Shown here in pieces: positions 1 through 64,000 of a DNA stretch of 64,000 nt. This stretch comes from a virus, in the IMG/VR virus record IMGVR_UViG_3300021519_000006, positions 35,939-99,938 of that record; one strand, 5' to 3'. Below the pieces are notes generated by a model. That model was not told the DNA's origin. It saw only the letters and a program-made list of their open reading frames with translations, and made no database searches. Position 1 is the stretch's first letter; every line of letters starts with the position of its first letter. The translations under genes and the position numbers were made by a program.

Positions 1-10
1 ATTTAAGATC

Positions 11-24
11 TTTAGGTACCTAAA
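11..24. repeat. 14-bp perfect palindrome at the left edge
   Basis: TTTAGGTACCTAAA is self-complementary and lies just after the terL stop codon, before whatever gene follows to the left. It could be an operator or a weak terminator stem. No function can be assigned from this alone. Confidence 0.3.
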
Positions 25-26
25 CC

Positions 27-1610
27 TTAAAAAAATGGCGAGGCGCTTACCTCAACCGTTGGCATAACCATATCCTGGGTTAGAGAACATGCAATGGCTA
101 AAGAGTCCACAAAGTCATCGTGAGCGTGAGCTTCATCCGGGGCAGCTACTAAGAAATTAGGCCCTTTGTATTGAACCTCTGCGTCAGTCATTTGCTGGAA
201 AAACTTCTTCCAAAGACGAAGTCGTCTGGTTTTAGCGTGAGCTGGCCAGGAAACCATTTGTCGTTGAATTAGGGATTGCAAGTGCTTCCACCGCTTAGAT
301 TGTTCTGAAGGGCTGGAGGTAATGGCGATAACTTCTGCTCTAGGCATTAGAACCTTTAGGCGACCAGCTACAGCATCACCAACTCCGTTAGAGTCAACTC
401 CTATAGCAAGTACGTCATAGTTACTCAAGAAGTTAACAATTTGGAAGTATTGCTCTTCCCAGTCATCTCCCTGAATTTCTAACCAGTTTAAAACTCTATG
501 ATCGTAATAACCAAACTCATCCGGCCTATCCCAGTCAACCCACACAACAGTTACAACTGTAGAATCGATCTTACGAGCGGGGTCAACACCAACTACAACT
601 GGAGAGCGATGCCAGCTTTTTACAATTTCTTGGGATGTATCACCTAGTTCTTCCATAATAGAAGAAGTAACAAACATACCGCGTTCTAGCAACCACTTGC
701 AGTTATAGGAAAGTTGGAACTCATCTGAGTCCTCTCCAATACGAAGCATTTCTTTTCTAATGAACTTCTCATAGTTAGGGTTGAACTTGGCTACGTCACG
801 CCAATCCCATTGGAAGTGGTTCTGACGTTTTCCACGTTCAGTCTGTCTACGCTTGTTTAGTTGAATAGCCCTATAAAAGTTGTTCTTAAAAGTTGTAGGT
901 GTTCCGGTCTTAACAATAGTAGCGTTGTAGTACGCACCCATAGGAGCAATAGACTTTGAAACTACAAAGTCATCTGCTTCTTGACACTCATCAATGATAA
1001 TTAGGTGGAAAGACTTAGATTCGATCTTAGCTCTTGGGTTAGCTGTCATCATCATAAGAGTTGACCCAGAGTTCTTAAGTTTGATGTTTCGTACAACTCC
1101 CGGAGTTTTTGTAGCCATATCGTCAATCTCAGGGTCACCAAGTACTTCTAGCGCTCGCTCTGAAGTCAATCGTGAAACTGTACGTCCGTACAGTGTTTCT
1201 ACCTGTGATTGAATAGGTGCAAACATTCCCACCCAAATTCCGTCTCCAAACTTACCTAGAAGATCTGGGTACATCTTTGCAAGGCGGGGAAGAATAACCA
1301 TAAGGGTTGCAACAGTATTTGCAATGGTTTCAGACTTACCCGACTGGCGAGAAGCTAACGCCGTTACCTCTTCACCGTCGTTAATAATTACAGACTCAAT
1401 AACTCGTCTTGCTAGAGGTTCTTGGTAGGCGTGAAGTTCGTGACCTACTAGGAGCTTCATAAACTCCATAATTTTATCTATCAATGCCAACACAAACTCT
1501 TTAGATAGTTCGTCTAGCTGTATCTCAGGGTTTTCGTCAGGCAGTTCTTCCGGGTCTTCGTATGCGGGATCTACGTCTAGCTCTTCGTATTGATCCTCTT
1601 CATAGCTCAC
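27..1610 (-). CDS. terL: Terminase large subunit
   Basis: This is the ATP-driven motor and nuclease that cuts concatemeric phage DNA and packages it into proheads. The 527-residue product has an acidic N-terminus, a Walker A-like ASRQSGKS at residues 86-93 and a Walker B LIIIDE at 203-208. The C-terminal RNase H-like nuclease shows GVDPA (D343), GVDSNG (D406) and HDDFVDSLA (D498/D499), the usual acidic metal-binding triad. The length is normal for the family. Its start overlaps the stop of the upstream small gene by 4 bases. No small terminase is recognisable nearby. The portal and capsid genes would be expected beyond the left edge. Confidence 0.95.
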   Translation of the reverse strand: MSYEEDQYEELDVDPAYEDPEELPDENPEIQLDELSKEFVLALIDKIMEFMKLLVGHELHAYQEPLARRVIESVIINDGEEVTALASRQSGKSETIANTVATLMVILPRLAKMYPDLLGKFGDGIWVGMFAPIQSQVETLYGRTVSRLTSERALEVLGDPEIDDMATKTPGVVRNIKLKNSGSTLMMMTANPRAKIESKSFHLIIIDECQEADDFVVSKSIAPMGAYYNATIVKTGTPTTFKNNFYRAIQLNKRRQTERGKRQNHFQWDWRDVAKFNPNYEKFIRKEMLRIGEDSDEFQLSYNCKWLLERGMFVTSSIMEELGDTSQEIVKSWHRSPVVVGVDPARKIDSTVVTVVWVDWDRPDEFGYYDHRVLNWLEIQGDDWEEQYFQIVNFLSNYDVLAIGVDSNGVGDAVAGRLKVLMPRAEVIAITSSPSEQSKRWKHLQSLIQRQMVSWPAHAKTRRLRLWKKFFQQMTDAEVQYKGPNFLVAAPDEAHAHDDFVDSLAIACSLTQDMVMPTVEVSASPFF

Positions 1611-1840
1611 TTAGTTGTTCTCCGAGTCAATGTTTCCGTAATCGTATGCAAAACTTCTGCGTGGACGCGTGCTTCTTCTAAAGCGGCCGCGCTATCGTGA
1701 CGTTGCCACTGAGCAAGGCTTCTACCTATTGTGTACATGGATTGTTCTGCCCAAGCAATAAGATCTCCCGCTGCAAGCATGCTTACGCGCTTTTCAATGC
1801 GAGATAGTTCCCGTTCTTTCTTATTCTTAAACTTAATCAT
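1607..1840 (-). CDS. Unknown small protein upstream of terL
   Basis: A 77-residue, mostly helical, charged protein with a basic N-terminus (KFKNKKERELSR) and no recognised domain. It overlaps terL and the preceding gene by 4 bases on each side, so it is translationally coupled in the packaging operon. Its place just before terL would suit a small terminase or packaging accessory, but no DNA-binding motif is evident and that role is a guess. Confidence 0.7.
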   Translation of the reverse strand: MIKFKNKKERELSRIEKRVSMLAAGDLIAWAEQSMYTIGRSLAQWQRHDSAAALEEARVHAEVLHTITETLTRRTTK

Positions 1841-2130
1841 GAGTCCTCGTCTAGTACGCCGAATCTAACCGTATCCCAGTCAACTTCTGTTTGAGCCATT
1901 GCCCTTCCCCCAATAGCGTGGGTTAAAGCTTGGCTTTCTTCATACTGAGTCTTCCAACGACCTAATACTAGTCCAAGTCTGGTAAAGGGCAAACGTAAGG
2001 CAACCCCATCGCCACCGCGGTATGGAATATCAATTTCTTGTGTTTCTGCTTTTTCCCATAGTTCTTTAGGCTTTACCGGATAAACGATAGTGTGCCAATA
2101 AAAGGGACCAAAATCTTTTGGTTCCGCCAT
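1837..2130 (-). CDS. Unknown protein, packaging operon
   Basis: A 97-residue protein with an aromatic N-terminus (FGPFYWHTI) and an acidic C-terminus. No known domain is recognised. It overlaps the next gene by 4 bases and follows its upstream neighbour by 3 bases, so it belongs to the same transcript as terL. Confidence 0.7.
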   Translation of the reverse strand: MAEPKDFGPFYWHTIVYPVKPKELWEKAETQEIDIPYRGGDGVALRLPFTRLGLVLGRWKTQYEESQALTHAIGGRAMAQTEVDWDTVRFGVLDEDS

Positions 2131-2133
2131 GGA

Positions 2134-2397
2134 TTACTCTTCGCAGTCGTGCGAAAAAGTTTCGTGCTCCGCAAGTGTCATTTGGCAAATCTTACACGTA
2201 AACCAATTCAATGCTTGAAAATTATTTTGAGCGGTTCCACCTAACGGTATGGATTCTCCACCGCTATCTCCTTGTGGTTCATAATCAGAGATGATGGGCC
2301 CAGTTGCAAATAACTCTGGTGGGAAAGGTCCCTTGGGCGAGTGCGCTGTCGCTGGTACGGGGTGCCCTTGCCTCGTAGCGATGCGCTCAATTCTCAT
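2134..2397 (-). CDS. Small protein with C-terminal zinc-finger-like motif
   Basis: An 87-residue protein whose first 60 residues are Pro/Gly-rich and probably disordered. The last 25 residues hold CKICQ followed by H, H and C (AEHETFSHDCEE), a pattern that could bind one zinc ion. The start ATG overlaps the previous stop (ATGA). The function is unknown. Confidence 0.65.
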   Translation of the reverse strand: MRIERIATRQGHPVPATAHSPKGPFPPELFATGPIISDYEPQGDSGGESIPLGGTAQNNFQALNWFTCKICQMTLAEHETFSHDCEE

Positions 2398-2597
2398 TCT
2401 TCTACTGGTAACTCTTCTGCTGCAGGCTCTGTAACAACAACTTCAGGTGCTACCTCTACTACAACTTCAGGCTCAACTGCTTTCTTGCTAACCTTCTTTA
2501 CAGGCTCTACAACGGCCGCTGGAGCGATAACAGGTTCAACGAAGGGTACAGAAGGGGTTTTTCTCTTTGGTGCGTTCCACGGGGCTGCGTAGGCCAT
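2394..2597 (-). CDS. Low-complexity Val/Pro/Glu-rich small protein
   Basis: A 67-residue protein with an N-terminus MAYAAPWNAPKRK followed by repeated V, P, E and A residues, so it is likely disordered. A GAGAGGA ribosome binding site lies 6-7 bases before the ATG. It is the first gene of the leftward packaging operon, directly after a divergent intergenic region. Confidence 0.65.
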   Translation of the reverse strand: MAYAAPWNAPKRKTPSVPFVEPVIAPAAVVEPVKKVSKKAVEPEVVVEVAPEVVVTEPAAEELPVEE

Positions 2598-2802
2598 GTG
2601 ATGATCCTCTCAAATAAATTGGGGTTGCGGGTTGTCTTACCCCTGTATTTACTGTTAGGGTAGTGGTCTATCCAAGAAATTGGGTAGCAAACCTCGAAGC
2701 AAAAAAGGTTGCAGACCAGCGCGGTAGACATAGACCGAGCTGCTCGGGTAAGGTGACAGATTACCAGGAGTTAGGGATGGCCTTCTAGACACAGGGGATG
2801 AC
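2598..2802. promoter_or_regulatory. Divergent intergenic region (packaging genes left, lysozyme right)
   Basis: These 205 bases separate the leftward packaging genes from the rightward lysozyme gene, so they must hold the start signals for both. I see ribosome binding sites at each end (GAGAGGA leftward, AGGGG rightward). I do not see a promoter I would defend by its -35/-10 sequence. Confidence 0.4.
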
Positions 2803-3336
2803 GTGCAATTTAATGTATATCAGAAATCAGCAATTGTAGTATTAGCGGCATACTTGCCCTTTATAACTAGCGCAGCTTTCGCCCAAGACGAGAGCCCAAC
2901 CGTTACCACCCAAGTACAACCTGTGAAGGTTGGACTAGACGCCTACGTAGGCGCCACAGAGCTCTCGCCAACAGAGTTGGTAGATCTGCTCCGTTTGGTT
3001 GGTTTTGAGGGTAAATCCTTAAAACTAGCCTGGGCCGTAACCATGAGGGAATCTAGAGGACACCCTCTCTCACACAACACCTCAAAGTATTCCGGAGACA
3101 ACTCCTATGGGTTGTTCCAAATTAACATGCTTGGGAGCCTCGGACCTGAACGTAGGGAGAAGTTTGGCATCAAGTCAAACTCACAACTACTTGATCCAGT
3201 AACCAATGCTAAGGCGGCGTTCTATATGAGCGCTAAAGGTACAGACTGGGGATCTTGGGGCCTTGGCCCCAATGCCTATGATGGTACCGCAGCAGAGCCG
3301 GCCGTAACCGTATGGCTGGTTGATTTTCCAAAGTAA
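2803..3336 (+). CDS. Secreted lysozyme / transglycosylase-like protein
   Basis: A 177-residue cell-wall-degrading enzyme candidate. Residues 1-28 look like a signal peptide or signal anchor (hydrophobic IVVLAAYLPFITSAAFA, cleavage near AFA-Q). The rest matches the SLT/lysozyme fold: AVTMRESRG carries the likely catalytic Glu, and NSYGLFQIN is the typical following motif. The start is GTG with AGGGG upstream. It stands alone on the plus strand and ends at a bidirectional terminator. The signal sequence suggests export by the host Sec system, independent of a holin. A second, unrelated lysin (CHAP) lies at 40.8 kb. Confidence 0.75.
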   Translation: MQFNVYQKSAIVVLAAYLPFITSAAFAQDESPTVTTQVQPVKVGLDAYVGATELSPTELVDLLRLVGFEGKSLKLAWAVTMRESRGHPLSHNTSKYSGDNSYGLFQINMLGSLGPERREKFGIKSNSQLLDPVTNAKAAFYMSAKGTDWGSWGLGPNAYDGTAAEPAVTVWLVDFPK

Positions 3337-3340
3337 ATAG

Positions 3341-3366
3341 AAAAGGCCCCGAAAGGGGCCTTTTTT
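3341..3366. terminator. Bidirectional terminator between convergent genes
   Basis: AAAAGGCCCC-GAAA-GGGGCCTTTT is a compact GC-rich hairpin with a GAAA loop. It has T-runs on its 3' side on the plus strand and A-runs on the 5' side, so it works in both directions. It sits 4 bases after the lysozyme stop and reaches the end of the leftward HNH gene. Confidence 0.9.
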
Positions 3367-3652
3367 ATTTCTTCTTAGCTCTACGTTTGTTTTCTTTGCC
3401 TACGTTCTTAGAGTGACTCATAGCTTGTAGGTTGGACATCTTGTCGTGACCTTTACGGCCTCCGTTGTCCTTATGATCTACGTCAGTGTCTTTAGATAGC
3501 TTGCCATGCTTGTCTTCATAGTCTGCACGAGCTTTATTCTTGGAAGTGGTGTGCCACTTTCCATCTTTACCCTTTGTCTTGTAAACATAAATAGGGCGGC
3601 CGCCATTAGCTGCAGAACCTTTATAAGGTCCAAACTTCTTGGTCTCAGCCAT
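3365..3652 (-). CDS. HNH endonuclease
   Basis: A 95-residue basic protein. The C-terminal half carries an HNH core: DVDHKDN (first His), MSNLQ (Asn) and SHSKNVG (last His). A small HNH nuclease close to terL is common in tailed phages, where it helps terminase cut DNA during packaging. That role is inferred here from family and position. The N-terminal residues (GSAANGGRPIYVYKT) probably bind DNA. Confidence 0.75.
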   Translation of the reverse strand: MAETKKFGPYKGSAANGGRPIYVYKTKGKDGKWHTTSKNKARADYEDKHGKLSKDTDVDHKDNGGRKGHDKMSNLQAMSHSKNVGKENKRRAKKK

Positions 3653-3833
3653 TCTTTTTATGCCAATCTTTAGTTGCTTTTACGCCTTGCTTAATAGTTT
3701 TGGCGCCAGCTTTCTTTGTAAGGTTAATCTTATCGTACTTGCCCTTGTTTCCGGCATGGTCAACAATTATCTCGCCCTTTTTGTTCTTCTTAATTGTGTG
3801 GCCTTCGCCAGCTACTTTAATAGTCTTAGCCAT
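3645..3833 (-). CDS. Small lysine-rich protein
   Basis: About 62 residues, very basic (MAKTIKVAGEGH...), with no known domain. I place the start at 3833 because the ATG there overlaps the upstream TAA (TAATG). It overlaps the HNH gene by 8 bases. It may be a virion-associated or DNA-binding protein, but nothing proves it. Confidence 0.6.
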   Translation of the reverse strand: MAKTIKVAGEGHTIKKNKKGEIIVDHAGNKGKYDKINLTKKAGAKTIKQGVKATKDWHKKNG

Positions 3834-4096
3834 TAGCAGTCCCACGCTCTACGTGCTTTATTTAAACGGCTGTCTGGATCTTTAGCTGCCTTAGGAAATT
3901 GCTTAGCTTGGCCAGCAGAACGTGCGCAATAAGACTTACGACGAGCAGCAGACTTTGGAGACTTAGCTGCTTCTTCCTTTTTAACAGGGGGTTTTAAATT
4001 GTGACCTTCTTTTTTAGCAGAAGCGCGACCCTTAGCATTGAGACCACCATTAGGGTTTTGACCTTCTTTACGTTGCCATGCTGCTGTTTTAGCCAT
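3833..4096 (-). CDS. DUF6321-like small basic protein
   Basis: An 87-residue protein with the pattern AWQRKEG-NPNGGLNAKGRAS near the start, RRKSYCARSAGQ in the middle and DPDSRLNKARRAWDC at the end. From memory this is the layout of a family of phage and bacterial proteins of unknown function, DUF6321. AGGAG stands 6 bases before the ATG at 4096. The ATG at 4102 is too close to that ribosome binding site. Confidence 0.65.
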   Translation of the reverse strand: MAKTAAWQRKEGQNPNGGLNAKGRASAKKEGHNLKPPVKKEEAAKSPKSAARRKSYCARSAGQAKQFPKAAKDPDSRLNKARRAWDC

Positions 4097-4274
4097 GAAC
4101 ATCTCCTAAGCATTTAGGACAAGGACGTACATCGTTTACCAAGCCGTATCGATATTCGGAGGAACCTGCTCCGTGAGGTGCTTTTGCTGAATGCACGGTT
4201 CTAGTGTTAGGAAGCTCTTCTGGAGTAGGTATCTGATGAACTGCTCCAATAGAAAACTCAAAGTTGTTATCCAT
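4089..4274 (-). CDS. Unknown small protein with CxxC
   Basis: A 61-residue protein ending in RPCPKCLGD, half of a zinc-binding site. The start is placed at 4274 (MDNNFEF), where AAAGGA precedes the ATG. A longer reading upstream would lie inside the neighbouring gene. It overlaps genes on both sides by 8 bases. Confidence 0.55.
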   Translation of the reverse strand: MDNNFEFSIGAVHQIPTPEELPNTRTVHSAKAPHGAGSSEYRYGLVNDVRPCPKCLGDVHG

Positions 4275-4536
4275 CAATATCCTTTCGTTTAGGAACTTCG
4301 TTAAGTCCAGGCTTATCACAATTGTGAGTAAGTGCCATCTTGTCAATAGCTCTTTTTTGCTGGGCTCCACCGATCATTGTTTCGTATTTATTGCAATCTT
4401 GACAATGGTAGCCAAAAATATTTGTATTGTTAGGTCCTTCGCCCTCTTTTACAAAACGACGCACATCAGCGTTTGTAGGCTGTTGTGACGGCTTCTTAGG
4501 AGCACGTTTACGTGGGCGGCCAGGACTAGAGCGCAT
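4267..4536 (-). CDS. Small zinc-finger protein with AT-hook-like N-terminus
   Basis: An 89-residue protein. The N-terminus SPGRPRKRAPKK resembles an AT-hook (GRP core in a basic context), which suggests minor-groove DNA contact. The middle has CQDC and a later H-x-C (LTHNC), a possible zinc site. The function is unknown. It overlaps its neighbours by one and eight bases. Confidence 0.6.
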   Translation of the reverse strand: MRSSPGRPRKRAPKKPSQQPTNADVRRFVKEGEGPNNTNIFGYHCQDCNKYETMIGGAQQKRAIDKMALTHNCDKPGLNEVPKRKDIDG

Positions 4537-4718
4537 TAGTTGCTTGACTCTCCGCTAGCGCCTCTTCCAGGCTTAGGGAGGGGCAAACCACGAGGTTCTG
4601 GGCTCTCGTACACTTGTTGAGTCATTGTTTCTCGGTATTCCCTAGCGTTATGCCGCAATGACTTGTAAGGATGCTCTTCGCCCCTATCAACTAGGAAGGA
4701 GTCAAAGTTTCTTGTCAT
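4536..4718 (-). CDS. Unknown small protein
   Basis: A 60-residue protein rich in Arg, Glu, Pro and Gly with no recognised domain. It overlaps the 992-residue gene by 4 bases and the next gene by 1 base, so it is coupled to both. Confidence 0.55.
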   Translation of the reverse strand: MTRNFDSFLVDRGEEHPYKSLRHNAREYRETMTQQVYESPEPRGLPLPKPGRGASGESSN

Positions 4719-7693
4719 TTGTCTAGTGGCTTGCCAGTGTTTTCGCCAAGATCAAGAACACCTTCACGAGGCTCAGCAGTTTCCTTAATAGGCTTTGCTG
4801 CAAATTGTCCACGTGTTGGAACTCTAAGGTTCTTGTCTTCTTCACGAGATACTTCGCCGTGTGGAATATCTACAGCTTTGTCGGGGTTTGAATCGAAACG
4901 AACAGCAAGACCTGTTTCATCAGAACCAATTACGTGTCCCCCACCATGTTCTGGGTGAGTTATGCGAGTACCAGCTGCGTACATAGGAGTTTTTCCTGAA
5001 GTGCGAGAACGAGTTCCTCCTGAAGCTAATGCCGTTATGTCATCATCTTTTACTGTTTTAGCGAGTGAAGATTCTTTTTCAGTTAACTTATCGTTTTTCT
5101 TTACAACTTTACGAGGAGTTTGTGTTGGTGCGGGCGCAGAAGCTAAAGCTGCCATAGCCTGTTGGCGAGTAAACTGTTGGCTTACTTGCGAAGTCGGGGT
5201 ACCCAGTGTGCGAACAACTGCTGTATCCATAGCAGGAACAAAACTTTCACTTTCATCGTTAACTTTACCTGAGAACGGATTCTTACGTCCACCTTTTATG
5301 CTAACTCCGGATTCGTCTCCTGCATGTAATATAGGAAGTCCACGAAGATTTCTAACGGTAGTAGACTTTCCAGTTCCGCCTTCTGCAGTTGGCTTATCTA
5401 CCGTGTCTAAAGACACGCGAGCAGATTCTGAAGTTCCGGGAACAATTGCTCCTTTAAAACTAAGAAATTTCTTTTGTTTCTGTTTTTCAGTAAGTGGTGT
5501 TTTCTGCTTACCAGTAAGCGCGGGAGTGGAAGGAAAAGCTGCGCCTGGAGCTTGTGCAGGGGTAGGCTCAACTGGATCTGTGGATAGCCGTGTAATAGTG
5601 CCTTTCGTTGGCTTACCGCGGTGAACTTTAGATGCACCTGTAGGGTTAGCAAGTGTCTTAGCAATTTCTGCATGCTTAGCACGAGATAATGCTGAATCAC
5701 TTTGAGTAGGGGTTGCGGCACCAATTGTTGCAGCATTTTCTACTTCTCCTGTAGCCCAAGCTGCTCTTGCACGGCCAGTTGCTTGGTTTTGTGCAGAAGC
5801 TATTACGTTTGCACCTGTAGGCGCCCCACTACGGCTGCGTTTGTTTCGAGTATCAAGACCGTAAGTTTCTGTCTCCCCAGCAATAGCATTTTGTTTATCT
5901 GCTTCAGCACGGTTTGCCAAACGATCTTTTGTAGCCATCTTAGGGCTAATACGCTTGTACTTGTTAATGTGCTCTACTACGGTGTCAGCTGCATGCACGA
6001 TGTCTTTTGGAAGTTTGTTCTCAGTCCATACGTGGCGGGTGGTTCCGTCTTCAGCTCTGCGCTGTGTTCTAGTCCAACCTTCAAATCCACTTAGTGGACG
6101 AGTTTCACCAGCTGTGTAGTCTGATCCGGGAGCATTAGAAGTTACAAGTTCTCCAGAACCCTTAGGCAATTCATTTGTGCTGCGCTTAAAAGTATGACCA
6201 ATAGGTACTGGACGTTCTTCGTTAACGCCGTTAACTTTGTTTCCTGTTTCAAATGTATCGGTTGCACCAATGCCACCATTTTCATGGCTAAATGTATATT
6301 CTTTGCCTGAGCCAATACGTCCCTCTTCAAAACGCTTCTTCCCCATAACAAGGTCATGTACACCTAGAAGGCCTTCGCCCTTAAGGTTTTTAGCTGCGTT
6401 TTCTTTTACTCCGCCGTGAACAATCACGCGAGCACGGGTACGTGCCTCGGACATATGACCTTCAGACTTAAACTTAGGGTCATTAAGATCAGTACCGGCT
6501 AAGTTAGCTTCTTTAGCTAATACGTCTGGATGTTCGTATTCAAAATCACTTGCGTCTGGGGCGTTGTCAAAACGCTTTTGAGCATTTGCAGCAGCACGGT
6601 ATGCTTTTCCGGCAGGACGGTTAGTTCCTTCAGAAACCATGTTTTGTCCAGTAATGTTGTGAGGTCCTGGGTTAGGTCCTCGTTGCGCACGAGTTGCAGC
6701 CGCAGCCTCTACTTCAGAACGATCTGCGGGCTTTCCTTGCCAGTCTGTATTTGATTTTACAAACTTACGGTTTTGTCCACCTTCTTTTGCATCTGCAGCA
6801 ACAGTTAACCCTGCACGAACTTCGCTATCTTCATCTTCTGATAAATGGGTTACTTTTCCACGCTTACCGCGAGTACCCATCTTATCGGCTTTACTATCCC
6901 AAACATATTGTGTAGAAGGTTTAGGCACATTAGGTGCAACCTTTTCAGAACGTGCGCCCTTTTCGGCCTTAGTCTTTATAGCATCAATTCTTCCAGCTGT
7001 AGATGTCTCTCTATCTGTAGCCTCAGCAAGTTGCCCACGAACACTGGCAATTTGTTTATCATCTACTGTAAGTCCACCCTTTCCAGCTCTCTTTAACTTC
7101 TTGCCACTTTTTATTTTGCTGGCTTTATCGGCCTCAGCTGTAGCTAATGCAAGTGATAGGTCTGAAGATGAGAAGGGTTTACGTTCAGATTCTTCTTTAG
7201 TTTTAGGACCCATAAATTGAGGTCCTTTTACGCGCCGGTCTATTTCAGACAAAGGCTCTGTGTTTTGCCCGTACTTTTTTTGATTATCTTTTTTTCTTGC
7301 AGCGTAAGCATTTAATACTTTATCTTTATCTGGTTCAGCTGGATATTTTGGAGTAGGGCCAGCTGCTTTGCGAGCTTTTTCTGCAGCAAGCTCTTGATCT
7401 GATACGTGAAATTCATCTACTCTAGATCCTGCGGGTGCTGGACGTCCACCGTATGTAGGTGTAGGTGCAGGAGGAGGAGTTGTATCTACACGCGGTGCTG
7501 CGTTCATTAATATAGGCTTACCTTTAACCGGCTTTGCTTGTGCAGGTTTTTCTTTTGGCCCAATAAATGGTTCCGGTTGTTTCTTTACACGCAGTAACTT
7601 TGGTTTTGTTTTTAAATCATTATGCGCAGTGGCAACAGCGCGGTCAACATCTTCTTGACCAAAATCATTTACGTAATCTTTAATTGTAGCCAT
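4715..7693 (-). CDS. Large basic, disordered protein (992 aa) with Tudor-like C-terminal segment
   Basis: Almost the whole protein is low-complexity (Lys, Ala, Thr, Gly, Pro, Ser) with scattered basic patches and little hydrophobic content. This points to intrinsic disorder. The one fold-like part is near the C-terminus, about residues 910-965: GTRITHPEHGGGHVIG followed by LAVRFDS. It resembles the small Tudor/CarD-like barrel at the end of UvrD helicases. GGAGG precedes the ATG. The size and the position between packaging and tail-like genes suggest a virion or DNA-associated protein, perhaps ejected with the genome. This is inference. Confidence 0.6.
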   Translation of the reverse strand: MATIKDYVNDFGQEDVDRAVATAHNDLKTKPKLLRVKKQPEPFIGPKEKPAQAKPVKGKPILMNAAPRVDTTPPPAPTPTYGGRPAPAGSRVDEFHVSDQELAAEKARKAAGPTPKYPAEPDKDKVLNAYAARKKDNQKKYGQNTEPLSEIDRRVKGPQFMGPKTKEESERKPFSSSDLSLALATAEADKASKIKSGKKLKRAGKGGLTVDDKQIASVRGQLAEATDRETSTAGRIDAIKTKAEKGARSEKVAPNVPKPSTQYVWDSKADKMGTRGKRGKVTHLSEDEDSEVRAGLTVAADAKEGGQNRKFVKSNTDWQGKPADRSEVEAAAATRAQRGPNPGPHNITGQNMVSEGTNRPAGKAYRAAANAQKRFDNAPDASDFEYEHPDVLAKEANLAGTDLNDPKFKSEGHMSEARTRARVIVHGGVKENAAKNLKGEGLLGVHDLVMGKKRFEEGRIGSGKEYTFSHENGGIGATDTFETGNKVNGVNEERPVPIGHTFKRSTNELPKGSGELVTSNAPGSDYTAGETRPLSGFEGWTRTQRRAEDGTTRHVWTENKLPKDIVHAADTVVEHINKYKRISPKMATKDRLANRAEADKQNAIAGETETYGLDTRNKRSRSGAPTGANVIASAQNQATGRARAAWATGEVENAATIGAATPTQSDSALSRAKHAEIAKTLANPTGASKVHRGKPTKGTITRLSTDPVEPTPAQAPGAAFPSTPALTGKQKTPLTEKQKQKKFLSFKGAIVPGTSESARVSLDTVDKPTAEGGTGKSTTVRNLRGLPILHAGDESGVSIKGGRKNPFSGKVNDESESFVPAMDTAVVRTLGTPTSQVSQQFTRQQAMAALASAPAPTQTPRKVVKKNDKLTEKESSLAKTVKDDDITALASGGTRSRTSGKTPMYAAGTRITHPEHGGGHVIGSDETGLAVRFDSNPDKAVDIPHGEVSREEDKNLRVPTRGQFAAKPIKETAEPREGVLDLGENTGKPLDK

Positions 7694-8382
7694 TATGAAT
7701 TTCCTCCATTATTACCGGGTGGCGTTACTTTTAAACGTCGTCCGCTTGCTCCGAATTGTTTTAAATAAGATTCTTGATTTCCACCTGAGGCTACGTGTGA
7801 ACCGAAGTCTGCTGTCATTTTTGGGCTGATGCCTAGTTCAGGACCGTTCTCTCCGCCAGTTGCGTGATCAAAATTAATATGTCCACCTTTAATAGCCGCT
7901 ACCGTCGCAGCAATAGTTCCTCCACGGCCGCCCCCACCGCCACGGTTTTTTCCACCGGTTGTGCGTTTTTTATCTGGATTAGACGCATGCGCAGTGTTAC
8001 CAAGCTTTTGAAAAGTTGCGCTTGATTGTCCTACGCGTACGCCAGAAAGAACTTTAGAAATTGGTAGTCCGTGATTAGGGTTTGCAATAGGCGCACCTGT
8101 TTTAGGATCGGTAGCTTTTTCAGTAACGTTTCCTTGATCATCCATTTTGTCGCCAACTTGATAGGTAGCCATAAACTCTGCGTGCTTCTTTGCGTGCTTT
8201 ACTTCGTTACCTGCTTTTTGATCAGCAGTCCACACTTGTGCTTTAGATTGCATTTCAAGATTATTAAGTCGTTCGACGTTAGCACGACGACCTGCAAATA
8301 GGGCGAGAACCGGATTTAAGGCTCGACCGCCACTTAAATTAGAATTGGCTTGTGGAATATTCCAATTTTGTACGCCTGGCAT
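7693..8382 (-). CDS. Unknown Gly/Asn-rich protein, possibly structural
   Basis: A 229-residue protein with helical N-terminal half, a Gly/Arg-rich linker (NRGGGGGRGG, about residue 145) and a C-terminal half with GPELGISPK. The N-terminus MPGVQNWNIPQA resembles MPQSHQNWQYLGA of the protein at 36.8-37.4 kb, so the two may share an assembly signal. It overlaps the 992-residue gene by one base. No known domain is recognised. Confidence 0.6.
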   Translation of the reverse strand: MPGVQNWNIPQANSNLSGGRALNPVLALFAGRRANVERLNNLEMQSKAQVWTADQKAGNEVKHAKKHAEFMATYQVGDKMDDQGNVTEKATDPKTGAPIANPNHGLPISKVLSGVRVGQSSATFQKLGNTAHASNPDKKRTTGGKNRGGGGGRGGTIAATVAAIKGGHINFDHATGGENGPELGISPKMTADFGSHVASGGNQESYLKQFGASGRRLKVTPPGNNGGNS

Positions 8383-8398
8383 TTATATATCCGTTCTT

Positions 8399-8584
8399 CT
8401 AATCTTGCGATATGTCCAAAAGTTTAGCAACCGCCCCACGTTCTGTAAGGGCTTGAGCGTTTTTATTGTAGTGATGGTGACAAAAGGCCAATTCCCCAGT
8501 TTTAAGGAGGACAACCGCATATGCTCTAGCAGAGCACTGGTCACATTGAACCCGTCCCGCCGCCGTCTCCAGAGCCTGCTCCAT
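8399..8584 (-). CDS. Small zinc-ribbon protein (CxxC...CHHH)
   Basis: About 61 residues. It holds CDQCSARAYAVVLLKTGELAFCHHH, here split as CDQC-SARAY and ELAFCHHH, a compact zinc motif common in actinobacteriophage microproteins. I chose the ATG at 8584 because GGAAA lies 9 bases upstream. The reading frame stays open further upstream, but there it only shadows the neighbouring gene. It overlaps that gene by 44 bases, which is long. Confidence 0.5.
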   Translation of the reverse strand: MEQALETAAGRVQCDQCSARAYAVVLLKTGELAFCHHHYNKNAQALTERGAVAKLLDISQD

Positions 8585-8837
8585 CTGAACCGTTTCCAGT
8601 ACCACTGTAGTCTCCTTCGCCGTAATTGTTTTGAGCTGTTTGGTTAGAGTTATTATCGTCATGATCATGGTCACCATCACCATATCCAATACCGGGGTAT
8701 CCATTGGATCCGCCAAAACCTATGCCGTAATAGTAGGCATACCAGGGAAGACCCGTAACTGGGTGGCGTTTGTGTCGGTCGGCAGTTCTGTAGCCATCAA
8801 CATTTGTAAAATCAAATTCTTGATGTTCTTTGGCCAT
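8541..8837 (-). CDS. Gly/Asp/His/Tyr-rich small protein
   Basis: A 98-residue protein with a central YAYYYGIGFGG stretch and a C-terminal half of Gly, Asp, Asn, His and Ser repeats. It has no known domain and is likely disordered. GAGAGGA stands 7 bases before the ATG. It is the first gene after the terminator at 8.88-8.92 kb. His/Asp clusters may bind metal. Confidence 0.55.
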   Translation of the reverse strand: MAKEHQEFDFTNVDGYRTADRHKRHPVTGLPWYAYYYGIGFGGSNGYPGIGYGDGDHDHDDNNSNQTAQNNYGEGDYSGTGNGSDGAGSGDGGGTGSM

Positions 8838-8877
8838 ACGGCAATCCTCTCACTATTGTGTTCCATATAAATGCCAA

Positions 8878-8916
8878 AACCCCCTGCCACGTATTCGCCG
8901 TAGAAACAGGGGGCCT
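8878..8916 (-). terminator. Leftward terminator after PASTA-like gene
   Basis: On the minus strand CCCCCTG pairs with CAGGGGG across a loop of about 20 bases, followed by TTTTGG. It lies about 20 bases past the stop of the gene at 8938-9699, so it probably ends the structural transcript. Confidence 0.7.
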
Positions 8917-8937
8917 TGCGCTATTTAGTTGTAAGAC

Positions 8938-9699
8938 TTAGTAGTCGTATACGTTTAGGTAGCGAACGTGGATGTTAGTTCCTTCGTCCTTAATAGAGCC
9001 TGGTGCGTTCCAGAAACGTTGTAGAGTGATTACGTTTTCTGAGTCTGGTCCTTGCCATACGTTTCCAGCTGCATAATCATCAAGATTAAGTTCATCTGCT
9101 GTTTCAAACTCAATCCAGCTGTCATTTCCGTCAGCGTTTACCTGTGTAATTGTGATTAGGTCTCCAAAGTCATAAAGGTTGTTGTCAACCCAGACCTTGT
9201 CTCCAGCCTTAAGTCCTACAAGAGCTGCATCGTTATCCCAATAATCACTATCACTAGCCCAGACACGAACAGTTTTTCCTGTTGACTCAATGTAGTTAAT
9301 ATCAATGTTGTGGCCGATTGCAAACAGGTCAAGGTTTAACTTGTCAAGTTCGTAACTTGCTTCACCAAGAGTCTTACCAATTAAGTTAGGAACTACTTGC
9401 TCTAGCTCTGGATCTTCGTCGCCAGCATAGTTAGGAATATAAGCTGGGAAGTTTGAATAACCAAGAGTTGCAATTGTGTGGCTATCTGCTGGTGCTTTAA
9501 CTTCTAGGTTATTAAGTTCTAGATTGTAATCTGCTGTACGAAGAGTATCGCTTGTATACTTCCATGCGGCGCTCCAACCTACATCTTGAACCTGAGGGAT
9601 CGAGATGTATTGATCTGTACGGTCGTCATCAGGCTGCATAGGCATGTTACCCCAGACGAAGTCAACTTGGACATTGTCCAGGTCATCTCTATGTGTCAT
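8938..9699 (-). CDS. Virion-like protein with PASTA-like segment (paralogue 1)
   Basis: A 253-residue protein that opens with a tag also found in the genes at 9749 and 10641: V-DFVWGNMPMQPDDDR at residues 12-27. A second shared block, ATLGYSNFPAYIPNYAGD, is at 77-94. Residues 101-125 (VVPNLIGKTLGEAS) look like the start of a PASTA domain, a peptidoglycan or beta-lactam-binding fold. The rest is acidic and probably beta-rich. In a phage it could be a tail or capsid decoration protein touching the actinobacterial wall. That role is inferred. Confidence 0.6.
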   Translation of the reverse strand: MTHRDDLDNVQVDFVWGNMPMQPDDDRTDQYISIPQVQDVGWSAAWKYTSDTLRTADYNLELNNLEVKAPADSHTIATLGYSNFPAYIPNYAGDEDPELEQVVPNLIGKTLGEASYELDKLNLDLFAIGHNIDINYIESTGKTVRVWASDSDYWDNDAALVGLKAGDKVWVDNNLYDFGDLITITQVNADGNDSWIEFETADELNLDDYAAGNVWQGPDSENVITLQRFWNAPGSIKDEGTNIHVRYLNVYDY

Positions 9700-9748
9700 T
9701 ATGTTTCCTATCTATAGATTGGTTAAGACCCTTACGTCTAAGGGAATA

Positions 9749-10483
9749 TTATGGGGCTGTGTAAGCGTACTTAACAAGTGCTACAGAAGAACCTGTATCA
9801 ACAGTTGTTCCTGCTGCAACTGATTGAGTCTTAATCTTGCCATCGTTAATGGCTGTTGCGCCAGCAGCGTTATCTGCTGTGGTTACTGCGCCTTTAACAA
9901 GGTGAGCGTTAGTCAACGCTACTCCAGCTGCTGTTTCTGTTAGACCAACAACATTAGGTACTTCTGGTGCGTTATATGTAACAATGCTCATAGCTACTGG
10001 CGATGCAATTGCTCCCGCAACAGGAGATTGAGTCTTAATAAGACCATCATTAGCTACAGTTGCGCCTACGTAAGTAGATGTAGATCCACTATCTATAAAG
10101 CCAGCGGCAGTTATGATTGGGCCAGCAGCTGAATATGTTAATCCAACTATATTAGGAACAACAAATTCTAAACCAGTGTCCCCATCACCAGCATAGTCAG
10201 GCAAGAATGCTGGGTAGTTTGAATAACCTGTTGTAGCAATATCATGGTTATCCCATGTAAAAGTCTGTTGACGAGAGCCGCCACCATCACCGGTAGAGAA
10301 AGTAAGAACATCCCAACCTGTTGCTAAGTTTTCGCTACCTACTGCTGGAAAGTTAGTCCAGTTACCATCTGTGGTTTGTGAGTACTCATTATAAGTATCA
10401 CGTTGTTGATCTGGCTGTAATGGGAATTGTCCCCACACAAAGTCAACTCGTGGGTTTCCTAGATCATCTACTGGATAAGTCAT
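9749..10483 (-). CDS. Virion-like protein with two PASTA domains (paralogue 2)
   Basis: A 244-residue protein. The shared tag VDFVWGQFPLQPDQQR is at residues 13-28 and the shared GYSNYPAFLPDYAGD block at 86-100. Then come two PASTA repeats, about 107-170 (VVPNIVGLT) and 173-240 (EVPNVVGLTETAAG), each ending in an SV-like strand. PASTA domains bind peptidoglycan stems in bacterial kinases and PBPs. Here they probably help the virion hold the cell wall. The start overlaps the upstream stop (TAATG). Confidence 0.7.
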   Translation of the reverse strand: MTYPVDDLGNPRVDFVWGQFPLQPDQQRDTYNEYSQTTDGNWTNFPAVGSENLATGWDVLTFSTGDGGGSRQQTFTWDNHDIATTGYSNYPAFLPDYAGDGDTGLEFVVPNIVGLTYSAAGPIITAAGFIDSGSTSTYVGATVANDGLIKTQSPVAGAIASPVAMSIVTYNAPEVPNVVGLTETAAGVALTNAHLVKGAVTTADNAAGATAINDGKIKTQSVAAGTTVDTGSSVALVKYAYTAP

Positions 10484-10638
10484 TATCGAGTTCCTCCAAC
10501 ACTTGGGGTTCCTACATATTTAAGTTCGTGCTTAGTTCCACAATCCTCGCAAGGATTGAAGAAATCTTTAGTTGGGCCAACGCCTGGCTTTTCCAGAAAT
10601 GTGCCGCAACCGCATTTAATTTCAACTTGAAGAGTCAT
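10483..10638 (-). CDS. 51-residue zinc-ribbon protein between tail-like genes
   Basis: A small gene, M-TLQVEIKCGCG... to ...GGTR, with CxC at residues 9-11 and CxxC at 30-33 (NPCEDCG), a likely zinc ribbon. Its TAA overlaps the ATG of the two-PASTA gene, so the two are coupled. The function is unknown. Confidence 0.65.
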   Translation of the reverse strand: MTLQVEIKCGCGTFLEKPGVGPTKDFFNPCEDCGTKHELKYVGTPSVGGTR

Positions 10639-10640
10639 AA

Positions 10641-11249
10641 TTAGTACCACCAATCTGCAGTGTTGTTCTTGCTAGGGTCGTTTGTAAAAGCTACAACAGC
10701 GTGGTTGTACCAGTCGGGAGACTCTGCTGCGCAAATCTCTACTTCGCTTCCAGGGTTTGCTACATAAGTAATAGTTTCGTGAAGGTCTTTACCTGTGTAA
10801 ACTGTTCCTGTTTCCCAGTCAATCCAAACAATTACACCTGCAGGGATGTAATCCCAGAAGATAATTCCGCTAGACGGATCTCTGTCGCCGTAATCTCCGA
10901 TAGTGCCCCAGTCGTACTCATTTTCTCCGCCAAGGAATGTTGCATCCTTAAGAAGGGTTTCGGGAATTCCTACTGTGCGAAGGTACTCAATGTAATCCCA
11001 AACGTTTCCATCTTTAGTCTTTAAGTTGCTCCAACAGAATGTGTAGGAAGGCACAATGTATGACATGCCACCATCTAGGGTTTTACCCTCTTCGTTTGCT
11101 TCAGATGGAAAACCATCCCATGCCACACCATTAATTGCGTGAATTCCTTTAGATCCTAATACTATATCGCCACGGTCGTCATTAGGTTGCATGGGTACAT
11201 TGCCCCACTCAAAAGCTATTCTTTGGTTACCGGAGTCATCGACTGCCAT
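10641..11249 (-). CDS. Virion-like protein (paralogue 3, no PASTA)
   Basis: A 202-residue protein starting MAVDDSGNQRIAFEWG with the same tag (FEWGNVPMQPNDDRGD at about residues 12-27) as the two PASTA-like neighbours. The body is different: Trp/Tyr/Gly/Asp-rich, beta-type, with no PASTA. The shared N-terminus suggests that all three dock on one partner in the particle while displaying different outer domains. I set the start at 11249 (AAAGG about 8 bases upstream) rather than an upstream in-frame codon. Confidence 0.6.
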   Translation of the reverse strand: MAVDDSGNQRIAFEWGNVPMQPNDDRGDIVLGSKGIHAINGVAWDGFPSEANEEGKTLDGGMSYIVPSYTFCWSNLKTKDGNVWDYIEYLRTVGIPETLLKDATFLGGENEYDWGTIGDYGDRDPSSGIIFWDYIPAGVIVWIDWETGTVYTGKDLHETITYVANPGSEVEICAAESPDWYNHAVVAFTNDPSKNNTADWWY

Positions 11250-11291
11250 TGCACACACCTTTCAGGAAGATGTTACAAATGATGACAGAAA

Positions 11292-11858
11292 TTAAGCCTC
11301 TTGTACGTATGTATGGATTTCTCCACCTGAATAGATGTCGTGCTTGACAGCGACCTCGATTGCACGCCTCAAAGCTTTTTCGGCGGCCTCGGGTGTATTT
11401 ATTTTTGAGAAGTTCAGGGCTTCTAGTGCTCCCAGTGCAATGTCTCCTCCACTACCAGCGTAGTAGACGTTACGTGCTTCTCTATCCCAAGAGTAGTCAT
11501 TAAAGATTGGGTAGATCACTCCGCGGACAGAGACAAGTAAATTGCTGTCGTGGAAAGCTGCATCGCCATCTTCCTTACCTTCAAAGCCGGAATCCTGAAA
11601 AACTTTACGTAGAGAGGGAATAAACTTCTTAGTCATGAATACATCTAACTCTTCAGTTGCACGAGGCTTAGGAGGAGTCCAACCAAACTGTGCAATGTTT
11701 CCACCTCTAGAAGCGCCGGAGACAGCTATCAGTACACCATTGTTATTTACGATCTTATGAGTTGCAAGATCCATATAACGTCCGTCTTCATCTGATGCAC
11801 GAGAGTCGCATCCTATGACGGACCACCCATTTCCTTGGATTGCGGCAAGCGTTGTCAT
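11292..11858 (-). CDS. Proteasome-beta / HslV-like Ntn-hydrolase
   Basis: A 188-residue protein that begins M-T-T-L. If the initiator Met is removed, Thr becomes the N-terminal nucleophile, as in HslV. Counting that Thr as 1, D17 (GCDSRAS) and K34 (THKIV) fall where the proteasome family has catalytic D17 and K33. SGASRGG and AGSGGDIALGALEAL match later family motifs. It may process virion proteins or act as a protease with, or against, the host actinobacterial proteasome. The peptidase activity is inferred. Its position next to virion-like genes favours a particle-maturation role. Confidence 0.7.
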   Translation of the reverse strand: MTTLAAIQGNGWSVIGCDSRASDEDGRYMDLATHKIVNNNGVLIAVSGASRGGNIAQFGWTPPKPRATEELDVFMTKKFIPSLRKVFQDSGFEGKEDGDAAFHDSNLLVSVRGVIYPIFNDYSWDREARNVYYAGSGGDIALGALEALNFSKINTPEAAEKALRRAIEVAVKHDIYSGGEIHTYVQEA

Positions 11859-11891
11859 GTACTCCCTCTCGTAGGTGTTAAGCGTAACAGA

Positions 11892-12341
11892 TTAACGTTG
11901 ATGTAAAGCTTGACGGAACTCTCCGTCTTTGGTTCTAGGTAGTTCATCAGCTGCCTTGCTAGCTAACTCGTAGTAGCCCCAATCATCTAATCCAGATAAT
12001 TTTAGGTACTTCCCTGTGGAGTCAGTTGCTTTTAGATCTTTCCACATTGCATATGGGACATCTGGATATACACACCAGGTAAAGTCCCAGAAAATGATTA
12101 CCAATGTCTGAGTCTTAGCGTTGTAGCCTAGCTTTCTAGCTCTAGGACGATTCAAATTAGTAGTTGCTGCATCGATATCCTCGTACTCAGAGCCAAAATC
12201 CTCTGAATAAGCAGTTTTCCCGTCCTTTGGACCAAATTCATCATAAGAATTAGCTGATCTACCGGCTTTAAAGGCTGCTAACTCCTCTGAATCGGCATTC
12301 TGAGACCAAATTCCGCCGTTATTGCTGTTGATGTCCGCCAT
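11892..12341 (-). CDS. KTSC-domain-like protein
   Basis: A 149-residue protein. The first 65 residues are acidic and disordered. Residues about 68-135 (KLGYNAKTQTLVIIFWD..CVYPDVPYAMW..L..ADSTGKYL-like) follow the KTSC domain pattern: beta strands, a VP motif, then a helix and an S-x-G-K/Y stretch. KTSC domains occur alone or with nucleic-acid enzymes and have no fixed biochemical role. It is the first gene of the leftward structural transcript, next to the divergent control region. Confidence 0.55.
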   Translation of the reverse strand: MADINSNNGGIWSQNADSEELAAFKAGRSANSYDEFGPKDGKTAYSEDFGSEYEDIDAATTNLNRPRARKLGYNAKTQTLVIIFWDFTWCVYPDVPYAMWKDLKATDSTGKYLKLSGLDDWGYYELASKAADELPRTKDGEFRQALHQR

Positions 12342-12397
12342 TTGGTCAGTTTAGAGCCTGGCTACTGCCCTGTATCGCTCAATACCCCCCGATTTTT

Positions 12398-12421
12398 GGT
12401 GATGAGGTGATGAGGTGACGA
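12398..12421. repeat. Three tandem 8-bp iterons
   Basis: GGTGATGA, GGTGATGA and GGTGACGA follow each other without a gap. Short tandem iterons in a divergent control region are typical binding sites for a repressor, activator or initiator protein. Confidence 0.6.
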
Positions 12422-12651
12422 CCCAAAAGGTACATTTGATCCGGCAACAACAATTTCCCGACCAAATTTTCCCGAACTCTCATCATAGTTTGGCCACTGT
12501 AAAGCTATATATAGGTCCAACTATCAGTCTCACCTGCCGAATTCCTGTGTTTCCTGTGTTCTAAGGGTGGGGGGTGTCGTTTTGATTTGTCTAAGGTTGT
12601 AATCGCAAAGAGCGAGCAAGAATTAGAAAGAGATTCTTTCCTCTTACGGTC

Positions 12652-12695
12652 GCTGACGCTGGCGCGCTCGCTGTAGTTCGATTCTACAGGTCAGC
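12652..12695 (+). ncRNA. Stacked hairpin with a tRNA T-arm-like element
   Basis: GCTGAC (12652-12657) pairs with GTCAGC (12690-12695). Inside, CTGTAG (12671-12676) pairs with CTACAG (12684-12689) around a TTCGATT loop that fits the tRNA T-loop consensus. No complete tRNA can be folded: the D-arm and anticodon arm are missing. It could be the 5' leader of the gene at 12750, a small RNA or a decayed tRNA. Confidence 0.35.
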
Positions 12696-12749
12696 ACGCC
12701 GTAAGGCTAGGGGCAGGATAGTCCTGTCCCTATGTTCAAAGGATACTAA

Positions 12750-13253
12750 ATGTCTACATTGACACTAAGTATGAAGGAACAACTCGCGCCAGTAGTGGCT
12801 ATCGAGTTGGCAGTTCTCAACGAGGGTGCTACAGCCTTCGGGATAGGCAAGGCGAAGGGTATCTTCAAGACCTACGCTGATGCGACCTTTTATGATGTGT
12901 ATGACCACATCACAAAGCAATCAGCCTCAACAGCAACCGCTGTTCTGTCTGGTCTCATCTCAGCACGCTACAACGTGCCTATCTCGTTCCTCGTACCTAT
13001 GCAAGACGACCTTGCCGAGGTATGGAGCACGTTCGACGCCACAACAGGCGACACCGAAGTTATGTTCGGTCGTCTGGTAGCACTCAAGGCTCGTCTCAAG
13101 GACGAGCGTGAGACAGCAGAAGCATCTGCTATTGCAGATGGTTCACTAGCGTCATCAAAGACCGTGACGCTAGTCAAGTCCCTTGGTAATCTCAAGACCA
13201 AGGGTGTTACATTCACCGAAGAGGAAAAGGCTGCGATTATCGCTGCCTTGTAA
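12750..13253 (+). CDS. Unknown protein, first gene of the rightward block
   Basis: A 167-residue, Ala-rich, mainly helical protein with no recognised domain. AAAGGA lies 7 bases before the ATG. It is separated from the rest of the block by 540 bases of hairpins and repeats, so it may be its own early transcript. GC-rich codons (CTC, GCC) are more frequent than in the leftward genes. Confidence 0.75.
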   Translation: MSTLTLSMKEQLAPVVAIELAVLNEGATAFGIGKAKGIFKTYADATFYDVYDHITKQSASTATAVLSGLISARYNVPISFLVPMQDDLAEVWSTFDATTGDTEVMFGRLVALKARLKDERETAEASAIADGSLASSKTVTLVKSLGNLKTKGVTFTEEEKAAIIAAL

Positions 13254-13268
13254 TCGGTAATGGGTAGT

Positions 13269-13328
13269 GGCGGGGGCTCTATGTCCCCGCCTCTATCTAT
13301 GTCCATAGACATCTGTGGGCATAGATAG
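13269..13328 (+). terminator. Two adjacent hairpins after gene 12750-13253
   Basis: GGCGGGG (13269-13275) pairs with CCCCGCC (13285-13291). Directly after, CTATCTATG (13293-13301) pairs with CATAGATAG (13320-13328). The first stem resembles a terminator without a T-run. The pair might instead be part of a small RNA filling 13.25-13.5 kb, where I see no gene. Confidence 0.45.
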
Positions 13329-13472
13329 GGAGCAACTATCCCTATGGTAAGGGGAATCCGAATCAACTCGGTACGCAGGTGTATGGAAGTGAGGAGATGG
13401 TCAAACATCTCGCAGTAAAACTCCAACTGTTACACCGCCCCCGTAAGAGAAAGAATCTCGTGTCTTCTGTCG

Positions 13473-13520
13473 AAGAGACCCTAGTCAGCCCTTCAGCTAG
13501 TACTGGCTAGGGTCTCTTTT
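13473..13520 (+). terminator. Strong rightward terminator
   Basis: AAGAGACCCTAGTCAGCC pairs with GGCTAGGGTCTCTT around a short loop and is followed by TTTT. The stem is close to 16 pairs with one bulge. It ends the transcript that begins at about 12.7 kb and isolates the leader at 13.66 kb. Confidence 0.85.
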
Positions 13521-13533
13521 CACATCCAAGCAT

Positions 13534-13567
13534 AACTCTCATCATAGATAGATAACTCTCATCATAG
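13534..13567. repeat. Two copies of AACTCTCATCATAG
   Basis: Copies at 13534-13547 and 13554-13567, 20 bases start to start. A third identical copy is at 12475-12488. All three lie in control regions just upstream of rightward transcripts, so they are likely operator or activator sites. The reverse complement contains TATGAT, which could also be a leftward -10 box. Confidence 0.5.
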
Positions 13568-13662
13568 TTAGTTAGGCTACTACAAATCTCACAAGTTGAG
13601 ACACCGAGAGTACAAGCAGGTCTGGGCTAGGGTGGGACTGCTGTTAGCAGATAGTCGGTGGA

Positions 13663-13780
13663 AGATACATAGTGGGGAGAATACTCCTGTAGTTACTAGA
13701 TACCACCATGGGCTCTATGCCTGTAAATGGGTGGCAAGTATGGAATACCACTATGTATCTCTCACTCTCTATCTGAGAGT
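13663..13780 (+). ncRNA. Structured 5' leader 1 (long-range closing stem plus hairpin)
   Basis: AGATACATAGTGG (13663-13675) pairs perfectly with CCACTATGTATCT (13748-13760). The 72-base interior can form GGAG/CTCC (13676-13687), CCACC/GGTGG and GGC/GCC helices. Three bases later, ACTCTC-TATCT-GAGAGT (13764-13780) forms a hairpin, then AAGGAGG leads to the ATG at 13796. Leaders 2 and 3 repeat this plan. It is probably a cis-acting regulatory RNA. No known riboswitch class is recognised. Confidence 0.55.
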
Positions 13781-13795
13781 AGAAGGAGGACTGAT

Positions 13796-14221
13796 ATGGG
13801 ATCACCTATCAGACTTGAGTTCAACTGTTCTGAGTGCAAAGCAGATAACACCTTGCATTCCGGATGTACTCCTCGCATCAACGAGGACCGTATGGATTGG
13901 ATTCCATTCGAAGTGGATTACAGATTCACATTCAGATGTACTGAGTGTGAGTTACCTAATCTATTCCAAGGCACAAAGGAGTCAGGCTTTACCCCCGTGC
14001 CAACACAAACAAACCCCGCCGTAGTGCACGCTGTTCTTATCTTAGGCTGGCGTTACGGAGAGCCTGTACAACGTCTCTTTGGTATCTATCAAGACATAGA
14101 GATAGCCCATGCATCTGCTACCACGTGGATCAAGCGTAACCCCGGCAAGTATGCAGATGATGAAAAGAACGATGATGGTGAAAATGCAACATTCTACATT
14201 AGAGAGATGCCCCTACTATGA
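13796..14221 (+). CDS. Double-CxxC zinc-ribbon protein
   Basis: A 141-residue protein with CSEC (residues 11-14) and CTEC (about 48-51), likely holding one zinc ion. A C-terminal half with WRYGEP..RLFGIYQD may form a small alpha/beta domain. The ATG at 13796 is fixed by AAGGAGG 7 bases upstream. The frame is open further upstream, but that part is the leader RNA. One CCAACACAAAC repeat lies inside and encodes PTQT. The function is unknown. Confidence 0.7.
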   Translation: MGSPIRLEFNCSECKADNTLHSGCTPRINEDRMDWIPFEVDYRFTFRCTECELPNLFQGTKESGFTPVPTQTNPAVVHAVLILGWRYGEPVQRLFGIYQDIEIAHASATTWIKRNPGKYADDEKNDDGENATFYIREMPLL

Positions 14222-14232
14222 AAGGAGAAGTA

Positions 14233-14484
14233 ATGTCAGACGAACTTATTACCCTCAAAATCGGTATATTCGATTTTACTGTGATTACGGATGCACTCAC
14301 TGATTGTGATTGTCTAAGTAAGGAATGTAAACGTCTTATCAGTAATTTCCAAGCGCAGAAAGAAGGAGAAGCAGTAAATACCTGCTTTGGATGTAAGAAT
14401 GCGGTCACTGTTGCTGAGGCTATCTATTATGAGACTTATCGTCTTTGTCCAAAGTGTTACAAGTATTGGGACCCCACGCCATGA
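14233..14484 (+). CDS. Cysteine-rich zinc-binding small protein
   Basis: An 83-residue protein with CDCLSKEC, then CFGC and CPKC in the C-terminal half, enough for one or two zinc ions. The ATG at 14233 has AAAGGAG 5 bases upstream. An earlier ATG at 14218 has none. Its stop overlaps the next ATG (ATGA). The function is unknown. Confidence 0.65.
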   Translation: MSDELITLKIGIFDFTVITDALTDCDCLSKECKRLISNFQAQKEGEAVNTCFGCKNAVTVAEAIYYETYRLCPKCYKYWDPTP

Positions 14485-14588
14485 CAATACTTGATTACTT
14501 AGACCCAATGCAATCAGGTCTGCCTATCACTCTTATGTGGCTATCTATCTCTGCATCTATCTGTTATCTCCTCTTTAGTAAGAAGTAA
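14481..14588 (+). CDS. 35-residue single-pass membrane peptide
   Basis: M-TILDYLDPMQSG then a hydrophobic segment (LPITLMWLSISASICYLLF) and a basic end SKK, which predicts a membrane anchor with the C-terminus in the cytoplasm. It is coupled to the upstream gene by ATGA. It is one of several tiny membrane peptides in this block. Confidence 0.6.
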   Translation: MTILDYLDPMQSGLPITLMWLSISASICYLLFSKK

Positions 14589-14636
14589 TACACCAAAAGG
14601 ACCCCGCGAAATTTTACCGTGTGAAGTGGTGGAAGG

Positions 14637-14834
14637 CACATAGATGGTGGACCTATACCGTGAGGTGGCTAACTTAGTTGATGCTATTCAAGGTGTTGGA
14701 AGGAACCAATAACGGATTAATTTCTGGACGGTTGCCGACCCATTACTCTCCACAGTTCCCGCTGTAACAGTAGTGCCTTTGGAATGCCCATTACTAAGAC
14801 TATCTATGTGTCTCTCACTCTCCACAAGGAGAGT
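14637..14834 (+). ncRNA. Structured 5' leader 2
   Basis: CACATAGATGGT (14637-14648) pairs with ACTATCTATGTG (14799-14810) with one G-U pair, closing about 150 bases. ACTCTCC-ACAA-GGAGAGT (14817-14834) follows, then AAGGAGG before the GTG at 14854. Compared with leader 1, the 5' arm region GTGGAAG-(RY)ACATAG and the 3' stretch ATGTRTCTCTCACTCTC are nearly the same, so the two leaders are related by descent or by a shared ligand or protein. Confidence 0.55.
14644..14712 (+). CDS. Possible 22-residue leader peptide inside leader 2
   Basis: ATG at 14644 with GGAAGG 7 bases upstream opens a 22-codon frame (MVDLYREVANLVDAIQG...). The start codon lies in the 5' arm of the closing stem, so translation and folding would compete, as in attenuation. 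Leader 1 has a similar GGAAG followed by GTG, but only six codons. Support is limited to the ribosome binding site. Confidence 0.3.
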   Translation: MVDLYREVANLVDAIQGVGRNQ

Positions 14835-14853
14835 GCTATACAAGGAGGACAAA

Positions 14854-15033
14854 GTGTCATCCGACACAAACAACACACCCGACTGGGAATACATCAAGAA
14901 GCAAGGGATGCGAGTCAATAAGCATCTTCATAACCACTATAACGACCTAATGCACCGAGCAGCCTGCGACATCTGTATGGCCTTCTTCATCGGTGAAAAT
15001 TATGGCAAGTTGACTGAGGAGGAAAAACAATGA
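14854..15033 (+). CDS. Unknown 59-residue protein
   Basis: It begins at GTG (14854) because AAGGAGG is 5-6 bases upstream. The sequence has H-rich (KHLHNHYND) and RAACDIC segments that might bind metal. It starts right after leader 2 and carries the variant CCGACACAAAC repeat in its first codons. Its stop overlaps the next ATG. Confidence 0.6.
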   Translation: MSSDTNNTPDWEYIKKQGMRVNKHLHNHYNDLMHRAACDICMAFFIGENYGKLTEEEKQ

Positions 15034-15200
15034 GAGGTTATCTATTCAGATCGTTGATTGCGCTAGTTGCACCTAACTACGCTCTTGACAAGGATAACTA
15101 TGGGCAGATTATCATCTACACCCATAAGAAAGAAGTTGATGATGATCGGTATGTAGAGATGGTCTCTGCAGACTTTGGAATATATGACAAGGAGGACTAA
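15030..15200 (+). CDS. Unknown 56-residue protein
   Basis: M-RGYLFRSLIALVAPNYALDKDNYGQIIIY..., a small alpha/beta-like protein with an acidic end. AGGAGG precedes the ATG and the ATGA overlap couples it to the upstream gene. Proteins with an 'LDxDNxGQIIIYT' core are common in actinobacteriophages. I know no function. Confidence 0.6.
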   Translation: MRGYLFRSLIALVAPNYALDKDNYGQIIIYTHKKEVDDDRYVEMVSADFGIYDKED

Positions 15201-15442
15201 TGCCTGACGACGTAACAGTTATCAGCGTAGGCACACACATCGAGTCCAATGGAGGAGATGTTCTAGCTTGTAAGCCGGGCAGTTACCGAAATACAACTAT
15301 TGTCCTGTGTTACTTACCACAGAACAAAGTAACCCCTTTCGTTGTACACACATACAACGAGACTCAAGGTATCTGCTTTCGAGGTCAATATGGTTTCACA
15401 CTTGAAGAAGCAATAACCGACTACAAGAACAGGAGAACATAG
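15200..15442 (+). CDS. Unknown 80-residue protein
   Basis: MPDDVTVISVGTHIES..., beta-rich, with the end FTLEEAITDYKNR. It starts inside the previous stop (TAATG) with AAGGAGG just upstream, and its TAG overlaps the next GTG. No known domain. Confidence 0.6.
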   Translation: MPDDVTVISVGTHIESNGGDVLACKPGSYRNTTIVLCYLPQNKVTPFVVHTYNETQGICFRGQYGFTLEEAITDYKNRRT

Positions 15443-15672
15443 TGTCCAACACAAACCCCCGCGCAGCACACATCTATAACCCCGAAGACGGTGGCACTAA
15501 CATGGAAATTGTCATCAGCCCCGATACTTGGTGGCACGCCGTCTGTAACGATGACATCAGGCTGACCAACAAGGAATACAACGAGCTAGACGATAGTGAA
15601 GTGGACTTGTGCCATCCCTGCGTCAAGAAAGCCAAGGAGGATGATCCCGATGGCTTTATCTACAATCTATAA
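15442..15672 (+). CDS. Unknown 76-residue protein with C/H motif
   Basis: It starts at GTG 15442 (AGGAGAACATA upstream). Residues 32-60 hold WWHAVCNDD and DLCHPCVKKA, so a H-x-x-C...CxxC zinc site is possible. A CCAACACAAAC repeat overlaps codons 2-6, read as SNTNP. The function is unknown. Confidence 0.6.
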   Translation: MSNTNPRAAHIYNPEDGGTNMEIVISPDTWWHAVCNDDIRLTNKEYNELDDSEVDLCHPCVKKAKEDDPDGFIYNL

Positions 15673-15776
15673 AACCTGTACAACAACAATCACTACAACA
15701 ACCACAATAACAACAAAAACAACCCGCATTGTGCACGGAATTACCGTGCCTGTGCACATCCTAGAAGGGAATACGA
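15673..15776 (+). promoter_or_regulatory. A/C-rich unstructured spacer plus hairpin
   Basis: Bases 15678-15725 are almost only A and C with CAACAA-type repeats, so the RNA should be single-stranded. Next, GTGCACGG-AATTA-CCGTG (15731-15748) forms a hairpin, with a second GTGCAC at 15752. AAGGGA then leads to the ATG at 15777. The composition matches that of the dispersed repeat. Confidence 0.45.
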
Positions 15777-16292
15777 ATGGCAACATCTATGAATACGCTC
15801 ACAGTAAGACGAGTTGATCTATTAGAGCAACTCGAAGAGCGTTACACATACATGACCCAAGAAAAGGTAAAGTATGAGAAAGCTGTGGAAAAGTTCCACG
15901 CTTTGACTAAGAAATATGATGCAGACTTAGAGAAGTGGGAAGCACGTGTGCCCACACTACTAGAAGGTATGGTTAGAGGGTCTGACATAGACTACTCACA
16001 TAACACAGAGAGATACGGCAGATACCAGTGGAATCGTGAAACTTGGAATGCAAGCATTAGTGTATCTCTCAACCGCGATGAAGTAACACGACTAATAGGG
16101 CCAGAGCCTACAAGACCAGAGGCTCCTGATACCCCCGAATTTTTACAACAGCGTAGATTAACTAGAGGTTATTCTGCTCCTCCAGCCCCATCATTATACG
16201 AAGCTGTATACCAAGCCATTGCAATCCTTAGTATTTCTAATGATGATGATGTTAAAGCTCAGATGTTCAACGACGTAATGTTGGCACTCTAA
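15777..16292 (+). CDS. Coiled-coil protein (paralogue A)
   Basis: A 171-residue protein. Residues 10-65 form a likely coiled coil (LLEQLEERYTYMTQEKVKYEKAVEKF). The middle part, ASISVSLNRDEVTRLIGPEPTRPEAP, matches the layout of the protein at 17425 (NISFDLQLATDALGERPTQERKP). The C-terminus has YEAVYQAIAIL. The two are probably old duplicates within the block. No known enzyme domain. A structural or adaptor role is possible. Confidence 0.65.
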   Translation: MATSMNTLTVRRVDLLEQLEERYTYMTQEKVKYEKAVEKFHALTKKYDADLEKWEARVPTLLEGMVRGSDIDYSHNTERYGRYQWNRETWNASISVSLNRDEVTRLIGPEPTRPEAPDTPEFLQQRRLTRGYSAPPAPSLYEAVYQAIAILSISNDDDVKAQMFNDVMLAL

Positions 16293-16513
16293 TGAAACTA
16301 TTCTGTGATTACATCAACGATAAACAAGAAGCACGGTTCCAAGAGCACCTCACAGTGTGTGATGATCCCCAACACAAACAATCCACCATCCACATCCACC
16401 GCCTGATAGTAGACATATTCGACACGGACCGCATCAAATACCCACGATGGCAATACTGGATCGATAGCATCCTCGTATTCCTTAGATTGGACGGAACCAA
16501 TGGAAAATATTAA
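16292..16513 (+). CDS. Unknown 73-residue protein
   Basis: MKLFCDYINDKQ..., with scattered Cys and His (FQEHLTVCDDPQHKQSTIHIHR) that could bind metal, and an aromatic end. It begins in the TAATG of the previous stop and overlaps the next gene by 14 bases. A repeat copy lies inside (read as PQHKQ). Confidence 0.55.
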   Translation: MKLFCDYINDKQEARFQEHLTVCDDPQHKQSTIHIHRLIVDIFDTDRIKYPRWQYWIDSILVFLRLDGTNGKY

Positions 16514-16970
16514 AACACACATAGTTGAGTGTTCACGATGTCAAGCGCCCCAAGTATTCAGGAACGCACCGGGGTACATGGACTCAGACATACCAGTAGC
16601 ACTGGAACTATCCCTAGATGGTGGCTACGCAATGTTCGTAGACAATATCTACTACGTTGGTGACAAGAACCCATTGGAGTTCATGCTCTGTCACAAATGT
16701 GCCCACGAATTTACACAGTTTATGAACATACCCGAGACAACAGTAACTAGTTGGCATCCTAAAACAGATGATGCTTTCTGTAATGGTTGGACAATGCTAG
16801 GAAGCATGGAACGTGAGTTAGAGGTATTCAAACAAAAGCTTTACGATCTTGTATACATCAACGAACACACGATGATAGTGCCGTTTGATGACTACGCACA
16901 TAAAAAAGCACAGTTAGAAGAACTAATCCAACTACAAGAAGAAAGGATCAAAGAATGTACATCGAACTAG
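16500..16970 (+). CDS. Zinc-ribbon protein with coiled-coil tail
   Basis: A 156-residue protein with CSRC (residues 11-14) and CHKC (about 64-67) as a zinc ribbon pair around a beta-rich region (GGYAMFVDNIYYVGD). After that comes a helical C-terminus (KKAQLEELIQLQEERIKE). The function is unknown. It is a typical accessory protein of this block. Confidence 0.65.
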   Translation: MENIKTHIVECSRCQAPQVFRNAPGYMDSDIPVALELSLDGGYAMFVDNIYYVGDKNPLEFMLCHKCAHEFTQFMNIPETTVTSWHPKTDDAFCNGWTMLGSMERELEVFKQKLYDLVYINEHTMIVPFDDYAHKKAQLEELIQLQEERIKECTSN

Positions 16971-17047
16971 ATATGTCTAGCGCAACAACTATGACAATAG
17001 TTCTAGCCATCGTTGTTGTAGTTATTGTATTCATACGACGTAAGTAA
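16955..17047 (+). CDS. 30-residue single-pass membrane peptide
   Basis: MYIELDMSSATTM then TIVLAIVVVVIVFI and RRK: a membrane span with a basic cytoplasmic end. AAGGA lies 8-9 bases upstream of the ATG. It overlaps the preceding gene by 16 bases. Confidence 0.6.
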   Translation: MYIELDMSSATTMTIVLAIVVVVIVFIRRK

Positions 17048-17059
17048 TCGTATTGATAG

Positions 17060-17356
17060 GGCAGAAGACATACGCATACAGGCTGTTATTACATAGAGGC
17101 CTAGGAATTTAGTGGATGAGTTACGAGTCTGCTATTTTTACTAGACGGAATTGGTAGCACCAATGAGCGAACGACTGTAGTGCCAGAGATACCCTGCGGG
17201 CTTGCGAAAACCTATTACAGTACCTCGGTTGAATTTGGGGGATACCCCAAGTTAGTTGTACGAGTGCAAGAAGGCGCTTGTGAAAGGAGTCTCGTCGTAA
17301 TTCGACAGTAGTATGCGTATGTCCTCTGTCTTATCAACAGAGAAAGGAGATAAGAC
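17060..17356 (+). ncRNA. Structured 5' leader 3 (about 270 bases closed by a 13-bp stem)
   Basis: GACATACGCATAC (17067-17079) pairs perfectly with GTATGCGTATGTC (17311-17323). The stem extends outward to 17060/17330 with one mismatch and one G-U. Next to it CTCTGT/ACAGAG (17324-17342) can form, or instead GTCTTATC/GATAAGAC (17328-17356) with AAAGGAG in its loop. These two are mutually exclusive, as in a switch. I see no gene inside. It is not tmRNA, RNase P RNA or a group I intron by any motif I can find. Confidence 0.5.
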
Positions 17357-17424
17357 AGCACCAACACAAACAAACACCCCCACAGCCGTGCTGGGTGTCC
17401 CGTACCAATAGAGAAAGGGTTACC

Positions 17425-17859
17425 ATGGCAGCAACCAAGGTAATTGCAACAACTTGGGATAAAGCACATTTACTCAAGAAGCTAAATGACACACTCAAGC
17501 GTATGGACGCAGAAATAGTTGCATGGGAAAAAGATAATGCAACTCTTGAAAAGCGTCAAGAAGCATGGGAGAAAAAAGCAGTTGCTTGGGCTCTTAAAAA
17601 CATGCCCAAATCAAAAGATACAGACGCAAGTATGTATCACAACCGATTCCAATTGAACATCTCGTTTGATCTTCAATTGGCTACGGATGCTTTAGGTGAA
17701 CGTCCTACTCAAGAACGTAAACCACAATACAAAGAAGGTCATTACTCTGAACTTAATGATTATGACCAAATTGAAAATGCTATTGCTTTGATTGAAGGCT
17801 CAACTGACACTGAGTTTAAAATCAATACCACATCAGTGTGGGCATCTTTCATTCGATAA
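17425..17859 (+). CDS. Coiled-coil protein (paralogue B)
   Basis: A 144-residue protein with a long helix (LLKKLNDTLKRMDAEIVAWEKDNATLEKRQ) and then NISFDLQLATDALGERPTQ, parallel to the protein at 15777. GAAAGGG lies 5 bases before the ATG at 17425. A repeat copy is 45-64 bases upstream. The function is unknown. Confidence 0.7.
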   Translation: MAATKVIATTWDKAHLLKKLNDTLKRMDAEIVAWEKDNATLEKRQEAWEKKAVAWALKNMPKSKDTDASMYHNRFQLNISFDLQLATDALGERPTQERKPQYKEGHYSELNDYDQIENAIALIEGSTDTEFKINTTSVWASFIR

Positions 17860-17882
17860 CGCTTAACGCGGTTGGTTTCTAT

Positions 17883-17939
17883 AGTTCTTCCTGAGGTAAA
17901 AGAACTCCTCACCTAAGCATGTGAAGGATAAACTGCTTA
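17883..17939 (+). promoter_or_regulatory. Two hairpins before gene 17972
   Basis: AGTTCTT/AAGAACT (17883-17906) and TAAGCA/TGCTTA (17914-17939) lie between the stop at 17859 and a repeat copy at 17940. This gap has no gene. The arrangement hairpins, repeat, ribosome binding site recurs in the block. Confidence 0.4.
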
Positions 17940-17971
17940 CCAACACAAACACTCACAAAGGACAACAAACT

Positions 17972-18190
17972 ATGCTACAAACCTTTGGTAAATACATTCG
18001 AGACAAGTATGGAAACTTCGTGTGGAAAGAAACACAGGTTAAACCTCCGTCATTAGATAACTCAACAGCAAAATTACTATTCATTGTAGAAGCACAGCTG
18101 TTTCACGGCTGTACCCGCAAAGAAGCAATGATGCTGTGGGAAGACGGCATCGATACTCTATACAACACAATAAGTGAGGAGGAACTATGA
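17972..18190 (+). CDS. Unknown 72-residue protein
   Basis: MLQTFGKYIRDKYGNFVWKE... with a helical C-terminus (KEAMMLWEDGIDTLYN). The ATG at 17972 has AAAGGA 11 bases upstream. The frame is open before it, but that part covers the repeat and hairpins. ATGA overlap couples it to the next gene. Confidence 0.6.
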   Translation: MLQTFGKYIRDKYGNFVWKETQVKPPSLDNSTAKLLFIVEAQLFHGCTRKEAMMLWEDGIDTLYNTISEEEL

Positions 18191-18324
18191 AACTATGGTT
18201 ACTGATCGGACTAACAACTAACATCATCTCTATTTGGACTGCGCTGTATTGGCGTGAACGATATTGGGATGCAGAGCGTATGCGAATGTATCTTCGCAAG
18301 TTAGATGCACGAAATGTTAAATAG
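18187..18324 (+). CDS. 45-residue membrane peptide
   Basis: MKLWLLIGLTTNIISIWTALYW is a membrane span. The rest is basic (RERYWDAERMRMYLRKLDAR), so the C-terminus is cytoplasmic. GAGGAA precedes the ATG. The WhiB gene starts inside its 3' end. Confidence 0.6.
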   Translation: MKLWLLIGLTTNIISIWTALYWRERYWDAERMRMYLRKLDARNVK

Positions 18325-18664
18325 TCTCAACAACCTATCTACATACAATCCAGACAACTTCAAGTGGCAAGATAATGCAGCGTGCAAAGACTTGCCCGTA
18401 AGTATGTTCTACTACGATCACAATGAACGTGGTCCCGACAGAGATTACAGGGAGCGTACCGCGCTTGCTGTATGCAATACCTGCCCAGTCAAGGCAGTGT
18501 GTCTACAAGACGCAATTGACAGAAACGATACACACTCTATACAGGGTGGAACTACTCCAGTGATGCGTGGGCACAAGCTTCGTAGTGTGCCTGAGTATCC
18601 TATTGAAGTAGTTAGAGTAGAAATGGAGGAAACAAATGCGACTACGACATCGCAAACTAGCTAA
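18305..18664 (+). CDS. whiB: WhiB-like Fe-S regulator 1
   Basis: A 119-residue WhiB family protein. The four cluster ligands are C27 (NAACKD), C57, C60 (CNTC) and C66 (AVC), with the usual Cx2C-x5-C spacing. IQGGTTPVMRGHK replaces the GVWGG turn and basic helix. WhiB proteins bind a 4Fe-4S cluster and sigma factor region 4, and they occur only in actinobacteria and their phages. It probably redirects host or phage transcription. The start (18305 or the second Met at 18314) is unsure because no clear ribosome binding site is present. Confidence 0.85.
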   Translation: MHEMLNSLNNLSTYNPDNFKWQDNAACKDLPVSMFYYDHNERGPDRDYRERTALAVCNTCPVKAVCLQDAIDRNDTHSIQGGTTPVMRGHKLRSVPEYPIEVVRVEMEETNATTTSQTS

Positions 18665-18941
18665 GCTCATAGAACGCAAGATGGTTGAGGAAGAAATTGA
18701 ACTCAATGATCTAGAATCACAGCACAGTCGTGCATACCATACTGGTGTAATTGATGGATTAGGTCAAGCCCTATTCCTTATTGCACCGGAACGTGCACGA
18801 CGCAATCCAATCAGCATCGTATGGTTTGATGAAGACTACGATGTGCCCCAACACAAACAATCACGCCTACAAGAAATCGACAGAGAACAAAGTTTCGACG
18901 TCAACCATTCAGCTCTGTTTGACACATCCGAGGCACGTTAA
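18636..18941 (+). CDS. Unknown 101-residue basic/acidic protein
   Basis: It starts MRLRHRKLAKLIERKM (basic helix), then an acidic helix, then a mixed region with RARRNPISIVWFDEDY. GGAGGAAACAA precedes the ATG. It overlaps whiB by 29 bases. A repeat copy lies inside (read as PQHKQS). No known domain. Confidence 0.55.
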   Translation: MRLRHRKLAKLIERKMVEEEIELNDLESQHSRAYHTGVIDGLGQALFLIAPERARRNPISIVWFDEDYDVPQHKQSRLQEIDREQSFDVNHSALFDTSEAR

Positions 18942-19633
18942 TGCGTGTCTATGACTATGTCACAGGTGAGTTATGGCTCAAAGGTGGACAAAAGAAAATA
19001 GAACGACCCCTATATACACGCGGTGCTAGGCTATTTCAACGAGCCGATCACATTGCCGTAGCCCTTGGTTGGGCTCAATCATACGATGTGGTGTTGTTTT
19101 ACCCAGATGGCACCACAACTATTCAATGTCAAGCCAATGGTCATTGGAATCCTTTATGGAGTCAAGGAGTTAGAGCAATTATCCGTGACTTCTCAGGCTT
19201 ACACGACGTACATCAACGTAAGAATAAATGGTACATAGTGGAAGCCAATCCATCACGCACGCCACCAAAGATTCAAGGTTGCAGAATGTGCAAACGCACA
19301 GGTTTGGTAGACGTACAGTGTTGGGGTCCGCGCAGTTGTTACAACAGCATACCGTGCGAAGACCATCCCACAGCAGTACTCGACCCTAAGAACCCTCACG
19401 CAAGATGGCATGAAGCAGAACAATGTGAGCACAATAAAACTGCTAGGCACATGATGTACAGAGCAGATAAGTGTTATTCCTGTAGCGGTATGGGAATGCG
19501 CGACTACGGTAGTAAATTAGTTTCTCTTCAATGGGATGGTTTCCCAGTCCGATTGAGAGAAGGCAAGGTAATAAAGCAAGAACCAACCGAACTAGAGAAG
19601 AGGATAGCAAACTATGTCAAACCCAACAGTTGA
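18941..19633 (+). CDS. Protein with DnaJ-type zinc-binding motifs
   Basis: A 230-residue protein. The N-terminal half is alpha/beta (LFQRADHIAVALGW, VVLFYPDGTTTIQ). The C-terminal half has CRMCKRTG and CYSCSGMGMRDYG, i.e. two CxxC(xGxG)-type motifs as in the DnaJ zinc domain, with further Cys and His between. SLQWDGFPVRL follows. It probably binds zinc and a nucleic acid or protein partner. The overall family is not recognised. Confidence 0.6.
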   Translation: MRVYDYVTGELWLKGGQKKIERPLYTRGARLFQRADHIAVALGWAQSYDVVLFYPDGTTTIQCQANGHWNPLWSQGVRAIIRDFSGLHDVHQRKNKWYIVEANPSRTPPKIQGCRMCKRTGLVDVQCWGPRSCYNSIPCEDHPTAVLDPKNPHARWHEAEQCEHNKTARHMMYRADKCYSCSGMGMRDYGSKLVSLQWDGFPVRLREGKVIKQEPTELEKRIANYVKPNS

Positions 19634-20120
19634 GTATGACAGTTCAGCAACAATAAACACAGGAGCCACAGCAGAACAACCAGTAACAGCACGAAGAATA
19701 CTGAGTAGCGGTGGTATCCCTGAGAACTTAGTAACAACTTCAAGAGCTAGTAAAAACTACAGAGATGCCGTGTTAGCAGACCTATTACTTAATGTTGAAC
19801 CTGGGCAACCAACTTCAACAATTGTTTTAGATACATTGCGAACTGCAGTCCGAGCATCACAAGATGGAAGCATTGACTTGCAGGTATACACCGAGTATCT
19901 TGCAGCTTTAGCCTTTGCTTGGGGTGACAAAGAACTAGCTGCCGTTACGATCATGCGTAGTAAGCCTGAGTATGCTGCAGTATCAACCCATACTATGAGC
20001 ATTGTATCTGCCATAACTAAACAGATGCCTAGCCCATTTTACTTAAGCTTGCTGGTATCGCAAGGGCCAGCAGCTTCAGACGCATGGTTACAAGAACAGT
20101 CTTCCCACTTCCCTAACTAA
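19614..20120 (+). CDS. DUF4192-like protein (possible)
   Basis: A 168-residue protein. The C-terminal half (LAALAFAWGDKELAAVTI...KPEYAAVSTHTMSIVSAI) follows the helix pattern of the C-terminus of DUF4192, an actinobacterial domain of unknown function. The protein at 24784 shows the same pattern. AGAGGA lies before the ATG. It overlaps the previous gene by 20 bases. A repeat copy starts 2 bases after its stop. Confidence 0.5.
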   Translation: MSNPTVEYDSSATINTGATAEQPVTARRILSSGGIPENLVTTSRASKNYRDAVLADLLLNVEPGQPTSTIVLDTLRTAVRASQDGSIDLQVYTEYLAALAFAWGDKELAAVTIMRSKPEYAAVSTHTMSIVSAITKQMPSPFYLSLLVSQGPAASDAWLQEQSSHFPN

Positions 20121-20168
20121 CGCCAACACAAACAAACCAGCCTATTAGACGGTCAGCGGGAGCCATTT

Positions 20169-20300
20169 ATGACGAAAACTGCCTTCCTAAGAACTGGTAT
20201 GTCGTTGGTAAATGCTGCAGAACACAGAGAAGTAGTCTGCAACATACTTGATCAAACCCAAGCCGGAAACAAGACGGCACCAGCACGCGTGGATGGTTAA
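20169..20300 (+). CDS. Possible 43-residue small protein
   Basis: MTKTAFLRTGMSLVNAAEHREVV..., 43 codons, with GGGAG 6 bases before the ATG. No domain is recognised. It fills part of a 358-base gap that otherwise lacks genes. The evidence is the ribosome binding site and a clean frame only. Confidence 0.45.
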   Translation: MTKTAFLRTGMSLVNAAEHREVVCNILDQTQAGNKTAPARVDG

Positions 20301-20413
20301 ACGGGACCAGTTAGTCTCACCAACCGCCACCTGCCAGTCGGACCTGAGTCGCCCGTAGTTGCTAATGCATCCAGTCCCTGTACCACTTCCTACGTAATGT
20401 GTTCAACTCAGCC

Positions 20414-20448
20414 CCTAGAGGGCACGTCATATTGGCGTGCTCTCTAGG
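20414..20448 (+). promoter_or_regulatory. 13-bp hairpin before gene 20479
   Basis: CCTAGAGGGCACG pairs with CGTGCTCTCTAGG (one G-U) around a 9-base loop. It is followed by TTTACC, not a T-run, and lies about 17 bases before AAAGGAG of the next gene. It could be an attenuator, an RNA processing site or an mRNA-stabilising stem. Confidence 0.6.
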
Positions 20449-20478
20449 TTTACCTACTACAACAAAGGAGATAGACAT

Positions 20479-20733
20479 ATGTGTGAAGCATGTGAGAACA
20501 ACGACGATGAAGACTTCTCATCACAAGATTTTAATTTTAATAGTCTTAATGATGAAGAAAAAGAAGAGTTCTTTGAGTACCTCAGTAAGCAGATGAACCT
20601 CGTAATAAATAAAGCCGAATCACACGGCGTGTTGTTTGACCTAATTACGGAGTGGCCTCGAGGCAAGGTAGTAGCATTCGAGATGGCTACCGTATTAGAG
20701 AACCGCGTCTTAAATGACGACGATGAGGAGTAA
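20479..20733 (+). CDS. Acidic 84-residue protein with CxxC
   Basis: It begins MCEACENNDDEDFSSQ and stays very acidic in the first 40 residues, then has a helical region (SKQMNLVINKAESHG) and RGKVVAFEMATVLENR. AAAGGAG stands 8 bases upstream of the ATG. The function is unknown. It lies just before the MoxR/VWA pair and may belong to it. Confidence 0.65.
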   Translation: MCEACENNDDEDFSSQDFNFNSLNDEEKEEFFEYLSKQMNLVINKAESHGVLFDLITEWPRGKVVAFEMATVLENRVLNDDDEE

Positions 20734-20741
20734 CTAAGTTT

Positions 20742-20798
20742 CCTCTGCGCAAGCAGAGGGATGCTACCGATAGTCGGTAGTAGTTGTCGCAAGACAAC
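20742..20798 (+). ncRNA. Three consecutive hairpins in the MoxR gene leader
   Basis: CCTCTGC-GCAA-GCAGAGG (20742-20759), CTACCGA-TAG-TCGGTAG (20764-20780) and GTTGTC-GCAA-GACAAC (20783-20798) follow each other with almost no spacer. Two have GCAA loops, a GNRA tetraloop that docks into receptors or protects RNA ends. They sit between the stop at 20733 and GAAGGGG before the ATG at 20831. Confidence 0.65.
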
Positions 20799-20830
20799 AA
20801 CGATTCCAATACCTAGAAGGGGTAAGTTAT

Positions 20831-22270
20831 ATGGATATCGCAATATTCACAGAGTCATACACACCAAGCATGGGGGCTAAGCGCCGTCAGGTGCTAATAA
20901 CTCCGCATGGTGACGATGTACGCATCTACTCACGTGAGACAGATGGGACCAAGGGTCCCCACAATAAGTGGGAAGAAACAGACTTCGATGGTCTCACTGG
21001 ACAGATTGACAGCGACGAGCAACTCACTCGTACGCCTGTTGCTGTGTACGTTACAGCGACAGATGAAGAAGCTATGACTGCTAAGGGCTATTCCCCAGTA
21101 CTCGGCACCAAAGCATGTCAAGCACATACCAAGGCTGCACTCAACGTAGATCCAAGTTCATTCTTGGAACGTGTGTGCGAGTTGTATGAGCAAGTTACAT
21201 CGCAAGATGTAGCGTTGAGTGAGTACATCATCGACAACCGTCGTGGTTCTGGTTCTACTGTGCCTTTGGTAACTATGCCAACACAAACAACTCCAGCCCC
21301 ACAACTAAACCAACACGTATTAGATAAGTTTGAAATTAAAATGGAATCTAATACTAACAACGGTTCGGTTATCATGGCGTCACTAGCATCAGTGCCACGC
21401 ATTGAGCTAGCCAAGCGCTATGTTCATCGTAAAGTCTTCGAAGTAGAAGACTTCAAGGTGTTCGATCATGCTCGTGCCAACAACATCAACGTACTTATTT
21501 ACGGCCCTACTGGTCCAGGTAAGACAACGTCTGTTGAAGCATGGGCTGCTGAGCGTGGCCTACGTATGGCTACCGTATCTGGTAATGCTTCTATGGAGCC
21601 AAGCCAGATGACTGGTAAGTTCGTATCCGATGGCAACGGTTCGTTTGCATGGATTGATGGCCCTGTTACTGACGTAGTCCGTAACGGTGGTGTCTTGCTT
21701 CTTGATGAGGTTAATTTCATCAGTCCTAAAATCTATACCGTCTTGTATTCCCTACTTGACGGACGTCGCATGATTACATTGCTTGATCATCATGGCGAGA
21801 CTATTGAGGCGCACAAAGACCTCACTATCTTCGCAACTATGAATCCGGATTACATCGGCACAACGTCGTTGAACTTCGCATTCCGCAATCGCTTCGACAT
21901 CCAAATCCCTTGGGATTACGATGACAAGGTTGAAGAGAAATTAGTTTCATCTAAGTCTCTTCGTGTCTTAGCGAAGCAATTACGTACTGAAGCAGCCAAG
22001 GGTCAGTACGAGACTCCAATCTCAACCAATATGTTGATGGAGTTCCACCATTTCGTAGACGCATTGGGTTATGAGTTCGCAGTTGAGAACTTCATCGCTC
22101 ACTTCTCTACGGATGAACAGCCAAGCGTTCGCTTGGTGTTTCAGACACACGAATACAATATCAAAGGTGACTTTGGTATTGAGATTCCTATGCCTGAACA
22201 AGCAGCAGAAGGACAGTCAATTGAAGAGAAGTTGACTGAGTGGGCTGGCAATCTTGCCGGTCAAGTATAA
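20831..22270 (+). CDS. MoxR-like AAA+ ATPase
   Basis: A 479-residue protein. The first 190 residues are phage-specific and end in a Pro/Thr linker (where a repeat copy encodes PTQT). The AAA+ core has Walker A GPTGPGKT (225-232), Walker B GGVLLLDEVNF (286-296), sensor 1 ATMNPD (335-340) and arginine residues FRNRF (351-355). MoxR ATPases act with a VWA partner to remodel or insert cofactors into proteins. The VWA partner is the very next gene, 12 bases downstream. The target in phage infection is unknown. Confidence 0.85.
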   Translation: MDIAIFTESYTPSMGAKRRQVLITPHGDDVRIYSRETDGTKGPHNKWEETDFDGLTGQIDSDEQLTRTPVAVYVTATDEEAMTAKGYSPVLGTKACQAHTKAALNVDPSSFLERVCELYEQVTSQDVALSEYIIDNRRGSGSTVPLVTMPTQTTPAPQLNQHVLDKFEIKMESNTNNGSVIMASLASVPRIELAKRYVHRKVFEVEDFKVFDHARANNINVLIYGPTGPGKTTSVEAWAAERGLRMATVSGNASMEPSQMTGKFVSDGNGSFAWIDGPVTDVVRNGGVLLLDEVNFISPKIYTVLYSLLDGRRMITLLDHHGETIEAHKDLTIFATMNPDYIGTTSLNFAFRNRFDIQIPWDYDDKVEEKLVSSKSLRVLAKQLRTEAAKGQYETPISTNMLMEFHHFVDALGYEFAVENFIAHFSTDEQPSVRLVFQTHEYNIKGDFGIEIPMPEQAAEGQSIEEKLTEWAGNLAGQV

Positions 22271-22282
22271 GAAAGGTAAACC

Positions 22283-24214
22283 ATGTATAACGAAGAGTTA
22301 GACGATGGTTATCGTTACAGGGAAGCCAGAGATGAAGAAGCACAAGAACGTGCTGTCCGACTCAATGCACTGTGCCGTGTTTACGAACAAGGTGACCGTG
22401 TATTAACTGGCGACCCAGTCATCGTAAATGTGATGCCGGATGGCCCCGCACCAGCGTGGTCAGACGGTGCCGCTATCTACATCAATCTTGATCAGATTGA
22501 GGACATGGACCTTGAGACATTAACTCAAGTTACTGGCCTCAACTATCATGAGTTAAGCCATCACTTGTACTCGCCCCGTAAGGGAACGACGTTCATGCAA
22601 TGGGTTATAGAAAATGGTCAGATTCAAGCTACAAATATTCTCGAAGATCAACGTATCGAAACATTATTTGTAGCACGCTATCCAGCTGTTGCTTCATACC
22701 TTACAGCCATGGTTTCTAGGTGGTTAGGTAAAGATGAAGATGGCATGCATGGTAACTACATCTGTATACGCGGACGTCGTTACCTACCTGTTGAGATTCG
22801 TCAAGCGTTCCGTGATGAGTTCGCTTTCCCAGATGTAATCCCAGCAGCTATTGACATCATCGATCAGTATCGTCTCTTAGCATTTCCTCGTGACTATGAC
22901 AAGGGCAAGGAACTGATTGAGCGATTCACCAATGAGGTACTGATTCCTATGGGCATCAAAGATGACCACACACATCAGGGTGGTCCCAATGGTTGCGGTC
23001 AACGCATGCCCGTAAGTAAGGGTCGACCTGAGCCCGGCAAAGCTCAAGAGAAAGACTCTGATCGTGCCAAGGGTATGGGTACAGCAGAAGCTCCGTGGTA
23101 TCCAAAACCTAAGCAAGCTCCAACACAAACACCCACCAACGACGCCGATAAACCAATTGGCAGCAATGATGATGGTGATGGTGATGGTGATGGTGATGAT
23201 CCATATAGCAAACCGTTACAACCTATTACTACAGAACAAGCACTAGATATACGCGACAAGGGTGTAGACCATACGCCAGCGTCTACCGCAGGTTCTGGTC
23301 ACGTTGATAGTCTCGGCGGTATTCCTAAGAATATCAATGACATGCTCAACGATGCTATTGATAATGTCCTTGCACGCAAGGATGTTCAAGCAGACATCAA
23401 AGCCAAGCAGAAAGTTATTGTTGGTGGAGATGGTAAGCATGATGACATTACTAAGAAGGGTAAGTTCGACAAGACTTCCGTTCCCAACGAATCCATCATT
23501 GCATACCGCAAATTCGCTCAAGAGTTACAACGTTTACGCGATGACATGGAACCTACGTGGGATAAAGAAACACCCACCGGTAGGCTTAATGTTCAACGTG
23601 TTATCCGAGGCTGTGAGATTGATGCAGCCTTCGATCGTTGGGATGAGGGCGACGATGGATGTGATATTGAGGCCGTCATCCTAGTGGATCGATCAGGATC
23701 AATGTCCAGTCAACAGAACGATAAGAAGGCTTCCATCGCCTGCTGGACTATCAAGCGTGCTCTTGAGTCAATTCAAGCGCCCGTTACTGTCTATGCCTTT
23801 GATGACGCAGCTGAGGTTGCTTACTCCCGCAAAGAGTTAGCAGACAAGACTCAGTACAAGTTCATCTACGGCAACGGCGGTACTGAACCATACCCAACAC
23901 TGTTAGTTGCAGAGCAGTTACTTATGTCTTCTCGCAAGAAGAACAAAATGCTGTTCATGGTAACTGATGGTGTGTTCGACTCCCAGAAAAATGATGTAAT
24001 TATTGAGCGTATCGGTAAGCGTGGCATTCTCACAGCCATGACGCTGATTATGACTGACAGTGATTACAAATACTATGTGGATGATCGAGGTCAAGATCCA
24101 AAGCAATTCCATCATAATGCTGAGGTTTTTGCTCGTATCAACAATGCCAGTGACTTACTGCCGTTTGCTAAGCAAGTAGTTACATCCGCAATCAAAAAGC
24201 GTGGAAGACGCTAA
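22283..24214 (+). CDS. HExxH metallopeptidase-like plus VWA protein (CobT-like partner of MoxR)
   Basis: A 643-residue protein. The N-terminal part has YHELSHH at residues 88-94, a zincin HExxH motif as in DUF2201-type putative metallopeptidase domains. The middle is a charged disordered linker with a GATGGT-type DNA repeat (about 23168-23201) encoding Asp/Gly repeats. The C-terminus is a von Willebrand A domain with an intact MIDAS: D469-R-S471-G-S473, a GGTEP threonine and VTDGVFD. With the MoxR ATPase it forms a classic chaperone pair. AAAGG precedes the ATG. Confidence 0.8.
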   Translation: MYNEELDDGYRYREARDEEAQERAVRLNALCRVYEQGDRVLTGDPVIVNVMPDGPAPAWSDGAAIYINLDQIEDMDLETLTQVTGLNYHELSHHLYSPRKGTTFMQWVIENGQIQATNILEDQRIETLFVARYPAVASYLTAMVSRWLGKDEDGMHGNYICIRGRRYLPVEIRQAFRDEFAFPDVIPAAIDIIDQYRLLAFPRDYDKGKELIERFTNEVLIPMGIKDDHTHQGGPNGCGQRMPVSKGRPEPGKAQEKDSDRAKGMGTAEAPWYPKPKQAPTQTPTNDADKPIGSNDDGDGDGDGDDPYSKPLQPITTEQALDIRDKGVDHTPASTAGSGHVDSLGGIPKNINDMLNDAIDNVLARKDVQADIKAKQKVIVGGDGKHDDITKKGKFDKTSVPNESIIAYRKFAQELQRLRDDMEPTWDKETPTGRLNVQRVIRGCEIDAAFDRWDEGDDGCDIEAVILVDRSGSMSSQQNDKKASIACWTIKRALESIQAPVTVYAFDDAAEVAYSRKELADKTQYKFIYGNGGTEPYPTLLVAEQLLMSSRKKNKMLFMVTDGVFDSQKNDVIIERIGKRGILTAMTLIMTDSDYKYYVDDRGQDPKQFHHNAEVFARINNASDLLPFAKQVVTSAIKKRGRR

Positions 24215-24245
24215 CCAACACAAACAAAGACAAAGGAGCAACAAA

Positions 24246-24437
24246 ATGTACGTTATATTCGATAGCTTAACAGAAACACTTATAGGCCCGTTCAATGATG
24301 AGGAAAGCGCAAGCATGTTCTTGCTATATGCCTCCGACGAATTGGCAGATGGTGGTGTAAACCTATCCGTTGAGTGCGTATCTGAGCCAGCTGAATGGGC
24401 CCAAGATAACGCCCCCGCACTAATGGCGTCGTTGTAA
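24246..24437 (+). CDS. Unknown 63-residue acidic protein
   Basis: MYVIFDSLTETLIGPFNDEESASMF... looks like a small alpha/beta domain. AAAGGAG lies 7 bases before the ATG, and a repeat copy fills the gap after the VWA gene stop. A longer frame from 24201 would only read through the repeat. Confidence 0.65.
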   Translation: MYVIFDSLTETLIGPFNDEESASMFLLYASDELADGGVNLSVECVSEPAEWAQDNAPALMASL

Positions 24438-24589
24438 TGAGTAAGCAAGAGCTAAAGTACAGCGAAGAACTCTTGCGCATAGATATGGAACGTCTTGCTC
24501 AAGACAGAGTAAAAGCAAAAGCCTTATTAATCTCAAAAGGTGCCGACGATGTCTTAGAGATGTTAGGGCTGCAAGACGATGAGTTGTAG
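24437..24589 (+). CDS. Unknown 50-residue helical protein
   Basis: MSKQELKYSEELLRIDMERLAQDRVKAK..., a charged helix throughout. It starts in the TAATG of the previous stop and overlaps the next gene by 11 bases. It may be a small adaptor or dimerisation peptide. Confidence 0.55.
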   Translation: MSKQELKYSEELLRIDMERLAQDRVKAKALLISKGADDVLEMLGLQDDEL

Positions 24590-24770
24590 TCATTGCGGCT
24601 CCCCCATCTACGGCAAGTTTATAGAACTTCGCGTAGACAATGGTCTTAGGATTATTGAGTTTCACGATAACCCTAAGGAATGTTACATCAAAGAAGTTAG
24701 ATACAAACGTAGCTTTGACAAAGCTATACGACAAGAAATTGTGCTCAACGGTGGGTACATGGAAGACTAG
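24579..24770 (+). CDS. 63-residue protein with N-terminal CxxC
   Basis: MSCSHCGSPIYGKFIELRVDN..., one CxxC near the N-terminus and one more Cys (KECYIKE), with a basic middle. It could bind zinc or be redox active. The function is unknown. Confidence 0.55.
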   Translation: MSCSHCGSPIYGKFIELRVDNGLRIIEFHDNPKECYIKEVRYKRSFDKAIRQEIVLNGGYMED

Positions 24771-24783
24771 AGGAGGAAACAAA

Positions 24784-25260
24784 ATGACAACAATAACTAG
24801 GAGAGAAGCGTGCGAATTAGTACGTGAATCTATTGGTAAAGAACAATTGCTTGAGGAAGACGTCAAGCGTATTATCTATGCTGTTAATAATGACCTACAA
24901 GTAAGAGATTTCTTAATGGGCATACCTATGCATTATTCAATGGTGGAATGCGCCACACTATTAAAGAACATAGTTGCTGTAGCGGATCCGCAAGAAGCGG
25001 TACCCTTTGCAGCAGTCCTTGCTGCGTACGCATATGAAATGGATGATCATCAAACTGTTAAAGACTCTATTTCATTCTCTATAAGTGTTAATCCTACATA
25101 TTCATTAACTCTCTTGTTAATGAGAGTAATAGCATCTGGTTGGCCTAAAGAAGCCTTTAAAAAGATGCGTGAAGAACTTCACCTTAAGGTTATGGCATCC
25201 TGCTATAGCCCAGAAGGTGATGAAGCTATCCCACTACAAAGTAAGGAGGAAAACAAATGA
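24784..25260 (+). CDS. DUF4192-like protein (possible)
   Basis: A 158-residue helical protein. PFAAVLAAYAYEMDD..TVKDSISFSISVNPTYSLTLLLMRVI (in parts) gives the alternating helix pattern of the DUF4192 C-terminus, also seen at 19614. AGGAGG stands 7 bases before the ATG at 24784. The open frame further upstream is a shadow of gene 24579-24770. The biochemical role is unknown. Confidence 0.5.
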   Translation: MTTITRREACELVRESIGKEQLLEEDVKRIIYAVNNDLQVRDFLMGIPMHYSMVECATLLKNIVAVADPQEAVPFAAVLAAYAYEMDDHQTVKDSISFSISVNPTYSLTLLLMRVIASGWPKEAFKKMREELHLKVMASCYSPEGDEAIPLQSKEENK

Positions 25261-25418
25261 AAGGCGGTATATCACTAGCAGACATGCAAGAACTCAACGA
25301 TCTTATGAATCAATTCAATACATTTGAAGAGACTAAAGAAGCAGTTGAGTCTCGCTTCCCCGGCATCACAGCTATACGTACGGAAACCGGAATCTCTATA
25401 ACATCAGAGGAGGAATAA
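25257..25418 (+). CDS. Unknown 53-residue protein
   Basis: MKGGISLADMQELNDLMNQFNTFEE..., helical then a short beta end (GITAIRTETGISI). AAGGAGG precedes the ATG. It is joined by ATGA and TAATG overlaps to both neighbours. Confidence 0.6.
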   Translation: MKGGISLADMQELNDLMNQFNTFEETKEAVESRFPGITAIRTETGISITSEEE

Positions 25419-25642
25419 TGTCAACAATGTGCGAAGAATGCAGGTGCACAGTGTTTGGTGACGAAGCATGTGGCAATGGGTGTGGGTGTTGCGGAGGAGG
25501 TCCAAATACTGTAATCTGGAAATCCGTCGTAACAAAAGAAATGGTCGAGGGTTGGAGTGACGATGAGATTGAAATGCTCGTTACAGACCTAGACGATGCC
25601 GTCATGGCAACGTTACAAGACTATGAAGGACACGACCACTAA
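25418..25642 (+). CDS. Cys-rich (metallothionein-like) 74-residue protein
   Basis: The first 30 residues contain eight or more Cys (CEECRCTVFG, CGNGCGCC), a density seen in metallothioneins and multi-metal clusters. The rest is an acidic helix (SDDEIEMLVTDLDDAV). It is probably metal-binding. GAGGAGG lies upstream. A repeat copy follows its stop by 5 bases. Confidence 0.65.
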   Translation: MSTMCEECRCTVFGDEACGNGCGCCGGGPNTVIWKSVVTKEMVEGWSDDEIEMLVTDLDDAVMATLQDYEGHDH

Positions 25643-25671
25643 CCCACCAACACAAACAAGATCGGAGCACT

Positions 25672-25863
25672 ATGGCAGACGATCTAATCTATAAGGTTCG
25701 CATTGTGTACGAAGTGAGCCTAGCCAAATGGCGTATAGACGAAGATGATAACGACTGGTGTCTATGGGTCTTTGACAGGAATTTAGGAGAGTGGATCCCC
25801 ACCAATAAACTAAATAGACCTGGCGAAGATGTAGAAATTGTAGACATCAAGTTTATAAAGTAA
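25672..25863 (+). CDS. Unknown 63-residue protein
   Basis: MADDLIYKVRIVYEVSLAKWRIDEDD..., beta-rich with several Trp. CGGAG lies upstream of the ATG, next to a repeat copy at 25647. No domain. Confidence 0.6.
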   Translation: MADDLIYKVRIVYEVSLAKWRIDEDDNDWCLWVFDRNLGEWIPTNKLNRPGEDVEIVDIKFIK

Positions 25864-25864
25864 G

Positions 25865-25895
25865 GGAGGTGAAGCCTCCGGACGCACTCCGGAGG
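25865..25895 (+). promoter_or_regulatory. Mutually exclusive hairpins that can hide a ribosome binding site
   Basis: GGAGG (25865-25869) can pair with CCTCC (25875-25879). Alternatively CCTCCGG (25875-25881) pairs with CCGGAGG (25889-25895). Both need the same CCTCC. In the second fold the GGAGG that serves the ATG at 25904 is buried. This is the layout of a translational switch. Confidence 0.5.
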
Positions 25896-25903
25896 TCTCA
25901 TCA

Positions 25904-25999
25904 ATGGCGTTAACTCTTAGTTCTAAAAGAGATTACGGCATAAGTATATCCCCTCAAATCAAAGAAAGGAACAACTATGGCCATATGGGCAGTAGTTAA
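25904..25999 (+). CDS. Possible 31-residue leader ORF
   Basis: ATG at 25904 with GGAGG 8-9 bases upstream opens 31 codons (MALTLSSKRDYGISISPQ...). It ends inside the next gene, overlapping its first 23 bases in another frame. Its translation would control access to the ATG at 25977. It may be a regulatory leader rather than a working protein. Confidence 0.4.
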   Translation: MALTLSSKRDYGISISPQIKERNNYGHMGSS

Positions 26000-26234
26000 T
26001 ATAAAACTACGGGATAAACACATACGCAAACTCGTATCAGCACTAGAAGGTGCGGGTCTTGAGGTATCTATTACACCGGGTAAGAAGCACGTAAGGGTAA
26101 GAAACCCTGATACAGGCAAAATAGTCTTCTTCGGTAGCCAATCGTTGGGAGACTTTAGAGCTGCAAAAAATATCAAACGAGACCTAAAGATGGTAGGGTT
26201 TGACCTATCCGAACATGGAATCAAACTAGGATAA
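25977..26234 (+). CDS. HicA-like / small dsRBD-like protein
   Basis: An 85-residue protein: a helix (KLRDKHIRKLVSALEGAGLE), then beta strands with GKKHVRVRNPDTGKIVFF and a final helix (KNIKRDLKMVGFD). This order and the conserved His resemble HicA mRNA interferases and the many HicA-like proteins of actinobacteriophages. No HicB antitoxin is recognisable next to it, so toxin function is doubtful. GAAAGGA precedes the ATG. Confidence 0.5.
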   Translation: MAIWAVVNIKLRDKHIRKLVSALEGAGLEVSITPGKKHVRVRNPDTGKIVFFGSQSLGDFRAAKNIKRDLKMVGFDLSEHGIKLG

Positions 26235-26243
26235 GGAAACAAT

Positions 26244-26483
26244 ATGGCAAAAACCAATTACTTCTTCGCAGTTAAGAAGAACCTAGATAAGGGTGGCGCA
26301 TGGCTAGCAATTGTTAGCGATGAGATTAACGGCCCTATTCTAAAAGCAGCTGCATTTTCCAGTGCTGCACCAGCAAAACGTTGGGCAGCTGAACAAATTG
26401 ATCGTAGTCGTTTACCGTGGGAAGTATCAGAAGACGGTAAATCTATGACAGCAGTTGCGCAATTCAAAGAGCCAAAGGAATGA
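26244..26483 (+). CDS. Unknown 79-residue protein
   Basis: MAKTNYFFAVKKNLDKGGAWLAIV..., with a helix AAPAKRWAAEQIDRSR and a beta end (MTAVAQFKE). AAGGAAAC precedes the ATG. No domain is recognised. Confidence 0.65.
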   Translation: MAKTNYFFAVKKNLDKGGAWLAIVSDEINGPILKAAAFSSAAPAKRWAAEQIDRSRLPWEVSEDGKSMTAVAQFKEPKE

Positions 26484-26485
26484 TT

Positions 26486-26587
26486 ATGGACTTTGAGACA
26501 GTGTTGCCAATGAAAACAGTTAACGACATCATTAAAGAAGTTAAAGAAACAAAAGAATGCGATTGCGGTAACTGTACGTGTAAATAA
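26486..26587 (+). CDS. 33-residue peptide with CxCxxCxC end
   Basis: MDFETVLPMKTVNDIIKEVKETKECDCGNCTCK: a helix and then four Cys in eight residues, a metal-binding tail. I choose the ATG at 26486 (AAAGGA 6 bases upstream) over the one at 26480. It is the last gene before the terminator. Confidence 0.55.
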   Translation: MDFETVLPMKTVNDIIKEVKETKECDCGNCTCK

Positions 26588-26590
26588 AAC

Positions 26591-26624
26591 ATTAAGCCCC
26601 TCACCTTGCGGTGGGGGGCTTAAT
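26591..26624. terminator. Bidirectional terminator closing the rightward block
   Basis: ATTAAGCCCCTCACC pairs with GGTGGGGGGCTTAAT around TTGC. A/T runs at both ends make it work on both strands. It separates the rightward accessory block from the leftward ribonucleotide reductase operon. The inverted repeat copy (26624-26636) touches it. Confidence 0.9.
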
Positions 26625-26643
26625 TGTTTGTGTTGGGCGCGGG

Positions 26644-26778
26644 CTAAGCCTCGCTATCTTCACTTTCATCTTCTAGGAACATCGACTCGATATCCTCTAG
26701 GTCTTCTTCATCCATATTCAACTCTTCAAGGTCATCCTCAAAGTCTTCAAATAGGTCAGGACTCAATTCATCTGACAT
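26644..26778 (-). CDS. 44-residue very acidic peptide
   Basis: MSDELSPDLFEDFEDDLEELNMDEEDLED..., more than half Asp/Glu. GGGAG lies about 6 bases before the ATG. It follows nrdJ by 41 bases on the same strand and ends at the terminator. Acidic phage peptides can mimic DNA or block DNA-binding proteins. That is a guess here. Confidence 0.6.
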   Translation of the reverse strand: MSDELSPDLFEDFEDDLEELNMDEEDLEDIESMFLEDESEDSEA

Positions 26779-26819
26779 GCGTGTCTCCCAGTACTAGTAG
26801 GTGTAGAAATCGTACACTA

Positions 26820-28850
26820 TTATCTATTATCTGTAATCAATCTAACTTCACAAGCATCTGTGGTGCAATAAGCTTCGCCAACCGCATCAGCGGCCATACC
26901 GGCATACACGCCCTTAAAGTCAATAGGGAATAAGGTCATAGTTGCCTTTTCATACTCGGCTTCTGTAATTTGGGTATACGGCATCTGTGGATACACGGCA
27001 TTGCCCGAAGGTAAGAATGAGACAGTCTTCAGTTGGCCGTCATACATATGTAGGACAGTCCCAACGTGTTGGGCTTCAGTCTCTGGATCAAAGCTTATAG
27101 TTACCGATACCGAGTTATCAGACCAGTAACGCTGTGCTGTAGCGGCGAGCGCCATCTTTTCATAGATAGTTACATCTTTTTCAGAACGTACCGCATTAGA
27201 CTTTACCGGAAAGAATACAACCGATGTAGTCTTTGGGGATTCTGATGCTGGTTCAACTCGATATTGAGCCATTTTGAACAATGGGAGCATTGGGTCACTA
27301 TTAGCAAACCTAATTGCTCTCATAAAGTATTGCCCACCTACAGGCCAATGAACCCCGGGAGATTCTCCCGCTAAAATTGACACGGTGCCTGAAGGCTTCA
27401 CTGTCGTCATCTTAATAGATTCACGAATACCCAACCATTCAGAGTAACTCTTGTCATAGTTCTTAATGGTTTCATACCCGGCATCCATCCAGCTCCGGAG
27501 CATTGGTAAACCTTTATTGTCCGCAAAGTTAGCAACTCCGCTCATAGATGTTCCAATACGGCGGTTACGCTGCATGATCGCGTTAGTTTCTTCCCAGTGA
27601 GTTGGGAGCAATGTAACAGTCTTGGCATAGAGATATGCAAACTTGAGAGTTCGCTTGAAATCGTCTAATGAATCGTGACGGCCAAGGTATGTCTCAACCA
27701 AAGTGCAACACTCCATAGACTCTAATGATTGTTCTGCGCAAGGGTTGTATCCAGCGGCTCGCCAGTCTTTGTTATTAATTGGATCAGACAGGCGACCGTA
27801 CTGACGAGTAACGTCCATCCAGATAACGCCAGGTTCACCGTTGCGGGCAATACCATCAATGATGGGAGTTAAGTCTTGACCTACAGAGACCTCAACAGAG
27901 TTGTTTGACATCCAACCCCACCCGGGAGCTGCCGGATCGTAACTATTGCGTTCTGGGTAAACATCTTTATTCTTTAAGTTCAGAAAGTCTTGGTCGTCAA
28001 TACGGCCGATTAGTAACTCAGCAGAACGACGAACGTTGCCAGAAACTACGCACACTCCAATTAAATTTCCAAGATCCGCTATGTCGCGGCGAGTTAGTTT
28101 TTGACCTTCTCTACCATCAAAGATCATAGAGATATAATCGTGAAGTTTAATTAAAGGTTCTGCTCCGGCTGCTGTTCCGCCAAACGTTTTGATTGGCGTT
28201 CCTGCTGGTCTAATTTCTTCGTAACGAAATACTGGAGCCTTTGTATCTGCTCGTAAGTAAGCATTGATGAGAGCGGATGTAGATTCGACCCATCCTTCTC
28301 GGGTGTCGGGGATGACATATTCTTCTCCTTGTGATGGTTTGTAGATTTGGAAATCTTTGTCTGCGCCCTTATCGTCAAAGCCTACTCCAACTCCCAGCAT
28401 AGATGCTTCCATTAAGAAGGCAAATGGCTTGGCCGGATCTAGCTTGGTCATCGAGTTTGTAGATACGAAGCTGCAGTTCTGAAGGGCAGCCGAGTTGCGC
28501 TCTTTATTAACAATGGGAGTTCCCATTACCCAGAGTCCGCGACCTGGTGGGGTCCACTTCAGTTGAAATAGGCGATCGAAAGCTTCCTTTGCTGAAGCTT
28601 GGGCCTTGGAGTCTGACCAAGGTAGTCGTTGGGATTTAGCGTGATCCTTTTGTAGGGAATACATTCCGTTGATTACGCGTTCGCAGACTTCGACCCAAGT
28701 TTCCTTGGTTCCGTCCTCTTTAAGACGAGAGTAGGTACGAAGGAAAGTAATCTCCCCTACAGAATTGCCGGCGGCATCCGTATATCCCCAAGGGACTTTC
28801 TTCCCTCTGTATGAATTGACGAAATCTTCTGTAAGTTTAAATGAAAACAC
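26820..28850 (-). CDS. nrdJ: Adenosylcobalamin-dependent ribonucleoside-triphosphate reductase
   Basis: A class II reductase that makes dNTPs from NTPs with coenzyme B12, independent of oxygen. The 676-residue product has C126 (LQNCSF), the finger-loop motif NPCAEQ with C371 and E373, and C382 (MECC) at the exact spacing of the radical site and redox pair in the monomeric RTPR family. A C-terminal Cys pair (YCTTDAC) would relay electrons. The start is GTG at 28850, as an in-frame stop lies just upstream. It supplies nucleotides for replication. Its B12 must come from the host. Confidence 0.93.
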   Translation of the reverse strand: MFSFKLTEDFVNSYRGKKVPWGYTDAAGNSVGEITFLRTYSRLKEDGTKETWVEVCERVINGMYSLQKDHAKSQRLPWSDSKAQASAKEAFDRLFQLKWTPPGRGLWVMGTPIVNKERNSAALQNCSFVSTNSMTKLDPAKPFAFLMEASMLGVGVGFDDKGADKDFQIYKPSQGEEYVIPDTREGWVESTSALINAYLRADTKAPVFRYEEIRPAGTPIKTFGGTAAGAEPLIKLHDYISMIFDGREGQKLTRRDIADLGNLIGVCVVSGNVRRSAELLIGRIDDQDFLNLKNKDVYPERNSYDPAAPGWGWMSNNSVEVSVGQDLTPIIDGIARNGEPGVIWMDVTRQYGRLSDPINNKDWRAAGYNPCAEQSLESMECCTLVETYLGRHDSLDDFKRTLKFAYLYAKTVTLLPTHWEETNAIMQRNRRIGTSMSGVANFADNKGLPMLRSWMDAGYETIKNYDKSYSEWLGIRESIKMTTVKPSGTVSILAGESPGVHWPVGGQYFMRAIRFANSDPMLPLFKMAQYRVEPASESPKTTSVVFFPVKSNAVRSEKDVTIYEKMALAATAQRYWSDNSVSVTISFDPETEAQHVGTVLHMYDGQLKTVSFLPSGNAVYPQMPYTQITEAEYEKATMTLFPIDFKGVYAGMAADAVGEAYCTTDACEVRLITDNR

Positions 28851-28894
28851 AAAATACCCATTTCTCTATAAAAGTTGACTGTTATCAGGTGATG

Positions 28895-30406
28895 CTATTC
28901 GAGTTGCTCAGAGATTATTCTAGTCGTTTCCTCTTCAGAAATACCTCCGTTTGGAAGTTCTCTTAAAGTATTGGCCCTATCTCCGAACAGCGCTGACATT
29001 ACACCACCCGAGGTTTGACGTTCTACCGTCATTCTTACGAACTCTTTATTCTCTTCAAGTTCTTTGACATTCTTTACCAATTTAAAGAGTCTATCAATTT
29101 CTTGACCTGTATTTGGATCAGGGTAACCACCGTTTAGTTCTTCCGCAAATCGTGCAAAAGCTACTCTAGCGCCTTGCATTTCGATGATTGCGTTCAATAA
29201 ACCCTTAAGTTGTTCTTTAGTTTTTACCTCAACTGGCAAATTAAACGCACATGTGTTAGAGGGTTTGAAGGCTGGGCAATTCGCTGCAACGAAGCAAGTA
29301 TCGCATTGACGTAATGACGTTGAGTTACTTTGCATGATTGAGACGTCTTTAACAACGTCTCTACCGGACTCATCTTTGTCCACAACTGTCTTAGTGGATA
29401 TTGAAAAAACTGGCAAATTGAGCATCTCTGAAGGGTCTCTAACCGTAACTTTTGCTGGTTCCAGGCCAGATTCTTTCCGCACCTCAACCTCTCTGTTATC
29501 AGGATCTACACCTAGCGTTTCCGCGTCTCCGGGACTATCTATGTTCACACTCTTATCAGATAACTTCTCGTCATTAACGACAGTTAAATGACCGGGCTTC
29601 TTTTTATCCAAGTTTTTCTCCAGCTGCAAGTAGCTCCAAATAGCGAGGCGGGTTACCTCGGTACTATCATCATTCATAATCTTATCGAAGTCCAAGCCCG
29701 CTTTTTCTATAACAGATTTATAACGGGGACGAGCTTGGTCTTTTTGTTTCTTCTGGTATCGGACTAATCTAGTCCCATCCCATACAATTGTTTCTCCCCG
29801 CATCATTGGACTAAGCCAAGATAAAGTGCTAGCGGTAGCCAGGGGAACTTGACGAAGGTTATCGGGTTTGGCGCAACCTAGTCCGTGAAAGGTAGTACCA
29901 AATTGGCTCTGTAGAGCCCGTGTGCGCCCGGCTAGCGTAACGTCAGCCTCTATGGTCTCTCCTAGTATGGCTACGTTCTTCCATTGTTCAGCAAGCGCAA
30001 ATAGCCCTGTATGGCTTGAGTCCTGATGCCATACCGGCCAGTATTTATCCCCTAATTCAAAGCCAATGGTGCGGCGTTGTTCTGCGATCCAAGAGTTTCC
30101 TAGTGTTGCTGAGTCAAACTCCACAGCCGCCTCAATACGGTCATAGTTCATAGCAATAAAGTCATCGTAACCAGCCGCTAGATCCTCAAGCTCCCGAGTA
30201 CTTAAGATGGTGGAGGTGGCGGCGGTTCCTGCAGTAACGTAGATTTTTACGTCATCTGGGTACTTCTCTGATAATAGATAGTCTTTGGTTTTAGGCAGGC
30301 CGCGCTTAGTTAGCCCGGTGTAACTGACGCTAATGTTCTTGACTCCAGCATCAATAAGAAGTAATCTGTGGGACGGAACTTCCCCGCCCATAAATACGAT
30401 ACTCAT
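28895..30406 (-). CDS. TGT-superfamily protein, DpdA-like (7-deazaguanine insertion candidate)
   Basis: A 503-residue protein. The middle has FHGLGCAKPDNLRQVPLA followed by TLSWLSPMMRGE, close to the HGLG and D/ST-SWL-G patterns of tRNA-guanine transglycosylases and of DpdA, which swaps guanine in DNA for a 7-deazaguanine base. The N-terminus has LLLIDAGVKNISVSY. A Cys cluster (CDTCFVAANCP, later NTC) in the C-terminal third may bind zinc. If correct, the phage DNA is modified against restriction. No preQ0 synthesis genes are seen in this window. It overlaps the next gene by 4 bases. Confidence 0.55.
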   Translation of the reverse strand: MSIVFMGGEVPSHRLLLIDAGVKNISVSYTGLTKRGLPKTKDYLLSEKYPDDVKIYVTAGTAATSTILSTRELEDLAAGYDDFIAMNYDRIEAAVEFDSATLGNSWIAEQRRTIGFELGDKYWPVWHQDSSHTGLFALAEQWKNVAILGETIEADVTLAGRTRALQSQFGTTFHGLGCAKPDNLRQVPLATASTLSWLSPMMRGETIVWDGTRLVRYQKKQKDQARPRYKSVIEKAGLDFDKIMNDDSTEVTRLAIWSYLQLEKNLDKKKPGHLTVVNDEKLSDKSVNIDSPGDAETLGVDPDNREVEVRKESGLEPAKVTVRDPSEMLNLPVFSISTKTVVDKDESGRDVVKDVSIMQSNSTSLRQCDTCFVAANCPAFKPSNTCAFNLPVEVKTKEQLKGLLNAIIEMQGARVAFARFAEELNGGYPDPNTGQEIDRLFKLVKNVKELEENKEFVRMTVERQTSGGVMSALFGDRANTLRELPNGGISEEETTRIISEQLE

Positions 30407-30867
30407 TCAAAACGCTTTTCACTGCTACCCAGGTGGGCCTCTAGTAACGCTAGGCGTTGACGTTCAACTTCATCCGCCAATACATCCCAAGACCTAATTT
30501 CCCTAGAAGCTCTAATGAACTTAGGGTGGGCAAATAACAAAGTTGTAATTCCCATAGCAGCAGCTTCTGCGCAACGGTCAGCATCTACGTCTATAAATAA
30601 ATCTACTCTGCCGGCGGCCCTAGCTATAGCTAAATGCCTGGATCGCAAGTCTTGGCCTTCATAAAAGTATCTATCATCATAGATCTCTCCGTAACCAACA
30701 ATAAGGTTGGATCGAAGCCAATGATCAGTTTTTTGCCAGGACATGTCGGAGGTAATTACAACCCGGTAATGTTCGGCAAGGATGCGGTAGAGCTTTATAC
30801 CTTCTGGTATTGGGTCGCCAGTTTCAGTCTTAAGTACGCCTTCTAATGCAACGAGTGCTGTAGCCAT
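30403..30867 (-). CDS. HAD-like protein with altered nucleophile motif
   Basis: A 154-residue protein with the HAD layout: VALEGVL at the position of the catalytic DxDGT loop, VVITSD as motif II, and DLFIDVDADRCAEAAAMGITTLLF as the acidic motif IV and last strand. The first Asp is replaced (L-E-G), so phosphatase activity is doubtful. It sits between the DpdA-like gene and the thermonuclease. It may bind a nucleotide or protein instead. Confidence 0.45.
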   Translation of the reverse strand: MATALVALEGVLKTETGDPIPEGIKLYRILAEHYRVVITSDMSWQKTDHWLRSNLIVGYGEIYDDRYFYEGQDLRSRHLAIARAAGRVDLFIDVDADRCAEAAAMGITTLLFAHPKFIRASREIRSWDVLADEVERQRLALLEAHLGSSEKRFE

Positions 30868-30875
30868 TTTGTCCT

Positions 30876-31274
30876 CTAGTTATTTAATGCTCTTTTTGCC
30901 TTCAATACTTCAAAGTCTTTTTTCTTTGTCCCGCCGTCATAACCCCAAGCATACCCTTTGTCTACCATCTCTTGGTTTAAAGAGATGCCATCAACGGTTA
31001 AAGTCCCTAGTATACGGCCATATTTTTCAGAACTATCCGGTTTTTCCGTTTTAATTACAATATCTGTCTTTCCTTCAAGCCGATGCTTCAGGTACTCTTT
31101 AACTTCAAGCCCTAACTTCTTTTCTTCAAGGTTGGTAGTACGACTTTCTGGTGTATCTATACCGTTAAGACGGACTCTTTGAGAGTAACTTATGTCAAAC
31201 CCCAAATCAATCTCTACGTCAATAGTGTCACCATCTACTACCTTAGTAACTTTTTTTACCCTGTATTCATACAT
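30876..31274 (-). CDS. Staphylococcal-nuclease-like (thermonuclease) protein
   Basis: A 132-residue SNase domain: VVDGDTIDVEID (metal-binding Asp), RVRLNGIDTPES (R35, E43) and KYGRILG (R87) match the catalytic Arg-Glu-Arg set. No signal peptide is present, so it acts inside the cell, on DNA or RNA. The start is at 31274, as the ATG overlaps the upstream TAA. It could degrade host DNA for nucleotide reuse along with NrdJ. Confidence 0.85.
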   Translation of the reverse strand: MYEYRVKKVTKVVDGDTIDVEIDLGFDISYSQRVRLNGIDTPESRTTNLEEKKLGLEVKEYLKHRLEGKTDIVIKTEKPDSSEKYGRILGTLTVDGISLNQEMVDKGYAWGYDGGTKKKDFEVLKAKRALNN

Positions 31275-31438
31275 TAAATTGACCACCAAACGTGAGGGGC
31301 TTGATAAAACAAACCGTATTTTTCTTTATGTAAGCGCCTATCTTCATGCACGACTTTCCAATCAGTTTCATGCGTATCTTTTCCACATAAGGGGCAGATA
31401 CTGCTACCCATATATTTATAAACGTGCTCGCATAGCAT
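31274..31438 (-). CDS. 54-residue zinc-finger-like protein
   Basis: MLCEHVYKYMGSSICPLCGKDTHETDW..., with C-x-H and CPLC plus further His residues, so a single zinc site is likely. It is coupled to the nuclease by TAATG and begins directly after the stop of a Lys-rich peptide gene. Confidence 0.6.
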   Translation of the reverse strand: MLCEHVYKYMGSSICPLCGKDTHETDWKVVHEDRRLHKEKYGLFYQAPHVWWSI

Positions 31439-31439
31439 G

Positions 31440-31550
31440 TTATTTGTACTTTTTCTCTGCTTTTTCTTTTTTAGCAACACGCTTTTCCATTAAGGTTAGC
31501 TTTGCTTCTTTCTTTTTATTTGCATTACTTTTTTGTTCTTTATTGGCCAC
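31440..31550 (-). CDS. 36-residue lysine-rich peptide
   Basis: It starts at GTG 31550 with AGGAG 8 bases upstream: VANKEQKSNANKKKEAKLT... and ends AEKKYK. About 40% Lys, helical. It may bind nucleic acid. It overlaps the neighbouring gene by 11 bases. Confidence 0.5.
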   Translation of the reverse strand: MANKEQKSNANKKKEAKLTLMEKRVAKKEKAEKKYK

Positions 31551-32469
31551 GAAGTGTTCTCCTAATCAAGGTTGAGGCATCTGGAAGTTCTACGCCGTAC
31601 TTTTCTTTTTGTTCTTCAAGAGTAACTGCTTTTTTATGTTCTTTAATAGTTCTAAGAGCCTGAACTGCACCGGAACGTTTACCAGCTTGCCAGCGGTAAT
31701 TGTTGTAGTCGGAATACCCGGCGCCAACTTTGCTAAAAGCTATTTTACGTCCTGCGTGAATATCATCATAGAAAGCTGTAACTTGTTCTGTAGCTAGCTG
31801 TAGCTTTCGTTCTGCGTTAATCTTATGGGCTGGGTTTGTAGCTGAGCGTAACTCATTAAGCGCAGAGTTATAACGGTTTAAGAGTTCTTGCGAATTAGCG
31901 CGATCTCGTTCAGCCCGTTGTTCCCAAGCACGGCTATAAGGAGGCTGAGGATTTTGCTCTGGTTCTACTGTCCAGGAATCGTTGATCAAGTCATACGCTG
32001 CGTACGGGTTAATATCTCGAATGTCGGACTGTGGATTTACATAGAATGTAAGCTCATAACCTTCCCAATTACGGGTATTAGGAGTCAAATCAACACTAAA
32101 TCGTTCATTAAAAGTAGCAGCTATTTCTTGATCAGATAGGGCTACATACTCTGGATTAGCTCTGCGAAACGTTACGTAATCTATTCCTATTAAACAATCA
32201 AGATCACCTGGCTCTCTAGCTGCTTCCCATTGATAAGAGATGCCTGAACCAGCAAGCCAAACTTTAGTCCAAGTATTTGGACGAGAGTAGTTTACGGCTA
32301 AATGATCAAACAATAAAGATGTAATCCCAGAACGAACCCACGACTGTAAGTGATTGCCCTCAAATAGTCGTGGGTCTAGTTCTGCAGAAGGTGTACTGAA
32401 GTATGACGTAGAGCCCGGTGTTATTTCCGGCATCGGGGCATCTACGAAGTTCATACCCCTATTCTTCAT
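31540..32469 (-). CDS. Nucleotidyltransferase-fold protein
   Basis: A 309-residue protein. LAGSGISYQWE..REPGDLDCLIGID at about residues 73-97 fits the GS...DxD core of nucleotidyltransferases (two metal-binding Asp). A charged helical C-terminal half (QRAERDRANSQELLNRYNSAL) follows. The substrate is unknown: candidates are tRNA ends, proteins or small molecules. The start may be 32469 or the second Met at 32454. Confidence 0.55.
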   Translation of the reverse strand: MKNRGMNFVDAPMPEITPGSTSYFSTPSAELDPRLFEGNHLQSWVRSGITSLLFDHLAVNYSRPNTWTKVWLAGSGISYQWEAAREPGDLDCLIGIDYVTFRRANPEYVALSDQEIAATFNERFSVDLTPNTRNWEGYELTFYVNPQSDIRDINPYAAYDLINDSWTVEPEQNPQPPYSRAWEQRAERDRANSQELLNRYNSALNELRSATNPAHKINAERKLQLATEQVTAFYDDIHAGRKIAFSKVGAGYSDYNNYRWQAGKRSGAVQALRTIKEHKKAVTLEEQKEKYGVELPDASTLIRRTLRGQ

Positions 32470-32508
32470 CTTCTTCGTCGTTACGTCTCACCAAACAGGG
32501 AGAAGTAA

Positions 32509-32775
32509 CTATTCCTGTTCTTTTGTTACAGCTTCTTTAGGCTGGTTTGCTTGTGCTAAACGAATCATTGTGTATTCGGCTGCAGACTGCGCTTGGATAT
32601 CCATAAGAATTTCTGATGCGTAGCGGCGAACTTCAAGGAGAGTTGCTTCTCGCTCTAATTCAACGTTAAGGGCCTCAACGTTACGTTCGATATACACGTG
32701 GCCCTTGTCGTCAATTAACACGGCAAAACCTGTTGTTAATTTAGGTTCGTTTGGGGTTGTTGTTTCTTCTGACAT
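32509..32775 (-). CDS. Unknown 88-residue protein
   Basis: Short disordered start, a beta hairpin (GFAVLIDDKGHVYIE) and a long helix (LEREATLLEVRRYASEILMDIQAQSAAEY). AGGAG precedes the ATG. No known domain. Confidence 0.65.
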   Translation of the reverse strand: MSEETTTPNEPKLTTGFAVLIDDKGHVYIERNVEALNVELEREATLLEVRRYASEILMDIQAQSAAEYTMIRLAQANQPKEAVTKEQE

Positions 32776-32785
32776 GTTTCTCCTC

Positions 32786-33364
32786 TTAGTCGTATAAACC
32801 GGCAGCCTTGCGCTGCTGGGTTGCGTAGAATGTTTTTACTGGGCAAAAATCGCATAGGAATACTTTGGTTCCCGCAGATTTTTCTGCTGAAACTAAACCA
32901 ATTTCCTTACGCAATTCTGCAGTGTTTTTAGGTACTAAGCGTTTGTTCTTTGAGCGCCAATCCCCACAAGTTCCCTTAGGACGCAAATGATCTGAGTAGC
33001 ACTTCATTGCATCATCATAGAAGGTGGCTTTAGTTGTGTAATAGTCTGGGTCTAAATCAGAAAGTCCGCCACCGTATTTAGTGCGCATATTTTTAATAAT
33101 TTCTTCACGATTTTTTTTATTTTCCCAAGTTTTTACACCTACATCAGACAATTGACCATTGTGAGGGATTCCTGCGGATTCATGACGATCAATGCAAACT
33201 TGAAGAGTTACATCGTCATCTGGGTGCCCTTTAAAATCAGGAAGCTCTTCAATTGTTTTACAGTTGTAGCAGTACAGTAAACGAATGCGAGGACCAGTGT
33301 CCTTAATTTCTGTATAGCTGCCTTGATCGGCGGGTAGTCCGCCACCTAAAATAGGAATGTCCAT
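32786..33364 (-). CDS. Cys/His-rich unknown protein
   Basis: A 192-residue protein with CYNCKTIEEL, a later C..H (VCIDRHESAGIPH), CGDWRSKN and CDFCPVKTF, which suggests two zinc sites. GGAGG precedes the ATG. Cys pairs at both ends suggest a closed zinc-stabilised fold. The function is unknown. Confidence 0.6.
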   Translation of the reverse strand: MDIPILGGGLPADQGSYTEIKDTGPRIRLLYCYNCKTIEELPDFKGHPDDDVTLQVCIDRHESAGIPHNGQLSDVGVKTWENKKNREEIIKNMRTKYGGGLSDLDPDYYTTKATFYDDAMKCYSDHLRPKGTCGDWRSKNKRLVPKNTAELRKEIGLVSAEKSAGTKVFLCDFCPVKTFYATQQRKAAGLYD

Positions 33365-33402
33365 AGATCCTCCATGTGTTATGAAGGAATCCTAGCACAA
33401 GA

Positions 33403-34305
33403 TTATTCGGAGGTAGATCCTCGGTATTTTTTAGTTTCTCTTGCTGTACTGGAGCCGGTATCTTCCATAAGTCCAGCTGCTTCTCTAAATGCGGCATCAC
33501 GATCTCCAGCTGCACCGGATCCGCGGGTTTCCTCTACAGCGCTTACTATCTCGGTACGTGGGCGTGGGGCAACTATGCTCGTAATTCCCTGTTGTTTCTC
33601 ATAACTTCTAGCTCCGTGTATTAATGCAGTTTTTGCTTCAGGAACAGTTAAACCGCCGATGTGTATGGCGTGATGAAGATAAGCCTCAAAATTAGGGCCA
33701 GAGTTATTGCCGTTTTCTACTGCAAACGCCATAGCATTATGTGCAGCACGGATGTGGGCTCTAGGTGGAAGTGGAGCTGATTCAGATTCCGTGATAGATT
33801 CATCTTTATTTTTGCTTGCTCTACCTGGGCCGCGTGTTTCTTTTTTACGCTGACTCCAAGGGAAATCATTCCCTACGTGCTGGTGTACCCAGTCCTCTGT
33901 TCTAAATAAACCTTCATCTTGGTTATTAGCTCGCTCAACTTTATAAGCTTCATGGTCGTCAAGAGGTTCAGAATAAGTATTAGGATCAATCTTAGTTAAA
34001 TGATGCTTAGTATGCATGTCGCAAGTAGCTATAGGATCTGCACCTGCTGGTCGCAATACGTTAGTAGCTGGGCCGGAGTGGTGTAAGCCACCGTATTCGC
34101 AAGAAACTGCGCTTCCTTTAGTTCTATTTTTTGGGCTAGCTATTAAATCGCCTTTGTACTTAAAGGTACGACGATTAGCGCCTTCAGGCGTTAATCTATT
34201 AGTATCGGGGTCAATAACAGTAGCTTCAGGTGAAAATACCAAAGCTCTGGAAGTTTGTTCTAGGTGGGTACCTTCACCCGTATCTTCATTAGAACCTTTT
34301 GCCAT
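33403..34305 (-). CDS. Unknown 300-residue polar protein
   Basis: Polar and mostly disordered at both ends, with a central Cys/His segment (SCEYGGLHHSGPATN..CDMHTKHH) that may bind metal, and a helical stretch AHNAMAFAVENGNN..AYLHHAIHIGG. It lies in a run of small basic genes that resembles the 3.4-8.4 kb run near terL. A virion-linked role is plausible. Confidence 0.55.
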   Translation of the reverse strand: MAKGSNEDTGEGTHLEQTSRALVFSPEATVIDPDTNRLTPEGANRRTFKYKGDLIASPKNRTKGSAVSCEYGGLHHSGPATNVLRPAGADPIATCDMHTKHHLTKIDPNTYSEPLDDHEAYKVERANNQDEGLFRTEDWVHQHVGNDFPWSQRKKETRGPGRASKNKDESITESESAPLPPRAHIRAAHNAMAFAVENGNNSGPNFEAYLHHAIHIGGLTVPEAKTALIHGARSYEKQQGITSIVAPRPRTEIVSAVEETRGSGAAGDRDAAFREAAGLMEDTGSSTARETKKYRGSTSE

Positions 34306-34319
34306 GCGTAAATCCTAAC

Positions 34320-34601
34320 TTAGTAGTTAGCACCCATTTGATTGTTGCTGATGTCCGCAACTGGCATAGGTGAACGTGGCTTTGAGTTGGCTGTGGTTGA
34401 TCCCGGAGATACCTTTGATGGCGCTTCTTGATCAATAAAGTCATAGTTCCAATATGGGTGTAGTCCACGACGGTTAGCAAGAGTTAAATCTTCGCCAGTG
34501 CCTGGTGCAACAGTTGTATTAGGACGAACCTTACGGTATTTGCCGTCAGTTGCTCCTTCGTTCATAGAAGTGTTAAGTGAACGTGATTCGTTAGTTGCCA
34601 T
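34320..34601 (-). CDS. Unknown 93-residue polar protein
   Basis: MATNESRSLNTSMNEG..., rich in Ser, Asn, Pro and Gly, with one ordered-looking part (NRRGLHPYWNYDFIDQE). AGAGGA lies before the ATG at 34601. It overlaps the next gene by 11 bases. Confidence 0.55.
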   Translation of the reverse strand: MATNESRSLNTSMNEGATDGKYRKVRPNTTVAPGTGEDLTLANRRGLHPYWNYDFIDQEAPSKVSPGSTTANSKPRSPMPVADISNNQMGANY

Positions 34602-34803
34602 TGTTATCCTCTTTCTGATTGTAGAAATCATGACTTTTTCCAGGCTTTAAAATACGTTGTACTCCTGGAGTCTTAAGTCCGTGCTTATCAAATTCATCTG
34701 AGCCGGCAGGGTCAAAGCCCATTTGACCGCCAATAGCGCCCATGGCACGACTCCAAGTACGAACAGATTTACGATCGTTTTCACGACGACGAATAGGTTT
34801 CAT
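34591..34803 (-). CDS. Unknown 70-residue basic protein
   Basis: MKPIRRRENDRKSVRTWSRAMGAIGG..., basic first half and polar second half. The ATG overlaps the upstream stop (ATGA). A nucleic-acid-binding or virion role is possible, but no motif proves it. Confidence 0.55.
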   Translation of the reverse strand: MKPIRRRENDRKSVRTWSRAMGAIGGQMGFDPAGSDEFDKHGLKTPGVQRILKPGKSHDFYNQKEDNNGN

Positions 34804-34928
34804 TTCTTCACCGGTTTCTTAGGTTTAGCGGCTTCTTTTTCTTTTGCTACTTGGGCAGAAGTTTTGACCTTAACGGGTACGACCTTGTATTGGGCCGGCT
34901 TACCTTTATGATCTGTTAACTTTGCCAT
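34800..34928 (-). CDS. 42-residue Lys/Pro/Val-rich protein
   Basis: MAKLTDHKGKPAQYKVVPVKVK... ending in KPKKPVKK. Highly basic and probably disordered. It is coupled by ATGA to the downstream gene. Confidence 0.5.
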   Translation of the reverse strand: MAKLTDHKGKPAQYKVVPVKVKTSAQVAKEKEAAKPKKPVKK

Positions 34929-34949
34929 GAGGCCAGTATCCCCCTATTT

Positions 34950-35249
34950 TTATGACTTGTCTGCTTGTTTACGAACTCTAGGGCGAATAACCTTCTTCTT
35001 TTGTGCCTGGTATTTCTTAGAGTTTTGACGACGACTTATTGCCGCAGTAGATCCTGGGTTAAGACCGCTGGCTTGGCCCGAAGTCCAGTGTCCGCTAGAG
35101 CGTTTTTCCCAGCTCTCTACAGAAGCAAAGGTCTTGGTTTCGCCCTTTTGTTTAATAACCTTAGGTTCTGGTGCACCTGATTTTGTTTTTTTAGGGGCGT
35201 GGGACTTAGGGCGGGGAGCTTTGCCACCAGAGTTTGCTTTAGTCGCCAC
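34950..35249 (-). CDS. 99-residue very basic protein
   Basis: It starts at GTG 35249 (AAGGGA upstream). Lys/Arg/Ala/Pro-rich at both ends, with ESWEKRSSGHWTSGQASG in the middle. Histone-like charge suggests DNA binding, perhaps inside the capsid. Confidence 0.55.
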   Translation of the reverse strand: MATKANSGGKAPRPKSHAPKKTKSGAPEPKVIKQKGETKTFASVESWEKRSSGHWTSGQASGLNPGSTAAISRRQNSKKYQAQKKKVIRPRVRKQADKS

Positions 35250-35409
35250 TCATTCGTCCCTTCATATGCTTGCCGTACAAATCGTTACGACAAGTAGGGC
35301 ACATCTTTCCGTCAGTGTACATAGCCTCTAACGGAGTCATAAACATGCCGCACTTAGGGCAGACCACACTACCGTCATAGATAGTTTCTGTGGTGATCTC
35401 TTCTTCCAT
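35239..35409 (-). CDS. 56-residue zinc-ribbon protein
   Basis: MEEEITTETIYDGSVVCPKCGMFM..., with CPKC and CPTC separated by about 20 residues, a complete zinc ribbon. Its stop overlaps the next start by 11 bases, and its ATG overlaps the stop of the thioredoxin-like gene. Confidence 0.65.
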   Translation of the reverse strand: MEEEITTETIYDGSVVCPKCGMFMTPLEAMYTDGKMCPTCRNDLYGKHMKGRMSGD

Positions 35410-35657
35410 TAGAATAAACTCGCTAGCTGTTCTTCTGAGTGAACGCCGTCAACGCGTTTGGGTTCCCCATTGCCATTAAAAACAATAAAAGTAGGAAAAC
35501 CATTAATATTGTTTTGTGCAATCGCATCTGCATTTTCAGACTCTAAAATCTTTATTACTGAAAGTTTTGGGTTATTTTCAATAAATTTGTCTAAAATTGG
35601 GTTTTGTTGCTGGCAAAAAGAACACCAGTCAGCATAGAAATACCAAAGCTCTTTCAT
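35409..35657 (-). CDS. Thioredoxin-like protein
   Basis: An 82-residue mini-thioredoxin: LWYFYADWCSFCQQQ has the CxxC redox site (CSFC), and GFPTFIVFN contains the cis-Pro loop. It may serve as electron donor for the B12-dependent reductase at 26.8 kb or for disulfide control. The start is 35657, by TAATG overlap. Confidence 0.75.
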   Translation of the reverse strand: MKELWYFYADWCSFCQQQNPILDKFIENNPKLSVIKILESENADAIAQNNINGFPTFIVFNGNGEPKRVDGVHSEEQLASLF

Positions 35658-36010
35658 TACCAAATGCCTTCCGTCATGTTTCGTGAGGTTCCTTGCATAG
35701 ATGTGGGTGAACCGGAGAAGTCTGTGCGCTCAGGCTCAAACTCTTCGTTAACGTTCATAACATCCATTATACCTAACTGACGGGTTCTATATCCAAATCG
35801 GGGTGGGAACAACTGGATCTGGGGCAAAGGTGGTCGAACAATGTCTTGGATCATATCTTTGGGCAAAGTTACAGAACGAATAGCTCTAGTTAAAAGGGCT
35901 TCGGTTGTGCTAGCAAATGGGCCCATATAGTCGTAACGGATCTTAGGACCGTTATCGACAATATCACGGGGTTTACTATGGTCATAAACACTATCTTGTG
36001 ATTCAGCCAT
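35657..36010 (-). CDS. Unknown 117-residue protein
   Basis: MAESQDSVYDHSKPRDIVDNG..., with a helix-rich middle (STTEALLTRAIRSV) and an aromatic/Pro segment (PQIQLFPPRFGYRTRQ). No known domain. It is coupled to the thioredoxin-like gene. Confidence 0.55.
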   Translation of the reverse strand: MAESQDSVYDHSKPRDIVDNGPKIRYDYMGPFASTTEALLTRAIRSVTLPKDMIQDIVRPPLPQIQLFPPRFGYRTRQLGIMDVMNVNEEFEPERTDFSGSPTSMQGTSRNMTEGIW

Positions 36011-36013
36011 GGT

Positions 36014-36838
36014 TTATTCCTCTGTGTAGGGATAACGTGTAGCTAAGTGCGTGCCACCAGCTCTTTTAATAGATTCTGCAATATTTTGATGCGCAAATTG
36101 AACTTTCTTGCGTCTCCCACTGGTCATAATAAATTCTGAATGCACGCGGCCTTTTGGCAAATGCCAAGTACTATTAATAAACGTACGGTTATCTTTAAGA
36201 GTAGGTACGGTTTCTCCGGCAGCCTTGCGCTCTTCAATTCTTTTTTGATGTCCAGCAAGCCGTGTTGAGTACTCTTGATGAAGAGCTGCGTCTTTGTCAG
36301 ACATGTGTTTACGAGAAGCAAGGTGTGCTACAACATCAGCTAGCTTGTAATACGTGCGGCTGTTTCCTACGTCTTCTCGTGTACCGCCATACTTATTCTC
36401 TACGGTCTTAGTTGCTAATGCTTTTTTACGTTTACCTGGCGTAGGCGCTCCAGCAGCGTTACTTGTTATGGTTATGTATTGTGGAATTGGGCTATAGCTC
36501 GCTTTACGAGCATCTGTTTTACCTGTAATACCTAAAGCATGTTTTAAAGAAGTACCTTCTGGTCCTTCATTGGTTAAGAAAGGAATTCCGTCTTCATCAA
36601 CAGGTGTTGGAGATTTTTCAGAGGCTCTACGCTCTGGCTTCATTGACATATTTGCACGAGTAATTTGCATTTCATCGTCAGCAGTAGATAGGTTACTTGC
36701 AGCCCGGGGTGCTACAGCAGCTGTATTTAGTATCTCGCCTTTAGGTGCGCTAGCGGGAGCGAAGTTTTCAGAACGGCTACCGCTAAAAGGAATATCAATT
36801 ACCCCAGACTTAGGTACATTTGGTTTTTCAGTAGCCAT
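36014..36838 (-). CDS. Unknown 274-residue basic protein
   Basis: The first 150 residues are disordered. The last 120 residues look folded (YYKLADVVAHLASRKHMSDKDAALHQEYSTRL, then NSTWHLPKGRVHSEFIMTSGRRKKVQF). I place the start at 36838, where the ATG overlaps the upstream TAA. The C-terminal part may be a small DNA-binding or scaffold domain. No family is recognised. Confidence 0.55.
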   Translation of the reverse strand: MATEKPNVPKSGVIDIPFSGSRSENFAPASAPKGEILNTAAVAPRAASNLSTADDEMQITRANMSMKPERRASEKSPTPVDEDGIPFLTNEGPEGTSLKHALGITGKTDARKASYSPIPQYITITSNAAGAPTPGKRKKALATKTVENKYGGTREDVGNSRTYYKLADVVAHLASRKHMSDKDAALHQEYSTRLAGHQKRIEERKAAGETVPTLKDNRTFINSTWHLPKGRVHSEFIMTSGRRKKVQFAHQNIAESIKRAGGTHLATRYPYTEE

Positions 36839-37380
36839 TAATTCCACCGTGGTTTTAAATGCGTAAACTGCTGTGCAATTCGGGGATTAAATTCTGCAGG
36901 TACGTTTGCGGAAATATTTGCTTTACCATCATTAACTAGGTGAGGAGCTGGGGCCAAATCAAACTTAGGACTATTACGAATTACGTTCATAGTTAGTCCT
37001 CCGTCAATGTCGTCTTCTTTTACTCGCACCTTAAGTCTACGATCTGGTTTAAAATTTTCTGGCCACATGTAATCGCCTGGATCAATACGCTCGCCTTTGT
37101 GTACGCCGCGTTGGTAGCCACGTTGAGTTTGACGTGCTTTTAAAGAATCAAGAACTGTGTCTGATGCGGCATAAGGTTTTCCTTTATCATCACGACGTGA
37201 ACGAATTGTTCCTAGGTAACCATCTGGATACTCAGCGGAAGGGGTTCGCCCTACACCAAGGCGCAAAAAATCCATAGAGCTGCGAGGTACGATAGGAGTT
37301 CCGCCGCCACCGGTAGTGGTGTAGGCGCCTATGTACCCGCTAGCTCCTAGGTATTGCCAATTTTGGTGTGATTGAGGCAT
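36838..37380 (-). CDS. Unknown 180-residue protein, possibly structural
   Basis: It begins MPQSHQNWQYLGASGYIGAY, similar to the N-terminus of the protein at 7.7-8.4 kb (MPGVQNWNIPQA). The rest is Gly/Asp/Arg-rich. The pair of similar N-termini in two separate basic-protein runs suggests that both attach to the same virion component. Confidence 0.55.
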   Translation of the reverse strand: MPQSHQNWQYLGASGYIGAYTTTGGGGTPIVPRSSMDFLRLGVGRTPSAEYPDGYLGTIRSRRDDKGKPYAASDTVLDSLKARQTQRGYQRGVHKGERIDPGDYMWPENFKPDRRLKVRVKEDDIDGGLTMNVIRNSPKFDLAPAPHLVNDGKANISANVPAEFNPRIAQQFTHLKPRWN

Positions 37381-37389
37381 GCCTAAATT

Positions 37390-37674
37390 TTACTTCTTTT
37401 TCTTGGCTGTGGCTTTCTTAGCTGCCTTATTATTTGAGTCATTTAGGATGGCATCTAGCTGCTTAGTGATCTCTGGAAGGGCTAGATTTACAAGGCCAAA
37501 TGCTGGGTCCTTTGGATTTAAAGCACGAAGTACTACAGGAAGGACTGCGGCAGCTCCTGCTGCGGCTAGACCTTTAAGGTCATGATTTCCTGTGCTCCAT
37601 ACTGCAAGAGCTGCTGCTAGGAATGAGCGGCCGTATGATGAAAGTGCTGCTGTTAATTTTGGATCGATTTTCAT
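37390..37674 (-). CDS. Holin-like membrane protein
   Basis: A 94-residue protein. YGRSFLAAALAVWSTG and LAAAGAAAVLPVVLRAL are two short membrane segments joined by a polar turn, with a strongly basic C-terminal tail (KKATAKKKK). This is the layout of small actinobacteriophage holins. AAGGAG precedes the ATG. It is paired with a second membrane protein upstream. Confidence 0.6.
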   Translation of the reverse strand: MKIDPKLTAALSSYGRSFLAAALAVWSTGNHDLKGLAAAGAAAVLPVVLRALNPKDPAFGLVNLALPEITKQLDAILNDSNNKAAKKATAKKKK

Positions 37675-37677
37675 TTA

Positions 37678-37884
37678 CTACTCCTTATTATTTTTATCTG
37701 CGAGTAACGCATATAAGTCGTCAATTCTAGATTCAAGACGATTGACTGCGTCTTTCATTGAACTGCCCCCGTTTGGTTTTAATTCTGCTAGGTAGTGTTT
37801 AACCATCCAACGAATCATTATGGCAATTGAACCAATTAAGGAACAAATGGTTACTGCAAATGCTGCCCAGTCTTGAGGTGTCAT
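37678..37884 (-). CDS. Membrane protein with coiled-coil tail
   Basis: A 68-residue protein with one membrane span (AAFAVTICSLIGSIAIMIRW) and a helical tail (MKDAVNRLESRIDDLYALL). Such one-span proteins often stand next to holins as partners or antiholins. GGAG precedes the ATG. It is the first gene of the leftward transcript facing the rightward lysis cassette. Confidence 0.6.
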   Translation of the reverse strand: MTPQDWAAFAVTICSLIGSIAIMIRWMVKHYLAELKPNGGSSMKDAVNRLESRIDDLYALLADKNNKE

Positions 37885-37983
37885 TGATTCTCCAGGGGAA
37901 GTTTAAGTGGTAAGGGTAACTATGATACACAAAATACACCGTGTCATGTTAAAGTATGATCATAGTCTTAAGGAGATAATACT
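37885..37983. promoter_or_regulatory. Divergent region before the secreted stalk protein
   Basis: These 99 bases separate divergent genes. They contain a TATGATCATA palindrome (37955-37964) and AAGGAG (37970-37975) that serves the rightward gene. TATGAT may be the -10 box. I see no matching -35. Confidence 0.45.
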
Positions 37984-40308
37984 ATAAGAACTCTGCGCCT
38001 ACTTGCAGCCTCATTTGTAGCACTATCCGCAGCTTTTTTTCCCATATTATTCGCAGAACCAGCCCACGCCACGTGTGTAACAACCGCACAGTCTATAGCT
38101 GCAGCGGCGACAGCCCCTGTTGTTTTAAATACTGAAGTAATTACACCGGGGGATACGCCTACAGCTACGTCTACACCCGTGCTTGTACAGGATACCTGTG
38201 GTGGAGATGATGTTTCTTATCAAGTTGCCTTACCCACCGCTATAAATTTTCAAGGCGATACTTATACAGCTGTCTACGCAACAACTAATTCAACTATTGT
38301 TTTTGGCCAACAAGATAATAATTACGCCACTTTTCCAAATAGACCTTCAATCTCAGTTAATGCTTATGATTGGGTGGTACTAGACCCTAATAACCCAAAC
38401 CCATCTAACTCATACCCAGCAGGGTGGAGGGCGCCTGACGAGCATTTAATTATTACTTCAAGTCAAGCAGGTTTTCAAGTTGATTTGGCGGTCCGCCCTT
38501 ATGGACAAAACGCCTCAGCCAACCCACTTTCAACAATTGTGGTGACTGCGGCAATTAACCCTGATAATACTTTGACTATTACTTATCTTTCAGATGTTCA
38601 GCAAGGCCTGAATACTAGAACAGGGGTTCGTTTACCTAATGGTCAGGTAGTTACTTTAGAACAAGCAGGTCTTACTCGTGTGTATATAGCACCAGTTGTA
38701 ACAGCAGAAGTAATTGTAGAACCTACTCCGAGTCCAACTCCCAGTCCAACTCCAACTCCAACGCCTTCACCATCTCCTTCAGAAACAGCAACGCCCCAGC
38801 CGAGCCCAACACCAGAACCAACAGTGACACCAGAACCTTCTTCATCGCCTAGTCCTTCCCCATCGCCTTCGATTTCGCCTGATCCAGAGCCATCTCCAAC
38901 TCCGACTGTTTCACCTTCACCGTCTCCCACTCCGACTTCTGAACCCACACCCACTCCGAGTCCAACGTCGACTTCAGGCACGGAAGTTTCGCCCACGCCT
39001 CAGCCACAGCAGTCTCCTGAGCCAACTCCTTCTCCAAGCGCCACACCCGAAGCAACACCGACCAGTACCCCAGCACCGAGCCCAGAGCCAACGCCAACAC
39101 CAATTCCACAACCATCACCATCTCCTACTCCTGATCCTGTTGCGCCAATAGTGCCTCCGAGTGTACCCGCAGTTGAGCCAACCCCTGCGCCGCAACCTCA
39201 ACCGCCGAGCGAACCGACTCCCGGACCTGCTCCCGACCCCGTTCCTCTTCCTCCATCAACGACTCCACCAGAGACTCCTCAGATCCCGACTCCATCCACC
39301 GATTTACCATCTGACGTGCCTCCTCCAGATACTGCTCCCATAGAGCCTCTTCCAGATTCCCCATTACCTATTTCTCCTGATCCTGTTGAAAATGTTCCAA
39401 CGCCCGCTCCAGAGCCTTCTCCAGAGGAAACACCCATTCCGGAACCTGCCCCTGTTGATACCCCTGTTGACGAATCTCCTGCACCTGTGCCAGTAGATCC
39501 TGCACCTGTAGAGGAACCTGCTCCAGTTGATGTACCATCCGTAGATCCTACCACTCCTGAAGAGCCACCTGTTGCAATTCCTGACCCTATAGATGCAATT
39601 GGTGATCCAGTGGACCCCCCAATAGATCCCCCACTACCTGTTGAAGAGCCTCCAGCAACTGTTGAAGAAGCAGTAACAGCTACTGTGGATGATGCGTTAT
39701 CTGATGGAAAGCTTTCTGCTTCAGATGCTGATGCAATTATGGAATCTTTAAACGCAGATGGAGAAGTTACTGCAGAAGAAGTGTCCGCCCTATCTGATGC
39801 TTTATCAGCAGATGGCAAACTTACTACTGCTGAAAAAGATCTTGTAGCGGAAGCACTTATTGAGTCAGTAGCGCCAGGAGAAACTCTTACTAAAGAGCAA
39901 ATTCAAGACGCGGGCATTGAGTATAAAGACCTTCCACCAGAGACTCCTGTTGAGGTTAGGCAGGATGAAAATGGAAATGAAGTTATCATTACAGCAGACG
40001 TTGCCGCAGCTCTTGTATTACTAGAGAACCCAGCGGAATTAATTGGTGAATTATTTAGTGACCCAGGTCAAGCCCTCCAAGCACTCGGAAGTATCGGTGC
40101 GGATATGAGCCCACAAGAACGAGAAGAAGCACAAAAGATGGTTGTTGCTGCCGTTATTGCAGGTAATGCTGCTATTAACGCAGTAGGGGCCGCAGCTTCT
40201 GCTGCAGGTGGAGCTACCCAAAGTGGTGGTAGTACCGGTGGCGGTGGCAGTTCTGGTGGCGGTGGAGCTTCCGGAGAAACTAAAGGCGTTAGGAGACGTA
40301 AACCTTGA
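37984..40308 (+). CDS. Secreted proline-rich stalk protein with apparent ATA start
   Basis: About 774 residues. AAGGAG is 8 bases before an ATA codon at 37984. From there the frame reads [29 protein letters not shown], in two parts RTLRLLAAS and [12 protein letters not shown], an ideal signal peptide cut after AHA. No ATG, GTG or TTG fits; the first GTG in frame is at 38179, past the signal. A globular domain (residues about 65-245) is followed by a stalk of about 280 Pro/Ser/Thr/Glu-rich residues. Two EF-hand/dockerin-like DGKLS/DGEVT repeats and a Gly-rich end with RRRKP follow. It is probably exported and spans the wall. It heads the lysis cassette. Confidence 0.7.
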
Positions 40309-40478
40309 AAAAAGTATTCACAGACATGATTAACCAATTATGGACATTGTTAGGCATGTTTATTGCCTGGGTTGTTCTTGATGGATCTGCTAAGACAATT
40401 GTTGGTTATGGAATTATTGGAACACTATTTGCTTGGGCGATCACCTACTCACTTCGTAACCCAAAGGATGAAGAATAA
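40305..40478 (+). CDS. 57-residue two-span membrane protein (holin-like)
   Basis: It starts at TTG 40305 (GGAG 9 bases upstream), overlapping the previous stop. [14 protein letters not shown] and [16 protein letters not shown] are two membrane segments. The charged end is NPKDEE. It lies directly before a second membrane protein and the endolysin, so a holin or antiholin role is likely. Confidence 0.6.
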
Positions 40479-40849
40479 TGTTTAAAACATTTGGAAATAT
40501 CATTCTCCGTATCGTTGCAGTTTTTGCTGCTAGCGGTCTCGGAGTTATTGGTGCTGGCTCTATTGCCGGCATCTCTGTATTAAAAGCTGTAACAGTAGCT
40601 GGCCTAACAGCGGTTGCAGCAGTGGTAGAAAAACTTGCTCGTGGTTTTATGAACGATGGCAAGCTTTCATTAGATGAAATTAATTCAGCGTTTGCTGCAG
40701 TTGACGTAAATTCTAAGACAGCAGCTGATCTTCAAGTTGAAGCTAACCAGTCAGGCGTAGCCGTAACAATTGCGCCAACAACTACTTTAGGTAAAGCTGA
40801 AGGAGAAGTTCCTGCAGAACATCCAGTAGATGAGGATTGGGACAAGTAA
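40478..40849 (+). CDS. Holin-like membrane protein with EF-hand-like motif
   Basis: A 123-residue protein with two hydrophobic segments (ILRIVAVFAASGLGVIGAG; VTVAGLTAVAAVV). Then DGKLSLDEINSAFAAVD, an EF-hand-like loop that matches the DGKLS repeats of the stalk protein, suggests a shared origin or calcium response. The ATG overlaps the previous TAA. A holin role is inferred from topology and position. Confidence 0.6.
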   Translation: MFKTFGNIILRIVAVFAASGLGVIGAGSIAGISVLKAVTVAGLTAVAAVVEKLARGFMNDGKLSLDEINSAFAAVDVNSKTAADLQVEANQSGVAVTIAPTTTLGKAEGEVPAEHPVDEDWDK

Positions 40850-41397
40850 TGGCAGATAAAGGAACAGCAGCTAAGCTCATTGAAGTTGCTACAGCTGAAC
40901 TTGGAACAATTGAAGGTCCTAAGGACAACGAAACTAAGTACGGTGCTTACACAAAAGCTAACTTTCAGCCATGGTGCGGGTCATTTGTAAACTGGTGCGC
41001 TAACGAAGCCGGTGTAAAGGTACCCAATACTGTTTACACTCCTGGTGGAGCAGCAGCATTTAAGAAAGCTAACTCTTGGATTGATGGGGATTTAGCTGAT
41101 CCAGATGCAGGCGATATTGCTTATTTTGATTTCCCATCAGATGGCGTAGACCGTATCTCTCACGTTGGAATTGTTATCAAGGACAACGGCGATGGAACTG
41201 TTTGGTGCATTGAAGGAAACACAAGCCCAGATGATAAAGGTTCACAGCGTAACGGTGGTCAAGTTTCTAAAAAGCTTCGTGCTTACAAGAAAAACCCTAA
41301 AAAGGTTATGATTTCAATTGTAGGCTTCGGTCGCCCTAAGTTTGGTGCAGCACCAGCTAAAGCAGCTTCAACTAAGTGCCCAACTTGCGGTAAATAA
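40849..41397 (+). CDS. CHAP-domain endolysin
   Basis: A 182-residue peptidoglycan amidase/endopeptidase. PWCGSFVNWC holds the nucleophile Cys, SHVGIVI the catalytic His and IEGNTS the following Asn/Glu motif of CHAP domains. The C-terminus ends in CPTCGK, a half zinc ribbon. No signal peptide, so release depends on the holin-like neighbours. The start is 40849 by TAATG overlap. Confidence 0.85.
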   Translation: MADKGTAAKLIEVATAELGTIEGPKDNETKYGAYTKANFQPWCGSFVNWCANEAGVKVPNTVYTPGGAAAFKKANSWIDGDLADPDAGDIAYFDFPSDGVDRISHVGIVIKDNGDGTVWCIEGNTSPDDKGSQRNGGQVSKKLRAYKKNPKKVMISIVGFGRPKFGAAPAKAASTKCPTCGK

Positions 41398-41489
41398 TGT
41401 ATTACCTCACACACATCACATTCCAAGGAACGTTTTTAGTAACGTTAGTCGTTACTACTGTCCTTGGAATGTGGTGGTCTGAGCGCTAG
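41397..41489 (+). CDS. 30-residue membrane peptide ending the lysis cassette
   Basis: MYYLTHITFQ then GTFLVTLVVTTVLGMWW and SER: one membrane span. The ATG overlaps the endolysin stop. Most of its coding sequence is also a large nested hairpin (41417-41473), so the same DNA may encode a peptide and end transcription. Confidence 0.55.
   Translation: MYYLTHITFQGTFLVTLVVTTVLGMWWSER
41417..41473. terminator. Nested inverted repeat, probable terminator inside a gene
   Basis: CACATTCCAAGGA (41417-41429) pairs perfectly with TCCTTGGAATGTG (41461-41473). Inside, TAGTAAC (41437-41443) pairs with GTTACTA (41451-41457). It lies where rightward lysis and leftward replication transcripts converge (genes overlap at 41486-41489), and no other terminator is present there. 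Confidence 0.6.
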
Positions 41490-42667
41490 CGGTCGTTTCT
41501 ACCGCCTAAAACAACTAACTCACGTCGAGGATCCATATCCTCACCAAGTACTAACGAAATAATTCCTGGTGCGCTTTCAAGCCCAGACTTATCACGGAAC
41601 CATGCTGAACCGTTGTCCATTGCTGGGTTCTGAATAAACAATCTTGGCCCTACGTTTTGTGAACGATAATGATGGTAATGGCCAACGTTAAGAATATCTG
41701 CTTGTGCTACAGAGCAACGGCCCATAGCTTGTCCAGCCCACCACTTAACCATGTCACGAGCTTGGTGACCGTGAGCCATGCCGTACATAACCCCACTTAG
41801 ATTAATTGTAAGTGTGCTGTCATCTGATGCTGGGTAACGGAATTCAACGCGATCTCGCAAGAAATCATTTTCTTTACAAATGTCTTCTACTGAAGCTACT
41901 ACGTCGATCTGCCAAGAATCTTCTGGCCGTCCAACTAAGAAACGCTGAACTTCGTCGTGGTTACCGGGCACTACAGGGACAATAATCTTCTCTGCTAATG
42001 GTGCAAATGCTTTAATCTGCGCAAGAAGCATACGACGTCCTACACGTACTTGTTCTGATACGCCAATGTCATGGCGCCCCATTACTTTACCTTTTTGGCT
42101 TGTCATACCTTCAATGCAATCGCCCAGTTGTGGCAACGCAATTTGACCAATGTTGTACTTCTTTGTTAAATATTTATGGTGTTCTACCGCTTCGTCTAAA
42201 GAACGTAGCACTCTGTTTATGATTGCGGGAGTGTCGTCTTTTCCGTACTGCGTGTCACCAATGCTGTATACAGCAGTCAATTCACCTTTGTTTTCTGAAA
42301 CTTTTCCTGGCTTCCATTTATTAATAGTGCCAAGTAATTCTGCTAAGTCGTAATCTTTTTCTAATGTACCGTGTACCGGTACAACGTTAACTCTAAATGA
42401 CTCTAACCAGTCTCCGTCATACTTTTGCCAACGTGAGCGACGATGTGAAATTACTGCCCACTCTGCGGGATCTAAATTTGCTTCACGTAAAATTTCTTCA
42501 GCGTTAGGTGTATTACCATCTGGTCGTGGTGTTGATACTACAAAGCCCCCATCAGTACCGATTTCAGAACGTGGACGCCAAGCTTCTGGAATACTTTTAT
42601 TTGCTTTGTCAGATCCTTCTTGACCTGCTTTTATAATTGATTCGTTGTAATCATCCGCTAGGGACAT
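41486..42667 (-). CDS. Calcineurin-like metallophosphoesterase
   Basis: A 393-residue protein with the full metal-binding set: SIGDTQYGK, LGDCIEG, VPGNHDE, AHGHQ and VGHYHH. Such enzymes cut DNA ends (SbcD/Mre11-like) or phosphodiesters. The N-terminal 130 residues are phage-specific. No SbcC partner is seen. GGAGA precedes the ATG at 42667, which I prefer to the ATG 6 bases earlier. Confidence 0.8.
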   Translation of the reverse strand: MSLADDYNESIIKAGQEGSDKANKSIPEAWRPRSEIGTDGGFVVSTPRPDGNTPNAEEILREANLDPAEWAVISHRRSRWQKYDGDWLESFRVNVVPVHGTLEKDYDLAELLGTINKWKPGKVSENKGELTAVYSIGDTQYGKDDTPAIINRVLRSLDEAVEHHKYLTKKYNIGQIALPQLGDCIEGMTSQKGKVMGRHDIGVSEQVRVGRRMLLAQIKAFAPLAEKIIVPVVPGNHDEVQRFLVGRPEDSWQIDVVASVEDICKENDFLRDRVEFRYPASDDSTLTINLSGVMYGMAHGHQARDMVKWWAGQAMGRCSVAQADILNVGHYHHYRSQNVGPRLFIQNPAMDNGSAWFRDKSGLESAPGIISLVLGEDMDPRRELVVLGGRNDR

Positions 42668-42891
42668 CCGCATTCTCCGTTTCGGTGTATGAGCAAAGAC
42701 GATAGCCCAAAGGTTGCGCCAGCTTTTTTATACAATTTAAAAAGACCTCTTGTTGAGAAGTCTACATCATTAATTGATGTATCAAAGGCTGCTTTATCAG
42801 ATTCTGATAAAGATATTGCCCATTGCCCTATTAAACAATAGTTACTAAATTTAATTTGTTCTTTAGCGTCTAAGTATAAATCGTCTAACAT
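42658..42891 (-). CDS. Unknown 77-residue protein
   Basis: MLDDLYLDAKEQIKFSNYCLIGQWAISLSESD..., helical, ending in a Cys-containing tail (NGECGCP). GGAGGG precedes the ATG. It overlaps the phosphoesterase start by 10 bases, so the two are coupled. No domain is recognised. Confidence 0.6.
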   Translation of the reverse strand: MLDDLYLDAKEQIKFSNYCLIGQWAISLSESDKAAFDTSINDVDFSTRGLFKLYKKAGATFGLSSLLIHRNGECGCP

Positions 42892-42914
42892 GTATACCCT
42901 CCGTAATGCAGAAA

Positions 42915-42941
42915 TAGGCCCCGGGATTAATCCCGAGGCCT
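42915..42941 (-). terminator. Palindromic hairpin after gene 42958-43323
   Basis: TAGGCCCCGGGATTAATCCCGAGGCCTA (in two arms: TAGGCC-CCGGGAT and ATCCCG-AGGCCTA) forms a near-perfect 12-pair stem. It lies 17 bases past the stop of the upstream gene and before the ribosome binding site of the next. It lacks a clear T-run. Confidence 0.6.
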
Positions 42942-42957
42942 ACAACTGTACACGAAA

Positions 42958-43323
42958 TTAGTACGAAGCGCCGTTTCCTGCGTCAAAGTTTGAGCGAGAA
43001 CGGTCTGTTGCTGTATTAATAATGATGCCATTTGCCTGAGTTTCACCAGCTGCTGGGTCAGTCATTTTTGTGTAGCGTACTGCTGAAATTCCATATGAAG
43101 CGCCTTTGCGCTCGCCAGTGTAAGGAACGTTGGCACGAGTGCCTTTTCCTCCAGCTGTTGGGTCTCCAGCTTGTGCTCCCTTTTTGGGAACCAATGTTGT
43201 ATTTGTATTTCCTGATGCTCCTGGAGCTGTAAAGGCTACGCCTTCACGACCCATAACTGAACGTCCTTGCTGTGCTGCGCCTGCTAAGGCTTCTTCAGGA
43301 CTAGGAATTGTTGAGCGTGCCAT
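42958..43323 (-). CDS. Unknown 121-residue Ala/Gly/Thr-rich protein
   Basis: MARSTIPSPEEALAGAAQQGRSVMG..., polar, probably partly disordered, ending in a NFDAGNGASY tail. It may be a decoration or structural protein. It is followed by a hairpin terminator. No domain. Confidence 0.6.
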   Translation of the reverse strand: MARSTIPSPEEALAGAAQQGRSVMGREGVAFTAPGASGNTNTTLVPKKGAQAGDPTAGGKGTRANVPYTGERKGASYGISAVRYTKMTDPAAGETQANGIIINTATDRSRSNFDAGNGASY

Positions 43324-43368
43324 GTGGGTACCTATCTATGATTAGAGATCTCTTGGAATAAGGATATA

Positions 43369-43650
43369 TCAACTTACGTTAATGGTAAAGACTATCGCAG
43401 AAATTTGTCCATCTCTTGAGTCAACTGTTGTAAAACCTGGGCGACAGGTTAAATCTAAGCCACGGGGAGCGACGTACCCTCTGGCAATAGCAATTGCTTT
43501 GACAGCCTGATTTACTGCGGAGGCTCCTACTGCTCTTAGTTTGACCTGAGGGGTCTCGTAAAGGGCATGTGCAATAGCCGATCCAACAGATTGTGCATTA
43601 GATCCTGCGCCTACGCGAAGGAACTTTTCTTCATTTTCTTTATCAATCAC
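43369..43650 (-). CDS. SpoVS-like protein
   Basis: A 93-residue protein nearly matching the SpoVS family along its whole length: FLRVGAGSNAQSVGSAIAHAL, then VGASAVNQAVKAIAIARGYVAP and LDLTCRPGFTTV. SpoVS proteins have an Alba-like fold and act as nucleic-acid-binding regulators in Bacillus sporulation and related systems. I place the start at GTG 43650 (AAAGGA 10 bases upstream). A longer reading from GTG 43689 is possible. Confidence 0.85.
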   Translation of the reverse strand: MIDKENEEKFLRVGAGSNAQSVGSAIAHALYETPQVKLRAVGASAVNQAVKAIAIARGYVAPRGLDLTCRPGFTTVDSRDGQISAIVFTINVS

Positions 43651-43709
43651 GATTTTGTAGTCCTTTAGGTTCGAATTAAATTCGCCCACCTAAGAACAAG
43701 GTACGTGAT

Positions 43710-44060
43710 TTATGTGGTTCCGTCAGCGTATCCAGCTTCTTTTAATAATTGTACAAAGTCTTCTAATCGCAAGATTACTGGCCACTCCCCGATACTGACC
43801 TCTCCTTGGCCATTGAGGCGTAGAACTGCTACCGGCAGGTCTTTGCCATTGTGTCGGTCCTTGAGCTGTTTTATAGCTGCACTGGGGTTGAACCCTGTGC
43901 GAGCTTTTACTTCCCAATCAATGCCTATAGTTCCTGTGACATCTGTGCCTGAACGCCCTGCCCCAGTGGACTCGGCGTATGGCCAACCATTTTCAACCAG
44001 GTAATTAGCTACAATTTTTTGAGATTTATAGCCCCTGTGTTTACGACTCTGGGAAGGCAT
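43710..44060 (-). CDS. PD-(D/E)XK nuclease, Holliday-junction-resolvase-like
   Basis: A 116-residue protein. YAESTGAGRSGTD (D40) and IDWEVKAR (E50, K52) form the PD-(D/E)XK active site, and an N-terminal helix YKSQKIVANYLVENG precedes it, as in archaeal Hjc-type resolvases. It probably resolves branched DNA before packaging. The start overlaps the stop of a tiny zinc-finger gene. Confidence 0.7.
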   Translation of the reverse strand: MPSQSRKHRGYKSQKIVANYLVENGWPYAESTGAGRSGTDVTGTIGIDWEVKARTGFNPSAAIKQLKDRHNGKDLPVAVLRLNGQGEVSIGEWPVILRLEDFVQLLKEAGYADGTT

Positions 44061-44164
44061 TATTTGTGCTCCTTCATATGTCTACTTAAACTGTCATGAG
44101 CAAAAATGCCCCAGCGTAATTCCCATTCTTTTTTACAAGTTGGGCAAACTACTACCCTAGACAA
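44060..44164 (-). CDS. 34-residue C2H2 zinc-finger microprotein
   Basis: It starts at TTG 44164 with AAGGA 9 bases upstream. MSRVVVCPTCKKEWELRWG... then HDSLSRHMKEHK gives C7, C10, H29 and H33, i.e. Cx2C-x18-Hx3H, a classic C2H2 finger filling the whole protein. It overlaps the dNMP kinase gene by 8 bases and the resolvase gene by 1 base (TAATG). It may bind DNA or act as an adaptor. Confidence 0.6.
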   Translation of the reverse strand: MSRVVVCPTCKKEWELRWGIFAHDSLSRHMKEHK

Positions 44165-44690
44165 TATTTGCCATCCTTGTTTGAAGAAGGGTTTTAAGCT
44201 CCTCAATAGAACCATTATTAGTAAAAATTTGATCTACTGGATAACCCTCTAGCTCATGTTCTGAAACATGACTGTTTACAGCTGTAATCCCAGTGCGTTT
44301 AATTCGCCAAACTTGACCGCCATAATTTTCAACGGCCTCCGCTTCATTTGTAAACCTAACGTCAGGTATAACAATTTTATTAGTAGGAACTACGGTTTTT
44401 AAAGCCTCATAAATCCAAAAATCTTCACCAAATAATTTACGAGCGCCAACACCCATATCTTGCAATAATCGTCGTACTTGAGGCTCTTGTTTAGCCGCAT
44501 CCCAGCCAACAAGATTTATTAAATCTTGTAAATATCCAGTTGGGCTACAACCAACCATGGGGTTAACTTCATATAAAAAGTTACGAATTTTGTCAGCAAA
44601 AGCTATGCGTGTGTATCCATACTCTTCTACAAGAATGTTTGCAAGAGTGTCTTTACCTGACTGGGCGTACCCCGTAAGTCCAATAATCAT
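44157..44690 (-). CDS. Deoxynucleoside monophosphate kinase
   Basis: A 177-residue P-loop kinase: GLTGYAQSGKDTLA (Walker A, residues 4-17), YTRIAFADKIR and VIPDVRFTNEAEAV match the phage dNMP kinase family typified by T4 gene 1. It phosphorylates dNMPs to dNDPs for replication, together with the ribonucleotide reductase. ATGA overlap links it to the upstream gene. Confidence 0.85.
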   Translation of the reverse strand: MIIGLTGYAQSGKDTLANILVEEYGYTRIAFADKIRNFLYEVNPMVGCSPTGYLQDLINLVGWDAAKQEPQVRRLLQDMGVGARKLFGEDFWIYEALKTVVPTNKIVIPDVRFTNEAEAVENYGGQVWRIKRTGITAVNSHVSEHELEGYPVDQIFTNNGSIEELKTLLQTRMANIV

Positions 44691-45172
44691 GTTGTAAATT
44701 TCCTTTGTCTAGATCGAAGTCCGCCACCGTCGGAGGTGCGCCGGGTAAGTTCACGGCTTACTACTTGAGAGTCACGCTCTACGTTATTAGCTCTAGTCTC
44801 TAATAGTTTACGAAAAGCATACTTAGTATTTAGATCGTCATACAACTCCTCTACTTCAGGACTAGCGGTAACCTGTGCTTTAATAACGGTAACTTTGTCT
44901 CCGCCTTTTGCTCCAGTCCAATTAGCCATCATTGCTCTAGCCTCTGCAACGTCTACGTTGCGTTGAGCCTCACGTTCATTAATCACTGCAAGTGCATGTG
45001 CACCTGAAAGGTGATCGTTCCATTGAGTAAACTGTACAAATAGATCCATAAGACCTTCGTCGTCTAGTTCAGTAATATCACGAGGAAGATCTGGAATGCT
45101 GTAGCCAGGTTTAGCTGACAAACTAATGCCAAGCTCCCCCAAAGAATCTAATACTTTACGGCTGATACTCAC
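44687..45172 (-). CDS. Unknown helical protein in the recombination operon
   Basis: About 161 residues: SRKVLDSLGELGISLSAKPGYSIPDLPRDITELDDEGLM... (in parts), an acidic N-terminal helix bundle and a basic C-terminus (RRTSDGGGLRSRQRKF). Proteins of this type sit beside nuclease and kinase genes in many actinobacteriophages. I know no biochemical role. I favour GTG 45172, which overlaps the previous TGA. Confidence 0.6.
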   Translation of the reverse strand: MSISRKVLDSLGELGISLSAKPGYSIPDLPRDITELDDEGLMDLFVQFTQWNDHLSGAHALAVINEREAQRNVDVAEARAMMANWTGAKGGDKVTVIKAQVTASPEVEELYDDLNTKYAFRKLLETRANNVERDSQVVSRELTRRTSDGGGLRSRQRKFTT

Positions 45173-45336
45173 TGTCCGCCCCACCCTCCGCCTTTAAAGT
45201 GAACGGCCGGTGGCGTAAAAACTTTAGTCATAAAGTTGCCGCACCTATCGCAAGCTGGACGCTCTACTGAATCAACAGTAATGTGCATTTCAACAGTAGA
45301 GTCGCAAGGTACACATGTAAAATCATACTTTGGCAT
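45169..45336 (-). CDS. FmdB-like zinc-ribbon protein
   Basis: A 55-residue protein starting MPKYDFTCVPCDS with a second pair ACDRCG and ending AVHFKGGGWGGQ. This order is that of the FmdB putative regulatory family. It probably binds zinc. It overlaps genes on both sides. Confidence 0.7.
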   Translation of the reverse strand: MPKYDFTCVPCDSTVEMHITVDSVERPACDRCGNFMTKVFTPPAVHFKGGGWGGQ

Positions 45337-46210
45337 TTTTTACCTCCTGGTAAGGCTCGCAACGGGTACAGCCCTTTACAGGATCAATACTACACACCGG
45401 TGGGCGGTTGTTGTCAACGGCCCAAGAAACGTCCATAGCTTTCTCAAAGATCTCAGCTGTAAACTCTGGGTTGTACTTTACTGTGAACTCTTTGTAATCT
45501 TGATTAGATTTAAGTTCATAAATAAATACAATCTCTTTTGGAGCAGACTTTAGTAGACCTTCTTCAACCATTAGATGGCAAAGATGTAGGTAAACCTGAC
45601 CTTGAAGTTGGTGGGTGCGGAATGGCGCACGAATATTGCGCCACGCTTTGTCTAAATCTCCGTCAGCTTGTGCAAGTAATGCTGGGGCTTCAAAGCGAAG
45701 AGTTCCTGCACCAATAGATTTAATTTCAATTAAGAAGTCAGCACCTAAAGTTTTAACCCAACCATCAGTATGCCCAGCCATCTTATGCTTTGCACTAGTT
45801 AAGGGGAACTCAGCATAGGTGTGTGCACTAGTTACTTTAGAAGAAAGCTTTGGCCCACTTCTTTTATTGCCTTTTTGCCAATAGCCATAAAGCACGCCCA
45901 TCTCTTGTAGCCAAGTTTGCCACTTAGCGTGAATGGTGTGTCCTTCTGCAAAGATAGATGCCAGACGAAGTGCTGGCTTCTCTCTAGTCTCTACATAGTC
46001 TCCGCGTAGTGCATGGTATTGAGCCAATGAACACCACTCTGGTTTAATAATGTCAGAAGGATGAATAACATCCATACGACGATTATCAAAAGGTTTTGCT
46101 AATAGGTGGCGCTCAACTGAGCCCATCAAACGTGTATCTCGCTTAGCAGCATTAAGAAAAGTCTTAAGCTCTTTACTCTGAAGTATGCGAGGTTTCTCTG
46201 TACTTGCCAT
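45323..46210 (-). CDS. Cas4/RecB-like PD-(D/E)XK exonuclease
   Basis: A 295-residue protein. HPSDI (H50) and C60, GHTIHAKW (H91/H94), GHTDGW (D149), LIEIKS (E162, K164) and HQLQGQVYLHL give the RecB-family motifs. C60 with C-terminal Cys residues (CSIDPVKGCTRC) could hold an Fe-S cluster, as in Cas4. It is likely a recombination exonuclease that makes single strands for the RecA at 46.8 kb. It is not linked to any CRISPR array here. Confidence 0.75.
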   Translation of the reverse strand: MASTEKPRILQSKELKTFLNAAKRDTRLMGSVERHLLAKPFDNRRMDVIHPSDIIKPEWCSLAQYHALRGDYVETREKPALRLASIFAEGHTIHAKWQTWLQEMGVLYGYWQKGNKRSGPKLSSKVTSAHTYAEFPLTSAKHKMAGHTDGWVKTLGADFLIEIKSIGAGTLRFEAPALLAQADGDLDKAWRNIRAPFRTHQLQGQVYLHLCHLMVEEGLLKSAPKEIVFIYELKSNQDYKEFTVKYNPEFTAEIFEKAMDVSWAVDNNRPPVCSIDPVKGCTRCEPYQEVKNAKV

Positions 46211-46514
46211 CCTTGTTTATCCATTCATCTAACGTTAGGCCTTGCTTTTTGTACTTACGTTGAGCCGCGTTTCTCTCTCGGTGCGACATGCCGCCGAATA
46301 TCCCATGAAGCTCATCGTTAACTATAGCCTCTTTTAGACATTCTTTGCGAACTGGGCAAGGGGCGTTTCCGTCTTTACCCCAACATATCGCCTTAGCCTG
46401 GTCCGCTATTGGTTTGTACAAAGCCTTGTCTCTTGGGGGAAAGAATATCTCTGTATCTACTCCGCGACACTTTGCTTCATATCTCCACGTCCATGCTGGA
46501 TCGTCTGGATTCAT
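46173..46514 (-). CDS. whiB: WhiB-like protein 2 with stretched cysteine spacing
   Basis: A 113-residue WhiB family protein: C16, C44, C53 and C59, then GIFGGMSHRERN (the GVWGG turn plus basic helix). In normal WhiB the two central Cys are CxxC. Here they are C-x8-C (ICWGKDGNAPC), an insert of six residues. The turn and the last Cys spacing (x5) are normal. Cluster geometry may be altered. It overlaps the Cas4-like gene by 38 bases. Confidence 0.8.
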   Translation of the reverse strand: MNPDDPAWTWRYEAKCRGVDTEIFFPPRDKALYKPIADQAKAICWGKDGNAPCPVRKECLKEAIVNDELHGIFGGMSHRERNAAQRKYKKQGLTLDEWINKDGKYRETSHTSE

Positions 46515-46832
46515 TTACTCACCTTTTATTAGGTTTCGAAGTTCGAAAAAGTCCTCCTCTAGTAGAACTACGTAGTTTTCGCCATCAAGATGCAAACCTA
46601 ATACCGGCTTTCGGCTATCAAGAATTGCTTCTGTTGTAATTTTCTTCAAGACTTCTGATTTAATAGTGACAGATTTTTTACCTGTCCACTTGTGCTCAAT
46701 CAAAAGCTCGTCGTTTCTTACATCACCTTTACGAGACCAAAAGGCTCCAGAAGCGGCTGTGCGCGAGCCGTTAATCTTCTTTGCCAATCGCTTTTCATGA
46801 CTTAGCGATTGCTTTTGTCCCTCACTCTTCAT
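46515..46832 (-). CDS. PD-(D/E)XK nuclease-like protein
   Basis: A 105-residue protein. TAASGAFWSRKGDVRNDELLIEHKWT (in parts: GDVR, LLIEHK) gives D37, E46 and K48, the PD-(D/E)XK triad found in phage Holliday junction resolvase-like proteins. It ends with YVVLLEEDFFELRN. It is the second such small nuclease here. Its start overlaps the end of recA by 11 bases. Confidence 0.65.
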   Translation of the reverse strand: MKSEGQKQSLSHEKRLAKKINGSRTAASGAFWSRKGDVRNDELLIEHKWTGKKSVTIKSEVLKKITTEAILDSRKPVLGLHLDGENYVVLLEEDFFELRNLIKGE

Positions 46833-47880
46833 TGTCTGTATTCAGCAAAATTGCTGGATGAGACTTAAGAGTGTCCATAACAGCAACACTGATCTGTTCA
46901 CGCAGATCAATTTCTTCTCGAAGGGAATCAATAAGAGCCTGGGCTCCGTTCCACTTACGATCACCATAATACAGCCATCCGCCACGGCGTTCAACAATTC
47001 CGTTTAAAATAGATAAAGCAACAATTTCTTTACCCGTGTCATAGTTACCGGCATCTACAGCGCCACCTGGGGCAAAGTAAAAGTCTAGATATGCCGTTTG
47101 TTGCGGTGGGAAGGTTTTGTTTTTGATTGTCCGAACACGAATAGTCTGTCCAACACGGCGCTTATCTTGTCCAGTTCCGACCTCAAGCCACTCATCGCGC
47201 TTGACTTCTGCTCGGATACTATAGGCGTAGTCTTTTCCAAGGCCGCCTGGTGTGGTACGTGGGTCTCCATGCATAACTCCAATTTTCATACGATATTGAT
47301 TAATCATAATTCCAAGGACTGGGCGCTCTACGTCAATAAGATCTCGTTTAGTAGCAGCGGCTACCTTTCTAAAGAACTTATTAGTTAACTGTGCGCCACG
47401 GCCTACAGTAAATTCTTCCATTGTTTTATCATCTTCAGCGCCAGGTACAAGGGCTGGAAGTGAATCGATAACTACTAAATCAACAGATTGGCTTTCCATA
47501 AATTGGATGACCGCATCAAACGCGTGCTCCATGCTATTGGTCTCTACTAGTAGAACACGGCTTGTATCTACTCCGCAAAGCTCTGCGTACTTAGCATCAA
47601 AGTCTTCTGCTGCAATCCATACTGCAGTAAAGTTTGGATCTCTAACCTGATTAGCAGCAATGGTACGTAAAGCAATAGCTGTTTTACCGTGTGAAGCTTC
47701 TCCTACAAGTTCTACCCAACGGTTCATAGGCCAACCCCCACCTAAAACTACGTCAAGGGTTAAAGATCCGGTAGGGATACGGGTAGGAAGTTGAGCTGCT
47801 CCTGCAAGTACAACTGTATTTGCACCAAGTTTTTTGTTAATGCTTGCTGCAATCTTTAATGCTTCTGCGTTCAATGTCAT
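46822..47880 (-). CDS. recA: RecA-like recombinase
   Basis: A 352-residue strand-exchange protein. RIPTGSLTLDVVLGGGWPMNRW, Walker A GEASHGKT (60-67), VVIDSLPAL (Walker B) and GIMINQYRMKIG (L2 and Gln-containing region) match RecA/UvsX. It drives recombination-dependent repair and replication. It is close in size to bacterial RecA, but the C-terminus is its own. Confidence 0.9.
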   Translation of the reverse strand: MTLNAEALKIAASINKKLGANTVVLAGAAQLPTRIPTGSLTLDVVLGGGWPMNRWVELVGEASHGKTAIALRTIAANQVRDPNFTAVWIAAEDFDAKYAELCGVDTSRVLLVETNSMEHAFDAVIQFMESQSVDLVVIDSLPALVPGAEDDKTMEEFTVGRGAQLTNKFFRKVAAATKRDLIDVERPVLGIMINQYRMKIGVMHGDPRTTPGGLGKDYAYSIRAEVKRDEWLEVGTGQDKRRVGQTIRVRTIKNKTFPPQQTAYLDFYFAPGGAVDAGNYDTGKEIVALSILNGIVERRGGWLYYGDRKWNGAQALIDSLREEIDLREQISVAVMDTLKSHPAILLNTDNEE

Positions 47881-48266
47881 TATCCGATCCTGTCTACGAT
47901 TACGTTTGGATTAAATCCGCCACCTTGGTTGACTTGTTTTGCTGCAATTGTTGCTCCGCCACCAGCACCGCTAGGCATTCCTGCTCCGCTACCGGCTTGA
48001 ACAATTGGATAACCGCAATCATAGCAACGTTTACGTTGACCTGTTTGCGCCATGTAATTGCCTGACATACAGTTTGGACAACGCTCCGCATCTCTGGCAC
48101 TTACTGCTTTAGAAACAAGTTGATCTGTATCCGGGTTGTATGAAACTCGTGTGTTTGGATCTCCCGGTCGAGGAATATACACCTCGCTAGGTGCTTGTCT
48201 AGTTGGGGGAGTACTGCTTGTAGACGCAGGTTGTCCCAATTTATTAGCCCACCAGTTATTACTCAT
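47880..48266 (-). CDS. Unknown protein with zinc ribbon
   Basis: A 128-residue protein: a Pro/Ser/Thr-rich first half, then CPNC and CYDC (about residues 63-85) as a zinc ribbon, then a Gly/Ala-rich linker and NPNVIVDRI. It stands between recA and a small gene after polA, so it may assist recombination. The function is unknown. Confidence 0.6.
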   Translation of the reverse strand: MSNNWWANKLGQPASTSSTPPTRQAPSEVYIPRPGDPNTRVSYNPDTDQLVSKAVSARDAERCPNCMSGNYMAQTGQRKRCYDCGYPIVQAGSGAGMPSGAGGGATIAAKQVNQGGGFNPNVIVDRIG

Positions 48267-48678
48267 GTGATACCACCTTTGATTCGATTAACCCTAAACT
48301 AATTAACGTTGATACGCAAGATACTGAGGAAGCTAAAGACACTAACCTAAATAAACGAGTCATGCCCTCAAGTTCTTCGGCCTCTACTTCGTCCATATTA
48401 TCATCCTCTAATACATACGCTGCTGTTGCAATCTTGGCAGCTATATCTGCGTGGGAGTCGATAAAGGGTAGTAACGCTGAAAATTTATACAACCGCTCTT
48501 CACTTGCACGCTCTTCCATCTCAGATACTTCATTTGAAATAGGGGGCAAGCCCATAGCCATTGCAATGCCCTCCGTAGGAGTTAGCATTGAATCGTAAAT
48601 TACTTGGCGAATAAGAATTGGCAAAGAAACTTGCGTAACAGTTTTAAGTTTCCTCTTTCGTTTCCATTTACTAAACAT
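48259..48678 (-). CDS. Unknown helical protein after polA
   Basis: A 139-residue protein: basic start (MFSKWKRKRKLK), then all-helical and acidic (EVSEMEERASEERLYKFSAL...). I set the start at 48678, by TAATG overlap with polA. No domain. It may be a polymerase accessory. Confidence 0.55.
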   Translation of the reverse strand: MFSKWKRKRKLKTVTQVSLPILIRQVIYDSMLTPTEGIAMAMGLPPISNEVSEMEERASEERLYKFSALLPFIDSHADIAAKIATAAYVLEDDNMDEVEAEELEGMTRLFRLVSLASSVSCVSTLISLGLIESKVVSHE

Positions 48679-50654
48679 TACTTTGCCTCTCCCCAACGTT
48701 TAACAATCGTTATATCTGCAAGCAGCGGAATACTGAGCGCATTGATACCTTCCATAGCAAGTCTAATCTGTGCTGCAGTCTCTTCTGCCAACTCTGTGGG
48801 AGTTACAGTTACAAGTTCGTCGTGAATTGTAAGGATAAGAGAAGCCTTGTCAGGGATCATCTTGTGGGCCCTAATCATAGCAACTTTGATAAGGTCTGCA
48901 GCAGACCCTTGAATAACGGTGTTAAACGCTTGCCGTTCAGCTCGGGAACGTTTCCAAACTTCGTTAGATCTAAGATCTGGGAGGTACCGGCGACGCTTAA
49001 GCAGGGTGCTAGCAAAAGGTGTCGGGCTTTGGCGTCGGCAGTCACTGACAACCTGTCGCTTATATCGAGCTACCGCGGGAAATTTACGAACAAACTCGTC
49101 TAAAAGAGTACGAGCTTCGGCGAGGGTACAGCCAATAGAGTCCGCAATCTTATCAGGTCCTACACCGTACGCTAGGGAAAGTACAAGAACTTTTCCAGCT
49201 TTACGATCTACGCCCATAGTATTACCAATAGTTGTATAAATGTCTTCACCATTCATGTATGCACCGCACATAATTCTGTCTTGGCTAAACGATGCAATTA
49301 CACGAGGTTCAATCTGAGAATAGTCTGCTACTACTAAAGAATATCCTTCTGGAGCAACAAAAAGATTACGAATTGCTTTACCATTAGCAGTATGCGGAGC
49401 CGGCACATTCTGCAAATTCGGATTACGACTCGAGAATCGGCCGGTCTCCGCACCATACTGTACAAAGTCTGTATGGATGCGGCCCTTAAACAGTAAGCTC
49501 TTCTTAGCTACTGTTTTAGATTTTCCAGATAACGTGCGAGTAATATCTCCACCTAGATATGGAACTACGTAAGTAGTTAAAAGTTTATTTAAATCCGAGT
49601 AATTAGACAAGGCATCAACCAAAGCATCTTTACCCCTAAACATAACCAATGCAGGCTCTGCTACAGAGAAGTCAGACACGGTAGGTTCTACGCCGCTATC
49701 AACACGTTTTTGACCTGCAGGAGTAAGAACCTTGGGGCGCAGACCACGACCGCCTTCACTCTTCTTAGAGAACAAAAGCTTTTGTTTTTCTGGCACGCTG
49801 TTGATATTAAAAGCCTTACCGGCTACCTTGTAGATATCGGCTTTGGTAGTTTCTAACTGGATCTCAAGACTAGCTTTGAGCTTAGTTAGTTCAACAACGT
49901 CAATGTCTGCTCCACGTAGTTCCATATTGCAGATAACATCAAGGACATCCATCTCTAGATTGAAGATCCCACGCAACCCGTCAGAATCTAACTGTGCGGA
50001 TAGTTTGAGCCATAGTTTCCAAGTCCACTCGGCATCTAACGCTGCATAAGTTGCAACCTCAGTAAAGCTGTACTTCTCTACTTCCTTACCAACACCTTTA
50101 ACCATCTCATACCCAAACTCACGCTTAAGGCAGTCATCAAGACCAAGGTTGTTTCTATTTTGACTATCAATAATAAAAGATGCATTAAGCGTGCAAGCAT
50201 AAGGCTGTGCAGGAAGCCCGCCAATGTACTTAGCAACGCTCTGTAGATCAAACTTAAGGTTATGCCCTACCTTAACTTTGTCACCCATTAGAAGAGGCTT
50301 CAAAGCTTTAAAAACCTCACCAGGAGTTAACTGATCTGGAGCCTCGGTAAATACGCGAGTTGCCTTGCGTTCGTCCTTACTGTAATCAGATGCACGCAAA
50401 TCAAGACCCTTCTCTACACGAAGGTGGGCTGAAGGAAGGATTGGATAATCAGTGTGGGTATATTCACCATTTGGATGTCCCATAGGAATCACATCGACTC
50501 GACCATAGGTAGCTAATGAAATCCATACAACAATATTTTGACGTGGATCTCCGCGATGATCTCCAACGGTTTCTACGTCGTAAGCAAAAGAATCTACTGC
50601 GTCATACGCAGCAATAAGTTCATCTAGTTGTTTTTTGGTTGTTACTACGTTCAT
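48678..50654 (-). CDS. polA: DNA polymerase I (family A) with 3'-5' exonuclease
   Basis: A 658-residue phage replicase. The N-terminus has the exonuclease motif FAYDVETVG (D26, E28). The C-terminus has family A motif A VADYSQIEPR (about residue 444), a motif B region (GSAADLIK nearby, AERQAFNTVIQG) and motif C LTIHDELV (about 610). There is no 5'-3' exonuclease domain, as usual for phage enzymes. AGGAG lies 6 bases upstream. Replicates the phage genome with DnaB and primase. Confidence 0.95.
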   Translation of the reverse strand: MNVVTTKKQLDELIAAYDAVDSFAYDVETVGDHRGDPRQNIVVWISLATYGRVDVIPMGHPNGEYTHTDYPILPSAHLRVEKGLDLRASDYSKDERKATRVFTEAPDQLTPGEVFKALKPLLMGDKVKVGHNLKFDLQSVAKYIGGLPAQPYACTLNASFIIDSQNRNNLGLDDCLKREFGYEMVKGVGKEVEKYSFTEVATYAALDAEWTWKLWLKLSAQLDSDGLRGIFNLEMDVLDVICNMELRGADIDVVELTKLKASLEIQLETTKADIYKVAGKAFNINSVPEKQKLLFSKKSEGGRGLRPKVLTPAGQKRVDSGVEPTVSDFSVAEPALVMFRGKDALVDALSNYSDLNKLLTTYVVPYLGGDITRTLSGKSKTVAKKSLLFKGRIHTDFVQYGAETGRFSSRNPNLQNVPAPHTANGKAIRNLFVAPEGYSLVVADYSQIEPRVIASFSQDRIMCGAYMNGEDIYTTIGNTMGVDRKAGKVLVLSLAYGVGPDKIADSIGCTLAEARTLLDEFVRKFPAVARYKRQVVSDCRRQSPTPFASTLLKRRRYLPDLRSNEVWKRSRAERQAFNTVIQGSAADLIKVAMIRAHKMIPDKASLILTIHDELVTVTPTELAEETAAQIRLAMEGINALSIPLLADITIVKRWGEAK

Positions 50655-50677
50655 ACATGCTCCTGATGTTAGAGGTC

Positions 50678-50719
50678 GGAGGGCCAGGAAGAGAAAGGAG
50701 GTAAAAGACCTGGCCCTCC
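50678..50719 (-). terminator. 11-bp intercistronic hairpin before polA
   Basis: GGAGGGCCAGG (50678-50688) pairs perfectly with CCTGGCCCTCC (50709-50719) over a 20-base loop. It stands between the SSB-like gene and polA. Without a T-run after it on the minus strand, it may be an attenuator or an RNA-stabilising stem that keeps SSB mRNA more abundant than polA mRNA. Confidence 0.65.
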
Positions 50720-50733
50720 AACATTAATGGGAA

Positions 50734-51468
50734 TTAATTTGCTGCTGCAATTTCACGAGCAATTTCGGCGAGTTCCGCATTGGTAGAGGTGTGAAGTGCC
50801 TCTGGTCCAAGTGGTTTCATTTCCTTAGTTGCTGCAGATACTGCAACAGGATCAATTTCCCAATCCTCTAGCAAATCACGCTCTTTTACGGGCATGATTG
50901 AGTATGAAGTTTTTGTACCGGTGCCAGACTTGCTAACAGCCCAGTAAAGATCAGAACGGTTAAGTGGGCCGGTCTTCTTGTCAGAAGCCAACTTCTCTAA
51001 CTGTCCGCATAGACGTACGCCAACAACCATCAACTGTAGTTGTGGATCTTCGTCTGAAAGGTTAAGTACTGTGAATGCAAACTTTTGATCAGGCTTGCTT
51101 CCAACTGCGATAAGCGGATCGTTTTCGCCAGTACTGATGAAGGATTTCTTTCCTGGGCGATTAACCCAGTGCTGCATAAATGAGAGTGGGTCAGATGAGA
51201 TGAACTTAATAAGCTGAACGTCTTCATCGAAACGGAAGTCAGTTGCAAATGTTTTGCTTGACTTTGCTACAGCCTTCTTTGCTGCTGCCCAACCTGATTG
51301 AATTGATGAGGAACGCTCAGCGGCCTCATTCTCGTTTTCTTGTTCGAACTCTTCTACTAGAAGCTCTTCAGCTTCTACTACAGGAGTTGTATCGACGTAT
51401 GAATCAAGGTTTGGTGCTTCTTTAGCAACCTTGAATGGATTTGTTACTGCGGTTTGTTGAACGCTCAT
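50734..51468 (-). CDS. Single-stranded DNA-binding protein (phage type)
   Basis: A 244-residue protein. Residues about 75-200 (ATDFRFDEDVQLIKFISSDPLSFMQHWV, KSFISTGENDPLIAVG, FAFTVLNL) follow the beta-rich fold of actinobacteriophage SSB-like proteins. The N-terminus is acidic and disordered. It probably coats single strands during replication. It sits directly upstream of polA. Confidence 0.65.
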   Translation of the reverse strand: MSVQQTAVTNPFKVAKEAPNLDSYVDTTPVVEAEELLVEEFEQENENEAAERSSSIQSGWAAAKKAVAKSSKTFATDFRFDEDVQLIKFISSDPLSFMQHWVNRPGKKSFISTGENDPLIAVGSKPDQKFAFTVLNLSDEDPQLQLMVVGVRLCGQLEKLASDKKTGPLNRSDLYWAVSKSGTGTKTSYSIMPVKERDLLEDWEIDPVAVSAATKEMKPLGPEALHTSTNAELAEIAREIAAAN

Positions 51469-51506
51469 GCGAGTGTTCCTCTCTTAGCCATAGCCATAGG
51501 TAGTAG

Positions 51507-51977
51507 TTAGTTTGTTTCTTCATTGTGGATCCTAGTCCATTTCTCCACTAATTCAAAGGAGAGATCTGGATGTCGATTCCAATCAATCCGCGGAGCTTCT
51601 AAAAGCCCTCTAGATTGAAATGACTCAATAGTTGCTTCGACAATAGCTTTGCTGTACATCCGCCATCCGGGCTTCTTTACACCATTAACCATCATTGACT
51701 TTAAGCGATAGGGTGCACGTGGTATATAACCTTTTCGTTCCCAAAGCCTCAAAGTAACTAGCGGTCTGTTTAGAGCAAGAGCCATAGCTCCTGCACTGAA
51801 CAATTCTAGCACCTTTCCGTTAGGTAAAGTTTTTACCTGGGGAGTTGAATCCCACGAGCCGGGTGTAGAAACTTCTCTTTTCTTTGCATTTGGATCTGGA
51901 GCGCGACGTTTCCGTTTTGATCCCGGGTAGTACTCTTCCAGGTCTCCGAAGAGTTTGTCAAATGCATCGTCTTTCAT
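51507..51977 (-). CDS. MerR-type helix-turn-helix protein
   Basis: A 156-residue protein. ELFSAGAMALALNRPLVTLRLWERKGYIPRAPYRL (in parts) at about residues 59-93 is a MerR-like winged helix: a helix, a turn with RLWE and an RKGYIP wing. The first 50 residues are basic and disordered. No effector domain. It probably regulates phage or host promoters, or acts in DNA replication. Confidence 0.65.
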   Translation of the reverse strand: MKDDAFDKLFGDLEEYYPGSKRKRRAPDPNAKKREVSTPGSWDSTPQVKTLPNGKVLELFSAGAMALALNRPLVTLRLWERKGYIPRAPYRLKSMMVNGVKKPGWRMYSKAIVEATIESFQSRGLLEAPRIDWNRHPDLSFELVEKWTRIHNEETN

Positions 51978-51979
51978 AG

Positions 51980-52414
51980 TTAGCTCTTACTTGGTACAAA
52001 CGCCCAGGTAATGCTCTTTGGATACATAAGGTCAATCTCTTCTTCTGTGAGTAGACCTTCGTATAGACAAGCCATTACTTCATCTTCTTGAAGTACAGGC
52101 ATCTGTGTGTAGCAACGAGTATCTAAACCCTTTGCCTTAAGTAAGTTTTCTGCAGCCTCTGCATCTAGGCGCTGTGAGATTCTTTTCTGTCGTTGTAGTG
52201 ACCGGTAACCATCAATTTCTTCTGGTAAAGGTAACCATAAATGGCCTTTGTCATCTGGCTCACCGGTTTCATCAACTAAATCAGAAAGTTCTGTTTTGAT
52301 TACACTTTGTTCTTTTGATAAATCGTCAATTTGACGCTTAAGAGTTATAAATTTACGAACCTGTGCAACAAGTCCTGTTTCTGGCGTACGTGCTGGTGGA
52401 ATAATTTTTGGCAT
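51980..52414 (-). CDS. Unknown coiled-coil protein
   Basis: A 144-residue protein with a coiled coil (VRKFITLKRQIDDLSKEQSVIKTELSDLV), then a beta part (GHLWLPLPEEI) and a helix YRSLQRQKRISQRLDAEAAENLL. It ends in an acidic helix (TEEEIDLMYP). AAGGAGG precedes the ATG. Similar proteins follow DNA helicase genes in actinobacteriophages. The role is unknown. Confidence 0.6.
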   Translation of the reverse strand: MPKIIPPARTPETGLVAQVRKFITLKRQIDDLSKEQSVIKTELSDLVDETGEPDDKGHLWLPLPEEIDGYRSLQRQKRISQRLDAEAAENLLKAKGLDTRCYTQMPVLQEDEVMACLYEGLLTEEEIDLMYPKSITWAFVPSKS

Positions 52415-52470
52415 ATTTTGCCCTCCTTAAAACCAAACTCTATACCACGCCACTGACATGATGCAACTTG

Positions 52471-52542
52471 CTGACCCTCCTGGATTCGAACCAGGGACCT
52501 AGAAGTTAACAGCTTCCCGCTCTGCCGCTGAGCTAAGGGCCA
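52471..52542 (-). tRNA. tRNA-Asn (anticodon GTT)
   Basis: Read on the minus strand the cloverleaf is complete: acceptor TGGCCCT with AGGGTCA, T8, D-arm GCTC/GAGC, anticodon stem GGAAG/CTTCT around loop CTGTTAA (GTT), and T-arm CCTGG-TTCGAAT-CCAGG. The discriminator is G and CCA is not encoded. Length 72. It is the only tRNA I find. It may help translate Asn-rich late proteins or serve as an attachment site. Confidence 0.93.
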
Positions 52543-52550
52543 AATCCCAA

Positions 52551-53042
52551 TTACGAGATTTTGATTACTTTTGGCTTCTTCTCTTCAGGAAGTTCCTGAC
52601 GTAGAAGGATCCTAAGCATACCGTCTTTCATCTCAGCACCGTCAACTACAACGTACTCAGCTAAGCAAAAATCTTGCTTGAAGTCTCTAGATGCAATACC
52701 TTTATGAACATAGTTATCCACAGACGGAAGGGCAGAGCCTTCTACGGTCAGTGTTAGTTCTTTAATAGAGATTTTGATGTCTTCTTTAGCAAACCCAGCT
52801 GCAGCGATCTCCAAGACATAGTTATCCTTAGTCTTAAAAATGTTATACGGTGGGTAAGAAGTTAGCTTTGATTCTGATGAAATTGCTTTTAGTGTTTCAA
52901 GCAAGGGGTCAAATCCAATAGCCCAACGGTCAAAATTTGGGAATAAAGTTTGGATTGTCATTGGCCGTGAAACTGTGGCCATTCTTTCTTTGCTAGTCCA
53001 GTCGTGATCTGGGTAGCCTTTTCCAGCAGGCATAATAGCCAT
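52551..53042 (-). CDS. Hsp20 / alpha-crystallin small heat-shock protein
   Basis: A 163-residue chaperone. The alpha-crystallin domain spans about residues 60-150: YNIFKTKDNYVLEIAAAGFAKEDIKISI, LTLTVEGS, RDFKQDFCLAEYVVV and GMLRILL. It prevents protein aggregation and in many aquatic phages is thought to help capsid assembly or protect the host during infection. AAGGAG stands upstream of the ATG at 53042. Confidence 0.9.
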   Translation of the reverse strand: MAIMPAGKGYPDHDWTSKERMATVSRPMTIQTLFPNFDRWAIGFDPLLETLKAISSESKLTSYPPYNIFKTKDNYVLEIAAAGFAKEDIKISIKELTLTVEGSALPSVDNYVHKGIASRDFKQDFCLAEYVVVDGAEMKDGMLRILLRQELPEEKKPKVIKIS

Positions 53043-53070
53043 AATTATCTCCTTAGACGATAACTAGTAG

Positions 53071-53095
53071 AGACCCCCCGTTGTTGGGCAGGTCT
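53071..53095 (-). terminator. Hairpin between the RHH gene and hsp20
   Basis: On the minus strand AGACCTGCCC pairs with GGGGGGTCT around AACAAC, with one mismatch. It stands about 30 bases past the stop of the small RHH gene and before AAGGAG of hsp20. There is no T-run, so it may be a partial terminator. Confidence 0.45.
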
Positions 53096-53122
53096 TAGGG
53101 TAGAACAAGTGTATCCCGGAAT

Positions 53123-53266
53123 TTATTCCGAGATGTATGCCTTTAACGCCTCAATGATGACGTCTGTTACGGTACGGCCCTCAATGGCGGCCTTTTCTTT
53201 AACGGCAGCCCAAAGGTCTGCGGAGACACGGATCGTACGTGTCGGAGTCTTAGGTGCATTAGGCAT
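53123..53266 (-). CDS. 47-residue ribbon-helix-helix protein
   Basis: MPNAPKTPTRTIRVSADLWAAVKEKA...: the strand TRTIRVS, helix ADLWAAVKEKAAIEG and helix TVTDVIIEALKAYI make a complete RHH fold of Arc/MetJ type. Likely a DNA-binding repressor. It follows the SNF2 gene by 9 bases on the same strand. Confidence 0.75.
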   Translation of the reverse strand: MPNAPKTPTRTIRVSADLWAAVKEKAAIEGRTVTDVIIEALKAYISE

Positions 53267-53275
53267 CCTATAAGT

Positions 53276-54832
53276 TTAAACTGTAATGTTACTTAGAAAA
53301 GCCCTAAGTGTACCTACGTTTAATTCAACCCCACCTTGAGCATTAATGCCCTCACCGTCGATTACAGCGTTTGCTACAGCCATTTTCTGGACCAACATAG
53401 AGTGTTGACGTTCCTCAATTGAGCCATCCATAAGAAAATCTTGGATCACAATTGAAGGCCATGTGCTGGATGCTCTTCGGATTCGTCCATTACGTTGAAG
53501 TGCAAGTCCTGCATTCCACGGAAGGTCATAATTGATAAGAAGATTAGCCTGAGGCAAATCCACACCATACCCACCGGCATCAGAACTAACAAGAATACGA
53601 CAACTTGGATCAGTTTGGAAAGTAACCTTTGCAGTCTCTTTATCTTTAGCATTCATTACTCCCGTATACGGACGGCTTTCATAACTTAATGAGTCTCTAA
53701 TCATATCAACCATGTGCACGTAACTTGTAAAGATAACAACTTTGTTTCGATCATCCGACTCTAGGAAGTTGTTGACATATTCCTTAAGTGCGGAAAGCTT
53801 TGGTGCTTTGTTTACCTTATCAAGGCGTCCTGCAGTAGATAGTTCTTCAACGTACCCCGACGTAGAGATTGAGAACTGTAGTAGCTCAGGATTATCGCAG
53901 AGCATACGTAAAGCAGTTAGCTTTGACATTATCCGGCCACGTAGCGCGTCGGCCCCATCCCATTGGTCTGCTTGACCGTAGTGCGAAAAAATATCAAAAG
54001 ATGCTCCATAAGAGTCAACCGCTTCATCAAGATCAGTCAAGATCTCATTGGCAATTGATTTATACAACTTAGCCCCTGCTGAATCAAATTCTACCAAAAT
54101 GGGCTCCGCGAAAATGGTTTCGGGAAGGAAGGGTGCGACGTCTGCATCTGTTTGACGTTTGCGAACGCATGCTTTACTAAGTGTTTTATTTAGTACTGGT
54201 AGGTTGCGATAACGCTCTACACCACCAAAGCGGTTGCGCACAATAAAAGTTGAATCAAATAAATCAAAGCGCCCCAAGACCTTAGGGTCTACAAACTGCA
54301 TAATTGAGAAAAGCTCTTCCGGCTTACCATTTTCAACGGGTGTGCCGGTTAGAGCAAATTTATATGGGCTACTTAATTTTTTAACGTATTTAGATCTTTT
54401 AGATCTAAAGCTTTTGATTGCGGTTGCTTCGTCGCAGACAATGAATCCCGTAGAGAGTTGTCGTACATACTCCCAGTCGTTAACAACTTGCTCGTAGTTA
54501 ATAATGACGTAATCAACAAGCGAATGCCCCCAGTCGATTGCCTCGGCGTATTGCGCTGCGCGTTGCTTCGGCGTACCGTCAATGACCAAAGGTGTTGAAG
54601 ACTCATCTGTAAACTTTCTGATTTGTTCCGCCCACTGATATTTAAGGCTGGAAAGACAGATAATGATACCAGGCTCCCGGATTGAACCACTGTCCATCAG
54701 CGATTCGAGCGCAGCAATCGTTAATACAGTCTTTCCTAGCCCTAAATCATAGGCAACCAACATTTTTCCGCGTTCGACCATGGCGTCGACGGCTTCCGGT
54801 TGGTAGGGAAGTAACGTTCCTGTAAAAGTCAT
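53276..54832 (-). CDS. SNF2-family helicase
   Basis: A 518-residue SF2 ATPase: LLPYQPEAVDAM (Q-like motif), YDLGLGKT (Walker A), IINYEQV, CDEATAIKS (DEAH-like box, DEAT), ALTGTPVEN, VVIFTSYV, ILVSSDAGGYGVDLP and QRNGRIRR. All seven SNF2 motifs are present. It probably remodels recombination or replication intermediates. The start is 54832, where the ATG overlaps the upstream TGA. Confidence 0.9.
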   Translation of the reverse strand: MTFTGTLLPYQPEAVDAMVERGKMLVAYDLGLGKTVLTIAALESLMDSGSIREPGIIICLSSLKYQWAEQIRKFTDESSTPLVIDGTPKQRAAQYAEAIDWGHSLVDYVIINYEQVVNDWEYVRQLSTGFIVCDEATAIKSFRSKRSKYVKKLSSPYKFALTGTPVENGKPEELFSIMQFVDPKVLGRFDLFDSTFIVRNRFGGVERYRNLPVLNKTLSKACVRKRQTDADVAPFLPETIFAEPILVEFDSAGAKLYKSIANEILTDLDEAVDSYGASFDIFSHYGQADQWDGADALRGRIMSKLTALRMLCDNPELLQFSISTSGYVEELSTAGRLDKVNKAPKLSALKEYVNNFLESDDRNKVVIFTSYVHMVDMIRDSLSYESRPYTGVMNAKDKETAKVTFQTDPSCRILVSSDAGGYGVDLPQANLLINYDLPWNAGLALQRNGRIRRASSTWPSIVIQDFLMDGSIEERQHSMLVQKMAVANAVIDGEGINAQGGVELNVGTLRAFLSNITV

Positions 54833-55215
54833 TTCCAACCACGCTGTTGTCGGTATTTTTGGCTTTTATACACGTTTGAGTGTAAATTTCTTGCTTTACG
54901 ACTAATTCTAATAGCGTCTCTAGTAGCGTAATGCAATCCCTTTTTTTGGTATTTTGGAGTTTTGTGTAAAGTATGAACTGCTTGATGGCAGTCTGGACAA
55001 AGTAAAATTAAATCTGTTAGTTTTTCTACACCTAAATTTTTATAAGTCTTGTGGTGCATATGAAACCCCGATTTTTTTGGCACGTCGCATCCCCAACAAA
55101 ATTGGGGCAAATTACTTGCAAAATACAATTCTCTTTTTGCACGCCAAGCATTGGACTGGATATATAACCGATACTTTGTACTGGGTAGTGCACCCAATCT
55201 AGGCTTAGAAGCCAT
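54829..55215 (-). CDS. HNH endonuclease
   Basis: A 128-residue HNH nuclease: CWGCD and CPDC hold a structural zinc, and FHMHHKTYKNLG with LILLCPDCHQAVH gives the His-Asn-His core. A basic end (KSQKYRQQRGWK) follows. The start at 55215 (MASKPR) has GGGGG/GAGAGG upstream and overlaps the primase by 11 bases. It may be a homing or a replication-linked nuclease. Confidence 0.85.
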   Translation of the reverse strand: MASKPRLGALPSTKYRLYIQSNAWRAKRELYFASNLPQFCWGCDVPKKSGFHMHHKTYKNLGVEKLTDLILLCPDCHQAVHTLHKTPKYQKKGLHYATRDAIRISRKARNLHSNVYKSQKYRQQRGWK

Positions 55216-56182
55216 AAATAGCCCCCTCTCCAAACACACAGTGCTTAGCATTCTCTAGGCCATATCGTATACGGTCCTCTGTCATATCGCCAACATCTTT
55301 GACGCCAGAGTCTCCGTAATTAAAGAACCAGCATTCCATACCCAAAGACTTAACCTTTGCCAAGATCGCTAGTGCAGCTTTTTTGCCAGCGGCATCGATA
55401 TTAGGGTTATCAAAAGCCATAATTAACCTATCCGCTTTACGAAATAGTTCTACCTGAGCATCGCTGACAACAGCTCCAAAAGTTGATACGCCCTGACTCA
55501 AGTTTACAGCTGCTAATTTTACAACGTCCAAAGGGGACTCGACAATGATCATAGTTCCAGGATTCCAAGCTTCTAACCCGAATAGAGCTGTTGATTTAGC
55601 TACTCCGGTAGGGCGGTTACGAAAAGTTCTATTGGTCTGACCTTTTTCTTGCCAACCAAGTAACTTACCGGTATCTGGATTACGGATAGGAGTAATCCAA
55701 GTCTCTGCACGTTGGTCCCATTTAACTGAATATGTTTTGCACGCTTCGGTGGTTAAGCCCCTTGCATCTAACGCCCATTGGGGAGGTTCAGAATAAACAG
55801 CTAACCGCGCCTCGCTCATCTCAAGGGGGCGAGAGGGAGGGACGTAAGAATCTTTTAATGCCTCAAGTTCCTTTGATAGAAGCTCAAAGTCAATCTCAAC
55901 ATTACTACGTAGCCACGTTTTAGCAGCTTCGTAATCTAAACGTCCCCAGCTAGTCTGAAAATCCTGAACCTCCGCAACGAGCGTCAGGAGCGTGCCTTTG
56001 TATCCACAGGAGAAGCAATGGTGGACACCGGTTTCTAGGTTGATAGACCACGAAGGGTTATGGTCTTCTTGCCCAGTACGTTCTAGGTGCATAGGGCAAA
56101 TACCCATCAACTCACTATTGCGTTGATCGGTTGGAATGCCTAAGCGCAGAAGTGCTTTCTGCACGTCCCCTTCTCTATACAT
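55205..56182 (-). CDS. DNA primase (zinc finger plus TOPRIM)
   Basis: A 325-residue primase. The N-terminal CHC2 zinc site is C29, H32 (CPMH) and C56, C59 (CFSC). The TOPRIM domain has IIVESPLDVVKL and LIMAFDNPNIDAAG, with a Glu and Asp metal site. There is no helicase domain, and a separate DnaB lies at 56.9 kb. It makes RNA primers for the lagging strand. Confidence 0.9.
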   Translation of the reverse strand: MYREGDVQKALLRLGIPTDQRNSELMGICPMHLERTGQEDHNPSWSINLETGVHHCFSCGYKGTLLTLVAEVQDFQTSWGRLDYEAAKTWLRSNVEIDFELLSKELEALKDSYVPPSRPLEMSEARLAVYSEPPQWALDARGLTTEACKTYSVKWDQRAETWITPIRNPDTGKLLGWQEKGQTNRTFRNRPTGVAKSTALFGLEAWNPGTMIIVESPLDVVKLAAVNLSQGVSTFGAVVSDAQVELFRKADRLIMAFDNPNIDAAGKKAALAILAKVKSLGMECWFFNYGDSGVKDVGDMTEDRIRYGLENAKHCVFGEGAIYGF

Positions 56183-56413
56183 TTAATTCCTTTTTGGTCC
56201 AACTATAAAATCACCGGCAACATGCCGAGCAATTTCTAAATAAATCTCTGCGTTAGAAAACAAATCTTCTGGGTGATAAAGCTCATCAGGTTTACATCCC
56301 CAATTATGCTTTAAATACTCCTTAAGACCCGGAACCAATGCATCCACAAATTCACCCGGCGTCATGTAGCCGTGTGCACGCAGATCTTCTTCTCTAGTCT
56401 TCTTCTTCGCCAT
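56183..56413 (-). CDS. Unknown 76-residue protein
   Basis: MAKKKTREEDLRAHGYMTPGEFVDALVPGLKEYLKHN..., helical, basic start. GGAGG precedes the ATG at 56413. It overlaps the preceding gene by 20 bases and adjoins the primase start. It may be a primase partner. Confidence 0.55.
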   Translation of the reverse strand: MAKKKTREEDLRAHGYMTPGEFVDALVPGLKEYLKHNWGCKPDELYHPEDLFSNAEIYLEIARHVAGDFIVGPKRN

Positions 56414-56660
56414 CGTATTCCTCCTTAGGACGATCATCCATCATTACGTAGTCTTCCGGCATATCCGGCAAAGTTGGCGCTGTAGCCATAGACCCACACT
56501 CAGCACACTCCATGTCTAAAAAATACATAGAAATTTCGTAGTCTTGAAACATAGCCTTTATATCCCACAAAGTAGATCCACAAACACATACGTGTGTAGG
56601 TTCTCCTCTAAGGTCCATAGCGTTCTCATAACTTGGTTTTAAATCTTTAATTTCTTTCAT
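56394..56660 (-). CDS. 88-residue zinc-ribbon protein
   Basis: MKEIKDLKPSYENAMDLRGEPTHVCVCGS... with CVCG and CAEC about 30 residues apart, a zinc ribbon, and an acidic tail (RPKEEYDGEEED). The ATG at 56660 (AAGG upstream) overlaps the whiB stop. The function is unknown. Confidence 0.65.
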   Translation of the reverse strand: MKEIKDLKPSYENAMDLRGEPTHVCVCGSTLWDIKAMFQDYEISMYFLDMECAECGSMATAPTLPDMPEDYVMMDDRPKEEYDGEEED

Positions 56661-56908
56661 ATTGATACCTTCTTCCGGCGACGCATGTTGCGACGCTCTC
56701 TGGGAGTTGTAGCTCCCCAAATTCCGTCAAGATCTGGGTGAGCTAATGCGTATGTTAAACATGCACTTGTTAAAGGGCATTCATTGCAAACAGACTTTGC
56801 AGTAAGAACTGCGTTCCTGTTTTCATACTCTTCGGGAAAGAACAACTCCGGATCAACTTCGGCGCATAGCTGGCTTCCGTTAAATGGACTTAAATTGAGG
56901 AGATCCAT
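56657..56908 (-). CDS. whiB: WhiB-like Fe-S regulator 3
   Basis: An 83-residue, complete WhiB: C15, C41, C44 and C50 (CNECPLTSAC) and LDGIWGATTPRERRNMRRRK (turn and basic helix). I set the start at 56908 (MDLLNLS), which overlaps the dnaB end by 29 bases. An open frame further upstream is only the dnaB shadow. It probably binds host sigma factor and redirects promoters. Confidence 0.9.
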   Translation of the reverse strand: MDLLNLSPFNGSQLCAEVDPELFFPEEYENRNAVLTAKSVCNECPLTSACLTYALAHPDLDGIWGATTPRERRNMRRRKKVSI

Positions 56909-58118
56909 ACTCTTCAAACTTCCCTTCTTCCCAGTCCCAAAGTAGATCGCTGGTTGCTGGTCCGCAGTTACGGCTAGCAACAATACGTAGTTCACGAGAA
57001 CTATCGTCGTCTTCATCTTGCTTTTGTAATCCAAGGATTACGTCTGAGTCTTGATAGAAAGAAGAGGAGTAACCAATGGCATCCGCGGATACTTGGCGCT
57101 TCTTCATCTTCCATAACAAAACTTGGGTAGAAACAACAATAGGAAGTTGCTTAGCCATAGCTAAGTGCTTCAGATTGCGAGTGATGCTTGTTAGTGCTTG
57201 TGGAGTATTTTGCTCTCCACTAACGTCGTCAGTCATAAGATAGACGCCGTCAATAAACACAATGTCTGGACGAATCTTTTCAATCTTTGCCGCTAGTCCA
57301 GTAACGGTCATTGCAGATATAGAATCAGTTAAATAAAACTTGTGCATCTGCTCCATCTCTTCCAAAGCTTTTATATAGCGGGCTTCTTCGTCCTTATTAA
57401 GGTTTCCACGAATAAGGCGTGAGTGAGCAATCTGAGCTCTCATAGAGTCATGGCGATGTTGTTGCTCCATGTTTGTCATTTCAAACGACTGAAACATAGG
57501 AACAAACCCATCCCGGTGAACATTTACTGCCATCTGCATTGCAAGGACTGACTTACCTGTTTTAGGTGGGGCAATGATTGTTACTAACTGTCCTGGTTGC
57601 AGTCCGGCAGTAGCTTCGTCAATAGTTTTAAATCCGGTTGCAAAACCAATCAAACCGTTGGGGCGAGTTTTTATATTTAAATACTCTTCAAAACGCTGTG
57701 TTGCATTCTCAGTCAAATCAATGTCTGTTGATTTAGATGGGCCATCATCTGCAATACGTGCAATGCCTTGGTTCATTGCTGCTAAAGCAGCGTTGTGATC
57801 TCCACTAGCAATTGCTTCTGCTGAAGTCTGTACAACATCAATAATGCTTTGGCGTTTACGATATTCAATTAATTGATCAAGAAGATACTCTGCTGAATCA
57901 TCTACTGCTAATAATCTGTAAGTTGGAAAATTATCTTTAACTGTTACTGCTGTTGGAACTTCTGCGTACTTAGTCCAATGCTGACGAAGAAATCTCCACA
58001 CCTGTCGGTTTTCATCTACAAAAAACCAATTGTCTTCTACACCGGCTTCAAGTAATGGGGCTATGTCACGAGTACGAATTGCTCTAGATAAAAGACGGAG
58101 TTCGTTATCTGCTGCCAT
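56880..58118 (-). CDS. dnaB: Replicative DNA helicase, DnaB-like
   Basis: A 412-residue protein. The N-terminal domain is helical. The RecA-like core has IIAPPKTGKSVLAMQM (Walker A, about residues 178-194), VFIDGVYLM (Walker B) and LPIVVSTQVL. It unwinds DNA at the fork and works with primase and loader genes next to it. GGAGG lies upstream of the ATG at 58118. Confidence 0.92.
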   Translation of the reverse strand: MAADNELRLLSRAIRTRDIAPLLEAGVEDNWFFVDENRQVWRFLRQHWTKYAEVPTAVTVKDNFPTYRLLAVDDSAEYLLDQLIEYRKRQSIIDVVQTSAEAIASGDHNAALAAMNQGIARIADDGPSKSTDIDLTENATQRFEEYLNIKTRPNGLIGFATGFKTIDEATAGLQPGQLVTIIAPPKTGKSVLAMQMAVNVHRDGFVPMFQSFEMTNMEQQHRHDSMRAQIAHSRLIRGNLNKDEEARYIKALEEMEQMHKFYLTDSISAMTVTGLAAKIEKIRPDIVFIDGVYLMTDDVSGEQNTPQALTSITRNLKHLAMAKQLPIVVSTQVLLWKMKKRQVSADAIGYSSSFYQDSDVILGLQKQDEDDDSSRELRIVASRNCGPATSDLLWDWEEGKFEEYGSPQFKSI

Positions 58119-58524
58119 TTGCAATCGCCTCCATGTCTAAGTACCAAGATCCATAGCGTCCAGCTCTTGCTGGAATGTCTACAACATACTTTAATTCCGG
58201 TCGATATGGAAGTTCTGCAACTAGATCTGCCGGTACGTTATAAGAGTGTGCATAGTTAAACGGATTAGTCCCCAGGTTGTCAAGATCTGACAACACATCG
58301 TCCATATCCTTTTGTGAATAGTCGAACCCAACCAACTCTAGGGCGTAACCCTGCTTGTCTGCAAATCGCCAAAACAAAGATAAAGCTTGACGGTTATAGG
58401 TAACTTCTTCGCCAGTTACTGGAACACCTAATACTTTTTTGATTGTCGGTCTACGGGAAAGTACACAATCTAGTGTTACAGCAACTCGGAGAGGAACCTC
58501 ATTTGAGATGTCCCCTCCACGCAT
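58105..58524 (-). CDS. HAD-like protein, possible
   Basis: A 139-residue protein. VAVTLDCVLSRRP near the N-terminus may be a changed HAD nucleophile loop (L-D-C-V-L in place of D-x-D-G-T), and YALELVGFDYSQKDMDDVL could be the second HAD motif. It ends with PARAGRYGSWYLDME. A similar degenerate HAD-like protein lies at 30.4 kb. The evidence is weak. Confidence 0.4.
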   Translation of the reverse strand: MRGGDISNEVPLRVAVTLDCVLSRRPTIKKVLGVPVTGEEVTYNRQALSLFWRFADKQGYALELVGFDYSQKDMDDVLSDLDNLGTNPFNYAHSYNVPADLVAELPYRPELKYVVDIPARAGRYGSWYLDMEAIANGSR

Positions 58525-58812
58525 TTATACAACCTCGATTTTGCCGTAATGAACTAAAAGCTCTCTAAATGCTTTTGGATCCTTGCTAGCAATGAGGCTG
58601 TCTACTTTTGAAGCACGATTAGAAATTTCTGTGGGATAAACGCCATTGTTAGCATTCATGCGTTGTTTTACAAAACGAGTGTGTTTGCAACTAAGGCGTG
58701 TGGCATAGCCACTGCACTTACAGCGAAGTCGATAGCTAGAAGCGCTAACTTCTACTTCAAAAACACCATTGTCAGAAAGAAAAATCTGAGTGGTTTGCCA
58801 ATCGTTTGTCAT
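58525..58812 (-). CDS. SWIM-like zinc-finger protein
   Basis: A 95-residue protein. CKCSGYATRLSCKHTRFVKQ contains CxC-x8-CxH, the pattern of SWIM zinc fingers, which bind DNA or protein. TGAGGA lies about 7 bases before the ATG at 58812. It sits between the helicase loader and helicase genes, so it may help load DnaB. Confidence 0.65.
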   Translation of the reverse strand: MTNDWQTTQIFLSDNGVFEVEVSASSYRLRCKCSGYATRLSCKHTRFVKQRMNANNGVYPTEISNRASKVDSLIASKDPKAFRELLVHYGKIEVV

Positions 58813-58820
58813 TGAGGTCC

Positions 58821-59498
58821 TCATCGTCGTCGGTCTCCTTGCTTAGCTATTATGGCAAGTGGAATGAAAGCTTCACGGGCAAAACTACCCATAGGTTCTC
58901 CATACACTGTGCCCCAGTTTTTGAGTGGAACGTTAGTTGTAACAATAGTGGGAAGACCCGCATTAAAGCGAGCTCGTAGCAAAGCGTCAAAAGTATTCTC
59001 AGCCCAACCGTTGGCAGTTCGGTACTCTTTGCCAAGATCGTCTAGAACAAATGTTCGAACGACGTTTTCCTTGGAAGCCTCTCCGTAAATCCCATTGATC
59101 ATAGTTTCGGTTACGTCGTCAAATTCAGACCATTGGGCCTTCTGAAGGCGTAGTAGCTTTGGATAGTCCATGAACATGCCTGGTCGCTTAGGAGTCAGAT
59201 CTGGAACTCCCCAACCAACCTTTGGCATAGTCATTAGAAGCTCCTGGAGGGCCACAGACGCAAGAGTAGTCTTGCCGTGACCTGGTTCCCCTACCAGCAT
59301 TAATCCTAGGCCACAGGTACGTTCTCCGGCAGCTTGGATGACTTTTCCAGACCGAACTAATTCGACCCAGTCCCTAACTTTGTCTAAAGATTCACTTGGC
59401 TCTAAATCATCAAATTGCCACCCAACGGTTTTCATTGGGAGACCTGCTGCATTGATCTGCGCCCGGATACTTCCGGGGAGTTCTGCAATGTTGTACAT
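58821..59498 (-). CDS. DnaC/IstB-like helicase loader ATPase
   Basis: A 225-residue AAA+ protein: LMLVGEPGHGKTTLAS (Walker A, 70-77), TFVLDDLGKEYRT (Walker B) and a sensor region PTIVTTNVPL. It loads DnaB onto the origin. The start overlaps the initiator stop by one codon (TGATG) and has GGAGGG upstream. It is the middle part of an initiator-loader-helicase operon. Confidence 0.88.
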   Translation of the reverse strand: MYNIAELPGSIRAQINAAGLPMKTVGWQFDDLEPSESLDKVRDWVELVRSGKVIQAAGERTCGLGLMLVGEPGHGKTTLASVALQELLMTMPKVGWGVPDLTPKRPGMFMDYPKLLRLQKAQWSEFDDVTETMINGIYGEASKENVVRTFVLDDLGKEYRTANGWAENTFDALLRARFNAGLPTIVTTNVPLKNWGTVYGEPMGSFAREAFIPLAIIAKQGDRRR

Positions 59499-60439
59499 CA
59501 GCCCTCCAGTAACTTAAGCATCTTTTCTTGGTGTGCCTTCATATCTTCGTCTTCGTAAACAGTTTCTGCAACTCGAGAAACAATTCCGTGGACAGATTGG
59601 TAGTAGGCAATAAAGCGACTATACAGAGGACTTCCAACTCCTGCATCTCTGGTAAGTCGTGGATCCGCAAAAAACATCCGGATTGCTTTTAGTAAAGCTA
59701 GGCGAGTAACGCCCTCACCAACCATCTTGTTCATCCAAGTAGTCAAATGCTTACCGTTAACTTGGCTAGGTGCGCCATGGTCTGCGTCGCGGTTTAAATC
59801 GTAGAACTCTGCAACAAGGTCTGATGTAGTCCATTGATCTTCAGGGCGTTCGCTACGGCGCATTGATTCGGGAACAGCCATGAACTTGTTTTTCTTGTAC
59901 TTCTTGTTTCGAAGGGCTGTTTTATCTTCAACCTTACCGACAGCGCCTGGAGTGGCGTCGGATTCTTCTTGAACTCGAAAACTGTATTTTTTGCGTTCAG
60001 GTTGCTCTTCATCAAAAGTGGGCCAAGTCATTACGGTACCTTTCTTCTCAAGGGGCTCCGCCCCTATAGATACAGTTACGTTAGTAACTGTATCTATATT
60101 AGAGCTATTAGCTGTACTAGTACTATTGTCTATAGCTATAGTACTAACAGTGGACAGAACACTCGTATTTGGAGTGTCGGCTTCAGTTACATATAAGTTT
60201 AGTTTTGGGTCAGAAAATTTAAGAAAGGTATTCCATTGCCCGGCGTTTTGCTGGAATCGGACGGCCTTAATATAGTGACTGTCTTTCAATTCTTTCATTG
60301 CTTTTGTCATAGCGTATTTACTTTCGGGGTGCGCAGCAGACATCTCGTCTACAGATGCAACACGACCGATTTCCAAAAAAAATGCGTATAGCCCTTTTGC
60401 AGCTAACGACAAACTTGGATCTGAGATTGGTGACCTCAT
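59498..60439 (-). CDS. Replication initiation protein (winged-helix, lambda O-like)
   Basis: A 313-residue protein. Residues 1-85 form a winged helix (LAAKGLYAFFLEIGRVASVDEM, AMTKAMKELKDSHYIKAVR). Residues 97-130 are a Ser/Thr/Asn-rich linker coded by palindromic DNA. The C-terminal half has a helical domain (QWTTSDLVAEFYDLNRDADHG, then MVGEGVTRLALLKAIRMFF) that may bind the loader. GGAGGA precedes the ATG. It is followed by DnaC-like and DnaB genes. Confidence 0.8.
   Translation of the reverse strand: MRSPISDPSLSLAAKGLYAFFLEIGRVASVDEMSAAHPESKYAMTKAMKELKDSHYIKAVRFQQNAGQWNTFLKFSDPKLNLYVTEADTPNTSVLSTVSTIAIDNSTSTANSSNIDTVTNVTVSIGAEPLEKKGTVMTWPTFDEEQPERKKYSFRVQEESDATPGAVGKVEDKTALRNKKYKKNKFMAVPESMRRSERPEDQWTTSDLVAEFYDLNRDADHGAPSQVNGKHLTTWMNKMVGEGVTRLALLKAIRMFFADPRLTRDAGVGSPLYSRFIAYYQSVHGIVSRVAETVYEDEDMKAHQEKMLKLLEG
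60051..60150. other. Candidate replication origin inside the initiator gene
   Basis: AGGGGC-TCC-GCCCCT (60051-60065) abuts a perfect 15-bp stem TATAGATACAGTTAC/GTAACTGTATCTATA (60065-60098, loop GTTA). Then come palindromes GTACTAGTAC (60114-60123) and CTATAGCTATAG (60130-60141) and the arms TAGTACTAT/ATAGTACTA (60118-60146). The stretch is AT-rich and codes for the linker between two protein domains. In lambda the origin lies at the same place in gene O. Confidence 0.55.
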
Positions 60440-60466
60440 AGTTCCTCCTTCTAAGGGAGGCTTACT

Positions 60467-60742
60467 CTATAGCGGAGGAATTCGTTTTGGCAAACCGAGT
60501 TCTTCGCGTCGGGTTCTGCCGGTAAACAAGGTCTCAACAACTACAGAGACCGTAAGGGCTAAAAAGGTTGATGCAAAGATATAAAAGACCTGGTCCCAGT
60601 CAAACGGGCGCATAACTAAGCAGCCAACTGTGGACATAATTAAAGCAATTAAGCCTTTAAGCTTATCTAAAGGCATTAATAGTTCTTCAACTGCCGTTAT
60701 TACAAACGCAGCTGACATAGCCACCACAAATAGGGTTGTCAT
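60467..60742 (-). CDS. 91-residue membrane protein
   Basis: Three hydrophobic segments (LFVVAMSAAFVITAV; LIALIMSTVGCLVM; FYIFASTFLALTVSVVV) and a basic end (GRTRREELGLPKRIPPL). It could be a holin-type or tail-linked membrane protein. It lies between the tail gene and the initiator gene, so it may be the last gene of the tail operon. Confidence 0.6.
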   Translation of the reverse strand: MTTLFVVAMSAAFVITAVEELLMPLDKLKGLIALIMSTVGCLVMRPFDWDQVFYIFASTFLALTVSVVVETLFTGRTRREELGLPKRIPPL

Positions 60743-60753
60743 AGCTCCAGAAC

Positions 60754-63700
60754 CTACTCCCTAAATAAAACCTTGTCAATATGGAAAGTACGACCAATTC
60801 CAGGAAAGTCTGGGGTTGAAAAAACTTCAATAACTGCCGTATACATGCCCGTAGATAAAAACACTGCCGTAGTAGTAATTTCAGTTTCTGGCTCGTCTCC
60901 CCCAGCAAAATCAAACGAAAAGGTAGAGTCAGTTATGCTTGAGATAGTATATGAGCCTCCACCTAAAGTGTACGGAAACGTAGATACTGTTCCCGCAACG
61001 GTACCTAAAGTTATTACTTCACCTGTAGACAACCCATGTGGGGCAGAAGTTGTTATGGTAGCTGTACCTGAAGATACTGACGCAGAAATAACACTTACAG
61101 TTTTAGACCCTGCGGCAACAATTTGAAGGTGAGCCCAACGATCGTGTCGTTGAAGGTCTACTGACGTCTCTTTGTAATACAAAAAGTCATTATTTTCGTC
61201 ATACCAGTTTATACGCATAGTATAAAGACCATAAGCATCTTCATTTTCAGGCCTAATAGCAGAAGTTACGTAATAACCAATACCTGCGGATACGTCAATT
61301 GAATTAGTTTTTATACCAAAAGATCCAGAAACAGTAGCGGACACCTTGCAGTATGCACTGCCATGTGTTTGGTTATCATCAAATAAAGTTCCACGAGTTA
61401 TTGTTTTAGTTAACGTAGATGAAGACGAAACCCAACCTTCTAAACCTTCTTCAAAAGAAGGTGAAATTAATAAATTTTTAAGGGTGGTTTCTTTAAATCC
61501 AGCATAATTTGGTGGAGTTCCTATTTGCCACGAAGTACCAATAGGTAAAATAGAAGGAAGTGTTACAGAGAGGCGCGTAAGTTTAGCCGCGTATCTATTT
61601 GAATAGTAACTTGTACTAGAATGGGTTAATTCAGTATGCGAGTAGTAAATATTTTTAGTTGCGTCCGCAGGATTTAAATCTGTTGTAGTAGTAATAGAAG
61701 TTACGTCAATGTAAGGGGTAGGAATTCTTCCGTATTCAGCTTGAACTCCGTCTACATAGAATACTGCTGCAGAAATAGTTCCGGTGTTTAAAGAAATAGT
61801 TAATGTAAACTGGGTTTCACCAACCGTATCGATTCTAGTTACATCTAGTCGTGTCCATTGATCTTTATTTGCTTCTGATACAACAAATGTATTTACTGTT
61901 TGTCCTGTAGTACCTATTGAATACGTGCCCGCTTTGTTTTTTACATAGGCCGAAATAACTATATTTCTACCGCCTACGGACGTTCCACTAGGTAAAACGA
62001 CTACGGTAGAAATTTCTCCACCACCGGTTTTAGATACTTTTGCTGATTTTGAGCCGTAAAGCGCAAAATCTGTAGATGCAGTTAAAGTAGTCCCTGAACC
62101 AGCAGTCCAGTTGGTTGTATCAGTAAATTGAGGGTTAGAAACAAAGTTTAATTGATGTCGTTTTTCCCAACGACAGTCGGAAGGGTAATAAACTTGCGCT
62201 GTATTTGGGTCTACAGGTTCAGGTCCTCCATTTCCTTGAAAGTAATCTTGAATACTAGGAAATGGGGCCAACATTGCAGAATCAACGTAAAAAACATCAC
62301 CAGCTACTGCATCTGGAAAATAAATAGAAACTTTAACTAGTGGGGAGCCGTAATCCGGGGTAAACGCGGAAGAAACTAAAGACACATTTAAACGTTGCGC
62401 ATTAGCGGTTAGTATAAACTCTTCAGAATCTATATAGTAAGGAGTTGGATCATAATAAAAAGAACCGTCAACTTCATCGGTGTTTATTTTAGACTGTTCG
62501 TAATCTGTTGCTGGGGATGAAAATTCAATTCTGGCTATAGCTGTTCTTCCCACAGCTCCGCTAACATATGCGGTAAAAGTATGCGGCGTACTTTCGTAAG
62601 TTGTTAGCCAATCAGATACTAAAGCAATAGTCCCCGTAGTTGTTGCTTTAAGTTTTGCTACAGAGGTGCCATAAACTAAAGAGCCAGTTGGAGGGTTGAA
62701 CTCTTGAACTAATTCCGCGTTTAATGGTCTCCACCAACCTGTTCCGTTTTCAAATCCTGGATTAGGTATAATATTTTCTAAATCTGCTTCAATGTTGACA
62801 TTAACTAAACGGGCGTCTTGGTATTCTAGCGCGGGTAGCACACCGTAGGGAGCTATGTCATCCGAGCTACTAATTTTAAATTCAAGAAAATCAAGCAAAT
62901 ATTTATTAGCTGAACTTGTTGGATCAATAATTATGTTTATTTTTGCGTAAGTTGCGTTATCCGGGGCTACTTGACCATTTTGAATAAAATCTGATTTTGA
63001 TCTAAATTCTTGCCAAGAAATAGTTGTTGTTACCGCTGTGTCTGGCAAAGTTGTAGAAATTAAAGTTCCTGTAAGGTCATACCAGGAAATTGTCGCTACT
63101 ACAGTACCAGCAGTTGCTACGTGTCTTATTTGTCCTTTTACAATATATCTACGACCTGCTTTTACAGGTATTCCTTTTGTTATAACTTTTGTGTTTGGCA
63201 AAGTAAGGGTAACAATAGATCCGCTTGTAGAAGTAACTAATCCACAGGCAGTATCTCTTGGGGGAAAATCTAAATCATATAATTTTGGCGTTGGAGCAAA
63301 TACTGATACGCCAAGCGTAGAAGTTGCGGTTAAATAAGGTTGCCTAATTAATGTACCACCACTAATAGACCAATTTCCAATAGACTCTTCAAAAGAAGAG
63401 TCATTATAATTAAGCATGAGATTAGATCCAATTGCAACTTCGCTTGGCCAGTGCGTTAAAGCGGTTGTATACGCAGTAATTCCAAGTGTTGTGCCTTTTA
63501 AAGCATTTACAATATGCCCCACTTTATATAAAGATCGGTGGTAAATGTCTCCAAGAGAAGGTTCGTATAAAAATCCAAGTTCAGTTACTTTCTTTTCAAG
63601 TAATACTGTTGGAGTTCTAGCTGGATCTACGGAATCCTCTAATAAAGACGCTTGTACTTTAAGTTTGTCGTATTCAAAAGAATAAGCGTCAATTGTTGTA

Positions 63701-64000
63701 GTTAAGTCTGAACTTTCAGACTCACCAATAGCATCACCAATACCATAGTTTTCGTTTAACCATACTGCTGGCAACCAACGTTTAAAAGTTGTTTGAGTAG
63801 AAGTTTGTGAAACAACGTTTACGGTTACTCCGCCAGTGTTTATCCACTCTGCTCCGTTGTAGACCCAAATAGTATAGGTAGCCTCCGCATTGTCCAACAA
63901 CGCAGTGTCTGTATCAATATAAGTTAATCTATAGTTAGAAATAGTGTCTGAGTCTAAAACCGTTCCGCTATACGGAGAGTCTGGAAGACCTACAAAACTT
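60754..64000 (-). CDS. Large tail protein (5' end outside the window)
   Basis: At least 1,080 residues; the frame stays open to the window edge with no stop, so the real start lies beyond base 64000. The part from about residue 70 (TTFKRWLPAVWLNENYGIGD) resembles tail/baseplate proteins that open with an 'LP.vy' motif. After that come several beta-sandwich repeats of carbohydrate-binding type (NPGFENGTGWW, SPSFEEGLEGWV, VSKTGGG), each starting with an N/S-P-x-F-E-x-G-x-x-W pattern. This is typical of phage tail fibres and minor tail proteins that bind cell-surface sugars. The C-terminus (FPGIGRTFHIDKVLFRE) ends the last sandwich. Confidence 0.75.
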   Translation of the reverse strand, partial: SFVGLPDSPYSGTVLDSDTISNYRLTYIDTDTALLDNAEATYTIWVYNGAEWINTGGVTVNVVSQTSTQTTFKRWLPAVWLNENYGIGDAIGESESSDLTTTIDAYSFEYDKLKVQASLLEDSVDPARTPTVLLEKKVTELGFLYEPSLGDIYHRSLYKVGHIVNALKGTTLGITAYTTALTHWPSEVAIGSNLMLNYNDSSFEESIGNWSISGGTLIRQPYLTATSTLGVSVFAPTPKLYDLDFPPRDTACGLVTSTSGSIVTLTLPNTKVITKGIPVKAGRRYIVKGQIRHVATAGTVVATISWYDLTGTLISTTLPDTAVTTTISWQEFRSKSDFIQNGQVAPDNATYAKINIIIDPTSSANKYLLDFLEFKISSSDDIAPYGVLPALEYQDARLVNVNIEADLENIIPNPGFENGTGWWRPLNAELVQEFNPPTGSLVYGTSVAKLKATTTGTIALVSDWLTTYESTPHTFTAYVSGAVGRTAIARIEFSSPATDYEQSKINTDEVDGSFYYDPTPYYIDSEEFILTANAQRLNVSLVSSAFTPDYGSPLVKVSIYFPDAVAGDVFYVDSAMLAPFPSIQDYFQGNGGPEPVDPNTAQVYYPSDCRWEKRHQLNFVSNPQFTDTTNWTAGSGTTLTASTDFALYGSKSAKVSKTGGGEISTVVVLPSGTSVGGRNIVISAYVKNKAGTYSIGTTGQTVNTFVVSEANKDQWTRLDVTRIDTVGETQFTLTISLNTGTISAAVFYVDGVQAEYGRIPTPYIDVTSITTTTDLNPADATKNIYYSHTELTHSSTSYYSNRYAAKLTRLSVTLPSILPIGTSWQIGTPPNYAGFKETTLKNLLISPSFEEGLEGWVSSSSTLTKTITRGTLFDDNQTHGSAYCKVSATVSGSFGIKTNSIDVSAGIGYYVTSAIRPENEDAYGLYTMRINWYDENNDFLYYKETSVDLQRHDRWAHLQIVAAGSKTVSVISASVSSGTATITTSAPHGLSTGEVITLGTVAGTVSTFPYTLGGGSYTISSITDSTFSFDFAGGDEPETEITTTAVFLSTGMYTAVIEVFSTPDFPGIGRTFHIDKVLFRE

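Follow-up and report, generated by a model that had tools for sequence, protein, structure and literature searches.

A tandem hairpin pair conserved in structure inside a phage initiator-type gene probably marks a replication origin

Two abutting hairpins, H1 and H2, have been found inside the gene of an initiator-type protein in the window analysed here (64 kb out of a 99,938-base virus record), and comparison with related genes makes it probable that this pair marks a replication origin. The interpretation to which we give somewhat better than even chances is that of a putative in-gene origin, located inside its own initiator gene, whose working part is the tandem hairpin pair. It is considered the best reading because a GC-skew minimum falls at the site, the neighbouring genes follow a replication order, and there are precedents for in-gene origins in SPP1 oriL and the lambda ori.

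The initiator gene and the replication module

The hairpins belong to a replication module encoded on the minus strand, with the following features:

59498..60439, minus strand: initiator-type gene, 313 aa (open reading frame, AlphaFold2 model, fold and profile comparisons)
58821..59498, minus strand: DnaC-like helicase loader (phrog_50, E 3e-21; AAA)
56880..58124, minus strand: DnaB-like replicative helicase (PF03796, E 9e-32)
56657-57034, minus strand: WhiB-like transcription factor gene, between helicase and primase
55205..56182, minus strand: DnaG-type primase with Zn ribbon and Toprim (PF01807, PF13155)

Along this strand the order is initiator, DnaC-like loader, two small genes, DnaB-like helicase, WhiB-like gene and DnaG-type primase; the succession of initiator, loader and helicase that had been proposed in an earlier, sequence-only reading was thus recovered, with the primase after it. 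Terminase, ribonucleotide reductase, DNA polymerase and a UvsX-like recombinase are also encoded in the window. A single tRNA gene, tRNA-Asn(GTT), lies among the replication genes (52470-52542, minus strand), and a Queuine tRNA-ribosyltransferase family protein (phrog_887, E 1e-56) is encoded at 28895-30406 on the minus strand; phage proteins of this type can put 7-deazaguanines into DNA. The host is likely an actinobacterium, judging from the WhiB-like gene and from the nearest named modules, which are those of Streptomyces, Gordonia and Mycobacterium phages. The closest of them is that of Streptomyces phage BRock (helicase 34%, loader 31%), in whose 17-kb region a hairpin like H1/H2 is absent. 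No homologue covering the full initiator protein was found among named phages. The similarity of Rhodococcus phage Whack gp38 (L332) is restricted to the N-domain; its gene carries, at a similar depth (L332:2772-2790), a 19-nt palindrome, CCGGTGACC-c-GGTCACCGG, which could be due to chance in GC-rich DNA.

An AlphaFold2 model of the initiator built with 20 homologues, of moderate confidence, consists of a winged helix (residues 12-75), a disordered linker (residues 83-192, with pLDDT <50) and a helical C-terminal domain (residues 205-312). The palindromes do fall in the DNA encoding this disordered inter-domain stretch, as had been proposed. The N-domain matches winged-helix DNA-binding proteins in the PDB (Foldseek; weak, best E 0.03), the DnaD N-terminal domain being rank 26 among these matches, and the same PDB search gave no match for the C-terminal domain. 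The protein has no Pfam match and a weak PHROG match to 'DNA binding protein'. A homology to lambda O was considered and rejected, since no Phage_rep_O domain (PF04492) was found in the record by a search that detected its positive control.

Two hairpins and three incidental palindromes

The palindromic features of the initiator gene are listed below, without strand except for the loop:

60065..60098: hairpin H1, perfect 15-bp inverted repeat, retained through compensatory changes in 127/127 distinct genes
60080..60083, plus strand: H1 loop, GTTA on the plus (non-coding) strand and TAAC on the coding strand; C(GTTA)G is a GNNA loop
60052..60064: hairpin H2, GGGGC-TCC-GCCCC, with a 5-bp GC stem, abutting H1 exactly
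60114-60123: further palindrome GTACTAGTAC, short and weak
60130-60141: further palindrome CTATAGCTATAG, short and weak
60118-60146: further palindrome TAGTACTAT/ATAGTACTA, short and weak

The palindrome cluster is confirmed, and chance is far from accounting for it. The arms of H1 (60065-60079 and 60084-60098) are complementary at 15/15 positions, and H1 is the longest hairpin of the 64-kb window, the runner-up having 10 bp; the longest hairpin did not exceed 11 bp in 300 synonymous-codon shuffles of the initiator gene, or 12 bp in 20 Markov-1 copies of the window. Both the perfect 15-bp stem and the GC-rich stem adjoining it had been described in the sequence-only reading, and both are upheld. 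The three further palindromes that it had added are present in the window, but they are weak and missing from most relatives; the one at 60130-60141 is already broken in a relative that is 97% identical (L002, CTATAGATATAG). Seen across the relatives, therefore, the cluster really consists of two conserved hairpins plus three incidental palindromes.

Conservation of the fold and not of the letters

A search with the letters of H1, leaving the loop free, among 2.9 million viral contigs returned 62 stretches, all of them in homologues of the initiator gene and all with the coding-strand loop TAAC. H1 occurs once per record in 14 records, always within this gene. The H1 palindrome was not found in 85,000 bacterial and archaeal genomes, nor was a relative of the protein found in a search of bacterial and archaeal genomes, and a BLAST comparison of the motif with 50,697 phage records gave chance matches only. 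Relatives with differing H1 letters were gathered by three profile searches, the third of which was run after the hairpin rule had been seen and is thus an out-of-sample test; the rule held in every complete gene among the relatives that it added. The main count set comprises 255 IMG/VR loci with a complete gene, corresponding to 127 distinct gene sequences. A perfect hairpin of 8-15 bp exists at the H1 place in all 127, with all 15 pairs in 77 of them, and 26 stem sequences are in use. The coding-strand loop is TAAC in 90 genes, TAC in 36 and TAAA in one (L303, initiator homologue at 2501-3406), where an A-T pair closes the stem TTAATAGGACTTAA; this is the sole exception to a C-loop-G arrangement.

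The stem letters change in a concerted manner. Among 31 distinct H1 versions, two-sided changes have been observed at 14 of the 15 pairs, 92.7% of cells pair (61% in shuffled and 30-40% in slid controls), one-sided changes affect about 1 cell in 465, and the covariation score reaches 0.78, whereas shuffled versions score 0.18 and slid partners about 0.1. In 92 distinct genes, all 920 of the 920 cells of the ten inner pairs are Watson-Crick, neither G.T nor A.C occurring, and 62 two-sided changes from one Watson-Crick pair to another are counted by parsimony when these 92 genes are placed on a protein-domain tree. The core TAC-loop-GTA is nearly invariant, whereas the outer 12 pairs vary freely yet remain paired. 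H2 covaries as H1 does, its stem letters varying with pairing kept; it appears in relatives as 21 stem/loop types and normally starts immediately past the 15th position of H1.

Codon usage within the stem leads to the same level of constraint. In the 43 distinct genes sharing the H1 of the window, 10 of 11 invariant stem codons use a single codon, as against 0 of 49 comparable invariant codons outside the stem; this synonymous freeze is confined to the stem, and the letters are therefore held at the DNA or RNA level and not by the protein. In other clades the H1 place encodes different peptides. The hairpin, together with its loop and the H1-H2 spacing, is retained down to about 35-40% protein identity. 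Loss of the palindrome from close relatives that keep the linker had been proposed as a sign against the element; the main palindrome was retained in every relative. As judged from these alignments, conservation of the structure and not of the stem sequence shows selection to act on the folded shape itself, and template-switch mutation could, besides selection, aid the perfect pairing.

GC skew

Ten near-complete records of 93-105 kb were rotated to place H1 at zero and the gene on the minus strand; they are related, and so do not amount to ten independent tests, and their unclosed contigs were handled as circles. After detrending, the cumulative GC skew reaches a local minimum no more than about 1 kb from H1 in 10/10 records. 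This minimum is global within 1.4 kb of H1 in 4/10, the global one being 14-25 kb away in the other 6/10. In the mean curve of the ten records, the global minimum lies 0.3% of the genome from H1 and the maximum at 69%. A skew minimum elsewhere had been named beforehand as counting against an origin, and the minimum averaged over these related records is at the site. The result supports an origin, short of proof, coming as it does from related and unclosed records. A sharp local skew of -0.24 at 38-40 kb of the window is due to the gene at 38179-40308 (plus strand), which encodes a 709-aa protein with a long Pro/Ser/Thr repeat (SPTPSPTP...) and without PHROG match.

The AT-rich linker DNA

Upstream of H1 the gene contains a further stretch of interest:

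60099..60174 (extent approximate), no strand: AT-rich linker DNA with skewed codons (AGT Ser, ACT Thr, ATA Ile), from linker-versus-rest codon usage

The 90 nt upstream of H1 are AT-rich without being extreme: they have 67% AT against a genome mean of 56%, which places them in the top 3% of windows, and in one relative the same measure ranks only in the top 29%. Over the 25 codons upstream of H1, AGT accounts for 53% of Ser codons (11% in the rest) and ATA for 64% of Ile codons (14% in the rest). Judging from this codon shift, pressure at the level of the sequence also seems to act on the linker DNA, and 60099..60174 is a candidate unwinding or initiator-contact region. It has no definable repeat unit, and no iterons were detected in 59900-60300, which contains short two-copy repeats only. 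Clusters of ACTAGT or TAGTA were tried as initiator boxes and discarded, their counts near H1 being not clearly above those of the densest windows elsewhere.

Alternative explanations

The hairpins might instead act in the initiator transcript, where H1 and H2 would fold and control processing, stability or translation of a C-terminal isoform. The main argument for such an mRNA element comes from an internal start:

60029..60031, minus strand: Met137, a candidate in-frame internal start from which a C-terminal product of 177 aa would result; ATG/GTG in relatives
60039..60043, minus strand: Shine-Dalgarno-like motif AAAGG, 7 nt upstream of the internal ATG (sequence; pattern in relatives)

In 107 distinct genes this position, about 27-36 nt after H1, carries ATG (99) or GTG (8) followed by x-Trp, always with a Shine-Dalgarno-like motif 3-11 nt upstream (107/107). 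An alternation between ATG and GTG only is the pattern of a start codon and suggests a second, C-terminal product, so that Met137 may give rise to a predicted C-terminal isoform. Hairpins and internal start are co-retained in all distinct genes examined, and the coding-strand RNA hairpin would be stable (-18.9 kcal/mol). On the other hand, RNA helices normally contain G.U pairs, and the zero wobble in 920 inner cells, when many of the changes are transitions between A-U and G-C that would pass through G.U, points to DNA, as does the low rate of one-sided changes (about 1 in 465). Moreover, triloops such as TAC and TGC on the coding strand are, to our knowledge, not special as RNA loops, a search of Rfam gave no match, and an mRNA element leaves the skew minimum unexplained. 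A role in the transcript is therefore regarded as unlikely.

Another possibility is that the palindrome is a double-stranded operator to which the winged-helix protein would bind as a dimer, for origin recognition or autoregulation. Palindromes are typical binding sites of protein dimers, the core TAC-loop-GTA is nearly invariant, and the site lies within the gene of a DNA-binding protein, as it does for lambda O. This duplex operator is nevertheless less likely, and we rate it as distinctly improbable, because a switch between 3-nt and 4-nt loops would displace the half-sites by one base and because there is no correspondence between the stem letters and the predicted recognition helix: a single stem sequence is found alongside 12 predicted sequences of this helix, and several different stems alongside helices that are nearly identical, while the outer 12 pairs vary freely with pairing kept. 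Still further down the scale, with a slim chance, is a DNA-structure element unrelated to an origin, serving recombination, packaging or an N4-type hairpin-dependent promoter. Many such systems use long inverted repeats, and the N4 virion RNA polymerase promoters obey the C(G..A)G loop rule too, but the element is present in a single copy per genome within one gene, the terminase is about 59 kb distant, no integrase was seen beside the hairpin site, and a scan of the ten larger window ORFs revealed no polymerase (the whole-genome search with PF00940 had no positive control). As for a neutral or selfish palindromic insertion without function, template-switch repair can keep palindromes perfect; this reading is hardly credible and is already contradicted by the universal retention of the hairpin, at the same spot in 127/127 distinct genes and down to about 35-40% protein identity, with a conserved loop, a fixed H1-H2 distance and a second hairpin that covaries.

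A model for the putative origin

If the hairpins act as DNA, the loops offer an indication of the strand. In 126/127 genes, the loop of H1 reads C(GTTA)G or C(GTA)G on the non-coding strand, that is, GNNA or GNA; these genes thus follow a rule of a G..A loop with a C-G closing pair and stem letters that are free if paired. The H2 loops of 14 of the 21 types are GCA, GTCA, GTA or GAA on the same strand; GCA is the loop of most relatives. Two further types, including that of the window, have GGA (a GNA loop) on the coding strand, and 5/21 have no GNA loop on either strand. Loops of the GNA and GNNA kinds beside G-C pairs have been reported to form extraordinarily stable DNA mini-hairpins (PMC4686876), and a sheared G-A pair would be kept at 3 or 4 nt, so that the loop length may be either. 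In phage N4, a 5'C:G3' closing pair and a G..A loop are required for extrusion, and the hairpin of one strand resists SSB while the opposite one is melted by it (PMC4496689). In a nearest-neighbour DNA energy model, the advantage of the non-coding hairpin amounts to 0.4 kcal/mol with a 4-nt loop and to 0 with a 3-nt loop; given this small preference, the proposed strand assignment derives from the published data on special loops.

Under the in-gene origin reading, the winged-helix initiator and negative supercoiling would destabilise the AT-rich linker DNA, after which H1 and H2 would extrude. The non-coding-strand hairpins, with GNA/GNNA caps closed by C-G, would remain folded, whereas single-strand binding protein would melt their coding-strand counterparts. 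The pair of hairpins so fixed would then hold the bubble open and mark the site where the loader delivers the helicase and priming takes place; the protein that reads the hairpins we infer rather than observe. A more specific proposal, to which we give somewhat less than even chances, is that of a structure-coded origin in which the initiation machinery recognises tandem GNA/GNNA-capped ssDNA hairpins of the non-coding strand in place of iterons, stem letters being allowed to drift as long as pairing, loop and H1-H2 spacing are held. The lack of iterons as binding sites for the initiator counts against the origin reading. The biological significance of the family is that of an experiment made by nature: over 25 stem sequences are compensated, the loop obeys a constant rule and the spacing is fixed, so that a role for hairpins or cruciforms at lambda-type origins becomes directly testable by recoding with the protein unchanged. 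The pair would also allow the origin to be marked in phages of about 100 kb that form a common, widespread group, represented here by metagenomes only, and would be an example of protein-coding DNA whose amino-acid sequence would be dictated by a DNA fold.

Comparison with known systems

The lambda ori lies inside gene O, and the role of hairpins or cruciforms at lambda-type origins has been left open (PMC7466680). The present site, which coincides with a local skew minimum, is placed as in lambda in the inter-domain linker of an initiator gene, and the two systems share an origin within the initiator gene (putative here), the succession of initiator and loader, and some AT-rich DNA. They differ in that O recognises four iterons in lambda, which are imperfect inverted repeats (PMC7466680), whereas here iterons of the lambda type (about 19 bp) are lacking and the gene, whose protein is not a Phage_rep_O member, contains a long hairpin and a GC hairpin, both of whose stems covary. 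The lambda-like origin claimed by the sequence-only reading therefore stands as to linker position, gene order and skew minimum and is not supported as to mechanism, also because the hairpin structure is kept while its sequence changes, unlike the lambda iterons; the likeness holds for position and gene order only. Another example is Bacillus phage SPP1, with oriL inside gene 38 (PMC6316719). SPP1 shares with the window an initiator (38), a loader (39), a DnaB-type helicase (40) and an in-gene origin in 38, and differs in having direct repeats and an AT-rich unwinding element, with no covarying hairpin pair described (PMC6316719); direct-repeat boxes plus AT-rich element of the SPP1 type were not found at the candidate origin (59900-60300).

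Among hairpin-dependent systems, the N4 virion RNA polymerase promoters have in common with H1 the 5'C:G3' closing pair, the G..A loop and a stem whose letters only need to pair, and they differ in their short stems, their number (three early promoters) and their use by a virion RNA polymerase (PMC4496689). Here, the stems are of 15 and 5 bp and the element lies in an initiator gene, one H1 copy in each of 14 records instead of several promoter-like copies. The ssiA and ssiB sites of RSF1010 are also hairpin DNA at a replication start (putative here), contacted by a replication enzyme (PMC4434180). That system has a primase of its own, RepB', and a single site on each strand (PMC4434180), whereas a DnaG-type primase and a tandem pair are found here. 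No description of such a hairpin-pair element was found in a limited, open-access literature search. New, in comparison with these systems, is the combination of two hairpins in tandem, strictly paired and with a conserved loop, and stem letters that are free to vary, at the place where lambda and SPP1 carry repeats.
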